Shown here: piece after piece, positions 1 through 60,544 of the stretch
Numbering within the stretch: the first letter of the stretch is position 1
How the letters are laid out: each line of letters starts with the position of its first letter
Assembly (NCBI GenBank): GCA_020720765.1
Contig: DYOB01000006.1
Coordinates: forward strand, 1-60,544
Origin: Borreliella garinii
GTDB taxonomy: Bacteria; Spirochaetota; Spirochaetia; JABEVK01
Direction of reading: 5' to 3'
DNA length: 60,544 bases
Notes under the pieces: generated by a model
What the model was told of the DNA's origin: nothing
The model's database searches: none
The model's input: the letters and a program-made list of their open reading frames with translations, nothing else
Made by a program: the position numbers and the translations under genes

Positions 1-477
1 AAATTGCCAGGGCTAAATCCAATTATGCCAAATGAGTTTTACGGGACACTAGCAAGAGCAGAAACCTTCTTATATTGGGCAATTGTCGCCCCTGTGGAAA
101 TAGGAGCAGTTGTAAAGGCTGGAGTAAGTGCTAGAAATAACAATTCAAGTTTGGGACTTCCAAATGTTCGTCTAGACCGAAGCAGATTTCCTGAAACTGC
201 AAGACACTGGACAGACGCCCAACTATCTGGAAAACAATCAATCTTAACAATTAATCGACCAGCTGCTAGGCCAAATCGTTCATTATCACTTCAGGGGATT
301 GATAAAGCGCCTGGAATGCAATTAGACGAGTATCCACCAGCTATATTTTCTGAAGGTGGCAGAGGAGCAAGCGTTCGTGCAATACCATCTTCGGATAATA
401 TGGGATCAGGTGCTAGTATAGGGAATCAATTACGATCATTTCCAGATGGAACTAAAGTGTTACTTATTGTAGAATAA
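1..477 (+). CDS. NucA/NucB-type deoxyribonuclease domain protein, C-terminal part (5' end outside window)
   Basis: Frame is open to the left edge; C-terminus DEYPPAIFSEGGRGASVRAIPSSDNMGSGASIGNQL resembles the NucA/NucB motif (DEYPxA...GGxGASVRxVPxxENxxQG). Confidence 0.8.
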   Translation, partial: KLPGLNPIMPNEFYGTLARAETFLYWAIVAPVEIGAVVKAGVSARNNNSSLGLPNVRLDRSRFPETARHWTDAQLSGKQSILTINRPAARPNRSLSLQGIDKAPGMQLDEYPPAIFSEGGRGASVRAIPSSDNMGSGASIGNQLRSFPDGTKVLLIVE

Positions 478-486
478 GGAGTATTT

Positions 487-960
487 ATGATGGAATTCAA
501 TGTTGGTTTATTAGAAGTTTCATATAAACAGATTTCAATTTTTATATATGGTTTAGATAACCCATTTAATGATTGGAGTCAAATAAATATAAAGCAAGGA
601 TTTACATATAGGAGCGAATCTATTGGAATTATGACTCTAAATGATGATGGTCCAATTCATGTGAATGTAGATACTAGCTTGAACATTGTCCCTGAATCAG
701 TTAGAATCCTTGTTTTACCCTTTAAAATAATTGGGGAAAATGGTGTTGAAATTGCAACTTTAACAGAGAGCTCATGGATTGATATACCGGACGGCGAATA
801 CTCGCTAATAATTCAGTTAGGAAATGATAATATTACCGGAAACTGGTGTCGCTTTTCGCTCATAAATGCAAATCAGTTTGATTCAAGTCCAAGATACTTA
901 AAACATGATCCGGAAATAAGTGTTGCAGAAAAGTTTGATTTAAATGCAGGCCCTGCATAG
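487..960 (+). CDS. ComJ/Nin-like nuclease inhibitor, putative immunity protein
   Basis: Starts 9 nt after the nuclease stop with an overlapping aaggag RBS; LLEVSYKQISIFIYG...DWSQINIKQGFTYR...VLPFKIIGENGVEIATL...IDIPDGEYSLII resembles B. subtilis Nin/ComJ as recalled. Confidence 0.7.
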   Translation: MMEFNVGLLEVSYKQISIFIYGLDNPFNDWSQINIKQGFTYRSESIGIMTLNDDGPIHVNVDTSLNIVPESVRILVLPFKIIGENGVEIATLTESSWIDIPDGEYSLIIQLGNDNITGNWCRFSLINANQFDSSPRYLKHDPEISVAEKFDLNAGPA

Positions 961-1076
961 ATCTAATAAATGTTATACTTTAAAATGTTTGGTATTTCCA
1001 TTCCAATTTTATATTTCAAATTTAACTTGTGTTCTCCCGTCCCTCAAACACCCAAGTTAACTTGCAACGCGGCTTG

Positions 1077-1134
1077 TGTCATCACCGGTGATAAAGTTCC
1101 TAGATTCACCGGTTTCCTGGTTCCGCTTTTGACA
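1077..1134. repeat. 58-bp direct repeat, copy 1
   Basis: tgtcatcaccggtgataaagttcctagattcaccggtttcctggttccgcttttgaca; about 55/58 identical to 1347-1404; contains palindrome TCACCGGTGA. Confidence 0.9.
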
Positions 1135-1326
1135 ACCGGTTTCAAAATTCCCGTGTGAGTGACTGGAACTTTGGCGCGGGGTTGTCCACAAAACCTGGGG
1201 ATGATTTTGGCCCCCTCCCGCCTTCTTTGAGATAAAACTAATAACTTTTATAGTGACTATCGGACTCCAACAAGGTGGAGATATTGGAGTTATTAGATAT
1301 ATTGGAACCTGTTTACTCCCCACAAC

Positions 1327-1557
1327 CTACTTCCAGGGATTGTGATTGTCATCACCGGTGATAAAGTTCCTATAATCACCGGTTTCCAGGTTCCGCTTTT
1401 GACATAAGAAGGGGCGGTCCTCTAAGCTGTTGTTACTCAGCAATACCAAAGCTGACTCATACACAGATTCCAATAACCCCATACCAAGCTCATGATGCAC
1501 CGCGAAACACGCCCCCAGCAGTTGATGGGAAAGCTCCTTCTCGACCACTATGTCCAT
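1327..1557 (-). pseudogene. Truncated GxxExxY-family protein
   Basis: MDIVVEKELSHQLLGACFAVHHELGMGLLESVYESALVLL matches the GxxExxY N-terminus; reading frame then enters the 58-bp repeat and ends. RBS aaaggaggcaaaga before ATG at 1557. Confidence 0.7.
1347..1404. repeat. 58-bp direct repeat, copy 2
   Basis: tgtcatcaccggtgataaagttcctataatcaccggtttccaggttccgcttttgaca; exactly 270 bp from copy 1. Confidence 0.9.
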
Positions 1558-1820
1558 TCTTTGCCTCCTTTTGTCTTGCTCCATCTCGGAGCGACGAGCT
1601 GTCAAGGCCGATAGAGCCTGAGGCGTGCCTTGACGGTAAGGAGTGAGAGATAAAATGAAAAAGTCGGAGGCGGAGAGAAAAGTAATCCAGCCAGGCATCA
1701 GTGCCGCGCCGCATGGCGCCAGTGACACGGCGTCAGCCGTCAGTGGTAAAAAGAATTTCAGCCACTGGTGATCTTCGACCGATCATGGGGCCCTTAGGGC
1801 ACCACCATCCCGCATCATCC

Positions 1821-1855
1821 CCCAACAACAAAAAACCCGCGGCTTCCCGCGGGTT
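1821..1855 (-). terminator. Rho-independent terminator of the OMP-like gene
   Basis: Perfect 9-bp stem aacccgcgg-cttc-ccgcgggtt (1834-1855), followed on the minus strand by a U-rich tract. Confidence 0.85.
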
Positions 1856-1876
1856 ATAAGCATCAAACTGAACGAA

Positions 1877-2887
1877 TTACCTAATAGCGAAATAGACCTT
1901 TGTCTGGAAGACAAGAACAGCAACCGAAGCCGATGAAGTAGCCATCACAGGCATATAGTATCCAAGTTTGAACTCAAGGGGTACAAAAGCTTTCTTGAGG
2001 AAAATCGAGACGCCGGGCTTTAGTGTCAAAGTTGTCGAGGCTGAATTCGTTTGTTCCACTCCGTTTTTAATTACGTTAGGAGACATTTCGTAACTGACAG
2101 GGAGTCCTATTCCAAGGGAAGTGTCCGGTGATAAATCCAAATCTACGTGCGGCTCTGCTTCAAGTGTAAGCGAATAGCCGTAGTTATATTTAGTTTCAGA
2201 AATAGTGTTAGGGCTTCCTAATGCAGGAGCCCCAACATTGGCTTTTTTAATAGTTACTTCCGACAGGTAAATGTATTCCGCGTAGAGGTTGAAAAAAAAC
2301 ATTTCGCTGGGAACTACATCAAAATATATCCTTCCGCCGAAACCCAAGGCATGGTTCGCAGATGCGTTGGTATAGGGTTTACCTGAATTGAGGTTCTCAA
2401 ATTGTGTGTCGGCGTTTGGGCCAGGTGTTGGAATAAGAACACCAGGGGCTATTGCAAAGCGGATCATGTCCATGGCAACTGGAGCTTTTTTACCGATGAT
2501 TTGGAATTTAGCGCCGGCAAAAATATCGCTTGTGTCATTAATATTAATTGTCGAACTATTACCAGTAGTCAAACCCGAAAACTTTGACATATCATAATCA
2601 ACAGTCGACCAAAGGTTTATTCCAGGTGCCCACTGGACAGCTGCGGTGATCCAGTCGGTCAAGCCGAACTCGAGTGCAAAACCCAGGTTATAAAACTGTG
2701 CCTTATTTTGGTTGGCTTCATAGGCCGTGTATTTTCCGTCCTTATCATAAGCACCGTTGACCATGCCGTAGGTGTTGGCGATATTGATGCGGCCCACCAA
2801 GGCTGGCAGAACCTGTGCGTCGTCGGCAAAGACTGATGTAACGGAGCAGACCGCCACCAGAACCAATGAACCAAGAAATTTCTTCAT
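1877..2887 (-). CDS. Secreted/outer-membrane beta-barrel-like protein
   Basis: Signal peptide MKKFLGSLVLVAVCSVTSVFA; alternating aromatic/hydrophobic strands. Confidence 0.6.
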   Translation of the reverse strand: MKKFLGSLVLVAVCSVTSVFADDAQVLPALVGRINIANTYGMVNGAYDKDGKYTAYEANQNKAQFYNLGFALEFGLTDWITAAVQWAPGINLWSTVDYDMSKFSGLTTGNSSTININDTSDIFAGAKFQIIGKKAPVAMDMIRFAIAPGVLIPTPGPNADTQFENLNSGKPYTNASANHALGFGGRIYFDVVPSEMFFFNLYAEYIYLSEVTIKKANVGAPALGSPNTISETKYNYGYSLTLEAEPHVDLDLSPDTSLGIGLPVSYEMSPNVIKNGVEQTNSASTTLTLKPGVSIFLKKAFVPLEFKLGYYMPVMATSSASVAVLVFQTKVYFAIR

Positions 2888-3045
2888 AAGACCTCCTATG
2901 TCTCGAGAGATATAGTTAGTCTAAACCGGATTCATGGAAAAAAAACTCTTTTTTGTCTATAATTTCTCGAATTCCGAAGATTTAACACGAAAATAACAGT
3001 ATAAACTCAGTTAGATGAAATAATTCAGTGAATATTCAGCTAAAT

Positions 3046-3453
3046 TTACTTTACCCCGTTCTCGTTGAAGAAACCCTTGTACGCCATGTCGGCCCCCTGC
3101 ATGTGTTCCACGAGCCATTTGCGCAGGAATTCCAGTAAACCTATGGAAATCATCGTCGTCCCCGCCAGGAATTCATTGCGGAACGCCACGACTTGGTCGG
3201 TGAGGGTTTTATGCTGGTGTCTATGCTCGCTTTCCTTGGGGTACCCGTGCTGGTCGAAAAGGGATTCCTCGGTTTGAAAATGCTCTACGGTGTACTGGAT
3301 CAATTCATCCAGAATCTCAGCCATCACGCTGCGGCTTTTACCCTTGAGCATGGATTCATGCAAATTGTTCACGATTTCCACAAGTTTTTTATGCTGGTTA
3401 TCAAAGACCTCCACACCCACGCTGTATTCGGGTGACCATTCTATATAAGCCAT
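3046..3453 (-). CDS. Bacteriohemerythrin
   Basis: WSPEYSVGVEVFDNQHKKLVEIVN...HFQTEESLFDQHGYP...H..QH...WLVEHMQGAD, typical hemerythrin ligands. Confidence 0.93.
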   Translation of the reverse strand: MAYIEWSPEYSVGVEVFDNQHKKLVEIVNNLHESMLKGKSRSVMAEILDELIQYTVEHFQTEESLFDQHGYPKESEHRHQHKTLTDQVVAFRNEFLAGTTMISIGLLEFLRKWLVEHMQGADMAYKGFFNENGVK

Positions 3454-3563
3454 GATATTCCTCCTATAGAAGAATAATGTTCTAAACCTGAGACGTCAAT
3501 ACTTTTTTCCGAGCCTGTTTCAAAACTCAACGAGGAAGGTTTTTCAGAAGTGAAAAAGGAAGC

Positions 3564-6041
3564 TCAACCAATTAAAGTATTCAGCCTTCTATATGCCCCG
3601 TTGATAAATTTCCACGACTGTGGAGTCAATTCACCCGCTTCCTTATCGTCGGCGAGTTGTTCCAGGGCGCTGAGGCTCTCGGTGAGGGCCGTCTGGAAGG
3701 TTTTCTGCACCTTGAACCAGTATTGTCCCCGGCCGTCCGACTGCAGGGCGAAAAACCCTAGCTCTCGGCTTTTGGTTCGCGGGGGGCAGGGGTGGATCAA
3801 GTTTTCCAGATGGACGGCGAGTTTTTCCAACCTTTTTGTCCCTGTGTAACTCTGACCCTGCGGCCACTCTTCCAGAATATCTGAAAAATCTATCATGCGC
3901 GAAAGCTCGAGAATCCTGTTCACCCTGACCCCTTCCATAATCAGCCTGTCTCGACTCTCGACACGGCCCTTCATGTTTTTCAAATCGGGTATGGCGGTCG
4001 GTGGAACGTTGGCTAAAACCCTCTGTATCTTCTCCCACGGCATCAGAAGAATCTTGTCCTTCCCGCCCAGGGTTTTCAGGGTAAAGACCTCGGGGCCGAT
4101 GCGCACCTGCCAGGGGTTGTCGTCGGCCTTGGGTTCATCGCCATGGGGTGTTTGCCTCGTGGCTTCGGTGAGGGCCTTGGCCAGTTTTGGGTCGATGCGC
4201 TCAAGCCATTCTTTTCTTATCGGGCTGACACTGCGAGCGTAGATTCTGCTTGTCCTGACAATTTCCCCGGCGACGATATATGGAGGGGATTCACGAAAGA
4301 GAACGGAACCCGGGTGGATCATGATCTTCTCCGCGGTCAAACTCCGGTAGATACCGCGGCCCGTAGCCGTGCACACAAATTGGATCAATCCCTTAGCGGC
4401 AGCGCAGAGGTAGTCCGAGACCGCCCCCCCCTTTCCAATGGGCACCCCCAGCCTGCTGACAATTTCTTCCAACTGGCCTTGAATATTCACAAGCTCGGCC
4501 ATGGTCCGCGGTTCAAGGTAATAGTGCTTGCAGAAGGTCTCCTTCTGGGGAGCTTGGAGGTAGGCCTTAAAGATTCTCAGGTAGGATACAAAGTCGCCGT
4601 TGTCGTCGCGGAAAAAGTGATGCGCACGGCGGGCTTCCATCTCTTCCCCTTGGGGCAGGAGGAAGGGGCTGTCCGTGCTTAAAAAGCTTGCGGCTATGGT
4701 GATTTCCTCGATGACTTCGGGGTAACGCAGGATAGCCTCGACGATCATCCTCGCGTGTCTGGGCAACAGGGGAAATTGGGCCATCATGCGCCCGGTCTCG
4801 GACAGGCTATGGTCGCCTTTCAGGGCGTCGAGTAAAAAAAGAACCTCAACAGCCCCCTGAATACCGGGTTTTCCAGGAGGGGAAAGAAAATCGAAACTTT
4901 CGAAGTCCCGAATTCCAATCTCAGCCATGCGCAGGACTACCTCGCTCAGGTCGGTCCTATAAATCTCCTCCCGAGTAAAAAGGCTCCTCTCGTTGAAATC
5001 TTTTTCACCGTAGAGCCTGTAGCAAACCCCCGGCTGCGTTCTTCCCGCACGGCCCGTTCTCTGGAGTGCCGACGACCTGCTGACCTTATCTTCCTGCAGG
5101 GACGAGGTAAAGGTCCGTGGGTTATAGTAGTTGATTTTGGCCAAGCCGCTGTCGATAACCGTCGTCACCCCGTCGATGGTCACGCTCGTCTCGGCGATAT
5201 TCGTAGAAAGGATGACCTTGGTCATCCCCGGGGGGGGATCGTCGAAGACCCTGTGCTGGTCTTCCTTCGAAAGTCTTCCGTAAAGTGGAAGAATATGGAG
5301 ACTCTGTTTCACCGTGCTGAAAGCCAGCGCCGAGGCGGTCTCCTTAATAAGTTTTTCCCCCGGCAAGAACACAAGGATGTCGCCCTCGCGTTCGCCGACT
5401 ACCTCGCTTACGAGCTTGACTATCTGGTCCCGCATAAGCTCCTCGGGAAGGGGCTGTCCGTCGGGTCCAGGACGCCAAAAGATATCGACGGGATAGGTAG
5501 GTGTGTCGATGCGCACGATGGGCGCCCCGTTGAAATACGCGCTGAATACCTCGCTGTTGATGGTTGCACTGGAAATGATGATACGGAATTCGGGCCTTCT
5601 GGAGCTGATCTCTTTTAAAAGCCCAAGGATAAAATCGATGTTCAGGCTTCTCTCGTGGGCTTCATCCACCATGATGACCGAGTAGGCGCTCAAAGACTGG
5701 TCGGCCTTGATCTCCTGGAGAAGTGTTCCGTCGGTAAGAATTTTTAAGCGGGTTTTAGCGTTGGTTTTATCGTCGAACCTCATCTTATAACCCACAAAAT
5801 CCCCGACGGGACTTTCGAGTTGCTTGGCTATGTAGTCGCAGACGCTCAGAGTCGCGATGCGGCGGGGCTGGGTTATTCCCACCATACCTTTTTCCGTGTA
5901 CCCGGCTTCGTGAAGGATAATGGGCAGCTGGGTAGTTTTTCCGCTTCCAGTCGGGCTCTCCACGACTATCACCCTGTTATTCTGGAGCTGGGCCAGAATC
6001 CGCTCTTTTTCCCTGTAGACCGGCAGATCCCTGGCGTTCAT
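3564..6041 (-). CDS. DEAH-box ATP-dependent helicase (HrpA/HrpB family)
   Basis: ESPTGSGKTTQLP, DEAHERS, SATIN, QRTGRAGRTQPG motifs. Confidence 0.93.
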   Translation of the reverse strand: MNARDLPVYREKERILAQLQNNRVIVVESPTGSGKTTQLPIILHEAGYTEKGMVGITQPRRIATLSVCDYIAKQLESPVGDFVGYKMRFDDKTNAKTRLKILTDGTLLQEIKADQSLSAYSVIMVDEAHERSLNIDFILGLLKEISSRRPEFRIIISSATINSEVFSAYFNGAPIVRIDTPTYPVDIFWRPGPDGQPLPEELMRDQIVKLVSEVVGEREGDILVFLPGEKLIKETASALAFSTVKQSLHILPLYGRLSKEDQHRVFDDPPPGMTKVILSTNIAETSVTIDGVTTVIDSGLAKINYYNPRTFTSSLQEDKVSRSSALQRTGRAGRTQPGVCYRLYGEKDFNERSLFTREEIYRTDLSEVVLRMAEIGIRDFESFDFLSPPGKPGIQGAVEVLFLLDALKGDHSLSETGRMMAQFPLLPRHARMIVEAILRYPEVIEEITIAASFLSTDSPFLLPQGEEMEARRAHHFFRDDNGDFVSYLRIFKAYLQAPQKETFCKHYYLEPRTMAELVNIQGQLEEIVSRLGVPIGKGGAVSDYLCAAAKGLIQFVCTATGRGIYRSLTAEKIMIHPGSVLFRESPPYIVAGEIVRTSRIYARSVSPIRKEWLERIDPKLAKALTEATRQTPHGDEPKADDNPWQVRIGPEVFTLKTLGGKDKILLMPWEKIQRVLANVPPTAIPDLKNMKGRVESRDRLIMEGVRVNRILELSRMIDFSDILEEWPQGQSYTGTKRLEKLAVHLENLIHPCPPRTKSRELGFFALQSDGRGQYWFKVQKTFQTALTESLSALEQLADDKEAGELTPQSWKFINGAYRRLNTLIG

Positions 6042-7327
6042 AAGTACCTCTTTGCGGTTTTGACAAGGGCGGCCGCATCGGAACAGAGTGACTGTTCTCC
6101 GTCGGCCAGCCTTTTAACCAGCCATTGCCCCCCCTTGGGGATCACCGTAACGGGTATGTTTTTCTTTTCAGCGTAGGCGTACTGTACTGCAACTTTCTTG
6201 TTTTCGGTAAATAAGTCGGTTTTTACCCCGCCTTCACGGAGCACCGCGGCGGTTTTCCATGAAGCATCCTGCGGTTCGCTGTCCGACTGCATTACAAGAA
6301 CATCCGCTGTCCGGGAAGACCCCGCAAGAAGACCCAACTCTTCAAGTCCCGTGAGCAGGCGGTCGAGACCCACGCTCGAACCGACTCCCGGCAACCTTTC
6401 TTTCGAATAGAGCTGGGCTAAATTATCGTAACGTCCGCCGCTACACACACTTCCCAGGCTCGGCAGTTCTGTAAGAAAGGTCTCGTACACCACCCCCGTG
6501 TAATAATCAAGCCCGCGGGCTATCCCGAAATCCGGAGTCACCCGGTCCAGAACCCCGCAGGATTCAAGCCGTGAAACCACCTCTCGGAGCCTTTTGAGAA
6601 TTTCCTCAGAACCAGCCACCATGTTTTGAGCCCTTTCAAGAGCCTGCTTCCATGATACTGCCGGGGCAATAAATTCGAGAATGGTTGAAACCTGGTTTTC
6701 ATCCGTCAATTCCAAGAGAGAGGCCTTTAGAGCCTCAAGACCGATTTTATCGCGCTTGTCTACTGTTCTGAGTATTTCAGGGGCCTGGGACTCGAGTCCC
6801 AGGTTGGCAAGGAAGAGTTGAAGCAATCCCTTGTGGTTGAGACGGATGCTGACCTTGCCGGCCCCGAGAAGTTCCAAACTTTGGACCATCATCAGAAGAA
6901 TCTCCGCATCGGCATCCGGACTGTCGGCACCGACTATGTCGAAATCACACTGGAAAAATTCACGGTACCTGCCCTTCTGGGGGTTCTCACCGCGCCAGAC
7001 CTTGGCCATATGGTAACGCTTAAACGGAAAAGGTAATTCCTCGCGGTGCTGGGCGGAAAATCTGGCAAATGGCACAGTTAGGTCGTAGCGGAGGGCGACC
7101 TTTCTCTCTCCATTGTCGGTAAACCTGTAAATCTGCTTATCCGATTCCCCCCCTCCTTTTCCAAGGAGAATTTCCTCGTATTCGAGGGCCGGGGTGTCAA
7201 TGGGTTCAAACCCGAAGGCGCGGAAACTCGTCTCTAGAGCGGCCATTAGGTCGCGCCTGCGTATTTCCTGCGCCGGGAGTGCGTCTCGAAAACCCTTGAG
7301 GGTTTGTGGTGTGATCAAAGAACTCAT
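6038..7327 (-). CDS. hisS: Histidyl-tRNA synthetase
   Basis: LRYDLTVPFARF...FKRYHMAKVWRGENPQKGRYREFFQCDFDIVG; GLDYYTGVVYE; GGRYDNL. Confidence 0.95.
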   Translation of the reverse strand: MSSLITPQTLKGFRDALPAQEIRRRDLMAALETSFRAFGFEPIDTPALEYEEILLGKGGGESDKQIYRFTDNGERKVALRYDLTVPFARFSAQHREELPFPFKRYHMAKVWRGENPQKGRYREFFQCDFDIVGADSPDADAEILLMMVQSLELLGAGKVSIRLNHKGLLQLFLANLGLESQAPEILRTVDKRDKIGLEALKASLLELTDENQVSTILEFIAPAVSWKQALERAQNMVAGSEEILKRLREVVSRLESCGVLDRVTPDFGIARGLDYYTGVVYETFLTELPSLGSVCSGGRYDNLAQLYSKERLPGVGSSVGLDRLLTGLEELGLLAGSSRTADVLVMQSDSEPQDASWKTAAVLREGGVKTDLFTENKKVAVQYAYAEKKNIPVTVIPKGGQWLVKRLADGEQSLCSDAAALVKTAKRYL

Positions 7328-7390
7328 GGTGTGAGTTTACTCGTTTTACCGAGGGTTCACAAGAACAGCTTCACTGATTATAATCGTCCA

Positions 7391-8251
7391 ATGCATGGAC
7401 CACAAGGAAATGAAAAAGAACTTCAGGATTTGCGTTTAGCCAAATTTATGGAACTTTGCTCCCTGAAAATCATCATTCTGGGAGGGAAAGGCGGAGTAGG
7501 TAAATCCACCGTCAGCGTTAACCTGGCAGCAGCCCTCGCAGGGCTTGGCTACCGGGTCGGACTTCTCGATGCCGACCTCCACGGCCCGAATACCGCCCGG
7601 ATGTTGGGTGTTGAAGGTTCCCGGCTAGAGCCCGGGTCCGAACAGGGTCTTATAACCCCCTACCAAGCCCGGCCTAGTTTGCGCGTTGCCTCGCTGGCAA
7701 TGACCAACGACGAAAGCACCCCCTTTATTTGGCGGGGGCCTTTAAAAATTGCTATTATCAGGCAGTTCCTAGCCGACGTCGAATGGGGCCCCCTCGATAT
7801 TCTTGTGGCGGATTCCCCCCCCGGCACGGGAGACGAACCTCTTACGCTCGCCCAGTCGATCACCGGAAAAAGGTTTGCGGTCGTCGTCACTACCGGCCAA
7901 GATGTGGCCCTCCAGGACGCAAGCCGCAGTTTAAACTTTGCTAAATCCCTTGAACTTCCTATTCTGGGTATAGTGGAGAATATGGCCGCCTACCTTGCCT
8001 CTGACGGAAGCGAGTTGCCGCTTTTCGGGGGACCAGGGGCAGGCCTTCTGGCCAAATCCTTCGGTGTGCCCATTCTCGCCCGCCTTCCCCTCGACCCCGA
8101 AGTTTCCAGATCCCCGGATATGCCATTTACCGAGAGGGATGGAATTCTTAAAACAACGTTTGCTCCGGTGGTCGACGCGGTCATTAAAGCACTAAAGGGC
8201 GGCGGAACCCCCATGTGGGAACCGAAGCCGGGCAGGCCGAATGCTCGTTAG
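7391..8251 (+). CDS. Mrp/NBP35-type P-loop ATPase
   Basis: LGGKGGVGKSTVSVNLAAALA, LLDADLHGPN, DSPPGTGDEPLTLAQ; ATG at 7391 chosen to clear the divergent hisS start. Confidence 0.9.
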   Translation: MHGPQGNEKELQDLRLAKFMELCSLKIIILGGKGGVGKSTVSVNLAAALAGLGYRVGLLDADLHGPNTARMLGVEGSRLEPGSEQGLITPYQARPSLRVASLAMTNDESTPFIWRGPLKIAIIRQFLADVEWGPLDILVADSPPGTGDEPLTLAQSITGKRFAVVVTTGQDVALQDASRSLNFAKSLELPILGIVENMAAYLASDGSELPLFGGPGAGLLAKSFGVPILARLPLDPEVSRSPDMPFTERDGILKTTFAPVVDAVIKALKGGGTPMWEPKPGRPNAR

Positions 8252-9428
8252 GTATAGTAAAGACGAAAAAGGCCGCGCCGTAAGATCCGCAGAAATCTAT
8301 ACGAAAGAAGAACACGGGATCAAACTTGAAGATATAGACCCGGATGCGATCTTTGTCTGCAGAAAACTTAAAGCCGCCGGCTACGAAGCCTATATAGTCG
8401 GGGGAGCCGTCCGGGACCTCCTTCTTGGAAAGAAGCCTAAAGATTTCGATATCGCCACTTCTGCCCAGCCCAGGTTTGTGAAAAAGGTTCTGCCGCGCTC
8501 CCGCATCATCGGAAAAAGGTTCCGCCTCGTCCACGCCGTTTTTCATTACAATAAAATTCTGGAGATCGCCACCTTTCGGTCCGATATCGCCGGGGACGCC
8601 AACGTCTTCGGGACCCTTGAAGAAGACGTACGCCGTCGTGATTTTACGTGCAATGCTCTTTTCTACGATCCTAAAGAGGAACAGGTTATCGACCATGTCG
8701 GCGGGGTCAAGGATATCCGCCAGAAAAAGTTGCGCAACGTCATTGACCTGGAGACGATATTCACAGACGACCCTGTGCGCATGATCCGTGCCGTAAAGTA
8801 TGCGGCGCTCTCCCGCTTCTCTTTGGGCTGGAGTCTAGGATGGAAGATCAAATCCCAGGCAAAACTTTTGGCCCAAATCAGCCCGAGCAGACTTACAGAG
8901 GAGTTTTATAAAATACTTTTTTCCGGGCAGAGTTACGATTTGATTGAGACCTTAAATAAAAACGGACTCCTGAAATTTTTTGTTCCAGCCCTCGATGAAG
9001 CACTGGGAAAGGTTAGGAGCGCTCTAAAAAGAGCCCTCCCAGTTCTCGACAGGGCTGCCAAACTCGGAGAGGACGAACAGGCCCTTCAGAGGCCTGAAGC
9101 GTTCTTTCTCCTTCTGGAACCCATTATGGAAAGTTTAAACATGGGCACGACGGCTTCCACTCAGAACTTTATGGAAAACATCCTTTGGATTAAAAACTTT
9201 TTTAAGCCCATCGTCCCTTCCAACCGTGAATGCGAAGAAAGCCTCAGGGCGCTGTATAAAAAGTGGGCTGTGCGGGCTCCTCGTCCGAAACTCCCACGAA
9301 CAGCACACCCTTCGGGTCCGGTACCTTCCGAGCTTGTCGATGTTGCAGATGGTTTAGTGAAGAAACGCAGAAGGCGCAGAAGACCCAGAAAGAAACCCGA
9401 GCAAGGTCCCAATCCTAACCAGGATTAA
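8241..9428 (+). CDS. pcnB: Poly(A) polymerase / CCA-adding nucleotidyltransferase family
   Basis: YIVGGAVRDLLLGKKPKDFDIATSA...RRRDFTCNALFYDP; basic C-terminal tail KKRRRRRRPRKK. Confidence 0.88.
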   Translation: MLVRYSKDEKGRAVRSAEIYTKEEHGIKLEDIDPDAIFVCRKLKAAGYEAYIVGGAVRDLLLGKKPKDFDIATSAQPRFVKKVLPRSRIIGKRFRLVHAVFHYNKILEIATFRSDIAGDANVFGTLEEDVRRRDFTCNALFYDPKEEQVIDHVGGVKDIRQKKLRNVIDLETIFTDDPVRMIRAVKYAALSRFSLGWSLGWKIKSQAKLLAQISPSRLTEEFYKILFSGQSYDLIETLNKNGLLKFFVPALDEALGKVRSALKRALPVLDRAAKLGEDEQALQRPEAFFLLLEPIMESLNMGTTASTQNFMENILWIKNFFKPIVPSNRECEESLRALYKKWAVRAPRPKLPRTAHPSGPVPSELVDVADGLVKKRRRRRRPRKKPEQGPNPNQD

Positions 9429-9456
9429 GACCAGGCTCAAACCAGGAAGTTAAAAT

Positions 9457-10710
9457 CTATTTCATAAGGTTGATAACGGCTTCGGCATTTTCCTTGTAGT
9501 CTGCAGGATTTTCCTCTATGGCCTTTTGAAGAAGTGCGGTGGCCTCTTCATACTGTCTCAGGTAGAAGGCATTCAACCCTAAAGCATAAGGAATAAGACC
9601 TGGAGGTGGTGAAAGAGCAAGAGCTGCCTGGTAGTGGCCAAGCGCCTCGTCGTATTTGCTTTCAGAATAAGCGGTGAGACCCAGGTAGTAATGGGGTCGG
9701 AAGTCGGTAGGACGGATGGTGAGTCCCTGTTGGAAAAAAGTTTTAGCCCCTTCCCAGTCGCCGGCCCGGTAGCGTTCTATACCGCTTTCCATATAACTTG
9801 AAAATCCCTGAAGGGCGTTGACATGGTTCATCATGTCGGTAGTCACATCAGCCAATGACTTTGTACTCATAATGCGGTTTAATACCGACTGGGAGTTGTT
9901 TGCTAAGGTCTCCGAGGGTGAGATGCTCATAACGACGTTTGCCTGGAGCCTCACGTAGGTGGTATTCGCAGAATTGCTTAAAAAGTGAGCTGCTGCCCAG
10001 GAAAGATAATCTTGTTCCGGGGTGCTTCTTTCATCGGGGATACTGAAAAGAACCCTAAGGTCGGGTGCCCCCTTCCTCAGCTCATTTTTTGTGGCCTCCA
10101 GAAAAGTGAGATTTCCAGAATCATCTACGGTCTGGGTTTCAGGGTTCCATTTGAGATCCCAGAATAAGTACGCGTAACCGTTACGGACCCAAACCGGGGG
10201 ATTTGGAACAAAACTCCATAAAAACTGGATAAAACCCTGGAAAGAAAGTGAATTGAACCAATTGTCTCCATTCCCCCAAGCCACAAGCTCGTTACGGGAA
10301 CTGTCGCGCCAACTCAGGTACACGAAATCATTCCTCGTACCTGTCACCTTTCCATTAAGATATGAATCAAATGACTCTTTATCCGCAAACCAGCGGATCT
10401 TGAGTGGCTGGGTCAGCGAGCCCTTGTCGAACTGAAAGTAGACGTTGTATTTCTCGAAGAGTACTTCTGCCATCTTCAGGATTACCTTGGCGTGTTCTTC
10501 GCTGATCTCGCTCTCTACAACGTGGATGGGACCGGAAGCCTGGAAAAAATTCGAAGCAACTCCTGTAGCCACGGGGGTTGCGACGGGTGCATCCTGGGTG
10601 GCCATCGGGGTAGCCGGTTCGGCCGGTACCGTAGGTGTTGCTGTTTCCTGGGCTGAATTGAACCCAATGAATACCATGGCGATGAAAAATAAATTCACGA
10701 ATCTCTTCAT
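9457..10710 (-). CDS. Secreted TPR-containing protein
   Basis: N-terminal signal; C-terminal TPR-like repeats (HYYLGLTAYSESKYDEALGHYQAALAL). Confidence 0.65.
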   Translation of the reverse strand: MKRFVNLFFIAMVFIGFNSAQETATPTVPAEPATPMATQDAPVATPVATGVASNFFQASGPIHVVESEISEEHAKVILKMAEVLFEKYNVYFQFDKGSLTQPLKIRWFADKESFDSYLNGKVTGTRNDFVYLSWRDSSRNELVAWGNGDNWFNSLSFQGFIQFLWSFVPNPPVWVRNGYAYLFWDLKWNPETQTVDDSGNLTFLEATKNELRKGAPDLRVLFSIPDERSTPEQDYLSWAAAHFLSNSANTTYVRLQANVVMSISPSETLANNSQSVLNRIMSTKSLADVTTDMMNHVNALQGFSSYMESGIERYRAGDWEGAKTFFQQGLTIRPTDFRPHYYLGLTAYSESKYDEALGHYQAALALSPPPGLIPYALGLNAFYLRQYEEATALLQKAIEENPADYKENAEAVINLMK

Positions 10711-10720
10711 TCTTTACTCC

Positions 10721-11581
10721 TTATTTGAGTTTACAAATTTGAATACAAATTTCGTCAAGCTGTATTCCTGTGTACCGTTCAATCATCTCAAAAATATATT
10801 TTTGAAGATTTTGAACTTCTCCACTTAATTGTAACCCGAAGTGGGCTCCCAGGAAAAGCTGAATTCGGTATTTTTTTTTATTTTTTTTAACAAAACAGCG
10901 CTCGACAGTGAAATTCGGGTTAAATTCATCGACACAATGGAGGATAAGCTGCCTTAGAGCTGTTTCACTAATTGTTAAACCGCCGTGGGCAAGGAAGGCC
11001 GGCCTCACTACGGACTTATAAAAAGACTTGGGTTTAAGGATGGAAAAAAAGCCCCTTTTAAGAATAACCTTAATACTGTCTAAAAAAAGGGAAGCGTAAT
11101 TCTTTTGAAGTTCGAGAGCTGGAACCGGGATAACATGCCTGCCTTTCATCCTGTCGTCCAAGGCCGTTTGAATTTCAGTCTCGGAAGCATAATCCTCGAT
11201 GCGGAGAATTCTTTCGGGGTAGGGGACATCGAGCCGCTTGGTCACGATTCGGATCATCTTTTCTGAGGTACCCAAAATAAGGAGTCTACGTATTTTTTCT
11301 TCAGATATTTTATGCCGCATCTCCGCTAAGTGTGCGGGGTCGTGAAATACCGCTGTTCTTACAGCATCGAGAAACAACCTTTCGTTTTTAGCACTTTTAC
11401 CCGCAATGATAGCATTCCCTTTAATGAGAAGGCCATCGTCGATGATATAAGAAATTTTAAATTTATCAGCAATGAGTTTCGCTCTGAAGCTCTTACCCGA
11501 ACCGCTTTTCCCGATTAAAGCAAAAACGGTAAGTCCACGGATTCGCCACAAGGCCCCCTGGAAGATGCTAGGTCTGGTCAT
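10721..11581 (-). CDS. P-loop NTPase with C-terminal Asp23/Gls24-like domain
   Basis: ALIGKSGSGKSFRAKLIA Walker A; C-terminus GLTISETALRQLILHCVDEF...GLQLSGEVQNLQKYIFEMIERYTGIQLDEICIQI resembles Asp23. Confidence 0.65.
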   Translation of the reverse strand: MTRPSIFQGALWRIRGLTVFALIGKSGSGKSFRAKLIADKFKISYIIDDGLLIKGNAIIAGKSAKNERLFLDAVRTAVFHDPAHLAEMRHKISEEKIRRLLILGTSEKMIRIVTKRLDVPYPERILRIEDYASETEIQTALDDRMKGRHVIPVPALELQKNYASLFLDSIKVILKRGFFSILKPKSFYKSVVRPAFLAHGGLTISETALRQLILHCVDEFNPNFTVERCFVKKNKKKYRIQLFLGAHFGLQLSGEVQNLQKYIFEMIERYTGIQLDEICIQICKLK

Positions 11582-12552
11582 TCTTGTTCCCGTTTGAGAA
11601 TTTCCTTTAGCCGATCAGGTGTCAGCCCGAGGGCCTCGTAAAGGGTTCTTACACTGGGTTGGGGCATTGGTGCAATAAGCGGGATAGGACCTAAAAGACT
11701 TCCCCCGTCCTCGTGGGGAAAAACTAGTTTGAAGGCGTGAAGGACAAATCCCCCGGATAGCTGGCCCCCTCCGTATCGGCTGTCGCCTGCGAGGGGGAAG
11801 CCTAGGGTCTGGGCGTGGACGCGAATCTGGTGGGTCCTGCCTGTTTCCAGGGTGCAGACGGCAAGTGTCATCCCCCTTTCGGACAATAAGGGTTTGAAAT
11901 GGGTCACCGCAGGGCGGCCTTGGGGATCGATCTTCACCATTCCGGTTTCCGGGTCCTTGGAGAGAGGTTCCCTGCAAGTCTGTTTTCTATCAAGTTTTCC
12001 CTTCAGCAGGGCCAAATATTGTTTCCCTATCTTTCCAGCCTTGAGCAGCGAGCTGAATATCCGCGCACCGTCCAGGCTCCGGGAGAAAACAACAAGTCCC
12101 GAAGTATTTTGATCGAGCCGATGCAAGGGGCCGGGCTGGAAACTCAGGCTGTTGGATGGGTAGGCGGATTTCACCATGATATCCAGACTCGAAGGACCGT
12201 GGACAAGAAGACCGCGTGGTTTGTTAAAAGCCATAATGCGGTCATTTTCCCACACAATAAGGTCCTTTAAACTTCCGCCATCCCATCGGCGTGGCTTTTT
12301 CTTCATAGTTCGCTTTCTTTCGGGGCCTACGTGTCCGCGTAAAAAGAGAGGCGAGTAGACCGAAAGTTCATCCCCGGCTTTTGGTCTCGATGTGGAAACC
12401 GTCTTCTTATGATTGATTCTTACATCTCCGGACCGGATGGCCTTCTGGATTTCTCCGAGGCTCAGGCTGGGAAGCAGTTTTCTGCATATGGCATCCAAAC
12501 GTTTTTCGTTGTCATCCTTGTGAACCGGAAGAACCTTGTATCGTTCAGTCAT
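11578..12552 (-). CDS. RluA-family pseudouridine synthase with S4 domain
   Basis: PLHRLDQNTSGLVVFSRS and GRTHQIRVHAQTLGFPLAGDSRYGG. Confidence 0.93.
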   Translation of the reverse strand: MTERYKVLPVHKDDNEKRLDAICRKLLPSLSLGEIQKAIRSGDVRINHKKTVSTSRPKAGDELSVYSPLFLRGHVGPERKRTMKKKPRRWDGGSLKDLIVWENDRIMAFNKPRGLLVHGPSSLDIMVKSAYPSNSLSFQPGPLHRLDQNTSGLVVFSRSLDGARIFSSLLKAGKIGKQYLALLKGKLDRKQTCREPLSKDPETGMVKIDPQGRPAVTHFKPLLSERGMTLAVCTLETGRTHQIRVHAQTLGFPLAGDSRYGGGQLSGGFVLHAFKLVFPHEDGGSLLGPIPLIAPMPQPSVRTLYEALGLTPDRLKEILKREQE

Positions 12553-13424
12553 TCAGCCAACTGGTCGCGGATGTCTTTTGTGATCTGGTTAAGGTTACCG
12601 CTGATTTCCTTTAAGTCCGTGAGGATGGATTCGATGCTCCTGGCAGTTTGCGGGTTTCCCATAAGCGATACCACGGAATCCTGCCTATTGAGGGTCCTTC
12701 CCGCAGTTTCGATTTCCTTTGCCGCGCCGCCTACGGATTCAAGGGCGGCTAAACTTTTCTGCGCCTGATCGACAAGGGTGGTAATACTTGTATTGAGATT
12801 GTTGGAAATGCGGACGATCTCCCTCTCTAAAGTCACCGCCGTTCTATCCAAAGTTGCCGCTGTTTCACCAATGCGGGAAAGCCCCTGGGTCAATGTCTCG
12901 ATGTTTTGCACGGTCCGGGCTATGGATTCCTGGTTCTGTTCCACAAGATTTCCTAAAAGAATGGTGGTTCTGCTCACCTCTTTCAGCACATCCTCGCCGC
13001 TGGAAGCGATGGAAGCGAGGTCAAAACTCGGTTTTCCGGGAATAACCGATAGTTCCTGGTAGGAGGCTGCCAGGGGGTCTCCGGGAAAAACATCGATAAA
13101 CTGGTCACCGAGAAGTCCCCCTGTAACTATGCTGATCTGGTCCGAGGTTCTGATAATATTGCCAGGAAATAGCCTGATAAGCAAAAGCACTGTCCGCTGG
13201 GTTATAGGGTTGATCTTAACCTCGATGACACTCCCCACCTTGACACCCGATTTCCGTACTGGCGAACCTGTTACTATTGTTCCGATCGAGTCGAATTCGA
13301 GGTAATAACTTGTCCCGGTGTTGAAAAAATCGACACGGAAGATCATCGAGTAGAGAAGAGTGACTATGAAGACGCTTATCAAAACAAAAACAACGGTTTT
13401 AACTGTTTGTGTAGCCTTGCTCAC
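12549..13424 (-). CDS. mlaD: MlaD/MCE-family lipid transport protein
   Basis: MCE domain (VRKSGVKVGSVIEVKI...GLLGDQFIDV); GTG start at 13424. Confidence 0.85.
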   Translation of the reverse strand: MSKATQTVKTVVFVLISVFIVTLLYSMIFRVDFFNTGTSYYLEFDSIGTIVTGSPVRKSGVKVGSVIEVKINPITQRTVLLLIRLFPGNIIRTSDQISIVTGGLLGDQFIDVFPGDPLAASYQELSVIPGKPSFDLASIASSGEDVLKEVSRTTILLGNLVEQNQESIARTVQNIETLTQGLSRIGETAATLDRTAVTLEREIVRISNNLNTSITTLVDQAQKSLAALESVGGAAKEIETAGRTLNRQDSVVSLMGNPQTARSIESILTDLKEISGNLNQITKDIRDQLAE

Positions 13425-14157
13425 GGTGGATCCTCTCTCGGTTGGCGATAAAATTCTGATAAATCGGGGAGTTGGTCTTAAAGGCCTCGTCCCGGGTTTC
13501 CTTATACAATATTTTCCCCTCATCTAGAAGTGCTACATCCCCGCCTAAAAAGCGCACCAGTTCTATGTCATGGGTCACAACAAGTGTGGTTATATTCAGC
13601 TTTTCTTTGAGTTGGCGTATGAGTATCTCAACAATTGCGCTCGAAGTCGGGTCCAGTCCGGTGGTAGGCTCGTCGTAAAAAATATAACTCGGTTCGAGCA
13701 TGATCGTCCTTGCGAGGGCTACCTTCCGGCGCATTCCACCAGAAAGATCCTTGGGCATAAGGTGGAGGCTGTCCGCGATTCCCACAAGTTCGGCGTATTC
13801 CTGGACCTTTTTTTTAATCTGGGCCACCGGTGCTTTTTTATGATAAGCCACCGGAAACGCTATGTTTTCCGCAACACTCATACTGTCGAAAAGTGCGCCG
13901 TTTTGAAGAAGCATACCGATATGGGCTGTCATTTCCTTTCTCTGCGCCTTACCCGAGGACAGAAATTCCTTTCCATCGATGAAAATACGCCCGCTTACAG
14001 GATTGAGAAGACCGAGGACACACTTGAGGAGTACGGATTTCCCTATTCCGCTTTTTCCCAGGATCATGGTCGTCATTCCCTCTTTTATCTCAAGACTCAG
14101 GCCCTTGAGAACCTCTTTCGCCCCGAACTTGACCCAGAGGTCTTCTACGACAATCAT
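13399..14157 (-). CDS. mlaF: MlaF-type ABC transporter ATPase
   Basis: ILGKSGIGKSVLLKC, LSGGMRRKVALARTIMLEPSYIFYDEPTTGLDP. Confidence 0.9.
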   Translation of the reverse strand: MIVVEDLWVKFGAKEVLKGLSLEIKEGMTTMILGKSGIGKSVLLKCVLGLLNPVSGRIFIDGKEFLSSGKAQRKEMTAHIGMLLQNGALFDSMSVAENIAFPVAYHKKAPVAQIKKKVQEYAELVGIADSLHLMPKDLSGGMRRKVALARTIMLEPSYIFYDEPTTGLDPTSSAIVEILIRQLKEKLNITTLVVTHDIELVRFLGGDVALLDEGKILYKETRDEAFKTNSPIYQNFIANRERIHREQGYTNS

Positions 14158-14930
14158 CCTGGTGATCCCATGGAGATCTGGGTGGAGGCCATCCCTATGG
14201 CAAGGTCGATCAGAAGTAAAGAAAAAATATTGATCACCATGCTTTTTGTGGTAATCCGTCCGAGTTCAGCGGCACCGTCGCACGAATAAAAACCCAAACC
14301 CACAGCATTCAACGAAACAACAAAACCTATGATAAGGGATCTTAAAAGCGAGTTGGTAAGAATATCCCCCCCGATGTAATTGAAGGCGTTGAGAAAAAAC
14401 TGCTGGAAGCTGATATCCCAGAACACGTCGGATAGAACCCAGCTGGAAAGTATCGCAATACCGAAACTAAACCCTGTGAGGATGGGTAGGGCTATCATGC
14501 TGGCTATTACTCTGGGAATGACAAGGAAGGAATAAGGCTCGACATCCATGATTTTCAGGGCCGAAAGCTGTTCACTCATCTGCATGGAGCCTATTTCCAC
14601 CGTGAAAGCAGTTCCAATACGGCTAGCGTAAAGAACTCCCGTCATCAGAACCGAAAATTCCCGTAAGACAGCATAAACAGTGATGGTCCCTATCCAGCGG
14701 TAACCCCCGAACTGTTCTCCATAAAATCCTCCAAGCCACATCACGAATATCCCCTGGACGACGCTGCCCCAAAAGACAGTAACCCAGCCGTCGTTGATGA
14801 TCTGGCGGAATTGAATCAGGATGAGCTTAAAAGGAAAAATCCCTTTGTAGAGCCAATAAAAAAAATCCTTGTAAGCGGAGAAAATGGTTTCGAGGGCGAG
14901 GTTCCATTCGCTTTTGACTTTTAGCAACAA
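14154..14930 (-). CDS. mlaE: MlaE-type ABC transporter permease
   Basis: GTITVYAVLREFSVLMTGVLYASRIGTAFTVEIGSMQMSEQLSALKIMDVEP. Confidence 0.9.
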   Translation of the reverse strand: MLLKVKSEWNLALETIFSAYKDFFYWLYKGIFPFKLILIQFRQIINDGWVTVFWGSVVQGIFVMWLGGFYGEQFGGYRWIGTITVYAVLREFSVLMTGVLYASRIGTAFTVEIGSMQMSEQLSALKIMDVEPYSFLVIPRVIASMIALPILTGFSFGIAILSSWVLSDVFWDISFQQFFLNAFNYIGGDILTNSLLRSLIIGFVVSLNAVGLGFYSCDGAAELGRITTKSMVINIFSLLLIDLAIGMASTQISMGSPG

Positions 14931-15040
14931 AGGTTAAACTCCATGCCCTAGGATATTCTTTGATTGCCATACCGTCAATAAAGCCTTCCGCCGTTCTCCA
15001 TACCTTGACAAAACGCCTCTAAGGAAGGAAACTATCATAA

Positions 15041-15520
15041 ATGTACCTCACTCTGACTCAGTCTTTTGCCGAATTCTTTTCTCAACCCGTCGTACTTTCG
15101 GGAATATCGGCATGGTTTATAGCCCAATTTATCAAGTCGCTTATATCCATTCTAAAGTATAACCAGAAGTTCGGCAAAGGTTTGCTGGTCACTATGTTAT
15201 GGTCCACAGGAGGCATGCCTTCCAGCCATACGGCTGTGGTTTCGGCTTTGACAACTGCTATTGGATTTACAGAGGGTGTCCTTAACCCCATTTTTACTGT
15301 TAGCCTCTTTTTCTCCTTTTTGGCTATTAGGGATTCTTTAGGCGTCAGACGTGCTGCGGGACTCCAGGCCAGGGTGCTGAATCAGATTATTTCAGATCTC
15401 AACCATAAACACGGATTGAACTACAAACAGGTGAAAGAAATTAACGGACATAAAGCGGCCGAGGTCATCGTCGGAATTCTTCTGGGGTTTTTCCTGGGAA
15501 CAGCTTTTTCTAACCTTTAA
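15041..15520 (+). CDS. Divergent PAP2 / DUF212 family membrane protein
   Basis: LWSTGGMPSSHTAVVSALTTAIGF; GHKAAEVIVGILLGF. Confidence 0.85.
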   Translation: MYLTLTQSFAEFFSQPVVLSGISAWFIAQFIKSLISILKYNQKFGKGLLVTMLWSTGGMPSSHTAVVSALTTAIGFTEGVLNPIFTVSLFFSFLAIRDSLGVRRAAGLQARVLNQIISDLNHKHGLNYKQVKEINGHKAAEVIVGILLGFFLGTAFSNL

Positions 15521-15533
15521 CAAGGAGTTTTTT

Positions 15534-16997
15534 TTGAGACCGTCCCCGTTTTCACGGCTCCTTGTCCTCTCTGGGCTTTTGTTCTTCTCTATGCAAGCCA
15601 ATTCTTGGGAAGGATATAAAACGATTTACCTACAAACCCAGGCCGACGAGGAAAAACTATTCCTTCTCCTTGAAGGAGGAAATTTTACAGGCGTGCTCAG
15701 TTACTCTTCGACCCTTGTCTCATTCCAAGATTTTTCCTCACTTGAAAAGATTTCCCTAAAAGATCTTCCCAAAAGGTTATACCCCACGGACCCCAGGTAC
15801 GACCCTTTTATGAAATCCCTCGACAAACTCTTTCTTTCGCCGCTTGGCGGCCGCTGGGTCTATATTCCTCAAGAAATCTGGGACAAAGGGTTTTCAAATG
15901 AGCTCAACAAGAGCGGAATCGGTTGGCTGGAACCCGGGACACCGTCTGGCTCTGTGAAAAATCAAGGAAACCCCATCCAGGCGCTTCTTTTTCTTCTTTT
16001 TTGCTTTCTTCTCAATAAAGATGTAAAAAGTGTTCTTTTTCCGATTGTGGCTATAACAAGTTTTCTAGGAGGAGTTGCCGTGTTTTTCATCGGGATTCTC
16101 GCAATCCCGGTAGCGGCAGCTGTTATTTTTTACTGGAAATGGCAGTTGGGTCATGACAGGGAATCATGGGAGAGGAGGGCATCGGGGGATGGCTCTATAG
16201 TACAAATTCAAAGTTTTTCACCATTTTTTCTGCTTGTTTTCTTGTTTCCCTATCTTGGAAAGGATATTCTATATTTTTTATCGGGCATTACTGCTGGATT
16301 TCTACATTATTTGACTACATGGATAGTCGTGAAAATCTATCACGGGTATTGGGACCATATCCTTAAAAACCTTGAACACAGAATTTTTATACCCCACTCA
16401 TTGAAAAAGAAGAAAAAATCCTTTCTTTCTTATGCGTTTCTCGCTTTACCTATCCTTACCCTTTTTCCTGCTGTTTTTATTTTCCAGGACAAATCGCAAA
16501 ACCTTACACCTCCTTGGCACCAGGAATTCCTTGAGGACCAGGGTGGTTTGTTGTCTTTCAGAGAGTTATTTAAGGAAGAACAAAGTGAAACCTTACCTGG
16601 CCCCGCCTCCTTTATCGCTCATTCGGCATTTCAGGAAGGCTTCGCTTACGGTGTGACCTTTACAGTTCCTGAAGAAAAACCCTGGACACTCCCTCGCTAC
16701 ACCCGGGTGAACAACCGTCTGGTGGAAGAAGTTATGACAGTGGTCGATTTCGGCCCACAATGGTACTCCAGGCTTAAAAACAGTTTGGGGCCTCAGAGTG
16801 CCGGCAGCCTCCTCCTCTCAAGCCATACACCGTACCGGTTAATTCCAGGAGAAAGCTCAGCTCTGCCCCCCGAGGAAGTACCCCTCCCCTTGGCGGGGAT
16901 CTTTGGGCTTTTTTTCCTAGGCTACTATCTTGATAAAACCAGAACTCTCAACGATAATTCCAATTCTTTCATTCATTCTAAAAGGCAGGCGGCATGA
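15534..16997 (+). CDS. Uncharacterised multi-pass membrane protein upstream of rnfC
   Basis: Signal-like N-terminus and several TM stretches; stop overlaps the rnfC-like start. Confidence 0.6.
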   Translation: MRPSPFSRLLVLSGLLFFSMQANSWEGYKTIYLQTQADEEKLFLLLEGGNFTGVLSYSSTLVSFQDFSSLEKISLKDLPKRLYPTDPRYDPFMKSLDKLFLSPLGGRWVYIPQEIWDKGFSNELNKSGIGWLEPGTPSGSVKNQGNPIQALLFLLFCFLLNKDVKSVLFPIVAITSFLGGVAVFFIGILAIPVAAAVIFYWKWQLGHDRESWERRASGDGSIVQIQSFSPFFLLVFLFPYLGKDILYFLSGITAGFLHYLTTWIVVKIYHGYWDHILKNLEHRIFIPHSLKKKKKSFLSYAFLALPILTLFPAVFIFQDKSQNLTPPWHQEFLEDQGGLLSFRELFKEEQSETLPGPASFIAHSAFQEGFAYGVTFTVPEEKPWTLPRYTRVNNRLVEEVMTVVDFGPQWYSRLKNSLGPQSAGSLLLSSHTPYRLIPGESSALPPEEVPLPLAGIFGLFFLGYYLDKTRTLNDNSNSFIHSKRQAA

Positions 16998-18250
16998 CAC
17001 ATATTCTAGGGAAAAATCGGCTGAAAGTTCGTTCGTTTATAGAAAATACTTTTTCGACAAAAATTCAGAATGCCACCTTACCCGGTATTGCCCTGGTCAC
17101 CCTTGGACTGGATGGAAGCGGTGAAGGAAAATGGTTTGTTCAATCGGGAAGCCTGGTAGAAGAGGAACAAGTGATTGGTGAAGGACCCTTTGGTCCTGTC
17201 CATGCACCCATACCCGGCAGGATAGCCCGGATAACAACCATGAAAACCCCTAAAGGAGCGGATACAGTTATCGCCGGGATCTCGCTTGAGGGTGAATTTA
17301 AACGCACAGGAAAAACCCACGCTGAAAGACGTTGGGAAGAAGAAAACCCCCAGAAGCTCTGGGAAGAAATTTACAAACTGGGTTATGTTTACACCCCCAG
17401 CTCTCTTGAAAAGCCGAGGTTCCTTCCCCCGTTAGGGTCCATAAAACAACTTATTATAAATTGCCTCCAGGCAGAACCCTATCAAAACGGGTATTTTCAT
17501 TTATCCCAGGAGTACCCTGATAAACTTTTCAGAGCCGTCCGTATGATCAAGAAATTTTATAGCCCTCAACGCATTGTTTTTGCAGTCCATAAACACCCGG
17601 AAAATTACACCCGGAAATTTCAGGCTAATTTCGGCACAGGAACAACAGAAACCCAATTTTTTAACATGGATTATCCAAGTGCACATAGTTCTTTTCTTTC
17701 AAAGGACGAATTTTCTACCCTTGTCATTGATCCAGAAAGTCTGCTCTACCTTGAAGAAGCAGTTCTTCTCCGCAGGCCTCAAATAGAAACTTTTATTACC
17801 ATTTCAGGGAGCGGAATAGGAACACCCGGCGTTTACAGAGCCAGGGTAGGGACTCCAGTGAGCCAATTATTAAAAGAAGCGAGTGCGGTTATTCCAAAAA
17901 ACGGCGTCGTAGTACTGGGCGGTCCTTTCCGAGGTGCACAGGTAGAGGGAGACTTCCCTGTTACGAGGTCCACGAGGGTTCTTCTCGTTTTAGCCCCCCA
18001 CGAAGTTCGCTCGGCCCCTGTTTCTGAATGTATTCGATGCGGTTCGTGTGTTGATTACTGTCCGGTAGGAATCAACCCTATCCGACTCAGTGAAGCTATC
18101 ACACGAAACAACCCTTCTGCAGAACTGGAAAGTGAACTTAACCGATGTATCGAATGCGGTATTTGTTCAGCTGTTTGTCCCTCCCGGATCCCTTTGCTGG
18201 CAAATTTTCAAACCGCAAGGATAACCGGACTTGTAAAAACTAAGGAGTAA
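16994..18250 (+). CDS. rnfC: RnfC-like iron-sulfur protein
   Basis: Two [4Fe-4S] motifs CIRCGSCVDYCP and CIECGICSAVCP; RnfC-like barrel region. Confidence 0.8.
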   Translation: MTHILGKNRLKVRSFIENTFSTKIQNATLPGIALVTLGLDGSGEGKWFVQSGSLVEEEQVIGEGPFGPVHAPIPGRIARITTMKTPKGADTVIAGISLEGEFKRTGKTHAERRWEEENPQKLWEEIYKLGYVYTPSSLEKPRFLPPLGSIKQLIINCLQAEPYQNGYFHLSQEYPDKLFRAVRMIKKFYSPQRIVFAVHKHPENYTRKFQANFGTGTTETQFFNMDYPSAHSSFLSKDEFSTLVIDPESLLYLEEAVLLRRPQIETFITISGSGIGTPGVYRARVGTPVSQLLKEASAVIPKNGVVVLGGPFRGAQVEGDFPVTRSTRVLLVLAPHEVRSAPVSECIRCGSCVDYCPVGINPIRLSEAITRNNPSAELESELNRCIECGICSAVCPSRIPLLANFQTARITGLVKTKE

Positions 18251-18252
18251 AG

Positions 18253-19269
18253 ATGAGCTCGTTTTCGATGCCGCCACAGGCTTTTATTTTCCGAACTTCC
18301 AGATCAAGGATTTTAGAGATGCTCTTCGTCCTTACCACCGCTTTTATCTGGAGTTTCTATGATCAATCACGGGTTTATTACCATATAATACTTGCTGCTC
18401 TTCCTTCTCTCAGCGTTATGTTTCTCAAAAAGGCTAGGCAGTCAAGCATTGAAACTATGCTGAAAATCCTGCCTTTTGGCATGCTTTTTTCACTTCTGCT
18501 TCCGGGTGGATTGCCATGGGGAATTGCCGTAGTTTTTGCACTTTTACTAGGTCAGTTAAAATACTGGCGCCCTCGCCTCCCTGTTTTACCCATGATTCTC
18601 GGCCTTCTTATTCTTTCTTGGCCGGCTTTATTTGTAGGACAAATGTCCCCTATCGCCAATGCTTTTCGGGATGCCGATGGTACGACCATCCGGGACACTG
18701 TTCAAGCCTCAGGAGTTCGGGCAAGCCCGGAGGATAAAATCCTTACCGACCAGATTAATAATTTACTTGCCCAGGTAGGTGTCAACATACCAGTCGGATA
18801 TCCGGATATTTTTTTTGGCCGTATGGGTAGTACACTTGCAGATTTCAGCTGGCCATTACTGCTGTTTGGGTTTTTATTTTTACTGGGTCGGGGATATTTA
18901 AGCTGGCAAGCACCCGCTGGATTCCTGCTTTTATTTCTTCCAGGGGTGATTTTACTCGGTGGGTTTTCCATGGGTAAGGGCTTAGGAGAAGGAGACGCTC
19001 TTTTTTTCCTTCTCTCTGGAAGTTTTATGTTACCTCTCCTCTTCGGGCTTAGCGACTATTCGCTTCTACCTCTGGGGGGTTACCCGCGTTTCCTCTTCGG
19101 GCTTTCCGGAGGCTTGCTCGCTTCACTCGGCAGTGCGGTTTATCCCTTAGGCACTCCTTATGCTACCCTCATAATCATTTGGCTTTTACAAAGGGTTTAT
19201 GAAAGAACCCTGGTTTCAGAGGTTTATCATCAGGGCGATTCTATGCTACTCTTATGGAACGGAGTTTGA
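18253..19269 (+). CDS. rnfD: RnfD/NqrB-like membrane subunit
   Basis: FFLLSGSFMLPLLFGLSDYSLLPLGGYPRFLFGLSGGLLASLGSAVYPLGTPYATLI, NqrB/RnfD C-terminal signature. Confidence 0.7.
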   Translation: MSSFSMPPQAFIFRTSRSRILEMLFVLTTAFIWSFYDQSRVYYHIILAALPSLSVMFLKKARQSSIETMLKILPFGMLFSLLLPGGLPWGIAVVFALLLGQLKYWRPRLPVLPMILGLLILSWPALFVGQMSPIANAFRDADGTTIRDTVQASGVRASPEDKILTDQINNLLAQVGVNIPVGYPDIFFGRMGSTLADFSWPLLLFGFLFLLGRGYLSWQAPAGFLLLFLPGVILLGGFSMGKGLGEGDALFFLLSGSFMLPLLFGLSDYSLLPLGGYPRFLFGLSGGLLASLGSAVYPLGTPYATLIIIWLLQRVYERTLVSEVYHQGDSMLLLWNGV

Positions 19270-19270
19270 C

Positions 19271-19801
19271 ATGACAAGCCTTGTTACAATTCTTTTGTAT
19301 TCCCTAGGAGGAAATCTTCTTTTTGCACGGGGAATCGGACTCGAAAACCTTTCTGGGGAAAATACCTTTCCCTTTTTAAAAATTCTTCAAATCGGCATTT
19401 GGATGTTCCTCGTCTCTTTTATTCTCTCCATGACAGGGCTCTTCCTAGGATCAGAACTCGCATGGTTATTACCTTTAATCTTTCCTTTTCTATTGATAAT
19501 GCTTTGGCTTATCGCTTCCGCAATTTGGAAAGTTGAATCTAATTTCCAGAACTTTCTCGTTCATTCTGCCGCTCTTGGTACTGCCTACCTTGCATCTACC
19601 CAAAAAGAATGGACAGAGATGTTTTTGGTGAGTCTCGCAGCCTCTCTGGGATACCTTCTTGCACTTCTCATCATCCGGGAAATACTTCGGTTTGTTCCTG
19701 AAAACTTAAGCCCTGGAAGAAAGATGGCCTTCCTCCTTATGAGTCTTTCACTCGGTTCTATGGGATTTACCCTTTTTGGAATAGGGGCACCGGGATTCTG
19801 A
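19271..19801 (+). CDS. Divergent RnfA/RnfE-like membrane subunit
   Basis: Six-TM-like ~177-aa protein immediately after rnfD-like gene. Confidence 0.5.
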   Translation: MTSLVTILLYSLGGNLLFARGIGLENLSGENTFPFLKILQIGIWMFLVSFILSMTGLFLGSELAWLLPLIFPFLLIMLWLIASAIWKVESNFQNFLVHSAALGTAYLASTQKEWTEMFLVSLAASLGYLLALLIIREILRFVPENLSPGRKMAFLLMSLSLGSMGFTLFGIGAPGF

Positions 19802-21636
19802 TGGCAAAGGTAGCGCTGATTCTTGGGGCAGTTTACCATCCTCCTTCCGCTTGGGACAATAACCAGTTGGAAACTTACTACGCCCAGAATTGCAAATCCT
19901 TGGTTTCGCTCTTTTACACGACTAAAGACTTGAATCTTACTCTTCATTTTTCAGGGTATTTTCTTGATTGGCTGAGTTTAAAACACCCCGAATATATCAA
20001 GGTTCTTTTTGATATGCAGAAAGACAGACGCCTTGAACTTCTAGGCGGTGCGTTTTCAGCACCTATTCTTCCCCTTATTCCGCACAACGATAGACTTGGG
20101 CAAATCGAAGCTCAGACTACATTGATGCGAAAAACAACCGGGAGAAAACCAAGAGGCTGCTGGATCGTCAGAGGTATTTGGGAAGAGAATCTTCCCTTTG
20201 TTCTTCGTTCATGCGGTATCGAATTTTCCTTTCTTCCGGAGGAATGTTTTAAACGAATAGGCGTCGATGATCCTTTGAGCGTTTTTCGCCCCTGCCTGAC
20301 AGAAAGCCAGGGTAAGGTTCTGACCATTTTTCCCTATTCATCCAACCTTTCCCAATCGGCATATCAAGGGAATACAGACAGTTTTTGGGAGCTTATCGAT
20401 CAACTTGAACGAAGTGAAAAAGAATTTCAAACAGTTAGTTTATTTCTTGACGGCAGCCACGTAGCCAATCTCACGGGTATTCAAAAGCTAATTACTGAAA
20501 TCAGGGATCATTTTGATGTAGTCGAAACCATTCTTCCTTCGGTCATTTTAAAAAAGGTTGCAGGAAGGCTCAAACATCACTTTTTTGCAACCTCGGGATA
20601 CCTTGAGATGAAGGCTTCAGGGGCAGAATTTGGAAAATCGGAGGAAGAACGTTCACGTTCCAACTATAAACAAATCCTTTCCGCCTCCCCGGGGTTTGAA
20701 CAGCTTTATGCAAAGATGATCCACGTGAATTTTCTCGCCTACCAGGTCCGAGGCGACAAATACCGAAAGAAGGCGGTTCTCGATGAGCTGTGGCTTGCTC
20801 AGGACCACCACCATTTTTTCTCGTGGAACGATGCCAACTATCTTTCGAATGAATTGCGCACATATAGCATGAAACAATTGATTACCGCCGAAAATCTCAG
20901 CAGAGAGAAGTCGACCTTTGCCCCGTTTATCTCTCAGCGCGACTTTGATCTCGACGGCCGGCCGGAGTTTGCCTATGCCGGAAACACCATGAACGTGGCA
21001 GTGAGCACTAAAGGCGCACAAATCTGGGATTGGGACATCCCCGACAAATTTCAAAACCTCTCCTGGGCTCCAACTTCCGAAAAGGAAGAGAATAGAAGAC
21101 ACAGTTTAGCTGATTATTATGGGCCGGGCCTAGAACTCGATCAGTTTCTGTCTGGTACCGAGAGCCATCACGATAGAATCTGGAATAAAGAATTCAAACT
21201 CGTCAGCCTGGATTCGGAGAAAAACCAACTCAGCCTTAGCTGGAAAGGGAGCCTTCAGGGTTATGGTCCTCCCCAGCATTGCCGTGTAGAAAAAGTGTTC
21301 CAGTTTTTGGAAAATGAACTTGTCGTGGATTACACCATAGAAAACCTCAGCCCTCTACAGTTAAGGGCAAGGTTTGGTCCGGAATGGCGTTTGAATATAC
21401 CGGCACTAGTGAGAGATGAAAGAAAATCCAATGTCCAGTCTTGGGAAATTGAAGTCATAAGAGGTAAACAAGGTCTCAACCTTACTTCTGAAAAACCGGG
21501 AGAGATCTTTTGTGGCAGACCCACGGGTGACTGGGGCCATTTTTATCGTCTCTTGCTCCTCTGGGATCTTGATCTCAGCCATGGAGAAAGTTTTAAAACT
21601 CAGATAAAAATGACCCGTCAAATTCCGAAAAAATAA
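19801..21636 (+). CDS. GH57-family glycosidase / 4-alpha-glucanotransferase-like
   Basis: LHFSGYFLDWL...RLELLGGAFSAPILPLIPHNDRLGQI...GCWIVRGIWEENLPFVLRSCGIEF. Confidence 0.75.
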   Translation: MAKVALILGAVYHPPSAWDNNQLETYYAQNCKSLVSLFYTTKDLNLTLHFSGYFLDWLSLKHPEYIKVLFDMQKDRRLELLGGAFSAPILPLIPHNDRLGQIEAQTTLMRKTTGRKPRGCWIVRGIWEENLPFVLRSCGIEFSFLPEECFKRIGVDDPLSVFRPCLTESQGKVLTIFPYSSNLSQSAYQGNTDSFWELIDQLERSEKEFQTVSLFLDGSHVANLTGIQKLITEIRDHFDVVETILPSVILKKVAGRLKHHFFATSGYLEMKASGAEFGKSEEERSRSNYKQILSASPGFEQLYAKMIHVNFLAYQVRGDKYRKKAVLDELWLAQDHHHFFSWNDANYLSNELRTYSMKQLITAENLSREKSTFAPFISQRDFDLDGRPEFAYAGNTMNVAVSTKGAQIWDWDIPDKFQNLSWAPTSEKEENRRHSLADYYGPGLELDQFLSGTESHHDRIWNKEFKLVSLDSEKNQLSLSWKGSLQGYGPPQHCRVEKVFQFLENELVVDYTIENLSPLQLRARFGPEWRLNIPALVRDERKSNVQSWEIEVIRGKQGLNLTSEKPGEIFCGRPTGDWGHFYRLLLLWDLDLSHGESFKTQIKMTRQIPKK

Positions 21637-21649
21637 ATCCATCCACCGC

Positions 21650-22699
21650 CTAAGGATATCTCTGGCGAACCAGATTCAGAAAACTCCTCAGTTCGAGACC
21701 GGTCACCGCCTGGTTCGGAAAAAAATTCTTACCATCGGGGAGTTGCATAAGATTTCTTTCCACACTGATCATGGCCGCGTTGATGGAAATATCGCTAACT
21801 TCCAAGTCGCTGATGGGACTCCGGGAGCCGGGTCTTAAGGCGAACCTGTCTGAATATCGTGTTCTCATACCAGGATTATTTTCTTTTGAAACTATGACAT
21901 GAAGAAGCCATTGGGCAAAAAGAATCCTTGTGAGGGCTGTTTCTGAGTTCTCTTCCCTGAGAAAAACACCCATTTCACGAAGGCGCCTGAAAGTCGCAGT
22001 CCAAGTTCCACCCTGGGCTATTTCCCCCTGCCTCAGACCAGGGGTTTTATCTTCCACGATCATCACAAAACTTCTCAGGGTTAAAGGATTTTCTTCATAC
22101 AGGGCTTCTATCTGGGGTTTTTCCGGGATACTATCCCTAAGGACCCAGCTCTTCTCACGCATTTGGGCGACCGACGTCCGCCAGGCAGCAGGAAGTTTTT
22201 CGAGGGCCTGATCATAATACCCAATAGCCTGGGCGTGTCTCCCTAAAGAGGAAAATTTCATAGCGATTTCTAAATTTATCCTAGGTGAAGGGGCAGGAAG
22301 CGAGGGGGCGGATTGAAGGATTTCAAGCGACTTTTCAGGATCCTTTTCCAACCAGGACCTGACAATAAAGGTGAGTGGATTATCCGCGGCGACCCTAGAA
22401 AGAGCCTGTTGGGCCCGGGTGAGTTCGTTTTCATCTTTGAGAAGAAAGGATGTCTCGGCTAGGATAAAAAGCCATCGGGTTTCCATAGCCCTGCCGATCC
22501 CCTGGGCTGTAGAATAACCCCGTGCATCGTTACGAATTCTGGTAAGCACGGAATTATTAACGTTCCACCTTACGGCATCAAGGTTTTGCTCTGCCTCGAA
22601 AAGGTTTTTTTCCACATCTGCAGTGGAGACAACGACAGGAGTGGAAGTACACCCTGCAGCGAAAAATAAAGCGAGAAAAACCGTTCTAAGATTCTTCAT
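21650..22699 (-). CDS. Putative lipoprotein with TPR-like region
   Basis: Lipobox LALFFAAGC; start MKNLRTVFLALFF at 22699. Confidence 0.6.
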   Translation of the reverse strand: MKNLRTVFLALFFAAGCTSTPVVVSTADVEKNLFEAEQNLDAVRWNVNNSVLTRIRNDARGYSTAQGIGRAMETRWLFILAETSFLLKDENELTRAQQALSRVAADNPLTFIVRSWLEKDPEKSLEILQSAPSLPAPSPRINLEIAMKFSSLGRHAQAIGYYDQALEKLPAAWRTSVAQMREKSWVLRDSIPEKPQIEALYEENPLTLRSFVMIVEDKTPGLRQGEIAQGGTWTATFRRLREMGVFLREENSETALTRILFAQWLLHVIVSKENNPGMRTRYSDRFALRPGSRSPISDLEVSDISINAAMISVERNLMQLPDGKNFFPNQAVTGLELRSFLNLVRQRYP

Positions 22700-22709
22700 A
22701 AATCCTCCT

Positions 22710-25340
22710 TCATTGTTGATACGTATAGATGTAAATCTGACCGTCGAGGCCAGCCGTGACGACTTCGGGCTTCCTGTCCCCGTTGAGATCAAGGAATGAC
22801 GGCCTTGAATGCCCACGCTGCGGGTACCCTGGAACCGGAAGTAAATTTTGATCTAACACCGTGAGACGGTCACTGCCGCCGTAAATAAATATTTCTTCCA
22901 GGGGACTGCCTTGAATATCTGATGAAGCAAGTCTGGAGTCTTTACCCAACCCGTCAATAGAAGTCTCTCTTAAGATTTCTCCTTCGGGGCTGATAAGGAG
23001 AACTTTTCCATTTTCTGAAAGCAGGACAAGAATCTCAAGTGATCCCTGGGTTTTTATCATCATAGGGGGGGCTTGATAAACTCCAGGAAAACTCTTGGGA
23101 AATCCTTCGGCCAATTTTCCATCAGAAGTAAAGGCGGAAAGGGTTCCATCTACCGTGAGAAAATACAAACGCAGGTCACCCAAGGCCCTCACCCACACAG
23201 GTTCCGAGGCTCCAAGTCCGTCAACGGGGATGGCCTCATCGTTGACAAGGTTTCCCTGGTCGTCTAGGACTGCAATCTCACCCATAAACGACCTTGGATA
23301 AAAAGCCCAACGCCTGTCCCTATATACTGGCGGGAATACCAAGGGGTCGCTGAAAACATAATCCCAGACTATGATTTCTCCGGACGGGTTGATGGAGGCT
23401 GGTTTAAATTCCTTCTCTAAAATGACCAGAAGATTTTCACCCCAAAGAACAGGAGGAACGTTTAGGGGTGAACCCAATTCCATCGGAAAACCCGGCGAAA
23501 GAACAGCTTTATCCGACCAACGGGAAACCCGTCCATCGTTACCGGCTCCCCAAAACCACTGGACTCCCCTCGAACCCACTTGAGGCACAAGGAAACGAAT
23601 TCTCTCAGCGGTATCGGTTTTTATACTTTCCTCTAGGATGGAATCAATAATAAGTCGGTTACCATCGGCGATGTAAGCCAGGACGGGAGACCCGCCGCCT
23701 TCAACAGGAAGAGCATAAACCTGAGAGGTTATTCGCCCTTGAGCCAGCTTGGGAAAACCCGGAAAATTACCCACGCTCCCGGTCCTTAGCCTTTGAGCGC
23801 TGAGTTTCAGGTCCACTTCATTGTTGCGGATATAAATGCCGAGAACACCACGCTGATAGAGCCGGAGCAGGCGGGAGGTGAGCGATTGGTCCCTTAAGAA
23901 AAAAGGCACTTGCTGGGTAAGGTCGTAATACACTAAAAGTTTGGGGTCAGTAGGAAGTTTATCCCATATTCTCCGAAGTTCTATATTCTTCTCAAAAGTT
24001 TTCCCTTCAACCTTTGCATTGATGACTTTTATTAGGTTGTCCGAATCTGTGCTAAGCAAGAGAAAGTCGCCTTCGACAAGATAATAAGGCAGGCTGAGTT
24101 TCATATCGAACATACCCAAAACAAGTTCAAGGAAACCCGGAAGGGCGAGGCGTTTTATTGGAATCTGGTCGACGAGGAATTCATCGGAAGGGCGAAGAAA
24201 CAAACTCTTTTCAAGGTACTCGAACGCCCGGTTAAAAGCCCCCCTGTCCTGGATTTTCAGAACCAGAGTTGGTTCGCTTGAAGTCGGGAGCATGAAAATA
24301 CCGACCTCGCCGCTCGTCCACTTGTAGAGCAATTCTTCCAAACCTGCTCCGATTAATGTCCTTGAGGTAGAGTCCGCTGAATCAAGGGTTGAAGACATTC
24401 CTGGGTCGGTGGAAGCCACAAGGAATAAAACGTCCTCGAACCTCGCTGCATTGATCAAGGTCCAGAGACTGACATTATCAGGAATTAAGCCGGACTGGGT
24501 GATCCGCCCTGCACTAAACCTAAGAATCTTGGCGCCGATATCCGTCTGCGCCTCAAGACGCGTCGAGGCTTCAAACACTAAATTTTCATTCGTGATATCC
24601 ACCGAAACGACCGACTCCTCCGGGAGCTGAAAGAGCTTGAGAATATCTTTCATACCTTCATTCTGTGAAGATGCCGAATTAATAAGGGCAGGTGTGTCAG
24701 CGAGAATTTTAATCGAACTCGAACTCCGGCGGAAAATTCCCATAGCCCTGGAATCCGGACCAGAATTCTCCTCGGGGTTTTGTCCCCTCGATAAGGTTTC
24801 AGTAAGGAGGCGCTCGTCGTCCGAAACCAGCGCAAGATTTTCATAAAGAGAGAGGAAGAGGGATGCGTCCCCGCTTTCGAACCTGAAATACTGAAAACCG
24901 TCCCTAGAAATTAAACTTAAACCCTCAAGTTTTATGGAGCCCCCCAACCACGGGATAAAATGTGTAAAAAGACTTCTCCACCCAAGGTCAAAATTAGCAA
25001 CAAAATGTTCGCCTTTCAGAATTAATACAAAAGGTACTTCAAGGAGACCCCGGATAATACCGTTCGAAGACGAACCGGAGCTTCTTAAATCCTTCAACAG
25101 AGCTCTTAATCCTCCCATCTGGCCCGCGGATAATACAAGATCTGCGGCTTCAAGATTAAGCCACTCGCTGTACAACGTTCCGAGGCTGGGTGACTGAAGA
25201 CGCAGAGTCGTTCTCGCCGGTAAAAAATCAGCGGCGTTTTTCTGGTTCACGGCCCACCTTACAACAAATCCGGTAAGTGCCAATGCAATCAGAATGAGAA
25301 GAACAAGAAAAAATCTCACCAAATACTTCAAAACCTTCAT
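22710..25340 (-). CDS. Large exported protein with C-terminal propeller/FG-GAP-like repeats
   Basis: N-terminal TM; C-terminal FLDLNGDRKPEVVTAGLDGQIYIYTYQQ. Confidence 0.55.
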   Translation of the reverse strand: MKVLKYLVRFFLVLLILIALALTGFVVRWAVNQKNAADFLPARTTLRLQSPSLGTLYSEWLNLEAADLVLSAGQMGGLRALLKDLRSSGSSSNGIIRGLLEVPFVLILKGEHFVANFDLGWRSLFTHFIPWLGGSIKLEGLSLISRDGFQYFRFESGDASLFLSLYENLALVSDDERLLTETLSRGQNPEENSGPDSRAMGIFRRSSSSIKILADTPALINSASSQNEGMKDILKLFQLPEESVVSVDITNENLVFEASTRLEAQTDIGAKILRFSAGRITQSGLIPDNVSLWTLINAARFEDVLFLVASTDPGMSSTLDSADSTSRTLIGAGLEELLYKWTSGEVGIFMLPTSSEPTLVLKIQDRGAFNRAFEYLEKSLFLRPSDEFLVDQIPIKRLALPGFLELVLGMFDMKLSLPYYLVEGDFLLLSTDSDNLIKVINAKVEGKTFEKNIELRRIWDKLPTDPKLLVYYDLTQQVPFFLRDQSLTSRLLRLYQRGVLGIYIRNNEVDLKLSAQRLRTGSVGNFPGFPKLAQGRITSQVYALPVEGGGSPVLAYIADGNRLIIDSILEESIKTDTAERIRFLVPQVGSRGVQWFWGAGNDGRVSRWSDKAVLSPGFPMELGSPLNVPPVLWGENLLVILEKEFKPASINPSGEIIVWDYVFSDPLVFPPVYRDRRWAFYPRSFMGEIAVLDDQGNLVNDEAIPVDGLGASEPVWVRALGDLRLYFLTVDGTLSAFTSDGKLAEGFPKSFPGVYQAPPMMIKTQGSLEILVLLSENGKVLLISPEGEILRETSIDGLGKDSRLASSDIQGSPLEEIFIYGGSDRLTVLDQNLLPVPGYPQRGHSRPSFLDLNGDRKPEVVTAGLDGQIYIYTYQQ

Positions 25341-26713
25341 CTCACCACCTCTACGCTAAGAATATCATTTTTTCCATTCCAAACAAGGGTTTTATTCACA
25401 AATTCTGGAACCTGGGAACCTTCATGCATGACCATCAGCACTGCGGTTCCTTCTAGGGTAAAATTCTGGCAGAAAACATGGATTTGTCCCAATAAATAGG
25501 GGTCTAAGGCCTGACCTGGTTCGTCTAGTATTAAAATATCCGGTCGCCTTACTAAAGCCCTGGCACAAAGCACCGCCATCTGCTGCCCCCTGCTCAGGGT
25601 ATAATAGTGCTTATCCCAAGCCTCTGACACACCAAAAGCCAGTGCGAGTTCACGTGCCGCTCCTTCACCTTGAACAAACTCACGTCTCAACCCATGAGTG
25701 TTCTCCCACCCTGAGAGAATAACCTCGCCCGAGGTTCCCTGAAAGTCATAGCTATAATCAAGAGCCATCTTCATGGTAATCCAACGTATCCGTTTTCTAA
25801 GCTCGTCGAGAGTAAGATCGGGGCCTCTTCTTTTTCCAAATATTTTCAGATCATTGGTAAAAGCCTGCGGCAATTCTCCTGTAATCAGCTGAAGCAGAGA
25901 AGTCTTACCGCAGCCATTTGGCCCCTTGAGATGCCAGATTTCACCCTTTTTTACCTTCCAGTTTAAATTCTTAAAAATAGTCTGTCCGTTAAATTCAAGG
26001 TGGCCTTCTATGATTTCCAAAACTGTCTTAGGTTCCAAACAGGATAACGCAGGGCTTGCCATAAGTTGTTTTTTTGTACTCTGACCAGGGAGGTTCCATA
26101 CCCCGGACCAAGGAAATATGATTTGGGTTCCAAGACGGGTAAAGACTATCAAGGTTCTATCCGGCGTTTTCCATTCAACCAGAAGCTGGGTCAATAATTC
26201 TTGTCCGCTCAAATCCAAACCATCGAGAGGGCTGTCAAGGATCAAGAGGTCGGACTCAACAGCCATGGCCCTTGCCATCCATGCCCTTCGTGTTTCCCCT
26301 GAAGACAATCTGGAAAGAGAACGATGGCCGAGTTCGGAAAGTCCCCATTTCCTATATTGCTCATCGGCCTTCCGGCAACCTTCGGTTTCGCGTTTGTACC
26401 ATTCTTCGAGGGTATCCCCCTGATCCTCGCCTTCCGTAAAATCACTGATATCGTGGCGCCACTTGGAGAAAACTTCTTCCGCCTGCGACTCCCATGTGAC
26501 GGAGGCTACAGTTCCAGAATCATAGCTGTAGTTGCCATTGATAACCTGAAGGTTTCCGATTAAGAATTGGGCGAGTGTCGACTTCCCGGTTCGGGCTTCC
26601 CCCCTCACAAGCCAGGCTTCACCCCGTAAAACCTGCCAAGTGATTCCCCGCAGTCTCGGCCCCATGTAATCACCTATATCAACTGTTTGCAAATCAAGAA
26701 GGAGGGGCTTCAC
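25337..26713 (-). CDS. Tandem ABC ATPase (ModF-like)
   Basis: Two ABC cassettes: GEARTGKSTLAQF/LSSGETRRAWMARAM and GPNGCGKTSLLQL/LSRGQQMAVLCARALVRRPDILILDEP. Confidence 0.85.
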   Translation of the reverse strand: MKPLLLDLQTVDIGDYMGPRLRGITWQVLRGEAWLVRGEARTGKSTLAQFLIGNLQVINGNYSYDSGTVASVTWESQAEEVFSKWRHDISDFTEGEDQGDTLEEWYKRETEGCRKADEQYRKWGLSELGHRSLSRLSSGETRRAWMARAMAVESDLLILDSPLDGLDLSGQELLTQLLVEWKTPDRTLIVFTRLGTQIIFPWSGVWNLPGQSTKKQLMASPALSCLEPKTVLEIIEGHLEFNGQTIFKNLNWKVKKGEIWHLKGPNGCGKTSLLQLITGELPQAFTNDLKIFGKRRGPDLTLDELRKRIRWITMKMALDYSYDFQGTSGEVILSGWENTHGLRREFVQGEGAARELALAFGVSEAWDKHYYTLSRGQQMAVLCARALVRRPDILILDEPGQALDPYLLGQIHVFCQNFTLEGTAVLMVMHEGSQVPEFVNKTLVWNGKNDILSVEVVR

Positions 26714-27749
26714 TTGTGCTCTCCTCCCCTATCAAAAAGGCTCTCATTTTTTTTGTAAATAAAAGAAGAATAAGTCCCGTAGGAATATGGATATAAAAGG
26801 TCCCGATCCTCCAAAGTAGTACTCCGGCCCAGGCGCTAAAAAGATCACCGGAAAGTATTCCGAAGGCCAGGGAGTAAATACCCTCAATCCCGCCGGCAGC
26901 ACCAGGGGTAGGAAAATAAAATACAAGCAAGTTAAGAGCTGTATAGGCGCTGATGAGTGTCAGCAAATCGATTTCAACCCCGAGAAAAATAAAGGTTAAA
27001 TACAATGAAAAAGCCTGGATCATTGTATTGGCGAACCCTAGAAAAGTATCCACGAGCATGAGGGGTATATGATGGGACCAGGAATGGCTTATGCTGTCCT
27101 GAACAGCTCCAAGCCAAAGAGAAAGTTTTTCAGCCCATTTTTTTTGGGGAAGTACCCAGGTGCCGAGCCAGCGGATAAATGGAATAAAAAAACCAGGCCG
27201 CAACAAAACCACGATTATTCCAAGTGATAGAACTGAACTCAGGATAAGCCCGAATAAAAGAAGGTTGCTGCCTAGACCGCCGTTAGCCTGCATGGCTGTC
27301 ATCAGTCTCAGTGTGAATGGGAAACCCATATAGATTATTAGGAGGCTTAACCCCAGGTGTTGAACGTACCTGTTGATAAATATATTTGCAGCAAAGTCGC
27401 TACCTATTCCCCGGGATTTAAGATGAAGAATCTGAAAGGGCTGGCCCCCCGCGGCCATAGGGGTGATGGAAGAAAAAAAATAACCAAGAACACTATTTTG
27501 AAGTTGTGCGAAAGGTTCCAGTTTATATCCGTAAGTTTTTAGAATCCGGGAAAGTCGCAAGGATTCAATAAGGTACATTCCAATGAAGTAACCGAAAAAC
27601 CCCAGTCCGGCTAAGCCTATGGGAAACGAGTTGAAAAGTTTGGAAAGATCATTTCCCTGGAAAAAAAATCCTAGGAGAATATTGGCCCCGGCACCAATGG
27701 CGAGGGCTAATAAAACACGAATCAAGAGTTTTTTTAATCCAGGACTCAT
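26694..27749 (-). CDS. Lysylphosphatidylglycerol synthase TM/UPF0104-type flippase-like protein
   Basis: SITPMAAGGQPFQILHLKSRGI; FYFPTPGAAGGIEGIYSLAFG. Confidence 0.85.
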   Translation of the reverse strand: MSPGLKKLLIRVLLALAIGAGANILLGFFFQGNDLSKLFNSFPIGLAGLGFFGYFIGMYLIESLRLSRILKTYGYKLEPFAQLQNSVLGYFFSSITPMAAGGQPFQILHLKSRGIGSDFAANIFINRYVQHLGLSLLIIYMGFPFTLRLMTAMQANGGLGSNLLLFGLILSSVLSLGIIVVLLRPGFFIPFIRWLGTWVLPQKKWAEKLSLWLGAVQDSISHSWSHHIPLMLVDTFLGFANTMIQAFSLYLTFIFLGVEIDLLTLISAYTALNLLVFYFPTPGAAGGIEGIYSLAFGILSGDLFSAWAGVLLWRIGTFYIHIPTGLILLLFTKKMRAFLIGEESTSEAPPS

Positions 27750-27767
27750 AATGGAAAGGTTTGTATC

Positions 27768-28187
27768 TTAGTTATGACTGTGCAAACAGTGGGAACACAG
27801 GCCGCGGTAAAAAATCTGTGTCTCGTGAATTTCAAATCCATCGAGGTCCACGCAGGCTTGTGCATTTCCCATCGGCACGTCATAAATTTCACCGCAACCT
27901 TCACACTGAAAGTGGGCATGCGGGTAATCTATAAGGTCGAAGCGCGCTTCATCGCCATCCGACTTTATTTCCTGGACCAGTCGTTTTTCGAGGAATAGGT
28001 TAAGGGTATTATACACTGTCGCAAGGCTTAGGCTGGGAATATGATCGCGTAAATCTTCATAAATTTTAGCCACGGAAGGGTGGCTTTTTGTGCTTTTCAT
28101 ATAATCGAGGATTCTTACCCTCTGATAGGATGCCTTGATACCCTTTTCCCTCAGAAACGTGTCGAGCGACTGGTAAATTTGCGGCAT
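27768..28187 (-). CDS. Fur/PerR-family transcriptional regulator
   Basis: GIKASYQRVRILDYMKSTKSHPSVAKIYEDL...SLATVYNTLNLF; HAHFQCEGCGEIYD; CSHC. Confidence 0.93.
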   Translation of the reverse strand: MPQIYQSLDTFLREKGIKASYQRVRILDYMKSTKSHPSVAKIYEDLRDHIPSLSLATVYNTLNLFLEKRLVQEIKSDGDEARFDLIDYPHAHFQCEGCGEIYDVPMGNAQACVDLDGFEIHETQIFYRGLCSHCLHSHN

Positions 28188-28202
28188 AGAACCTCCAATA
28201 CA

Positions 28203-28231
28203 ACTATATAATGGTTCCTTATTTATGTCAA
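28203..28231 (-). promoter_or_regulatory. Sigma70-like promoter of the fur-family gene
   Basis: TTGACA-N17-TATAGT on minus strand, just upstream of RBS tggagg and ATG at 28187. Confidence 0.7.
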
Positions 28232-28233
28232 TG

Positions 28234-29196
28234 TTAAAATATTTCCCCATATTTTAACAAATTTTTCTTTAGTTCTTCACTTGAATCCGACCCGAGAATC
28301 ATCTTTTTATTCTCCTGATACCCTGGATTTCCTTGAAGATAGGAATGAATGAATTTTTTCATTAAATGAAAGTTACGGCTTCCGGAATAAAAGTCCTCGA
28401 AAAGTTTTAAGTGCCTAAGTGCGACTAACACCCTTTCTTCTGGAAGGACGAAATTCTTATCAGAGTATTTACGGCTCCAGAACCAAGGATTGGCTAAAAC
28501 TGCGCGCCCAGCCATCAACCCGTCACAGCCCGATCTTGCCTGGAGTTCCTTTCCTGATTCTTTATCAGTTATATCCCCATTTCCAGTGATCAGGGTCGTT
28601 TTCTTCATGGAGTCCCGAAGCCTCACCGCAAGGCGGATCTGTTCCCAATCCGCCTGCCCGGAATAAACCTGTACTGCGGTCCTGGCGTGGAGGGTCAGCA
28701 TAGGGATGTCCATTTCAAGAAGAAACCCTATCCATTCTTCCGTTATCCAGTGGTCGTAACCTGCACGGGTTTTAACCGAAACGGGGGTTAGGCCGGCACC
28801 TTCCCGAGTGGCTAGAAGTATCTCTTTTGCGCGTGAAGGGGTTCTTATCAAACCGGACCCCGCACCCCGCGCCCTTATCCGTTTCGCCGGACAACCCATG
28901 TTGATATCGATGCCGTTGAATCCCCTGGAAGCAAGCTCACGAGCACCTTTTAAAAAAGCCTCTGGTTGGGTTCCATAGATCTGGGCAACCAAAGGAATTC
29001 CAGGAGTAAGCCCGTCAGCTTGCGCCCTTCTCTGGGCGGTAATATTTCGGTGAAAATTTATGTCTTCGGCGCGTACAAACTCCGTAAAAAAAACATCAGG
29101 AGGTCCAAGTTCAAAAACAAGTTTTCTGAAAACTGCATCCGTGAGTTCCTCCATGGGAGCAAGTATCCAAAAAGGCCGGGGAAGGGATTGCCACAC
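28234..29196 (-). CDS. dus: tRNA-dihydrouridine synthase
   Basis: LAPMEELTDAVFR, GIDINMGCPAKRI, LTLHARTAVQVYSG. Confidence 0.9.
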   Translation of the reverse strand: MWQSLPRPFWILAPMEELTDAVFRKLVFELGPPDVFFTEFVRAEDINFHRNITAQRRAQADGLTPGIPLVAQIYGTQPEAFLKGARELASRGFNGIDINMGCPAKRIRARGAGSGLIRTPSRAKEILLATREGAGLTPVSVKTRAGYDHWITEEWIGFLLEMDIPMLTLHARTAVQVYSGQADWEQIRLAVRLRDSMKKTTLITGNGDITDKESGKELQARSGCDGLMAGRAVLANPWFWSRKYSDKNFVLPEERVLVALRHLKLFEDFYSGSRNFHLMKKFIHSYLQGNPGYQENKKMILGSDSSEELKKNLLKYGEIF

Positions 29197-29285
29197 TTGG
29201 TTATGTTAAAGGTACTCAGCGATGTTGTAAAGCAGTACTCCCAAATCCACTTGCTACCGGGGCGCCATCGGGATATTCTGTATAG

Positions 29286-29819
29286 ATGGAAACTTGGGCC
29301 TGGATCACATTGGGAAACCCCGGGGCGGAATACGAGGGTACGCGGCACAACCTCGGCAGGATTATCGGTGATCTTATCGCTGAAGAAAACGGTTGGGCTT
29401 GGAAAAATGATCAGAGGGGAAGATCTGCACAGGGAAATTTTTCCGTTAAGGGGGAAAAGGCGGCTTTAAGGATCTTTGCTCCCCATACTTTTATGAACCT
29501 CAGCGGTGAGGCCGCCGCAACCTGGCTAAAATTTTACCGTATCCCTCCTGAAAACACCGTTGTCTTCCACGACGAGCTCGAGCTTTCTGCTGGAAGTTGG
29601 AATTTTCGCATGGGCGGCGGTCTAGGCGGACACAATGGCCTTAGATCCTTGGAAAAGCATTTGGGGACCCGTGAGTTTTACAGGCTCCGCCTCGGTATAG
29701 GCCGGCACGATAAGGCCCCTCCCGCTTCGTGGGTCCTTCAGCCACTCCCCCAACCGGAAATACAAGCCTGGAATATCCAAACGTCGATTATTGTGAAAAC
29801 TATTGAGGAAAACCTATGA
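29286..29819 (+). CDS. pth: Peptidyl-tRNA hydrolase paralog A
   Basis: TLGNPGAEYEGTRHNLG, FMNLSG, HDELEL, GGGLGGHNGLRSL. Confidence 0.9.
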   Translation: METWAWITLGNPGAEYEGTRHNLGRIIGDLIAEENGWAWKNDQRGRSAQGNFSVKGEKAALRIFAPHTFMNLSGEAAATWLKFYRIPPENTVVFHDELELSAGSWNFRMGGGLGGHNGLRSLEKHLGTREFYRLRLGIGRHDKAPPASWVLQPLPQPEIQAWNIQTSIIVKTIEENL

Positions 29820-31069
29820 AACTCAGTCTATTTGGAGAAAAATTTAACCAAAGAAGCGGTATTCTCGAACTCATGGACGACCTGGGCCAGGCTATGGCAG
29901 GAACAACCGATCAGCTTATGCTAGGCGGAGGGAATCCTTCCTTGATTCCGGCCATGCAGGAAGTTTGGGAAGACGAGCTGAAGAAACTGACTTCAGACGG
30001 CTCCAGGCTCTCGTCTGTTCTGGGATATTACGACACCCCCAGCGGAAGCATAAGGTGGCGCACCGCCCTGGCGGAGCTTTTAAGGAATGAATACGGAATG
30101 CCGGTAACCGAGGCTAACATTGCACTGACCAATGGAAGCCAGAACGCATTCTTCATCCTCTTCAACCTCTTCGCTGGCGCATATCCTGGGGGTTTAAAAC
30201 GCGTTCTTTTCCCCCTTGCCCCCGAATACATAGGGTACGCGGATCAAACCCTCGGACCGGATACTTTTTATTCCCACCCCGCCAAGATAGAATTGCTTGA
30301 ACCGCCCTACTTCAAGTACCGTGTCGATTTTGAAACTCTCAGCGTTCCAGAAGATTTGGGACTTGTTTGTGTGAGCCGTCCAACCAACCCCAGCGGTAAT
30401 GTACTCGACGATCTGGAAATACGTAAACTTCTTGAAATTGCCCGCGGGCGGGGTGTTCCTTTAATTATCGACAACGCATACGGGGTACCCTTTCCCAGAA
30501 TCCTTTTTGAGGAAATCACGCCTTTTTGGGAGCCCGGAATGGTTCTTGTTATGAGTCTCTCTAAACTCGGACTTCCGGGACTTCGAACAGGTATAGTCCT
30601 GGGTGATCCCGAAATCATCTCAGCCGTCTCAAGTGTTCATGCCATTATGAATCTTGCCGGGGGAAACCTTGGTCCAGCCCTCACTGAAAATATGATCAGG
30701 ACGCGAAGTGTGCTTGAACTGAGCAAGAACATCATTAAACCTTTTTATATGGACCTTCGCGACAAAGCTGTGGCGCTTCTAAGGCAGAATTTTGACAATA
30801 AAATTTCCTACAGGCTTCATAAGCCCGAGGGGGCTCTTTTCCTCTGGGTTTCATTTCCTGACCTGACTATTCCTACGAGGGAACTGTACATTAAACTCAA
30901 AAAACTCGGAGTCTTAGTAGTCCCGGGTGAATACTTCTTTTTCGGTCTCGACGCTCCCGACCCGGAAAGTCAAAAATGCTTGCGTCTGACATACAGCCAG
31001 GGGGAAGAAGTTTTCTCTAGAGCTGTCTGTATCATTGCGGAAACGGTGGAAAAGTACTCAGAGAAGTAA
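29816..31069 (+). CDS. Class I aminotransferase, valine-pyruvate transaminase-like
   Basis: GGGNPSLIPAMQEVW, SRPTNPSGNVLDD, IIDNAYGVPFP, SLSKLGLPGLRTG. Confidence 0.85.
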   Translation: MKLSLFGEKFNQRSGILELMDDLGQAMAGTTDQLMLGGGNPSLIPAMQEVWEDELKKLTSDGSRLSSVLGYYDTPSGSIRWRTALAELLRNEYGMPVTEANIALTNGSQNAFFILFNLFAGAYPGGLKRVLFPLAPEYIGYADQTLGPDTFYSHPAKIELLEPPYFKYRVDFETLSVPEDLGLVCVSRPTNPSGNVLDDLEIRKLLEIARGRGVPLIIDNAYGVPFPRILFEEITPFWEPGMVLVMSLSKLGLPGLRTGIVLGDPEIISAVSSVHAIMNLAGGNLGPALTENMIRTRSVLELSKNIIKPFYMDLRDKAVALLRQNFDNKISYRLHKPEGALFLWVSFPDLTIPTRELYIKLKKLGVLVVPGEYFFFGLDAPDPESQKCLRLTYSQGEEVFSRAVCIIAETVEKYSEK

Positions 31070-31100
31070 TAGGAGAAAACACCTGGCCACCTCTTAACTT

Positions 31101-32714
31101 TTAATTTTTCAGACTTTCTCTTTTTATTTCTTGAATGGTTATCAAGAGAGAGCTTAATTCGTTGGTATTCACTTCGGACATCTTGTCTAATTTTTCGAGG
31201 GACTGGATCACCCCTTGAAATTCAGTAAGTAAGATCTTCAGTTCCTGCCCGAGGGTTCGGCTGATATTCGTATTTCTCGTATTCATCTGAACTATTGCTG
31301 TATCGCTTTTGGTAAGTGATTCACGCATTCGAAGGGAAGATAGCCCAACCTGGTCTGAATATTTTTTAACAGACTTCAGGTTTGTATCCATGGTCACGCT
31401 CTCATCCTTTAATTTTTCTGTCCAATCTGTGATCTGCTGAAAGAAGGAAGAAACTCCGCGAAAAGCATCCTGTATGGACATCAAGACCTCATTGATCTTT
31501 TCAACAGCCTTTGTGAGCTCCGTGTTGGTTTTCACATAACCCTGGATAACCTTATTCACCGATTGACTCTGCTCACTGGACTCAAGAGCTAAGCGGGCGA
31601 CCTCATCTGCCACCACTGCAAAGCCTTTTCCAGCCTCGCCAGCGTGCGCCGCCTCGATCGCGGCATTCATGGCGAGCAAACCTGTTTGAGAAGCGATAAC
31701 ACCGACAAGTTGGACGAAGTCTTTGAGGTCTTCACTGAGAGTTTCCACGTTGCGAAGTAAATCCTCAGAATCCGCTACCCTGCTTGTACCATCGGTGATT
31801 TTTGATTTTAGGGAATCAAGACTTGAACTCTTTTCCAGGACCAGTGTGTTGAATTCAGAAAGTGATCCAGTAAGACGCCTGATGGCGTCCAACTCGGAAC
31901 CGACAGCTTCCATTTGCCCAACCAAATCCATACTTAATTTATTTGAAGAGTCAGAAAGCTCCACCTGTACCTGCTGAATATCTCCCACTGATTTGTCTAT
32001 GCCAGAGCTCATTTCAGAAACTTCTGAAAGTTTTTTCGCAACCGAATCAACTATCCGTCTGACACCTCCGGTTAATTCCCTAGCCACGCGTCCAGTATCA
32101 AGGTTTTGAACCTTTGTATTGAGTAGTTCCTCGACATTCATAAAACTTTTCTCTATTTGCGCACCCTTTTTCCGTACATCAACGAGCTGCGCATCTGAAA
32201 TGGTCAGTTTCACAAAGGAGAGGGCTAAACCAATGAAAAACACAATCGTTTCGGTTACCTGGCTATTCAGGTCGAATTGTTGGGTGTTGGGCAGTTGGGC
32301 ATTAAAAAAAGGAATATAGAACGCCGTTAGAATTGAAAAACTCATCCCTGAAGTTAAAATAAGAGGTACTTTTTTTTCAGTTAAAAGTACGATTAAAAGG
32401 AAAACAACGATGGAATTCCTGGTAACAAGAGTGATGGAGCGGCCATTTTGAAGGATGGGTAAGACTGCAAGGGCCATCAGGGCTGTCCAGAAAAGAAAAA
32501 TAAGTATTGTTGAAGCAACTTCAAAATGTCCCTTTAGAGCGAGATAAATAACCGATGTTACCAGGACCACCCCACCTAGGGCGATTCCACCCAAAATAGG
32601 CACACGAATGACAAAAATAAAAAGTAAACCATAAATACTGGCCATGACCGCAAGAGTTATGGAAAATAGCAGAATCACTTTTCCTCTGAGAGGAAACTCT
32701 TTCCAATTTTTCAA
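31101..32714 (-). CDS. Methyl-accepting chemotaxis protein with polytopic N-terminus
   Basis: [40 protein letters not shown]; several N-terminal TM helices. Confidence 0.92.
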
Positions 32715-32807
32715 TTACCTTTTTCCTCGACTCTTTGGTCTGACATAAAATCAGATTATACCCAACGCTCTGGTAATGCAAGCGATTTTATATATTCGGA
32801 CAATTTT

Positions 32808-34616
32808 CTAATTCTCATCCGTTTTTAGAACTGCCAGGAAGGCGCTCTGAGGCAACTCAACCGAACCGAACATCCTCATGCGCTTTTTACCTTCTTTTTG
32901 TTTCTCAAGAAGTTTCCTCTTGCGGGATATGTCCCCGCCGTAACACTTTGCGGTAACGTCTTTTCTGAAGGCCGGGATGGTTTCTCTGGCTATGATATTA
33001 TTTCCCACCGAACCTTGAATAGGGATTTTAAACTGGTGGCGCGGAATTTCCTCTTTTAACTTCTCACAGACAGAACGTGCTCGGGCGTAGGAATTACCCC
33101 TGAAAACAAGCTGGCTTAGTGCATCCACAGGTTCGGCGTTCACCATGATATCAAGTTTAACAAGGTCGGTTACCTGCCAACCTGCAAGGTCATAATCAAA
33201 ACTCGCGTAGCCTTTTGTTAAACTTTTCATCTTGTCATAAAAATCAAAAAGAACTTCCGCCAGAGGCATATCCCATTTCATTTCCACGCGTTTTTCATCG
33301 AGGTAGGTCATGTTGGTTTGTACACCTCTTTTATTTGTACAGAGCGTCATGATGCTCCCCACGTACTCGCTGGGTGTGATAATTGCGGCATGGATCATAG
33401 GTTCTTCTGCCGAGCTGAAACTCGTTGGATCTGGAAAATCGGCGGGTGATTCGATGGTGAACATTTCTCCCTTATTGGGATAAATTCTGTATTGAACAGA
33501 GGGTGAAGTAAGGATAATACTCATATCAAATTCCCGCTCCAACCTTTCCTGAACGACTTCCAAATGGAGTAACCCGAGGAACCCGCAACGGAAACCAAAC
33601 CCGAGAGCGGCAGAGCTGTCTTTCTCATACGTTAGACTTGCATCGTTGAGCTTGAGTTTCTCAAGACTTTTTTGAAGTTCTTCGTAGTCATTGGTGTCCA
33701 GCGGATAAATACTGGAGAAAACAACGGGTTTCACAGTGCGGAAACCGGGAAGTGGGCCGTCGCAAGGTCTGTCCCTGTGTGTCAGGGTGTCGCCTACTCT
33801 TACCTCGGCAATGTTCTTAATACCAGCAATAAAATACCCGACTTCGCCGGAACCCAGCTCCTTTGTCCGCAAAAGGCCGATCTGGAAATAACCTACTTCC
33901 TCCACTTGGTACTCACCGCCACCTGCCCACAACCTTATAGTGTCTCCCTCTTTTAAGTACCCCTCAAAAATCCGGATATGCACGATAACCCCTCGGAAGG
34001 AGTCGTAATGGCTGTCAAAAATATTCGCTTTCAGGGGCATATCGGACGCGCTTTTCGGCGAAGGAATAAACAGGGGTATTTTGTCCAAGAGCAATTCGAG
34101 ATTCAGTCCGGTTTTTGCACTGACCTCAACAGCATCGTCGGGATCGAGTCCAAGATCGTGTTCGATCTGGTGCTTGACCCTGGGCACATCGGCCCCCGGC
34201 AGGTCAATCTTATTGATGACAGGTATGATAGTGAGATCATGGTCGAGTGCCATATAAAAATTGGAAAGGGTCTGGGCCTGGATACCCTGTGTAGCATCTA
34301 TTACCAGAAGGGCACCCTCGCAACTGGAGATAGCCCTGCTGACCTCGTAGGCAAAGTCCGCATGCCCCGGAGTGTCTACGAGGTTTAACAGGTATTTTTC
34401 CCCGCTGCTCGTTGTGTGTGGAAGTGCGACGGCCTGGCTCTTGATGGTTATACCGCGCTCCTGTTCTATCTCAAGACTGTCCAGGAGTTGGTTATGAAAG
34501 TCTCGGTCGGCGACGATTTTCGCCCTTTGAATAAATCTGTCGGCAAGCGTACTCTTACCGTGGTCAATGTGGGCAATGATACAAAAATTTCGGATATTCC
34601 GGGGGTCCATAGGCAT
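32808..34616 (-). CDS. lepA: Elongation factor 4 (LepA)
   Basis: IRNFCIIAHIDHGKSTLADRFI; FGFRCGFLGLLHLEVVQERLEREF. Confidence 0.97.
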   Translation of the reverse strand: MPMDPRNIRNFCIIAHIDHGKSTLADRFIQRAKIVADRDFHNQLLDSLEIEQERGITIKSQAVALPHTTSSGEKYLLNLVDTPGHADFAYEVSRAISSCEGALLVIDATQGIQAQTLSNFYMALDHDLTIIPVINKIDLPGADVPRVKHQIEHDLGLDPDDAVEVSAKTGLNLELLLDKIPLFIPSPKSASDMPLKANIFDSHYDSFRGVIVHIRIFEGYLKEGDTIRLWAGGGEYQVEEVGYFQIGLLRTKELGSGEVGYFIAGIKNIAEVRVGDTLTHRDRPCDGPLPGFRTVKPVVFSSIYPLDTNDYEELQKSLEKLKLNDASLTYEKDSSAALGFGFRCGFLGLLHLEVVQERLEREFDMSIILTSPSVQYRIYPNKGEMFTIESPADFPDPTSFSSAEEPMIHAAIITPSEYVGSIMTLCTNKRGVQTNMTYLDEKRVEMKWDMPLAEVLFDFYDKMKSLTKGYASFDYDLAGWQVTDLVKLDIMVNAEPVDALSQLVFRGNSYARARSVCEKLKEEIPRHQFKIPIQGSVGNNIIARETIPAFRKDVTAKCYGGDISRKRKLLEKQKEGKKRMRMFGSVELPQSAFLAVLKTDEN

Positions 34617-34665
34617 GCCCTACATTACCCCCAAATCCCTTTGGTTGCAAGATGGTCCTAATTTC

Positions 34666-36417
34666 TTAGAACATAAGGAAGGGGTTCAGTTCCAAGCCGA
34701 ACTGCACGCTGGACTCGAGGTAGCCTCCCAACCTCCGTTTAAGAAAGAGCTGAACGAGAAGCGTTTCATGTTCAGGGTCCACCTGCCAGTTTAAAAGCGT
34801 TATCGGATCACCTTCTGAAAGATTGAGCTGGTCGGCGGCTGTACCTACGTAGGTTTTTAGAACCCTAAAGTTACGACCTCCGGGATCTCCAACGCTTTCG
34901 AGGTCCATTCCTAAAATATGCGAGGTAAGACTTATCGGACCATCGGATTCAAGCGCCTTTAGAAGTGGATTGCGTCCGCGTTTCTGAAGGACGATATAAC
35001 TTTCACTTTGCGTATCTCCCTTGCTCCAATTTATGGTTACAAGGGATCCAGTGTTTAACGAGGATAGAAGTCTATGGATATCCGCTGGCTGGATAACGGG
35101 AATGCCATTTAGCCTCTCAACCTTCGCTCCCAAGGGAATTCCCGATACCTCCGCAGGTCCTTCAGGGAAAAGGTAGTTGACTTTGATGCCATCCGGTCCA
35201 TCATAAACACCAAAACCCATCCAACTTCGTTCGACCTCCGCTCCGGAGTAGAGCCGGGGAAGAATAGGAACGATAAAGTCTATGTCCACAGCGAAATTCA
35301 GCCCCTGGAAATCCGGCGCCCCTGCGAAGACCAAGCCGATAACTTTTCCATCGGGGGTCACAAGCGGGCCACCGCTATTGCCTGGATTCACAGGTGCATC
35401 CACTTGGATAGCCGTACCCAGGGGAAGAAAAGGTCTTTGCAGGGCTGAGACTATCCCGGAAGTCACTGTTGACTCCAATCCGGCAGGAGAACCCAGCGCC
35501 AAAACCCTTTCCCCTTGAAGAACATCCGGGGAAGAGGTCAAAGAGAAAACAAAAGGGGCTTCCCTTTCTGTTTTTAAGAGTGCGACATCAAGGTTTTTAT
35601 CCCAACCGACGACTCTAGCAGGAATTCTTTCCCCCCTTCCATTGGCGGGCAAGATGCTCAAACGGGAAAATCCTTCGTACTCCGGATCCACCTCGCTTTC
35701 AATCACGTGGTAATTTGTGAGAAGATATCCGCGGCGGTCGATATAAAAAGCACTTCCTATAATGATGTCCGGAATCCCCATACCCCGTTCGACTTTGATT
35801 CCTTTATTGACGAAAACCATTACGGTTCCTTTAAGCCAATCCGGGGCACCGGTCGTTTCAGCCAACCAGGTCTTTTGCTCGTTCGTCAGGACGAGCCCGG
35901 GGTAGTTGGAAACTAATTCCTCAAGCCCAGCTTTATTTCTTTCCCGATAAAGGACGTCCCTCCAACCAAGGATCTCTTCTTGTGTAAAACCCGGAAGTTT
36001 CATCATTTGAAGTATCAAAGCACCGGCTGGTGCGCCCCATTCTTTTTCTAAGAAGTGGGCTAAAAGTTTCCTCTGAACCTCCTGGGTCCTGGGTACTGGA
36101 ATTTCAATGCCGGCCAGGCGTAGGCCGTCGGTCCAGTTCAAGGCTTCACCGAATCTGGCCCCATCCATTAAACCGCCAAAAGCCTTTTTCAACTCCTCAA
36201 CTGCTCGGGTACGTAAGGACAGTTCTTCTACGGAAAGTTCACCCGTGCGTAAAAGCCAGGCTATGGCATCGACAGGTTGTCCTGAATCCAAAGCTTTTTG
36301 CGCAAAGCCGAGTGCGTCTGTTCTTGTAGGTGGTACATAAGGTGGCCTCGGCCCTTGAAGCGTCTGGCATGAAACGATAAAGGCAATAAACGCAAATAGG
36401 AATTTCCTCATGGCCAA
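34666..36417 (-). CDS. Trypsin-like serine protease with PDZ region (HtrA-like), lipoprotein
   Basis: LTNYHVIE, DVALLK, GNSGGPLVTPDGKVIGLV; lipobox FIVSC. Confidence 0.85.
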   Translation of the reverse strand: MAMRKFLFAFIAFIVSCQTLQGPRPPYVPPTRTDALGFAQKALDSGQPVDAIAWLLRTGELSVEELSLRTRAVEELKKAFGGLMDGARFGEALNWTDGLRLAGIEIPVPRTQEVQRKLLAHFLEKEWGAPAGALILQMMKLPGFTQEEILGWRDVLYRERNKAGLEELVSNYPGLVLTNEQKTWLAETTGAPDWLKGTVMVFVNKGIKVERGMGIPDIIIGSAFYIDRRGYLLTNYHVIESEVDPEYEGFSRLSILPANGRGERIPARVVGWDKNLDVALLKTEREAPFVFSLTSSPDVLQGERVLALGSPAGLESTVTSGIVSALQRPFLPLGTAIQVDAPVNPGNSGGPLVTPDGKVIGLVFAGAPDFQGLNFAVDIDFIVPILPRLYSGAEVERSWMGFGVYDGPDGIKVNYLFPEGPAEVSGIPLGAKVERLNGIPVIQPADIHRLLSSLNTGSLVTINWSKGDTQSESYIVLQKRGRNPLLKALESDGPISLTSHILGMDLESVGDPGGRNFRVLKTYVGTAADQLNLSEGDPITLLNWQVDPEHETLLVQLFLKRRLGGYLESSVQFGLELNPFLMF

Positions 36418-38108
36418 CTCCCGAGGTTCGTAAAGGGAGGCGCGGGAAGTTGGGGCATGGAAAGGGGAAGACTCTCGTTATTCCAAATTTTTAATTGTGC
36501 GCCCAGAATTCCCGACCGGAAGTTAGAAAATAGCCGGGGATCATCCCGGTTTTTCCAGATAAAGAGCTCGGGTTGCAAATTCAACCAGACTAATTCCAAA
36601 CCCTCTGCGGAACTTGAAACCATACTCGAAACGCCATTCACAAATCTTTCCAAAATCGTCCACCTTCCCATTCTGCTCGGATCACGGAAAACCCTGTCGA
36701 GTTTACCATTTTTAAAAAGATAAACTTCATCACGGTATCCATTTCCCCGGCTATCTGCTTCCATCATGTAAACTTCACCGTTCTCCATTGACCAACGTCT
36801 CCTAAGGCGATTCTGGCTGTCAAACTCTTCCATCCTCACCGCTTTCACTAAGACGGTTTCCAATGGAGGTTTGATCTCGCGAAGGTCAGCCATGGGCCAG
36901 GCGAAGTTCCTCGCCGACGTTAAATTTTGTGCTATGGGGACCAATGTACCGTCAGGCACAAAACTAAAAACCTTTTTACGCTGTGTGGTTACAGGACCGG
37001 GGTTAATTGACAACTCTTCCACGCTGAAAACTTCCATCGCAGGGTAGCGTCTCCACGTCAAACGCGTCTCAACCACCCTCCGGCCTTGGTCGTTGTAAAG
37101 GGTTTCCTTCCATTCACGGGGAAGGGATTGCTCGAAAGAGAGCGAACTTTCGGGTTTTCCATCCTGGTCCTTATCTCCCTCAATTTTCTGAAGCATTCCC
37201 CGGTTAAAGGTCCAAAAAAAGTCCGGGTAGGAATTCTTGTCCCTGTCTTCTATAAAGATTCCTGTCATATTGGAGATCAGAGCATCCCATTCTGGCTGGA
37301 GAGGACGGGGAACCAGTCTCGAAAGCCCTACGAGGAGGGTAAAGTCGGTAGGTAGGCCGTGCGTTTTCCAGACCTCTAAAGCCCTGGGCCAATCCATAAG
37401 CCGAGCAGTCAGCATTCTTCCTGCCAGATCGGGATCCTGGGCCCGTGGACTCTTCTGAAGGCGGGTCAGCACCCAGGCTTGATCGAGGGGCTCTGCTGGT
37501 AGAAATGAAAGCACCCTGTTCCAGTTGCCCTTCACCCAGGAAGGGTCATTCATAGCTTCAAGTAGACGAGCTTCTGTTTCAGGGAAGGTGCGTGGGTATT
37601 GAAGAAGCGAAAAAACCAGACTTCTATCAGCTGGGAACCTTTCCCTGGCCTGGGAAAGAAGTCTGGAAGCCGCCTCACGCCTGCCGGTTAAAAGTAGTGC
37701 CTCGATACGCAGGCTTGCGAGAACGGCATGAAAAGCGGTCTCAGGGCGGGAGGCAAGGAGTAATTCGGCTTTCTCGGGTTGGGAATTTCTATTCCAATAT
37801 TGAGCTTGTAGTCGAAGTGCATCAACGGGCGAGGTTTCAAGAAAAACGTTGATCTCAAGCGCTTTTTCAGCCCAGTATGATGAACCGAGATTTTCCCTTT
37901 CCTTTTCCGCTATAAGAGCATAAACCAGGTAAGGATCTGAATACCTGGGTTCGTACTGAAGCGCCGTCTCGGCCATGCGGGTGGAAAAAACCAAGTCTCC
38001 AGATGAAAGCGCCGTTAACGCTTCCCTCGCCGCCTGTCGAGCCAGGGGCATTTGTGCCGCTAGCGTGTAACTGAGAAGAAAAAGTAGCGGAAGTACCATC
38101 CGCCGCAA
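36408..38108 (-). CDS. Exported TPR-like protein of unknown function
   Basis: Signal peptide, alpha-helical repeats; overlaps the protease start. Confidence 0.6.
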   Translation of the reverse strand: MRRMVLPLLFLLSYTLAAQMPLARQAAREALTALSSGDLVFSTRMAETALQYEPRYSDPYLVYALIAEKERENLGSSYWAEKALEINVFLETSPVDALRLQAQYWNRNSQPEKAELLLASRPETAFHAVLASLRIEALLLTGRREAASRLLSQARERFPADRSLVFSLLQYPRTFPETEARLLEAMNDPSWVKGNWNRVLSFLPAEPLDQAWVLTRLQKSPRAQDPDLAGRMLTARLMDWPRALEVWKTHGLPTDFTLLVGLSRLVPRPLQPEWDALISNMTGIFIEDRDKNSYPDFFWTFNRGMLQKIEGDKDQDGKPESSLSFEQSLPREWKETLYNDQGRRVVETRLTWRRYPAMEVFSVEELSINPGPVTTQRKKVFSFVPDGTLVPIAQNLTSARNFAWPMADLREIKPPLETVLVKAVRMEEFDSQNRLRRRWSMENGEVYMMEADSRGNGYRDEVYLFKNGKLDRVFRDPSRMGRWTILERFVNGVSSMVSSSAEGLELVWLNLQPELFIWKNRDDPRLFSNFRSGILGAQLKIWNNESLPLSMPQLPAPPFTNLGSWP

Positions 38109-39989
38109 TTAAGCCTCCTCGTCCACCCGTTTGGGGAGACCCAGAAGTACCCGGATTTCATTATCATCCAAGGTCTCTTTCTGCACCAGTTCCTCTGCGA
38201 GTTTAACTAATTGATCTTTATGGTCTTTCAGAATCTGACGAGCCTTGTTGAGACTTCTATCCAGGATAACCCTGACTTCAAGGTCGATAAGGTTCGCAGT
38301 TCCTTCTGAATAATCCTTATGGGTCGCTATTTCCTTCCCGAGGAAAATGGGTTCACCCTCCGAGCCTAGGGTCTGCGGTCCAATTTTTTCACTCATTCCC
38401 CATTCCGTGACCATTTTCCTTGCAATACTCGTTGCGCTCTTGAGGTCGGAACTCACACCCGAACTAGTTTCGTTATAGATGAGCTCTTCCGCGGCAAAAC
38501 CACCGTAAGAAATCACAATTCGGGCTTCAAACCATCCCTTGCTGTAGGTATATCTGTCGCCCTGGGGCAGGGAACTCGCCATACCCAGAGCCCTTCCCCG
38601 GGGAATAACCGTCACTTTGTGGATGGGGTCGGCGTTATCCAGGTAGTAGTGCAGGAGAGTGTGCCCGGCTTCATGATAGGCCGTCATAAGTTTCTCTTTA
38701 GCCGGCATCACCAGACTATGCCGTGCAACCCCCATCAGGACTTTATCACGGGCCTCCTCGAAGTCACTCAGGTCAACGTGGGTCTTACCCTTGCGACCAG
38801 CGAAAAGTGCGGCTTCGTTGACCATATTTGCCAAGTCGGCACCGCTAAACCCGGGGGTTGCCCTTCCCATTCTTGCGAGATCGACATCCGGAGCCAAGCG
38901 TATTTTCCGTGAATGGATCTCCATGATTGCCTGCCGTTCCTTGACATCGGGAAGACTGACTTCCACTTGGCGGTCGAAGCGGCCCGGCCTGAGAAGGGCG
39001 GGGTCGAGAACATCCGGCCTGTTGGTTGCGGCTATAACGATGACACCGTCTTTTGTGTCGAAGCCGTCCATTTCCACGAGAAGCTGGTTGAGAGTTTGCT
39101 CCCGCTCGTCGTGGCCGCCGCCGTAACCCGCACCGCGTGTTCTACCTACAGCATCGATTTCGTCGATAAATAAAATACAGGGTGCGCTTTTCTTCCCCTG
39201 CTCGAATAAATCCCTGACACGGCTGGCGCCTACGCCCACAAACATTTCGACAAAGTCAGAACCGCTCATATGGAAAAAAGGCACCCCGGCTTCACCAGCG
39301 ACAGCCTTGGCTAGAAGCGTCTTTCCAGTACCAGGCATCCCGATAAGAAGAACCCCCTTAGGGATTTTAGCCCCGATGCTTGTGAACTTTTCAGGGTTCT
39401 TTAAGAATTCAACGACTTCCTGGAGTTCAAATTTGGGTTCAAGTTGACCGGCGACATCGGTGAAAAGCACCCTTTTCGCCTTATCCTCCATTTTTTTCGC
39501 CCGGCTCTTGCCAAAACCAAAAGCCTTTCCAGCCCCGCCCTGAACCTGGCGGAACATGATGAAAACGATAAAAATCAGGAAAATCAGAGGCGCTAATTCC
39601 AGCACGACATTCCAAAAAGAGGGAGGACGGCTACCACCGCGCACCTCGGTGTCGGACTCAGCAAGTTTCGCCATCAGGTTGTCATCAAAATACGGAATCT
39701 GTGTGGAAATCTTTTCTATCCCGTTTCCTGAAGTTCTGGCTTGGGCCCGAATTTCGCTATTATCTAGAATTTCCACAAGAAGGACGTCTCCTGAGGATAC
39801 CTTCTTAAGAAACTCCGAATAAGAAACCGGTTTCGAACCCGACTGGTCGGAGGAAAAAAACCAGAATACCAAGGTTATCATGGCTCCTAGAAAAAGAAAA
39901 AGTGCGAACCTGTTCCTTTTGAAATCAAACGGGGAGTTCCCATTATTCTTAGGATCTTTGTCGTCATTGTTCTGAAAATCGCTCATCAT
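38109..39989 (-). CDS. ftsH: ATP-dependent zinc metalloprotease FtsH
   Basis: [34 protein letters not shown] zinc motif. Confidence 0.96.
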
Positions 39990-41244
39990 TCTCCCATTGC
40001 CACAAAGGCTTACCTTTCTGGCTAAAAGTCCAATCTCCACCGCCCGCAAGGCGGCCTAAAATTCCCCAAACGGTCTGTTTTTCCACTAGGTAAAAACAAC
40101 GTTTTCTAATAACCGGATCCGGAAAGAGTCGCTTTAATTCTGCCTCAAACGAGGGGTAACCTCGGGGTAAACTCCAAGACTCTCCTCCGAGACGTGAAAC
40201 AAGCCATAAAGCTTGTGGACCGCCATCAAGAAACTGCCATTTTATACAATTGTCACCAACTGGAACACAGGTATCCGGAGGTACTTCTAGAAAATACTCA
40301 AAATCCGAACTGATTACAACATCAGGTCCCCAGAACACCGAGGATTCCCTGAATTCCAACTTCCAAAGCGCTAATTTCAGAGGATGGGCAGGTTTGCCTT
40401 TGGGTAAATTCTTAAGGAGGTCCTCGAATGCACGCCGGCTCGGAAAGGGTTTCCCCGGTTGTGGCTGATAAACAGACAGCAGGGACTCTCCCTGAAATAT
40501 GGGTCCAAGATCCTCCCAATGCTGGATTTCCATACGAAAGATAGACCCCTTCCTCGTCCAGTGGAAATCCGGCATAACAGCAAGCCTAGCCGCGCTCAAA
40601 CGCATTGCCCCCCTCCACCCTGGAAAAAGTCCATCTAATTCCGGAATGAGCTTACTCCGCATAAGTGCTCGAAGGTTGTTGCCCTTGTTAGAACTATCCT
40701 CCCACCACGGTACAGTGTGGGTCTCAAGGTATTTTCGTAAGGTTTTTTTTTCCAAGCAAAGAAAAGGCCTATGAAAGAGTCCCCGAGTTTCAGGGATCCC
40801 TCGGAGACCTTGCCAGCTTCGCCCCCTGAAAAACCTCATAAGCAGGGTTTCGTCCTGGTCATCGCGGGTGTGCCCCAAAAGAATCGCCGACAAACCATTC
40901 CGGACTGCAGCTTGATTCCAAAGCGTATACCGCAGTTTTCTGGCTCTAGCCTCCCAGTTTTTCAGACCTGCTTCCAGGGGAGCCTCAAGTATCAGTCCCT
41001 GGATGGAGTATTTCCGCCAGAATTCTTGAAGTAGGGACTTTTCCCTAAGCATTTCTTCCCCTGGCCTATCGCCGTGGTCGGCGTAGAGGCAGATAATCCG
41101 TGAGGAGAACCCAAGTTTTATGGTTGCGAAGACCAAGGATGTCGAATCCAAGCCCCCGCTATGGGCAATACCTACCTGCGCTGATGTTTCCAGATTATTA
41201 AAAAACTTTGCAAGCGCCTTTTCAGGTTCTGGTATTGAGGACAT
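39964..41244 (-). CDS. tilS: tRNA(Ile)-lysidine synthase
   Basis: GIAHSGGLDSTSLVFA PP-loop; LGHTRDDQDETLLMRFFRG. Confidence 0.9.
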   Translation of the reverse strand: MSSIPEPEKALAKFFNNLETSAQVGIAHSGGLDSTSLVFATIKLGFSSRIICLYADHGDRPGEEMLREKSLLQEFWRKYSIQGLILEAPLEAGLKNWEARARKLRYTLWNQAAVRNGLSAILLGHTRDDQDETLLMRFFRGRSWQGLRGIPETRGLFHRPFLCLEKKTLRKYLETHTVPWWEDSSNKGNNLRALMRSKLIPELDGLFPGWRGAMRLSAARLAVMPDFHWTRKGSIFRMEIQHWEDLGPIFQGESLLSVYQPQPGKPFPSRRAFEDLLKNLPKGKPAHPLKLALWKLEFRESSVFWGPDVVISSDFEYFLEVPPDTCVPVGDNCIKWQFLDGGPQALWLVSRLGGESWSLPRGYPSFEAELKRLFPDPVIRKRCFYLVEKQTVWGILGRLAGGGDWTFSQKGKPLWQWENDERFSEQ

Positions 41245-41782
41245 TAGCCAGGCCTTCCAGGCCTCTTTCTGGTAGTTGGAGGAGAGCCTTTGCGGCTTTT
41301 TCCCATGCTGGAAGCGAAGTCTTACCGTCTTCTTCGGAAAAATCGGATAAAACCCAATCGGGGACATCCATTCCAGGTCCTGGACGGCCAATTCCCACCC
41401 AAAGTCTTGGGTATCCTTCGGTACCGAGGGTTTCCTGGACGCTGATAAGACCCCGGTGCCCTCCGGTCGATCCGCGTTCTTTTATCCTCAGGGCGCCGCA
41501 AGGCAGATCCATTTGGTCGGCAATAACGAGAATTCTTTCTTCGGGGAAGGGATTGTGACGGAGATAACTTCTCAAACCCTCTCCGGACAGGTTCATATAG
41601 GTCAGGGGTTTCAATAAAACCATTCTCCCATGTTCGCTTTGTGTTTCAGTAGAAGAATAATTCTGAAAAAAGGGCTTTTTAAAAACGGCCCCGGTCAGGC
41701 CTGCTATTATGTCTACAACCTTGAAACCGACGTTGTGGCGGGTATTTCCATACTCATCCCCGGGATTCCCGAGTCCCGCCAC
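41222..41782 (-). CDS. pth: Peptidyl-tRNA hydrolase paralog B
   Basis: AGLGNPGDEYGNTRHNVGF, YMNLSG, GSTGGHRGLISV. Confidence 0.9.
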   Translation of the reverse strand: MAGLGNPGDEYGNTRHNVGFKVVDIIAGLTGAVFKKPFFQNYSSTETQSEHGRMVLLKPLTYMNLSGEGLRSYLRHNPFPEERILVIADQMDLPCGALRIKERGSTGGHRGLISVQETLGTEGYPRLWVGIGRPGPGMDVPDWVLSDFSEEDGKTSLPAWEKAAKALLQLPERGLEGLANVLNTRT

Positions 41783-41803
41783 AAGCCAGTCCAGAATTTA
41801 AAC

Positions 41804-42424
41804 CTAGGCTTTCTTTTCTTCAGTAGCAGTGTCTGCGACAACCGCGGTTTCAGCAGCCGCAGTGGACTCAACGTAGGCTGACTTAGCGTGCGTGACGTGG
41901 GCAAGACCCATATCGACAGAACCGTGAAGGGTAACGCCTGCAGGAACCTTAAGCTCCTTCAGGTGGAATGTCTGTCCGATAAGGAGTGACGAGACATCTG
42001 CTTCCAAGTACTCCGGAAGATCCTTGGGCAAACACTCGATATCCACAGTATGAACAAGCATCTCAAGAACACCGCCTTCTTTAGCTCCTACAGGAGTACC
42101 TATCAAGTGGATCGGCACGTGGGTTCTGATGGGTTTGTCCAGACTTACCTTTAAAAAATCCATGTGTTCGATCGAACCGCGAACGATATTCTCCTGAAAA
42201 TCCTTTACAAGTACCTGTTCGATCTTTCCGTTGATATCAATACTGATAAGTGTTGATTCGGAAATAACCTTAAAATTCTTGTTAAATTCCCTAGCTGAAA
42301 TGACTACATGCGTTGGCGAACCTTCCCCATAAATAACACAGGGAATATTTCCTTGACTGCGTACCTGCCTGGCGGCTGTCTTTCCAACTCTTTCACGCAC
42401 CTGTGCATGAATGACCTTTTCCAT
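41804..42424 (-). CDS. rplY: 50S ribosomal protein L25/Ctc
   Basis: VRERVGKTAARQVRSQGNIPCVIYGEG; start MEKVIHAQ at 42424 because the ORF extension overlaps a tRNA. Confidence 0.93.
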   Translation of the reverse strand: MEKVIHAQVRERVGKTAARQVRSQGNIPCVIYGEGSPTHVVISAREFNKNFKVISESTLISIDINGKIEQVLVKDFQENIVRGSIEHMDFLKVSLDKPIRTHVPIHLIGTPVGAKEGGVLEMLVHTVDIECLPKDLPEYLEADVSSLLIGQTFHLKELKVPAGVTLHGSVDMGLAHVTHAKSAYVESTAAAETAVVADTATEEKKA

Positions 42425-42439
42425 AACTACTCCTTTTTC

Positions 42440-42510
42440 TGGGACGGAAGGATTCGAACCTTCGAATGCCGGTACCAAAAACCGGTGGCTTACCACTTGC
42501 CGACATCCCA
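42440..42510 (-). tRNA. tRNA-Gln (TTG)
   Basis: Minus strand tgggatgtcggcaagtggtaagccaccggtttttggtaccggcattcgaaggttcgaatccttccgtccca; cloverleaf, ggttcgaatcc T-arm, anticodon loop TTTTGGT. Confidence 0.95.
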
Positions 42511-42516
42511 AATTAT

Positions 42517-42804
42517 TTACTCGTCTAAATCCTCACCTGAAGTTTCACCTTCGGGAGCTTCGTTGTACTGCTTTAGGATGGAGTCCTGAAGCTTTTGACG
42601 AAAAGCGGGGTTAATTGGGTGAGCCACGTCTTTATATTCCCCAGTCTTTGTCCTTCTGCTCGGCATGGCAATAAAAAACCCATGATCACCTTCGATAACT
42701 TTGACATTATGAACGACAAAAGAGCCGTCAAAAGTCACAGTTACGTAAGCCTTTAGCTTCCCTTCACCTGCCACTTTCCGCACACGGATATCGGAAATTT
42801 CCAT
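42517..42804 (-). CDS. spoVG: Septation protein SpoVG
   Basis: [65 protein letters not shown]. Confidence 0.96.
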
Positions 42805-42941
42805 GATGCCTCCTCTTCCTACGCTATTTTACAGCGTTCCTTTTGAAAAATCCATAGAAGATTCCGATAATAGTGCCTGTGGGAGCTAATCTTAATCAAT
42901 CTTTTTTTCGTGTCAAGCCCCGAAAAACCCTTGACAGAGTG

Positions 42942-42970
42942 TTGACAACAGGTTAGGCCAGATTTAGATT
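42942..42970 (+). promoter_or_regulatory. Sigma70-like promoter of the hyperacidic ORF
   Basis: TTGACA (42942-42947)-N17-TAGATT (42965-42970). Confidence 0.65.
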
Positions 42971-42994
42971 AGGCGAAAAGGCAAAGGAGGAACT

Positions 42995-43216
42995 ATGGAA
43001 GAGCTTGAAATTTTACGCGACGGATACCTGCTCATGAGCGACGAGGATGAGGACTTTGACGACTACGACTCCGACATCGACGAGGAGGACGAGGACTTCG
43101 ACGACGAAGACTGGGACGAGGACGATGATTTCGAGGATGACGAAGACTTCGAGGATGATGAGGATTTCGACGACGATGATGACGACGACCTCGACGAGGA
43201 CGACGACTTCAACTAG
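42995..43216 (+). CDS. Hyperacidic 73-aa protein of unknown function
   Basis: RBS aaaggagg 5-12 nt upstream, promoter upstream; about 50 of 73 residues are D/E, with FEDDED repeats. Confidence 0.8.
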   Translation: MEELEILRDGYLLMSDEDEDFDDYDSDIDEEDEDFDDEDWDEDDDFEDDEDFEDDEDFDDDDDDDLDEDDDFN

Positions 43217-43227
43217 GGAACGCTTTA

Positions 43228-43593
43228 TTAATCCGGGGAACTGAAAAGGATTTCAGCATCATGAAACAAACGGTCCAGGTCGTAAAAGTCCCGGGCCGTT
43301 TTTGTGAAAAGGTGAATAACTGTGTCCCCAAGGTCTAATAAGGCCCATTCTGCATCCGAGGCTGGACGATTGTTCAGCCTTTTTTTATCCGCTTCATTCG
43401 TTAATTCTTCCATTTCTGCGACCAAACCCTGAAGTTGGCGCTGGGACTGGGCTGTTCCTAGAACAAGGTAGTCCGCCCAGCTGCAGATATCAGTAACCTT
43501 TAAAACACGCACATTTTGTGCTTTTTCTTCTGTCAGAAGCTGGCCCGCGGCCAAAACAAAGCTCCTGAGATTATCTGACGTATCGGCCATCAA
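43228..43593 (-). CDS. rsfS: Ribosome silencing factor RsfS
   Basis: VLKVTDICSWADYLVLGTAQSQRQLQGL...EWALLDLGDTVIHLFTKTARDFYDLDRLF. Confidence 0.92.
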   Translation of the reverse strand: MMADTSDNLRSFVLAAGQLLTEEKAQNVRVLKVTDICSWADYLVLGTAQSQRQLQGLVAEMEELTNEADKKRLNNRPASDAEWALLDLGDTVIHLFTKTARDFYDLDRLFHDAEILFSSPD

Positions 43594-44749
43594 AGTCTGC
43601 TCCCAAAATTAAAGTGATATCCGGTCCGCCTTCTCGCAAAGTCGTCTCGTCTGAAAGGATATTCCCGCAGCGGATAGCCTGGGCCACACGCTGGGCGGCG
43701 GCCAGATTTCCCCGCCTATCTAAAACTACTGTTTTTCCGTACTCCGAACTCTCAGCATTCCCAACCTGGCCGACAGTGATGCCCATGCTTGAATAAACAG
43801 TAGCTGCCCGGCTGGCAAGTCCGATTTCTGCAGTTCCGTTCAAAATCTCAAGCTGAAGGTTCATAGCAGAAGCATTAAGCCCCTCCTCGTCTCCGATGGC
43901 CTTCAGAGCCTGCTGAACACCTTCCCGCAACAGGTTGCCGTTGTAATGGGGGAAAAGTATATCCCGGCCGTCTACATCCCTAACGCTGCCCAAAACTCTC
44001 TGGAAGATCATCCCTTCGGTATCTGCCTTTCCTAGAAATTCAATCCACTTTCCCAAGCCGGTTTTTTCATAGCCCGGTGCGAAAAATTTCTGGAAAAACC
44101 CCAAGGCTTCACCCTTTGAAAGCCAGGAAGACTGATCACTGATTTGGCGGAGAAATGCCTGGAAAAAACGTTGGTAACGCACGCTCTTGTCCGACCCAGT
44201 TTCAGTGGAATCCTCCCAGTAGAGATAATCCTTGATTTTCGGGCCCTCCAAAGGAACCGAACCTGCGGGCAGCAGAACGATCTCCTCATCCGCAACCGAT
44301 TCCATAGGATCTGATAGGAAAAGGTCCACTCCTCCCACAAGGTCTACCACCTTTTCAAGGTTCTGTATTTCAATGGGAAAGGAAAAATCCATTTTTTGAC
44401 CAAGCAAGACTTGAATCTGTTCCTTGTAAACTGAAGGATCACCCACTTGGAAAAGATCGGTAAGCAGAGCCATTTTCCCTAAGGAGGAAATCAAAGCCCC
44501 TGTTTCAAAAGGCAGGTCGAAAACCACCATCCTCCCCGTGACGGTATGAAAGAACATGGCTTCAGAAACAAGAGGCTTTCCCTGATCATGGACGACAAAA
44601 AGCATCCCGACGCTCTCCTGATTTTCCATGGCCTCTTCCAAAACATCCACGCGGGCGGAAAAACCTATAAATACAAGCAGGCCTATACCCAGGGAAGCTA
44701 TCACGGCCAGGAGAATATTGTTCGGAGAGAATACTTTTGACCAGTTCAT
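43571..44749 (-). CDS. LytR-CpsA-Psr family-like protein
   Basis: N-terminal TM, VDLVGGVDLFL..., C-terminal LytR_C-like ILNGTAEIGLASRAATVYSSMG. Confidence 0.75.
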   Translation of the reverse strand: MNWSKVFSPNNILLAVIASLGIGLLVFIGFSARVDVLEEAMENQESVGMLFVVHDQGKPLVSEAMFFHTVTGRMVVFDLPFETGALISSLGKMALLTDLFQVGDPSVYKEQIQVLLGQKMDFSFPIEIQNLEKVVDLVGGVDLFLSDPMESVADEEIVLLPAGSVPLEGPKIKDYLYWEDSTETGSDKSVRYQRFFQAFLRQISDQSSWLSKGEALGFFQKFFAPGYEKTGLGKWIEFLGKADTEGMIFQRVLGSVRDVDGRDILFPHYNGNLLREGVQQALKAIGDEEGLNASAMNLQLEILNGTAEIGLASRAATVYSSMGITVGQVGNAESSEYGKTVVLDRRGNLAAAQRVAQAIRCGNILSDETTLREGGPDITLILGADFDGRYVR

Positions 44750-45321
44750 TTGTGCTTATACAACCCTTGACTTTCAATGTAGTGGAACACCGCCTCAGGC
44801 ACAAGGTGACGCCAGGGAAGAGATTGGCGCACACGCGCACGTATTTCGGTCGAGCTGATGGGGAGGATTTTGTTATCAACGTAGCCGTGAGCGTAGGGGT
44901 ACTGCAGACGTTGGGCAGATTCACGGTGCGCTACGATCAGTTCGCAGAGTTCTAGGAGTTTATCGCTGTTTTTCCATGTCGAAAAGGTCCTGAAAAGGTC
45001 ATCCCCAATGATCAAACCAGGTTTCCCCGTCACACCACCCTTTTTAAGAACGCTTTCGACTGTGTCAATAGAGTAACTCATCCCGCCCCGCTGAAGTTCA
45101 CAGTCATCCGGTTCGGCTATCGAGGAGGAAGAGCAGGCGGCCAGGACCATTTCCCAGCGCTGGTTGGGTGTAACCTCGCCGTCCACGTTTTTATGGGAAG
45201 GCTGGAAGCTCGGTACAATCAACACCCTTTCATAACCAAACTGGCTTGCTACCTCTTCAGCCAGGAAAAGATGCCCAATGTGTGGAGGGTTGAAAGTTCC
45301 GCCCAGAATCACAGTCTTCAA
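44746..45321 (-). CDS. nadD: Nicotinate-nucleotide adenylyltransferase
   Basis: LGGTFNPPHIGHLFLAEEV...ISSTEIRARVRQSL. Confidence 0.94.
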   Translation of the reverse strand: MKTVILGGTFNPPHIGHLFLAEEVASQFGYERVLIVPSFQPSHKNVDGEVTPNQRWEMVLAACSSSSIAEPDDCELQRGGMSYSIDTVESVLKKGGVTGKPGLIIGDDLFRTFSTWKNSDKLLELCELIVAHRESAQRLQYPYAHGYVDNKILPISSTEIRARVRQSLPWRHLVPEAVFHYIESQGLYKHK

Positions 45322-46301
45322 GGCAAAAGCCTCAGGAAAGCCTGGGAAACAGCGTCCCAGGTCGAACGGTCGAAGTTTGATAGCCCCAGGACTGTCTCAT
45401 CGGGAAGGTGCTTGCGCAATTCCTCAAGCGCAGTTCCCTCGGGATCCATATCTGTCTTGGTCCCAATCACTAGCCGGGGCTTGTCGGCGAGTCCCGGTGA
45501 AAAGGCTTTGAGCTCTTCCATCAGAAGCCCGAAGGCGTCCAGCTTTTTTTCGTCGCTGAGGTCGATACAGAAGGCGAGTCCCCGTGTACGGCTGATGTGT
45601 TTGAGAAATCTCAGACCCAAACCGGCCCCATCGTGGGCCCCCTCGATGATTCCGGGGATGTCAGCAACCACAATGTCGCAGTCTTTATAATTGATAACCC
45701 CTAGGTGGGGGATTTTAGTTGTAAAAGGATACGGTGCTATCTGTGGCCTTGCATTCGTGAAAAGGGTTAAAAGCGTCGATTTTCCCGCGTTTGGAAAGCC
45801 AACCAGACCGATATCAGCTATAAGTTGAAGTTCGAGTCGCAGGATTCTTTCCTGGCCTTCTTCGCCCGGCTGGGAAAACCTCGGTGCCTGGTTGCGGGAT
45901 GTCCTGAAATGCCAGTTCCCCTTGCCGCCGCGCCCGCCTTTTAGGAATACCCAGACTTCTTCCTTATCTTCTGAGAAGTCTCTCAGGATTTCTTCGGTCT
46001 CCGCGTCCTTTACCAAAGTTCCCGGCGGTATTTCGATAATTGTATCTTCGCCGCCACGACCTGCTTTTCGGGCACCGTGCCCGTTGCCGCCGTTTTGGCC
46101 CCGGAAAGTATGCTTTAATCGTACGTGGGAAAGGGTTTTTACGTTAGTTTTAACATGGAAGACGACAGCTCCGCCGACACCGCCGTCACCGCCGTCAGGA
46201 CCGCCCATGGGAATAAATTTCTCACGGCGAAAAGAGACACCACCGCTGCCGCCCGCTCCCGACGACACATGAATACGGGTCTCATCGACAAATCCGTCCA
46301 A
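45318..46301 (-). CDS. obgE: GTPase ObgE/CgtA
   Basis: Gly-rich Obg fold; GLVGFPNAGKSTLLTLFTNARPQIAPYPFTT; DIPGIIEGAHDGAGLG. Confidence 0.96.
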   Translation of the reverse strand: MDGFVDETRIHVSSGAGGSGGVSFRREKFIPMGGPDGGDGGVGGAVVFHVKTNVKTLSHVRLKHTFRGQNGGNGHGARKAGRGGEDTIIEIPPGTLVKDAETEEILRDFSEDKEEVWVFLKGGRGGKGNWHFRTSRNQAPRFSQPGEEGQERILRLELQLIADIGLVGFPNAGKSTLLTLFTNARPQIAPYPFTTKIPHLGVINYKDCDIVVADIPGIIEGAHDGAGLGLRFLKHISRTRGLAFCIDLSDEKKLDAFGLLMEELKAFSPGLADKPRLVIGTKTDMDPEGTALEELRKHLPDETVLGLSNFDRSTWDAVSQAFLRLLP

Positions 46302-46307
46302 GGGGTT

Positions 46308-46562
46308 TTATTCTGCGTCTTGAATGCTGACGGTTTTCTTGCCTCTGCGGCTTCCAAAAGTCACAAGACCGGCCATTGTGGCGAAAAGTGTGTGATCGGT
46401 ACCCAGTCCAACATTTTGACCGGGATGAAACACAGTGCCCCTCTGACGCACAAGAATTTCACCAGCCTTTACAAGCTGACCACCAAACCTCTTGATACCA
46501 AGACGTTTGGATACAGAATCTCGTCCGTTTTTACTACTTCCCGCGCCTTTTTTATGTGCCAT
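46308..46562 (-). CDS. rpmA: 50S ribosomal protein L27
   Basis: [48 protein letters not shown]. Confidence 0.97.
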
Positions 46563-46565
46563 ACT

Positions 46566-46901
46566 TCACCTCTTCTCCTGCTCAGAACCGTTTTCACGGC
46601 ATTTGAGCGATTTCGGGAACTCACGTTCCAGATCTTTTAAACCCAACACCAGCATGGAAGTCAAACCTTCCATCCACTCATCCGCAACTTCAGGGAATTC
46701 AACCCTTAAGGTCCCAGGCACTGGAGATTCCCAGAGCACTTGAGAACCGTATCTCACCGAACACGCCCTAACCGCCGAACGCAGAAGCGAAGTGGCGGAA
46801 GCGCAGACTATGTCTTTTCCGGGTCGGTCCCAACCGGCGTGGCCTACAGCCTCTACCCGGACTAAATGCCCCTCGTTCCTGACTAGCAGGACCTGGATCA
46901 C
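46566..46901 (-). CDS. prp: Ribosomal-processing cysteine protease Prp family
   Basis: VEAVGHAGWDRPGKDIVCASATSLLRSAVRA; located between rplU and rpmA. Confidence 0.88.
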   Translation of the reverse strand: MIQVLLVRNEGHLVRVEAVGHAGWDRPGKDIVCASATSLLRSAVRACSVRYGSQVLWESPVPGTLRVEFPEVADEWMEGLTSMLVLGLKDLEREFPKSLKCRENGSEQEKR

Positions 46902-47215
46902 TTGACCCCGACGAGATCCTCGACCTTGATGACCGTGTAATTTTGGCGGTGACCCTGCTTACGCTGGTAAGATTTTCTCCTCTTATATTTCAAAACCAAA
47001 ATCTTCGGTCCGCGTATATTTTTCTCGATGACAGCAGTAACCTTGGCTCCCGCGATGTAGGGCTTGCCTAACTTCACGTTTCCCTCGTCTGAAACCATCA
47101 AAACAGAATTAAATTCTAGAGCGTCGCCGGGCTCCTGCCCAAAATAATCGACTTCGAGAAGCCCGCCCTTTTCTGCGCGGTACTGCTTCCCCTTAATTTC
47201 TACCAAAGCGTACAT
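46898..47215 (-). CDS. rplU: 50S ribosomal protein L21
   Basis: MYALVEIKGKQYRAEKGGLLEVD...YKRRKSYQRKQGHRQNYTVIKV. Confidence 0.96.
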   Translation of the reverse strand: MYALVEIKGKQYRAEKGGLLEVDYFGQEPGDALEFNSVLMVSDEGNVKLGKPYIAGAKVTAVIEKNIRGPKILVLKYKRRKSYQRKQGHRQNYTVIKVEDLVGVK

Positions 47216-47243
47216 GTCCTGTCCCCTTATCAATCGGTCAAAC

Positions 47244-47272
47244 ATCCTAGCGTAAAGGATAAAACGCGTCAA
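47244..47272 (-). promoter_or_regulatory. Sigma70-like promoter of rplU operon
   Basis: TTGACG-N17-TAGGAT on minus strand. Confidence 0.65.
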
Positions 47273-47315
47273 GGCCTTCCGGACACCGTGTTTTTATTGT
47301 TATAAATTATCTTAG

Positions 47316-47809
47316 GAGCCTGTCGCACTTGAGATTTTGACACAGGACAGGGAGCTGGGATGCTCAGGGCGCCCGGAAACCCAGGACTCTTTTTATGATT
47401 CCAAACACAGGTTCCACAGTAGTCTTGCGTTTCTTATACAACTCCTTGGCCCTGTCCGTCTCCATTGCTTCTTTCATTTCTACGACCCACTTCTTGTGGT
47501 GTTTTTTCGGCGGTTTGAGCTGGGTGTGGGAGTGTGGACGAAAGTCAAATTTCCTTGGTTGCCTTACCGACTCGGATGCGACTGAAACAAGAACTTCCAT
47601 CTCTTGGTTCAAATGCTCGTCTTTTCCTTCTTCTTTTGAATCGGCGTCCTTGGCTTTCTTCAGCAATTCAATGACTTTCTCTGAAAGTTCCTTCTCCAAT
47701 TCCACAGCCCGGTCGATGCGAATGCTTTTGTATCGTGTCGCCATGGGTAACAAAGTATCACACAGTTCAACCTCATGTAAATTCCTGCGGTCTCAAGCGC
47801 AACAGGCTC
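47316..47809. mobile_element. IS1182-like internally deleted element, copy 1
   Basis: TIRs GAGCCTGTCGCACTTGAGA / TCTCAAGCGCAACAGGCTC; TTAG flanks (47312-47315, 47810-47813); ORF 47364-47753(-) keeps RAKELYKKRKTTVEPVFGIIK transposase end. Confidence 0.85.
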
Positions 47810-49165
47810 TTAGTACATTGTGAGTTTTTTATCAAACCCCGGGCGAACGGTTTTCCACTTTCCGCCGTGAAACCTCAAGGAGAGCAGCAGGCTGCGAAGG
47901 AGAAAATCCGACCCCATTCCGATCCATACACCCGCCAGGCCCATCCCCATGGGTATGCCGAGAAACCAGGAAAGCGGGAGCCGAAGTAGAAACCGTGCCG
48001 CAAACATGGTTGTCATTGTGTAGCGTGTATCACCCGCCCCCCTGAGGGCGGGAGCAAGGACCATGGTTGCTCCGAGCCAGACCATGGTGAGGGCGTATAC
48101 CCTCATGGGTGGAAGGCTGAGCGCAATGACCACCGGATCCGATGTAAAAATCCCCACTAAGGGCTCGGGTAAGAACCAGTAGGCTAAACTGAGAAAAAGC
48201 AGGACAGCCATACTATAAGCGGTCGCTTTCCACCCAAGCCTCTGTGCCCTTTCAGGTTCCCCTGCCCCAAGTGACTGGCCGACAAGCACGATGGCGGCCA
48301 TTCCGAAGCCGAAGGCTGGTGTAAACGAAAGACTTGCTAGTCGCATAACAATTTGAAAACTCGCTGCGGCCAAACCTCCCTGGGGGTTCACAGCCCACGC
48401 AATAATCAGATTTTGACTCACCGCCATTGCACCCTGCTCCAAAATAGCCGGAAATCCAATGTCGAGGATTGTTTTTAAATGATGCCGGCTGACAACAGGT
48501 CCTCTTTGAAAAGGACTCCAGGGTTTCTTCCATATCCATACGACCTGGACCAAGGTTCCGAGAATAAAACTGATCCCCGTCGCGTAGGCCGCCCCGGCTA
48601 CACCCATGGCGGGGATGGGTCCAAAACCGAATATCAGGATTGGATCTAAAATAATATTTATCACATTTATTATGCCGGTGATGACGGTCGGTGCTATCGA
48701 AGCTCCGCTGGCCCTATGGGTCGCATCAAGGGCTGAACGGAAAAAGACTATGGGTAAAAAAAGCATGAAAACCGAAAAATAGCTGTCCGCGTCCTGGTAC
48801 AACTCGGCCGGTAAACTGAGAACGGAAAAAATACCCGACCGACCGAGCAGAATATAGGGGAAAAGCAGAAAGGCCGCCGAGCTGATGGCGGCTAAACCTG
48901 TCCTGCTGAAAAGGGCGGCATCAGGAAAGTCCTTTCCTCCCACCCTGCGGGCTACACACGCAGTAAGTCCTGTTGAAAATCCGTCTGCAAGGGTCATCAC
49001 AGCCCAAATAAGGGTGCTCATTGTCCCAACGGCACCTATGGCTTCTGATCCTAGGGCTCCTACGTAGATCATATCGACGGTCTGCATAACAGTGATTGAG
49101 ATATTGTTGATGATGGCAGGTACGGCCAGTTTCAGTATGAGGGATCGGTCGGAGTTGAAGGCCAT
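47810..49165 (-). CDS. MATE-family efflux protein
   Basis: Polytopic; LALPAIINNISITVMQTVDMIYVGALGSEAIGAVG; VLAPALRGAGDTRYTM. Confidence 0.9.
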   Translation of the reverse strand: MAFNSDRSLILKLAVPAIINNISITVMQTVDMIYVGALGSEAIGAVGTMSTLIWAVMTLADGFSTGLTACVARRVGGKDFPDAALFSRTGLAAISSAAFLLFPYILLGRSGIFSVLSLPAELYQDADSYFSVFMLFLPIVFFRSALDATHRASGASIAPTVITGIINVINIILDPILIFGFGPIPAMGVAGAAYATGISFILGTLVQVVWIWKKPWSPFQRGPVVSRHHLKTILDIGFPAILEQGAMAVSQNLIIAWAVNPQGGLAAASFQIVMRLASLSFTPAFGFGMAAIVLVGQSLGAGEPERAQRLGWKATAYSMAVLLFLSLAYWFLPEPLVGIFTSDPVVIALSLPPMRVYALTMVWLGATMVLAPALRGAGDTRYTMTTMFAARFLLRLPLSWFLGIPMGMGLAGVWIGMGSDFLLRSLLLSLRFHGGKWKTVRPGFDKKLTMY

Positions 49166-49189
49166 GGGATCATGGTATACTGTTGAAAC

Positions 49190-49858
49190 ATGTTCGGCAA
49201 TTCCCGGCGTGTAGAATCAACTCAAACCGAGCCTCATCCAAGGCTCGCTGAAATCGTAATCAGACATAGGGGTTCTCTTTGGCTGAAACCCGTCGCCGCT
49301 TTTTCTCTCAAGGTCTGGGACAATCTTGTACTCTGGAGAAACCCTGAAAGGCCTCTTATCCTCGATCTATGTTGCGGCCGGGGAGAAAGCAGTCATGCAC
49401 TAAAAACTCTTTTTCCTGAATGCCAGATTCTGGGGATCGATAAAAGCAGCGAAAGACTGAAAGACCGAGAAATTATCACTCCCGATCTAGCTCTTGTCCG
49501 TGGAGATCTCAGCGATCTCATTCCAATGATGTTTATTAATAGCTGGAAGGCGGAAAAAATTTACATGCTTTATCCCAACCCCTGGCCGAAACTCGCCCAG
49601 GCTCTGAGGCGCTGGCACCTTCACCCGATATTTCCCAAACTCGTGGCCCTTGGACCAATAGAAATGCGTACGAACTGGAAGGTTTACGCTATCGAATGGA
49701 TGAAAGCCATGGAAATCTTAGACTGTTCCACATCCATGGGAGAATCAGACAAAGCATTTGAGCCTACCACAAATTTCGAGAAGAAGTACCTCGCCAGCGT
49801 ACAAATTATTTATGTTGTTAATGGACGTAATAAGCTTTCAAAGGTGGAAAGCCATTGA
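49190..49858 (+). CDS. tRNA (guanine-N7)-methyltransferase-like (TrmB family)
   Basis: LDLCCGRGESSHALK, YPNPWPK, IEMRTNWKVYA. Confidence 0.75.
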   Translation: MFGNSRRVESTQTEPHPRLAEIVIRHRGSLWLKPVAAFSLKVWDNLVLWRNPERPLILDLCCGRGESSHALKTLFPECQILGIDKSSERLKDREIITPDLALVRGDLSDLIPMMFINSWKAEKIYMLYPNPWPKLAQALRRWHLHPIFPKLVALGPIEMRTNWKVYAIEWMKAMEILDCSTSMGESDKAFEPTTNFEKKYLASVQIIYVVNGRNKLSKVESH

Positions 49859-50999
49859 ATTCGACCGAGCTATAACTGGTAGTGTAGGCGCCGGTGGAAA
49901 ACCAGTAGAGCCTGTCACCTGTCTTTATGTCTAAGGGAAGGCTGTATTTAAAGTCCTCGTAGAGAACGTCCATGGAGTCGCAAGTGGGACCGGCGATAAT
50001 GACTTCTTCTTCCTTGTCAAAGGGAACAGGGCGCTCAAGAGTCCTTTCGGTAAAGAGCGGGTATTTAATGGCCTCGCCGAGGGTCTCCATCATCCCGCCG
50101 AATTTTCCGATATCCGTAAAGACCCACCTGTTCAGGGCGTTTCTGTCCTTCCTGCTGATATTGACGACCTCGCTCACAAGAACGCCTAAGTCTCCCACGA
50201 GGGAGCGTCCGGGTTCGAGGATGATTTGAGGCAAATCATCTCCGAAGTCTTCCTTCATGAACCTTATGATTTCTCTAGCATAAGTTTGAATATTGTGTGT
50301 CTTGGAAAGGTAGTGGGCCGGCATACCGCCGCCAATGTTGATCATGGAAAGTTTGATGCCGTCTTCTTCGAGCATTCGGTAATAAATGGTGCTCGCTTTT
50401 GCAACAGCGGCGTCCCAGGCACCAATGTCCCTTTGCTGGCTGCCGACATGAAACGACACACCAACAGGACGCAAACCAAGATTTCTAGCCATAATGAGAA
50501 GGTCCATCGCCATATCAGAGTGGCAACCGAATTTCCGGCTCAAGGGCCAGTCGGCTGTCAGATCGCCTTCAGTGATAAGCCTGACGTAAACATCGGATCC
50601 CGGTGCAAATTCCGCTATATTTTTAAGATCCGATTCGCTGTCGCTTGCATAAAGCCTGACGCCTTTTTCATAAAAATACTGGATGTCTCTGCGTTTTTTA
50701 ATAGTGTTTCCATAGCTCAGCCTTTCGGGGGTACAACCCAGCTCAAGGACCCGGTCGAGTTCGTAGACCGAGGCTACGTCGAAGTTCGACCCCAGTTCGA
50801 TAAGTCGAGCTAGAATTTCCTTAGCAGGGTTAGCTTTAATCGCATAATAAACCTTTGCACCGGGGAAATTGGTTACGAGGTCGTTGTATTCATAATCGAG
50901 GTTTTTAAGGTCAAAAACCACAAAGGGTGTTTCCATCTTATCCGCAACCGTTTTTAAGCGGTTCCAGTCCACTTCATCCATATATTTTTCAAATGTCAT
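49818..50999 (-). CDS. Fold-III PLP ornithine/lysine decarboxylase family
   Basis: VYYAIKANPAKEIL, FHVGSQQRD, INIGGGMPAHY, EPGRSLVGDLG, GPTCDSMDVL. Confidence 0.9.
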   Translation of the reverse strand: MTFEKYMDEVDWNRLKTVADKMETPFVVFDLKNLDYEYNDLVTNFPGAKVYYAIKANPAKEILARLIELGSNFDVASVYELDRVLELGCTPERLSYGNTIKKRRDIQYFYEKGVRLYASDSESDLKNIAEFAPGSDVYVRLITEGDLTADWPLSRKFGCHSDMAMDLLIMARNLGLRPVGVSFHVGSQQRDIGAWDAAVAKASTIYYRMLEEDGIKLSMINIGGGMPAHYLSKTHNIQTYAREIIRFMKEDFGDDLPQIILEPGRSLVGDLGVLVSEVVNISRKDRNALNRWVFTDIGKFGGMMETLGEAIKYPLFTERTLERPVPFDKEEEVIIAGPTCDSMDVLYEDFKYSLPLDIKTGDRLYWFSTGAYTTSYSSVEFNGFPPLKAYYVH

Positions 51000-51030
51000 A
51001 CGCGTAAAATGAAGGACAATCGAGGCTTTG

Positions 51031-51891
51031 TCAAGAATCCAGCACTTTTTTTGATTCGACGGTTGTTCTTGAAATTCCGTCGTAGAGGGTTTGAAAAGAA
51101 GTGTTTAAAAGACCGAAACCGCTTAAACCCATGATCCCGGAGAGTGCGAATCCAAGGAGTATTACTAAAACGTTCATCTGCCAGACACCTATCGCGGCTA
51201 CAATCCAGCCGGAACACTTGAGGGAGTACCTGAAAATATATACAAGTACATTCCCCGTTTCGCTCGAATCACCCACTTTGTGGCTGATTCTCAAGCCTAG
51301 AATCAGTTTACCCAGGCTGAAACCCAAGAACATCTCCAAACTGAAATACAGGAGCGGAACAAGAAAAACCCAAAAAGAAACACGGGAAACAAGCGAAACT
51401 AGGATAGAAACCCATTCGCTACTCTGGACTTCTGATAAAAGTGTGGACAAACTTCCCACTGCACGGTTGATTTTAGCGAGTTCGGCCGGGTTGATTTCCG
51501 AAAGCCTCGGGTCGTTGGAGAGAACTTCCATCCCACGGTTCATCAATTTCGACAAAGCTGCACCGGGATCGCCAGCTGTTTCAAGAGTGGAAAAGAAATC
51601 TGTTGGAATCTGTCCCCGGGCACCGTTCCCGAAGCTCTCTTCCATAATTTTTTTGATGACAGCCTCTTCCTGGGGATTGAGGTTGATGTCTTCGAAGGAC
51701 CCCGATAATTCTTCCCAGCGGGAAAGCTGGGACTGGAAGCCGGGGATACCCTGAAAAACCTCAAGCATTTTCTGGGGTTGGAATTGAACCGAAATACTTA
51801 CGGTCAGGGCGACCACCGATAAAATCGTAATCAGTGTATTATCGATAAACCAAGCGGCGAAACGTTTTCCTATCGGGTGTTTTTTTTCCAT
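51031..51891 (-). CDS. RDD-family membrane protein
   Basis: GKRFAAWFIDNTLITI; LGKLILGLRI; LYDGISRTTVE. Confidence 0.75.
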   Translation of the reverse strand: MEKKHPIGKRFAAWFIDNTLITILSVVALTVSISVQFQPQKMLEVFQGIPGFQSQLSRWEELSGSFEDINLNPQEEAVIKKIMEESFGNGARGQIPTDFFSTLETAGDPGAALSKLMNRGMEVLSNDPRLSEINPAELAKINRAVGSLSTLLSEVQSSEWVSILVSLVSRVSFWVFLVPLLYFSLEMFLGFSLGKLILGLRISHKVGDSSETGNVLVYIFRYSLKCSGWIVAAIGVWQMNVLVILLGFALSGIMGLSGFGLLNTSFQTLYDGISRTTVESKKVLDS

Positions 51892-51919
51892 AACCTTAGT
51901 ATAATCAACCGGGGTAAAA

Positions 51920-52765
51920 ATGGAAATTCTTTTTTCTGATTATTTAAACGCAAAATCCGCTCTGGACACGAGAAGTCTCCATCAAAGCACTTGGGCCCGA
52001 TTCCTTTCTATGTTGGGAGCAATCAAACCGCTCACCATTTTAGATATCGGTTCGGGTTCCTGCGTGATGATGGAAAGGCTTTTCAGGCAGAACGCTTTTC
52101 TAAAAAGCCCCGAGGCTGTCTACTACTGGGCACTCGACCACGACCCGGAACTCCACCGCATTGCTTCACGCCGCCTTGAGAACCTGGTGCGTGAGTTCCC
52201 GACAACGGCAAGTCAAATTATCCTCCACCCGCTTATACAGGACTGGTCGTCCTTTTCAGCCCATCCGCCTGCGAAACCCATATTTAACTCGATTTCTGCA
52301 CACGCTTTCCTCGACCTTGTCAATGCCCCATACGAAATGGGAATCATGACGAAATACCTTGTCCCCGGGGGTATCCTTTACGCAAGCCTGAACTTCGACG
52401 GTATCACCCAGTGGTTCCCGACACGGCCCGAGGATGTCGAATTGATGAAGGCCTACCATGCGGATATGGAAATCCAGCTTCCTGATGGCCGAAAGAGATC
52501 GGGTTCTAAGACGGGCTTGAGTTTAATGGACTCGGCGGACGGATTGGGACTAAAAATCCTCAGCGCAGGTCCTTCCGACTGGGTCATCCTCCCTGGAAAT
52601 TACGCCCCTGGAGAAAAAACACTGATTCTATGGCTTCTCCAGACCATCGAAGGAGTATTAGGTTCCCGCATGTCGGAGTGGATCGGGGTCCGCAGGGCGC
52701 AGGCTGAAGCCGGGACCCTGGGGATGAGGATTAGCAACTGGGACATGCTCTTTCAGAAAAGATGA
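51920..52765 (+). CDS. Class I SAM-dependent methyltransferase
   Basis: TILDIGSGSCVMMERL...WALDHDPEL; start follows a ggggtaaaa leader. Confidence 0.75.
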   Translation: MEILFSDYLNAKSALDTRSLHQSTWARFLSMLGAIKPLTILDIGSGSCVMMERLFRQNAFLKSPEAVYYWALDHDPELHRIASRRLENLVREFPTTASQIILHPLIQDWSSFSAHPPAKPIFNSISAHAFLDLVNAPYEMGIMTKYLVPGGILYASLNFDGITQWFPTRPEDVELMKAYHADMEIQLPDGRKRSGSKTGLSLMDSADGLGLKILSAGPSDWVILPGNYAPGEKTLILWLLQTIEGVLGSRMSEWIGVRRAQAEAGTLGMRISNWDMLFQKR

Positions 52766-53649
52766 ACACCTTTTTTCTTATGTTCCGAGATACCCTCTCG
52801 GATATGCTCGGTTCCGCAGGCGCTAAAAAAGGCTTCCTCAGGGCCCTATTTCTACCCATTGCGTGTGTTCCAGCCTTGATTTTTACCCTGAGGATGCGGC
52901 GCTTCAACAGGAATATCCAACTTGGAGGAACGGGATTCGCCGCCCGGAAAATGCTTCCTTTATTTTATAGGGGACTCAGTGTTATCGGGACGCCACCTGC
53001 ACCGAATTCAGGGGGGCTGGTAGTCTGCAACCACCCGGGGATCGGAGACAGCCTTGCCCTCCTCGCCGTTTTACCCGAGGGTAGATTCAGGATGGTCGCA
53101 AGGGAAAGAGATTTCTTCCGCGCCATGCCCGAAGTCTGGAAAAGGCTGATCATCGTCCCCGAAGATCCATCTCAGCGGCACCGCACGGTCGGTGAAATTC
53201 TGAATGCCATCCTTAAAGGGGATATCGTTGTTCTTTATCCTGCAGGAGTTATAGAACCCGATCCCGTTTTCAGGGATTGGGGGTGGCTTGACCGGGAAGA
53301 GCCGCTTTTGAAAGAGTGGAGCCCCATAATCTCGCTGATCGTGAGGTTGCTCAAACGGTCACCCAACCCGCCCCCGGTTTATCCCGTCCTTGCAAAAAAT
53401 GTCATCTCGCAAAAAGCCCTGTTTTCATGGTGGGCTTCGCGCGGAAAAACCCGCAAGGATCAAGAGGAAAAGGCCGTGGGGTACCAGATTCTTAGAAACC
53501 TAGCACGCGATCAGAATGTTGAGTTAATTTTTGGAGAGCCGCTTTCCGTCCTCGAACTGAACGCCGATCAACCTGGCATCGAGGGGATGGTCAAGTACAT
53601 TCAAGAAAAAGTCACAGTCCTGAATTTAAACTCTCTGGTCAACCCTTAA
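52762..53649 (+). CDS. Acyltransferase-like protein (PlsC superfamily)
   Basis: GLVVCNHPGIGDSLALLAVLP; GDIVVLYPAGVIEPD; ATGA overlap with preceding methyltransferase. Confidence 0.65.
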   Translation: MNTFFLMFRDTLSDMLGSAGAKKGFLRALFLPIACVPALIFTLRMRRFNRNIQLGGTGFAARKMLPLFYRGLSVIGTPPAPNSGGLVVCNHPGIGDSLALLAVLPEGRFRMVARERDFFRAMPEVWKRLIIVPEDPSQRHRTVGEILNAILKGDIVVLYPAGVIEPDPVFRDWGWLDREEPLLKEWSPIISLIVRLLKRSPNPPPVYPVLAKNVISQKALFSWWASRGKTRKDQEEKAVGYQILRNLARDQNVELIFGEPLSVLELNADQPGIEGMVKYIQEKVTVLNLNSLVNP

Positions 53650-53652
53650 TGA

Positions 53653-54051
53653 TCAGTCTAAATACACTGTCAGGGTATCGGAAACCAAACCCGTACCCGA
53701 ACCCAGGTATTCGAAAACCCTTACAAAATAGGTACCTTCACCGGCAAAGGCTTCAAGTTTGACTTCAGGCTTTTCACGCGGAGAACGGAAAACAGCTATG
53801 TCTCCGCTTCTTGTGGGGAATACGGGAGCCTCGTTAAGGCTCCAAACCGTCATAAAACCCATGGGAAATTGACCATGGGGGATAAATTTCAACAGGGACC
53901 GTTCAAAGCTTAGGTCAATCGACCTTTGCGGCGCGATTGGAACAGAAACCTTTATTTCCTCTACAGGCGGACCTTGCGAAACCGTGGGGGCTGGTGTCGA
54001 GCAGGACACGGCCCAAATGACTACTAAGACGGCTACAACAAGGGTTTTCAT
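53653..54051 (-). CDS. Small putative lipoprotein
   Basis: MKTLVVAVLVVIWAVSCSTPAPTV lipobox. Confidence 0.65.
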   Translation of the reverse strand: MKTLVVAVLVVIWAVSCSTPAPTVSQGPPVEEIKVSVPIAPQRSIDLSFERSLLKFIPHGQFPMGFMTVWSLNEAPVFPTRSGDIAVFRSPREKPEVKLEAFAGEGTYFVRVFEYLGSGTGLVSDTLTVYLD

Positions 54052-54133
54052 AGTCTGATTATCGGATGATCACCGCTGATTCTTGCACCCTTTTTTCATT
54101 GACCTAAGGCGTGTTCCTTAGTAAAGTACTGGC

Positions 54134-55405
54134 ATGAATACAAAATCGTTGCCTTTTACACGGGAACAGCTAGAAGTTATCGCCCGCGAGGTTCCTACCC
54201 CGTTCCATATCTATCACGAACCCATGATCCGTGCCAATGCACGTGCGATGAAGGAAGCTTTTTCCTGGGTGCCGGGCGGTTTTCAGAATTACTTTGCAGT
54301 AAAAGCCCTACCCAACCCCCATGTCATGCAGATAGTTAAAGAGGAAGGTATGGGAATGGACTGCTCCAGCAAAGCGGAGCTACTTTTATCTGAAGCCGTC
54401 GGAGTCACCGGCACCAACATTATGTTCACCAGCAACGATACACCCGCATCCGAATACCAGAAGGCTTCTGAATTGGGGGCTATAATCAACCTGGATGACT
54501 TCAGCCACTTGAATTATCTGGAAACCAGCTTGGGAAAACTCCCCGATCTCCTATGCTTCCGCTACAACCCCGGCCCGCTAAAAGAAGGGAATGTTATTAT
54601 TGGCAAGCCGGAAGAAGCAAAATACGGCCTGACCCGCGCTCAAATTTTAGAAGTCTACCCTTTGGCAAAAGCCAAGGGTGTTAAAACTTTTGGTCTCCAC
54701 ACCATGGTCGCTTCTAACGAAATCAATACGGAATATTTTATTGAAACAGCCGCAATGCTTTTTGAGCTTGCTGTTGAAATCAAAACCAAAACCGGGGTTC
54801 AAGTCAATTTTATCAACCTAGGAGGAGGAATCGGCATACCCTACAGGCCTGAACACACTGAGGTTGATGTTGTCAAAATGAGCCAGGGAGTCAGAGAAGC
54901 CTATAACCGTCTTATGGTACCCGCAGGTCTTGGCGACTGCCGTGTGGTGACGGAGAACGGCCGCTTTATAACCGGTCCCTACGGCTGGCTTGTATCGAGG
55001 GCTCTCCATAAAAAAAATACATACAAGCAATACATAGGCCTTGACTCCAGCATGGCAAACCTTATGCGCCCCGGTATGTACGGAGCCTACCACCATATCT
55101 CGGTCCCGGGCCGTGAAGACGGACCTCGCAAAGTCTACGATGTGACCGGTTCCCTTTGCGAGAATAACGACAAGTTTGCTATAGACAGGGAAATTCCCGA
55201 CGCCCAGATCGGCGACCTTGTTGTGATACACGACACAGGTGCGCACGGCCACAGTATGGGTTTCAACTATAACGGCAAACTCCGAAGCGCCGAGGTGCTC
55301 TGGCAAGGAGACGGCAAATGGAAGGTCATTCGACGCGCTGAAACGTACTCCGACTACTTCGCAACACTTGACTATCCCGGGTTAGATTCGCCTATGATGG
55401 CTTAA
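54134..55405 (+). CDS. lysA: Diaminopimelate decarboxylase
   Basis: YFAVKALPNPHVM, DCSSKAELLL, INLGGGIGIPYRPE, GPYGWLVSRALHKK. Confidence 0.9.
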   Translation: MNTKSLPFTREQLEVIAREVPTPFHIYHEPMIRANARAMKEAFSWVPGGFQNYFAVKALPNPHVMQIVKEEGMGMDCSSKAELLLSEAVGVTGTNIMFTSNDTPASEYQKASELGAIINLDDFSHLNYLETSLGKLPDLLCFRYNPGPLKEGNVIIGKPEEAKYGLTRAQILEVYPLAKAKGVKTFGLHTMVASNEINTEYFIETAAMLFELAVEIKTKTGVQVNFINLGGGIGIPYRPEHTEVDVVKMSQGVREAYNRLMVPAGLGDCRVVTENGRFITGPYGWLVSRALHKKNTYKQYIGLDSSMANLMRPGMYGAYHHISVPGREDGPRKVYDVTGSLCENNDKFAIDREIPDAQIGDLVVIHDTGAHGHSMGFNYNGKLRSAEVLWQGDGKWKVIRRAETYSDYFATLDYPGLDSPMMA

Positions 55406-55469
55406 ACCATGGCTGGCATCCCAGAAGAAACGCTTGTCCGTTTTCTTATCTCCTTTTTTATCTTGCTAG

Positions 55470-55859
55470 GAGCCTGTTGCGCTTAAGATTTTGACACGGG
55501 CTAAGATCGCCACAATGCACAAGGCGCCCGGAAACCCAGGACTCCTTTTATGATTCCAAACACAGGTTCCACAGTAGTCTTGCGTTTCTTATACAACTCC
55601 TTGGCCCTGTCCGTCTCCATTGCTTCTTTCATTTCTACGACCCACTTCTTGTGGTGTTTCTTGGGAGGTTTTTCCTGCGTCAATAAAAGCGGTAGAAAGT
55701 CATATTTCCTTTTTAGTCTTACCGACTCGGTTGGATTTAAACTCTCCAAGGGCACAAGCTGGGCCGCCTCAACGGTTTTGTATCGTGTCGCCATGGGTAA
55801 CAAAGTATCACACAGTTCAACCTCATGAAAATTTCTGCGGTCTCAAGCGCAACAGGCTC
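55470..55859. mobile_element. IS1182-like internally deleted element, copy 2
   Basis: Same TIRs; CTAG (55466-55469) / TTAG (55860-55863) flanks; ORF 55501-55803(-) with same KPPKKHHKKWVVEMKEAMETDRAKELYKKRKTTVEPVFGIIK end. Confidence 0.85.
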
Positions 55860-55887
55860 TTAGCATAACTTTTTTGTATGGTGAACG

Positions 55888-56478
55888 TCACTGCAGGATT
55901 CGGTGGTGGAAAAATTCCAAAGTCCAAAGGCTAACTAAGACAAGCAGATTTTGATAATTTTGCCAATGAGGATCAGTATATTCAGGATTGTCCATCAGCC
56001 GACTGAAGTCGGGCAGCTTCAAAGAAAACCCGATTTCCAAAGGCAGAGTGGTGTACGACTGGTTTCTATCATCGTAAAATGTACTGCGGAGAAAGAGAAC
56101 ATGACCCGGGCTTCTTTCAGAAGATCTAAGACCAGAATAAGGTGAATTCACCCAAAAAACTAAGTACTTATAACCAAAACTGACTGGGCCGGTGTCATAA
56201 CCAGCCCATAGCCCGAAAGACCCAGTCCAGTCAGAGAAATTAAATATAGGCAAGAAAGTTGTTTCGATTCCCGCTTCAAACCCATGGTAGGAAATATTGG
56301 TGCCGATGCGAAAACCGAACCCTTCTGCACCGATGGCGCCGCCCATATATAGTTCCACTTGAACCCGTCCTGGATCGTAAGGGTTGGGAAAGTAGCCGTT
56401 TTCTGACTGGGCGGAGAGTCCCTGCGTTATGAAGGCCATCAAGATAAACACCATGGTTTTCTTTTGAGATTGTTTCAA
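55888..56478 (-). CDS. Exported hypothetical protein, possibly outer-membrane
   Basis: Signal peptide MKQSQKKTMVFILMAFITQGLSAQS; aromatic beta-strand-like sequence. Confidence 0.55.
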   Translation of the reverse strand: MKQSQKKTMVFILMAFITQGLSAQSENGYFPNPYDPGRVQVELYMGGAIGAEGFGFRIGTNISYHGFEAGIETTFLPIFNFSDWTGSFGLWAGYDTGPVSFGYKYLVFWVNSPYSGLRSSERSPGHVLFLRSTFYDDRNQSYTTLPLEIGFSLKLPDFSRLMDNPEYTDPHWQNYQNLLVLVSLWTLEFFHHRILQ

Positions 56479-57047
56479 TTCAGATCCTCCTAAGATTCAC
56501 GGATAAGGATACATTCGAAATTGATTTTTGGCAATGTGACTTTGGTTATAGTGTGCGCATTTAAGGTGTCGCAAATCCTTTAATCGTGAAATATTGTTCA
56601 TGACCCAGGTTGAACAGTCCATACAATCCGCTGTTAGGGCTTTGAGTCCCAAAGCCAAATTCAAAAAAGAACGGAAGGCGGTCTTCGATGTAGCTGGATG
56701 GTGATGTAAAGTTTGCAATTTGTAAAAAGCTGGTATGAACACCTCCAAGCAAGAGCAAGTTGTTTTTCAAGCCGAGCACATGGAGCCCGGCGGCAAGGTC
56801 CGGTAACAAATGCGTTGTTTTCTTCTATCCGCCCGAGCTTGCCGAGAAAGTAAAAACACTACAGCAAGGCTCCGTCTACATCGTGACTTTTACGTATCAG
56901 AATTATGACGAGTTCCAGAAGGGTACCGCCACCGCTATCGAATAACTCAAGAGTTCAGAGGAAGAAAGTCCTAGCTTTCATACTCTTCCTTACATTCTTA
57001 CTTGACGAAAGTTGACTTTTGCGCTATCCTTGAAAGAGGAGGCGCCG

Positions 57048-57293
57048 ATGCTCTGCAAAATGACAAGCAAGAACCAATTGACCTTGCCTAAAGACGTGCT
57101 CACTTATTGCAAGGACCAAGTATATTTTGACGCGCGGTGGGAAGCCGGCCACATTGTGCTGGAGCCGGTGGCAGTCACCCCTCTTGAGTCTCCCGAATTG
57201 GCGGCCATCCGCAATAAGGTGGGCGATTTAGGCCTCGATGAAACCGATATCGGCTCCATAGTAGCCGAAGCGCGCCTTGCTTACCGTCCTTGA
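57048..57293 (+). CDS. AbrB/SpoVT-like antitoxin
   Basis: MLCKMTSKNQLTLPKDVLTYCKDQVYFDARWEAGHIVLEPV; RBS agaggagg; overlaps PIN gene. Confidence 0.8.
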   Translation: MLCKMTSKNQLTLPKDVLTYCKDQVYFDARWEAGHIVLEPVAVTPLESPELAAIRNKVGDLGLDETDIGSIVAEARLAYRP

Positions 57294-57681
57294 CACCAAT
57301 GTGGTCGTCTCGGCCCTGCTGTTTCGCGGAAGAGCCTCGCTGATCCATAAAGCCATTATCGAAGGGCGGCTGGTGCCGCTCGTCACCCCGCCCATTTTAG
57401 AAGAATACATCCGGGTTTTGAGTTACCCCAAGTTCGGATTGACCAAGAGTGACATCCACTACCTGGCTCAAAAAGAAATCGGCCGTTGGTTTCACCGTTT
57501 AACAGAGGAAATACCCACGGGTTCCTGGATACCCGAAGACCCCAGCGATGACATGTTCATCAACGCGGCGCGGGTACGGCCTGGTACTTGCCTTGTTACC
57601 GGCGATGCTCACATCTTGGGAGCCCGCGACCGGTTACCGGTTCAGGTGCTGTCGGTGGCGGAGGTGCTGGGGAAGGTCTGA
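57277..57681 (+). CDS. PIN-domain toxin (COG1569-like)
   Basis: LTVLDTNVVVSALLFRG...PPILEEYIRVLSYPKF...DPSDDMFINAARV...LVTGDAHIL. Confidence 0.9.
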   Translation: MLTVLDTNVVVSALLFRGRASLIHKAIIEGRLVPLVTPPILEEYIRVLSYPKFGLTKSDIHYLAQKEIGRWFHRLTEEIPTGSWIPEDPSDDMFINAARVRPGTCLVTGDAHILGARDRLPVQVLSVAEVLGKV

Positions 57682-57685
57682 TTGT

Positions 57686-58084
57686 TCAAACTCCTGGAAC
57701 CAGCTTCAACCCCCAGGGTAAGAACTCGGAAAAGTCCTGTAGATTGTTGGTTGCCAGGGTTGCGTTGGACAGGATAGCCGCGGCGGCGATCATCGCGTCG
57801 ACTCTTAACCGGCGCTGCCTTCCGGTGGCGTTGAAAAGCCTGGCAGCTTCTGCGGCATGGTTGGCGTCCATGGGTAGAATCCTTTCCTTGAGGAGCGAAC
57901 GTATCACTCCGATGCCCTCTTGATTGACCGGGCCGCAAAGGAACTCGTACCAACAAACGGCGGAAGTGCAGAGGTCTTGACCTTTGATGGTCCATTTGAG
58001 GACCTCTTCTGTCTCTTTTGATCCAGGCACCAAAGCTAAAACAAGGTAGTTGGTATCGAGAAGGATCACCCTCCGCTTCTCCAT
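57686..58084 (-). CDS. vapC: VapC-type PIN toxin
   Basis: VILLDTNYLVLALVPGS...WYEFLCGPV...RVDAMIAAAAILSNATLATNNLQDF. Confidence 0.9.
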   Translation of the reverse strand: MEKRRVILLDTNYLVLALVPGSKETEEVLKWTIKGQDLCTSAVCWYEFLCGPVNQEGIGVIRSLLKERILPMDANHAAEAARLFNATGRQRRLRVDAMIAAAAILSNATLATNNLQDFSEFLPWGLKLVPGV

Positions 58085-58335
58085 TCGGCGCGGGCTTCTT
58101 CTACTTCAGCAAGGTAAGCGGTGGCCTTTTCCCAAGCCAAACCGCCGGAAGCATGGTAATCCCGGAGCCGTTGGATTCTGGATTCGGTATCTTGTTTCGC
58201 CTCGGCTTCGGCGCGTTCGAGGGCGCGGCGCACGACTTCAGCCTGGGAAACCTGCCAAAGCTCCGACAGATGCTTTAACCGCAAGATGGTGATCTCGTCG
58301 AGTGAGAAACTGGTCCTGTGTTCCATTATTGCCAT
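58066..58335 (-). CDS. Ribbon-helix-helix (CopG-like) antitoxin
   Basis: MAIMEHRTSFSLDEITILRLKHLSELWQVSQAEVVRRALERAEAEAK; overlaps vapC start. Confidence 0.8.
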   Translation of the reverse strand: MAIMEHRTSFSLDEITILRLKHLSELWQVSQAEVVRRALERAEAEAKQDTESRIQRLRDYHASGGLAWEKATAYLAEVEEARAEWRSGG

Positions 58336-58499
58336 ACCACCATGATATGACATAACTAATGAGAAGTCAAGGAGCGGAGGATAATTTGTGCCCCTTTCCA
58401 TTGCAGTTTTCAGCTACACAGTGTGACTACTGTTTAGTGCTAAACCATATTGAATTCAGAGGTGGTTCGATGTCGATACAAGCGGTTCAGAACATTATC

Positions 58500-58560
58500 A
58501 AAGTGCGGCCGGGTACTCCCGGCCACCTCATTGCCGGCGATGCACACATTATGGCAGTTA
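58500..58560 (+). pseudogene. Relic of a PIN-toxin C-terminus
   Basis: KVRPGTPGHLIAGDAHIMAV parallels RVRPGTCLVTGDAHILGA in the PIN gene at 57277-57681; nucleotide similarity visible. Confidence 0.6.
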
Positions 58561-58571
58561 AGGTGTGCTGG

Positions 58572-59057
58572 TTAAGAAATGGGTTGCAGAATAGTCTGGA
58601 TAATAGGTTTTCGGCGGTGGTTGGATTTTTTGGAAGCCTCGTTATATCTAGAAACAATAAAGTTTAGAGTTTCATAAACATCAACAAGGTATTTTATAGA
58701 AAGCAATTTAAATTGCTCTTGGTTGGTGGTGTCTCTAAACTGTTGGATATACTTATAGGCCTTTTCTGCAGTTTCTATGCTGTCAACAAAACTGGTATGA
58801 GCACTTAGGCCGTAATTGGAGGCTTCAGAAGCGTTCCACTTCGCTAGAAGTGTATCAAATAGATTATTGAGAGAAGCGATCCTGCTTTTTAAGTCAAGAT
58901 ACTCAGCTTTAGTAGAATTAAAATACTCAGGTGAATCGTCCTCAAAAGAAATTATAGTTATACTTTGTTTTATCAACAGAAGGCTGCCCACATACATGTT
59001 AGAAGCGTGCTTAAACGACGACTTGGTTTTGAATTCTTGAGTCATGGTAAATTCCAT
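58572..59057 (-). CDS. Hypothetical helical protein
   Basis: 161-aa ORF, AT-richer than surroundings; helix-rich, no recognised motif. Confidence 0.55.
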   Translation of the reverse strand: MEFTMTQEFKTKSSFKHASNMYVGSLLLIKQSITIISFEDDSPEYFNSTKAEYLDLKSRIASLNNLFDTLLAKWNASEASNYGLSAHTSFVDSIETAEKAYKYIQQFRDTTNQEQFKLLSIKYLVDVYETLNFIVSRYNEASKKSNHRRKPIIQTILQPIS

Positions 59058-59143
59058 TTTAAACTCCTAAATAAACAATAGTGTTGAGAGAGTAGAAAAG
59101 ACATCAGGAAGAGCCCTGAAGACCAGGAGCTGGAAAAGCATTC

Positions 59144-59707
59144 CTATTCAGTTACCCTGCTTGGAATGGTCCCTTGGTACTCAACTCCGTCTAGTGAAAA
59201 GGACTCTACCAGAAAGAGGTGGATCTGCGGCCCGTAGGGAATCTGGTGGTAATAATAAATGCCGGTAATATCCAAGAGTTTTGGCGCTAAATAGTATTTT
59301 CCCGCCATTTGCAGTGCCAAACGTTTGGACCCCGGTTCGGATGGCTGAAACCAAAAGGTGAAGCTCGATTGCATCATCAAAAGAGACCTATTAAAACCGT
59401 AGGTTCCGCTCTGACGAAACCACGGGTGGCACTCAAAAAAGGCAATCTCCCTGCCGTTAAACCCAAATTCAACGTAGGTAACATTTTCGAATGTGACTCT
59501 TTGTCCATGAAACCGATCCGTATCCACAAGCAAATCGACGAGTACATCGTCGATCAGTTTATTTCTACCTTGGATAACAATGGGTTCTTCCTGCGAATAG
59601 CCCGCGAACAAAAAAGCAACCAAAAAAACAGATATCATAGTTTTCATCAACTCCCCCTCCCACCATTCTACAGGGGGAGTGTGACGATTTATGGCACACC
59701 AGCGCAC
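59144..59707 (-). CDS. Hypothetical exported protein
   Basis: Internal start MKTMISVFLVAFLFAGYSQEE gives a signal peptide. Confidence 0.6.
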   Translation of the reverse strand: MRWCAINRHTPPVEWWEGELMKTMISVFLVAFLFAGYSQEEPIVIQGRNKLIDDVLVDLLVDTDRFHGQRVTFENVTYVEFGFNGREIAFFECHPWFRQSGTYGFNRSLLMMQSSFTFWFQPSEPGSKRLALQMAGKYYLAPKLLDITGIYYYHQIPYGPQIHLFLVESFSLDGVEYQGTIPSRVTE

Positions 59708-59711
59708 GAAA

Positions 59712-60473
59712 TCAAATAGTTTTTTTCTTCAGCCACTGATTGTGTTCAGCAATCCATTTTTCAGAAGATTTTCCTAACTGTCCTGACTGATGTGGATGCG
59801 TCAAAGGAATCCAGTCGTAGAAACGTCCGCGAATGGTAATCTTGATCGGATCACCATAATTGGGTATCTCCGCCAGTTTAGAATATTTTGAATCTGAAAG
59901 AGCTTTGATAAACTCTTTAAGAGGTGCGTCGCCGAGGGTCACAATCACCCTTGCCTTCGATAGCTCCAATTCATCCGCGATCTCTTTGACTCTCTCTGAG
60001 TTGGCGAGTTTTGAGGGTTCGGGCTCCAATGTCACTTCGGGTAAATCGTATTCTTTTTGCCGGGGTAAATAAGCGCGTTCTATTGCCTTAATTTGATGTT
60101 CATTTAATCTGGCATAGGGAAGCAAGTCCGATAGCCAAACGTCAGACCGCCCCAAACCCAGAGGTTTCAGGTAGCCCTCGTCAAGCTGTTGACCCGACGG
60201 TCCATTGAAATTTGCTGGTACTAGTTTTCCAAGGCCTGCAGGTACTTTGATTTTTCCAATGATTTCTAGCGCCTGGGCAATGTTTCCCCTCCAAAAAATC
60301 TCCGGCTCGCTGGCGACAGCCAAGGCTTTCACCAACTCTTTTCCATCGGCTCCTATCCACCTTGCGTGCACCGCGCTGGCGTAGACACCGAGAACAAAGA
60401 CATCCTTGGGGGAACGGTCTTTCTGTTCCACCTTTTTTACCTCTTCCCCAAAGGGGAACCTTCCTTGACTCAT
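59712..60473 (-). CDS. Uracil-DNA-glycosylase-superfamily-like protein
   Basis: VFVLGVYASAVHARW; WLSDLLPYARLN; RVIVTLGDAPLKEF; WIPLTHPHQ. Confidence 0.6.
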   Translation of the reverse strand: MSQGRFPFGEEVKKVEQKDRSPKDVFVLGVYASAVHARWIGADGKELVKALAVASEPEIFWRGNIAQALEIIGKIKVPAGLGKLVPANFNGPSGQQLDEGYLKPLGLGRSDVWLSDLLPYARLNEHQIKAIERAYLPRQKEYDLPEVTLEPEPSKLANSERVKEIADELELSKARVIVTLGDAPLKEFIKALSDSKYSKLAEIPNYGDPIKITIRGRFYDWIPLTHPHQSGQLGKSSEKWIAEHNQWLKKKTI

Positions 60474-60494
60474 ATAAACTCCTTTTTCTGTTAG

Positions 60495-60544
60495 GAGCCT
60501 GTTGCGCTTGAGATTTTGACACAGGACCGGGGAGCCGGGATGCA
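60495..60544. mobile_element. IS1182-like element, copy 3 (truncated by window end)
   Basis: gagcctgttgcgcttgagattttgacacaggaccggggagccgggatgca matches the left ends of copies 1-2; preceded by TTAG (60491-60494). Confidence 0.8.

What the first reader, a model, noticed from the sequence alone, without database searches (positions are those of the whole stretch)
1..960. NucA/NucB nuclease followed by a ComJ/Nin-like inhibitor: candidate toxin-immunity cassette
Seen: open frame at the left edge with an NucA/NucB-type C-terminus, then 9 nt later an ORF resembling Nin/ComJ, in AT-rich DNA unlike the flanking core. Established: in Bacillus, Nin (ComJ) inhibits the competence nuclease NucA. Inference: here the pair may be the C-terminal toxin of a larger polymorphic effector with its immunity protein, a different use of the pair.
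Basis: partly seen in the sequence, partly recalled or inferred. Interest (0 to 1): 0.75.

Follow-up and report, generated by a model that had tools for sequence, protein, structure and literature searches.

The report
Toxin nuclease–immunity pair cut by transposon
The left end of this contig carries the DNA-cutting end of a bacterial weapon protein next to the gene for its antidote, a pairing already described in 2012; here the front of the weapon gene is cut off by a jumping gene, so it is a sound but ordinary example.

Summary
The two protein calls are right. ORF1 carries a NucA/NucB (ComI) nuclease domain (PF14040, E 8e-8; PDB NucB, E 4e-25) with all four NucB active-site residues. Nine bases later an intact ORF matches ComJ/Nin (PF11033, E 4e-16), its ribosome-binding site overlapping the ORF1 stop. 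The stretch is the most AT-rich of the window. The 'open frame at the left edge' was misread: bases 1-51 are the right end of an IS630-like insertion sequence, found again at two other contig ends before unrelated DNA. True ORF1 sequence starts near base 52; its upstream part is cut off. The toxin-immunity reading is supported: the nuclease groups with Rhs/VENN toxin nucleases, not secreted Bacillus enzymes (support 99/96), and lacks the two cysteines (Cys66/Cys100 of NucB) present in all nine stand-alone nucleases compared and absent from all four toxin forms. The genome holds at least five other Rhs C-terminal cassettes. No delivery domain was found for this one. The idea is not new: Zhang et al. 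2012 defined Tox-ComI/Imm-ComJ, and a Burkholderia plasmid shows the complete PAAR-Rhs-ComI + ComJ arrangement. Verdict: real, a probably orphaned member of a known kind; low interest.

The parts
1..51 (+). Right end of an IS630-like insertion sequence (transposase C-terminus IARAKSNYAK-stop in frame 3, then terminal repeat TTTTACGGGACA, TA at 50-51 within CTAG 49-52)
   Evidence: Same 52 bp at the ends of C459 and C443 before unrelated DNA; repeat scan; frames. The IS630 family name is inferred; the transposase body is not assembled.
52..477 (+). ORF1: C-terminal fragment of a protein ending in a NucA/NucB (ComI) nuclease domain, 5' part cut off by the insertion sequence
   Evidence: PF14040 8.4e-8; PDB NucB 4.4e-25; groups with Rhs/VENN toxin nucleases, 99/96 support
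205..207 (+). Active-site His (BlNucB His53)
   Evidence: Alignment; residue role from PMC5758888; position
325..330 (+). Active-site Asp-Glu (BlNucB Asp93, Glu94)
   Evidence: Alignment; residue roles from PMC5758888; position
397..399 (+). Metal-binding Asn (BlNucB Asn117)
   Evidence: Alignment; residue role from PMC5758888; position
475..486 (+). ORF1 stop codon overlapping the Shine-Dalgarno sequence (AAGGAG) of ORF2: translational coupling (inferred)
   Evidence: Read directly
487..960 (+). ORF2: ComJ (Nin)-family inhibitor, the presumed immunity protein, intact
   Evidence: PF11033 4.3e-16; PDB 4mqd 8e-4

Best explanation
This is a polymorphic-toxin C-terminal cassette of the Tox-ComI/Imm-ComJ kind. 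ORF1 is the nuclease (toxin) end of a contact-dependent or injected effector, most likely of Rhs type. It is a metal-dependent, non-specific beta-beta-alpha-fold DNase using the DE and N motifs. ORF2 is the cognate ComJ immunity protein, translated through coupling to the toxin stop codon, which binds the nuclease and blocks it in the producing cell. An IS630-like element has since inserted at a CTAG inside or at the start of the toxin gene, separating the nuclease end from whatever delivered it. The pair is now probably an orphan, with a conserved nuclease active site and an intact antidote. Shown: domains, gene order, active-site residues, toxin-type phylogeny and cysteine loss, insertion-sequence end. 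Inferred: Rhs delivery, inhibition of this nuclease by this ComJ, and the order of events.
For: Domain calls. All four BlNucB catalytic residues are kept. In a tree of 14 NucA/NucB domains the window groups with Leptospira Rhs and Rahnella VENN toxin ends (99/96) and apart from all nine secreted or stand-alone forms. The Cys66-Cys100 disulphide of BlNucB is present in 9 of 9 stand-alone nucleases and absent from the window and 4 of 4 toxin forms. A Burkholderia multivorans plasmid has a PAAR-Rhs protein ending in this domain followed by a comJ gene. Own-genome Rhs cores with different C-terminal ends lie on C473, C428, C444, C462 and C131; C444 is followed by a SUKH-like gene. Shared insertion-sequence end. 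Literature precedent.
Against: No delivery domain is seen. The stretch between the insertion and the nuclease domain (about window 52-180) matches none of the own Rhs cassettes or the other Rhs toxins (best E 0.36). The one unassigned left-end contig, C464, has only about 111 bp between the insertion and the divergent DUF499 gene; if it is the partner, there was no large N-terminal part. The hydrophobic stretch FLYWAIVAPVEIGAVV could be read as a membrane anchor as in Bacillus NucA. The tree rests on 99 columns and the window's branch is long (0.98).
Confidence: 0.72

Rival explanations
1. ORF1 is a short, membrane-anchored or secreted NucA with its inhibitor ComJ, used as in Bacillus for DNA uptake or extracellular DNA degradation, not as an antibacterial toxin.
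For: If contig C464 is the partner of the window, at most about 37 codons precede the insertion. C464 does not look like the partner of C443: its flank has no room for the missing half of C443's Exo_endo_phos gene. A hydrophobic segment lies about 25 residues before the nuclease domain, as in Bacillus NucA (spacing recalled, not tested). The last residues KVLLIVE resemble Bacillus forms.
Against: The domain lacks both structural cysteines found in every stand-alone nuclease compared and groups with toxin forms. NucA-like domains are otherwise absent from 395 sampled genomes of the phylum (the weak extra hits look spurious), which suits a horizontally acquired cassette. ComJ occurs in only 2 of 395.
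Confidence: 0.18
2. The locus is decaying debris: an effector gene destroyed by the insertion sequence, with no present function for either ORF.
For: The insertion truncates ORF1; a truncated PDDEXK_3 gene and short repeats lie just right of the pair; no neighbouring gene order is conserved in relatives.
Against: Both reading frames are open and all catalytic residues are kept, so any decay is recent. This is compatible with the best explanation rather than opposed to it.
Confidence: 0.1

Closest known systems
Tox-ComI / Imm-ComJ polymorphic toxin-immunity pair (Zhang et al. 2012, PMC3482391)
   Same: NucA/NucB-type (ComI) nuclease with DE motif as the C-terminal toxin, followed by a ComJ immunity gene
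   Different: The front of the gene is cut off here by an insertion sequence, so the delivery module is unseen.
Burkholderia multivorans plasmid PAAR-Rhs-NucA/NucB protein with comJ (NZ_CP090720.1 and others)
   Same: Same toxin domain (53% identical) and same immunity family, adjacent genes
   Different: Complete effector with PAAR and Rhs repeats; the toxin gene and comJ overlap by a few bases; the two ComJ proteins are only 24% identical
Leptospira weilii / L. noguchii plasmid Rhs proteins with NucB-like ends
   Same: Closest nuclease domains found (54% over the domain), no structural cysteines
   Different: The immunity gene next door is an SMI1/KNR4 (SUKH)-type protein in L. noguchii and an unclassified hypothetical in L. 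weilii, not ComJ
Bacillus NucA/Nin (ComI/ComJ) and NucB
   Same: Same nuclease and inhibitor families and gene order; active site conserved
   Different: Stand-alone secreted or anchored enzymes; NucB-type members carry a Cys66-Cys100 disulphide, which the window domain lacks

Membership tests
NucA/NucB (ComI) nuclease | Profile match above the curated cut-off | tested here: met
   PF14040, 33.1 bits vs cut-off 23.8
NucA/NucB (ComI) nuclease | Catalytic His53, Asp93, Glu94, Asn117 (BlNucB numbering) | tested here: met
   All four kept
NucA/NucB (ComI) nuclease | DNase activity | not testable with these tools
   Needs purified protein
ComJ/Nin inhibitor | Profile match above the curated cut-off | tested here: met
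   PF11033, 59.2 bits vs cut-off 25
ComJ/Nin inhibitor | Binds and inhibits the adjacent nuclease | not testable with these tools
   Needs binding and activity assay
Polymorphic toxin (Tox-ComI/Imm-ComJ) | Toxin domain at the C-terminus directly followed by the immunity gene | tested here: met
   9 nt spacing, coupled ribosome-binding site
Polymorphic toxin (Tox-ComI/Imm-ComJ) | N-terminal delivery module (Rhs, CdiA, PAAR, LXG or similar) | tested here: inconclusive
   Contig ends in an insertion sequence; left partner not assigned
Polymorphic toxin (Tox-ComI/Imm-ComJ) | Nuclease domain of the toxin lineage rather than the secreted lineage | tested here: met
   Tree 99/96 with toxin forms; both disulphide cysteines absent as in all toxin forms
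Stand-alone secreted NucA/NucB | Cys66-Cys100 disulphide pair | tested here: not met
   Leu and Phe at these positions
IS630-like insertion sequence | Terminal repeats and TA/CTAG target with the same end at several unrelated sites | tested here: met
   Three right ends, two left ends; NAD-kinase-like gene split between C284 and C459
IS630-like insertion sequence | DDE transposase of the IS630 family | tested here: inconclusive
   Body not assembled; no DDE_3 match in the genome; a 22-residue C-terminal peptide matches no profile

The most novel reading that the evidence does not exclude
The insertion sequence may have turned a delivered toxin into an intracellular one. An ATG inside the insertion sequence (base 25) is in frame with ORF1 and lies within ten bases of the transposase stop, so restart after transposase translation could make a short nuclease that ComJ must neutralise, giving a toxin-antitoxin-like addiction module at the insertion site.
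Probability: 0.07. Interest if true: 0.45.

Novelty: new member of a known kind. Interest (0 to 1): 0.2.

Why it matters
It adds a sequence-level marker, loss of the NucB disulphide cysteines, that separated toxin-type from secreted NucA/NucB domains in the 14 sequences compared, useful when the upstream gene is missing. It also shows how an insertion sequence at a contig edge can imitate an open effector frame. How ComJ inhibits these nucleases was still open in 2017 (PMC5758888); a cysteine-free toxin version with its own ComJ would be a reasonable subject for a complex structure.

Tried and rejected
Searching genome contigs with ORF1 (none) and ORF2 (one hit, which lies in a large unrelated reading frame). 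Weak NucA hits in C315, G302 and G321 read as unrelated or broken frames. IS630 transposase domain DDE_3 in the genome: none. The insertion-sequence body by DNA in the family: only the three known ends plus short chance matches. Shared gene order left of the HrpB-like helicase in relatives G001, G003, G004, G006: no match to the window's left genes or to DUF499. NCBIfam for both ORFs: nothing. PADLOC for both ORFs: nothing. Short transposase peptide against plasmids: no match. Structure prediction was not run, because sequence evidence for both families was already decisive and only monomers can be folded.

Full report
Observation. The window is contig C360 of its genome from base 1. Its left frame ends at 477 and carries a NucA/NucB domain (PF14040, 8.4e-8; PDB NucB 6ejs, 4.4e-25). 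Nine bases after the stop an ORF of 157 residues (487-960) matches ComJ/Nin (PF11033, 4.3e-16; PDB 4mqd, 8e-4). The Shine-Dalgarno sequence AAGGAG overlaps the ORF1 stop. Bases 52-960 are 37.3% GC against 48.3% for the window, and the four lowest of 597 900-bp windows start at 100-400. These parts of the finding are correct.

What the left edge is. Bases 1-52 recur at the ends of contigs C459 and C443 with 96-100% identity, each time followed by unrelated DNA. In C443 the element extends further and reads QWVKTADEIKGKIARAKSNYAK and a stop in a frame other than that of ORF1, then a terminal repeat ending at CTAG. The matching opposite ends, TAGTGTCCTGTAAAACAC..., lie at the ends of C284 and C464. 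C284 and C459 carry the two halves of a NAD-kinase-like gene (my reading of the frames, with only a weak PF01513 match), as expected for one insertion. So the left edge is the right end of a multi-copy insertion sequence, which explains why the assembly stops there. IS630 type is inferred from the TA/CTAG target and the terminal peptide; the transposase body is not assembled and no DDE_3 match exists.

The missing left part. Three right ends and two left ends are assembled. C284 belongs to C459. C464 is left for either C443 or the window. C443 carries the first part of an Exo_endo_phos gene running into the element (PF03372 matched to profile position 97 of 225), and C464's flank, 111 bp in front of a divergent DUF499 gene, has no room for the rest. 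This leans towards C464 being the window's partner, in which case at most about 37 codons lay upstream; but a third left end is missing from the assembly, so this is not settled. The flanks were not joined, because that would be inside a candidate toxin gene.

Toxin or competence nuclease. The four catalytic residues established for B. licheniformis NucB (His53, Asp93, Glu94, Asn117; PMC5758888) are all present. In a tree of 14 domains the window groups with the Rhs ends of two Leptospira plasmids and a Rahnella VENN pre-toxin protein (99/96) and apart from nine stand-alone Bacillus, Paenibacillus and phage nucleases. The disulphide Cys66-Cys100 of NucB is present in all nine stand-alone forms and replaced by Leu/Val and Phe in the window and all four toxin forms. 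A reducing target-cell cytoplasm would make such a disulphide useless, which fits a delivered toxin (inference). The genome carries at least five other Rhs cores with differing C-terminal ends (C473 TseH-like, C444 with a weak HNH match and a SUKH-like neighbour, C428, C462, C131), so Rhs proteins are present in this organism.

Known precedents. Zhang et al. 2012 (PMC3482391) list Tox-ComI with Imm-ComJ or Imm-SUKH as polymorphic toxin-immunity pairs and propose that the Bacillus competence pair evolved from one. Note that their Tox-NucA is a different, HNH/EndoVII-fold family. The Burkholderia multivorans plasmid NZ_CP090720.1 shows the intact arrangement: a protein with PAAR, Rhs and ComI domains followed by comJ. 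The pair seen here is therefore a new member of a known kind.

Distribution. In 395 sampled genomes of the phylum only this one has a convincing NucA/NucB domain, and ComJ occurs here and in G037 alone, where no nuclease partner was seen directly upstream and it sits among repeated sequences.

Mechanism. ORF1's nuclease end would cut DNA non-specifically in a target cell; ORF2 would protect the producer by binding it. With the insertion in place the delivery part is separated, and the pair is probably an orphan toxin end with its antidote. An in-frame ATG inside the insertion sequence at base 25, close to the transposase stop, could in principle restart translation, but no ribosome-binding site is evident. 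Inhibition, delivery and expression are not shown.

Noticed in passing
L030 9849-10283 (genome G037), with surrounding repeats in 6400-9850: A ComJ gene without a nuclease partner, among repeated near-identical segments that look like an integron cassette array: a possible orphan immunity cassette.
   Followed up: partly
G000 contigs C473, C428, C444, C462, C131 (L035-L039): At least five Rhs C-terminal ends, four of them with a near-identical core (FGARYLDPKLGRWLSEDPALLEYLP, one slightly diverged) and different toxin ends; all lie on short contigs, so the toxin repertoire is under-assembled.
   Followed up: partly
C284:1-600 and C459:1805-2170 (L023, L004): A NAD-kinase-like gene appears split by the same insertion sequence; an unexpected target if it is the only copy (copy number not checked, Pfam match weak).
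   Followed up: no
L022 (C464:6000-12743): DUF1156 methyltransferase, DUF499 and DUF3780 cluster (PADLOC candidate defence proteins) next to an insertion-sequence copy that is itself interrupted by a second element.
   Followed up: partly
window 1077-1140 and 1347-1410: Two copies of a repeat of about 60 bp (TGTCATCACCGGTGATAAAGTTCC...GGTTCCGCTTTTGACA), nature unknown.
   Followed up: no
window 1327-1728: Truncated PDDEXK_3 (GxxExxY-type) gene on the minus strand running into the repeat.
   Followed up: no
window about 60500-60544: Right end of the contig carries another recurrent element, TAGGAGCCTGTTGCGCTTGAGATTTTGACACAGGAC, also seen wholly or in part in C459, C464 and C454: the window is bounded by mobile or repeated elements on both sides.
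   Followed up: no
L029 3700-4300 (Sinorhizobium meliloti Rm41 pSYMB): Broken ComJ homologue (40% identical) with no NucA gene evident directly upstream.
   Followed up: no
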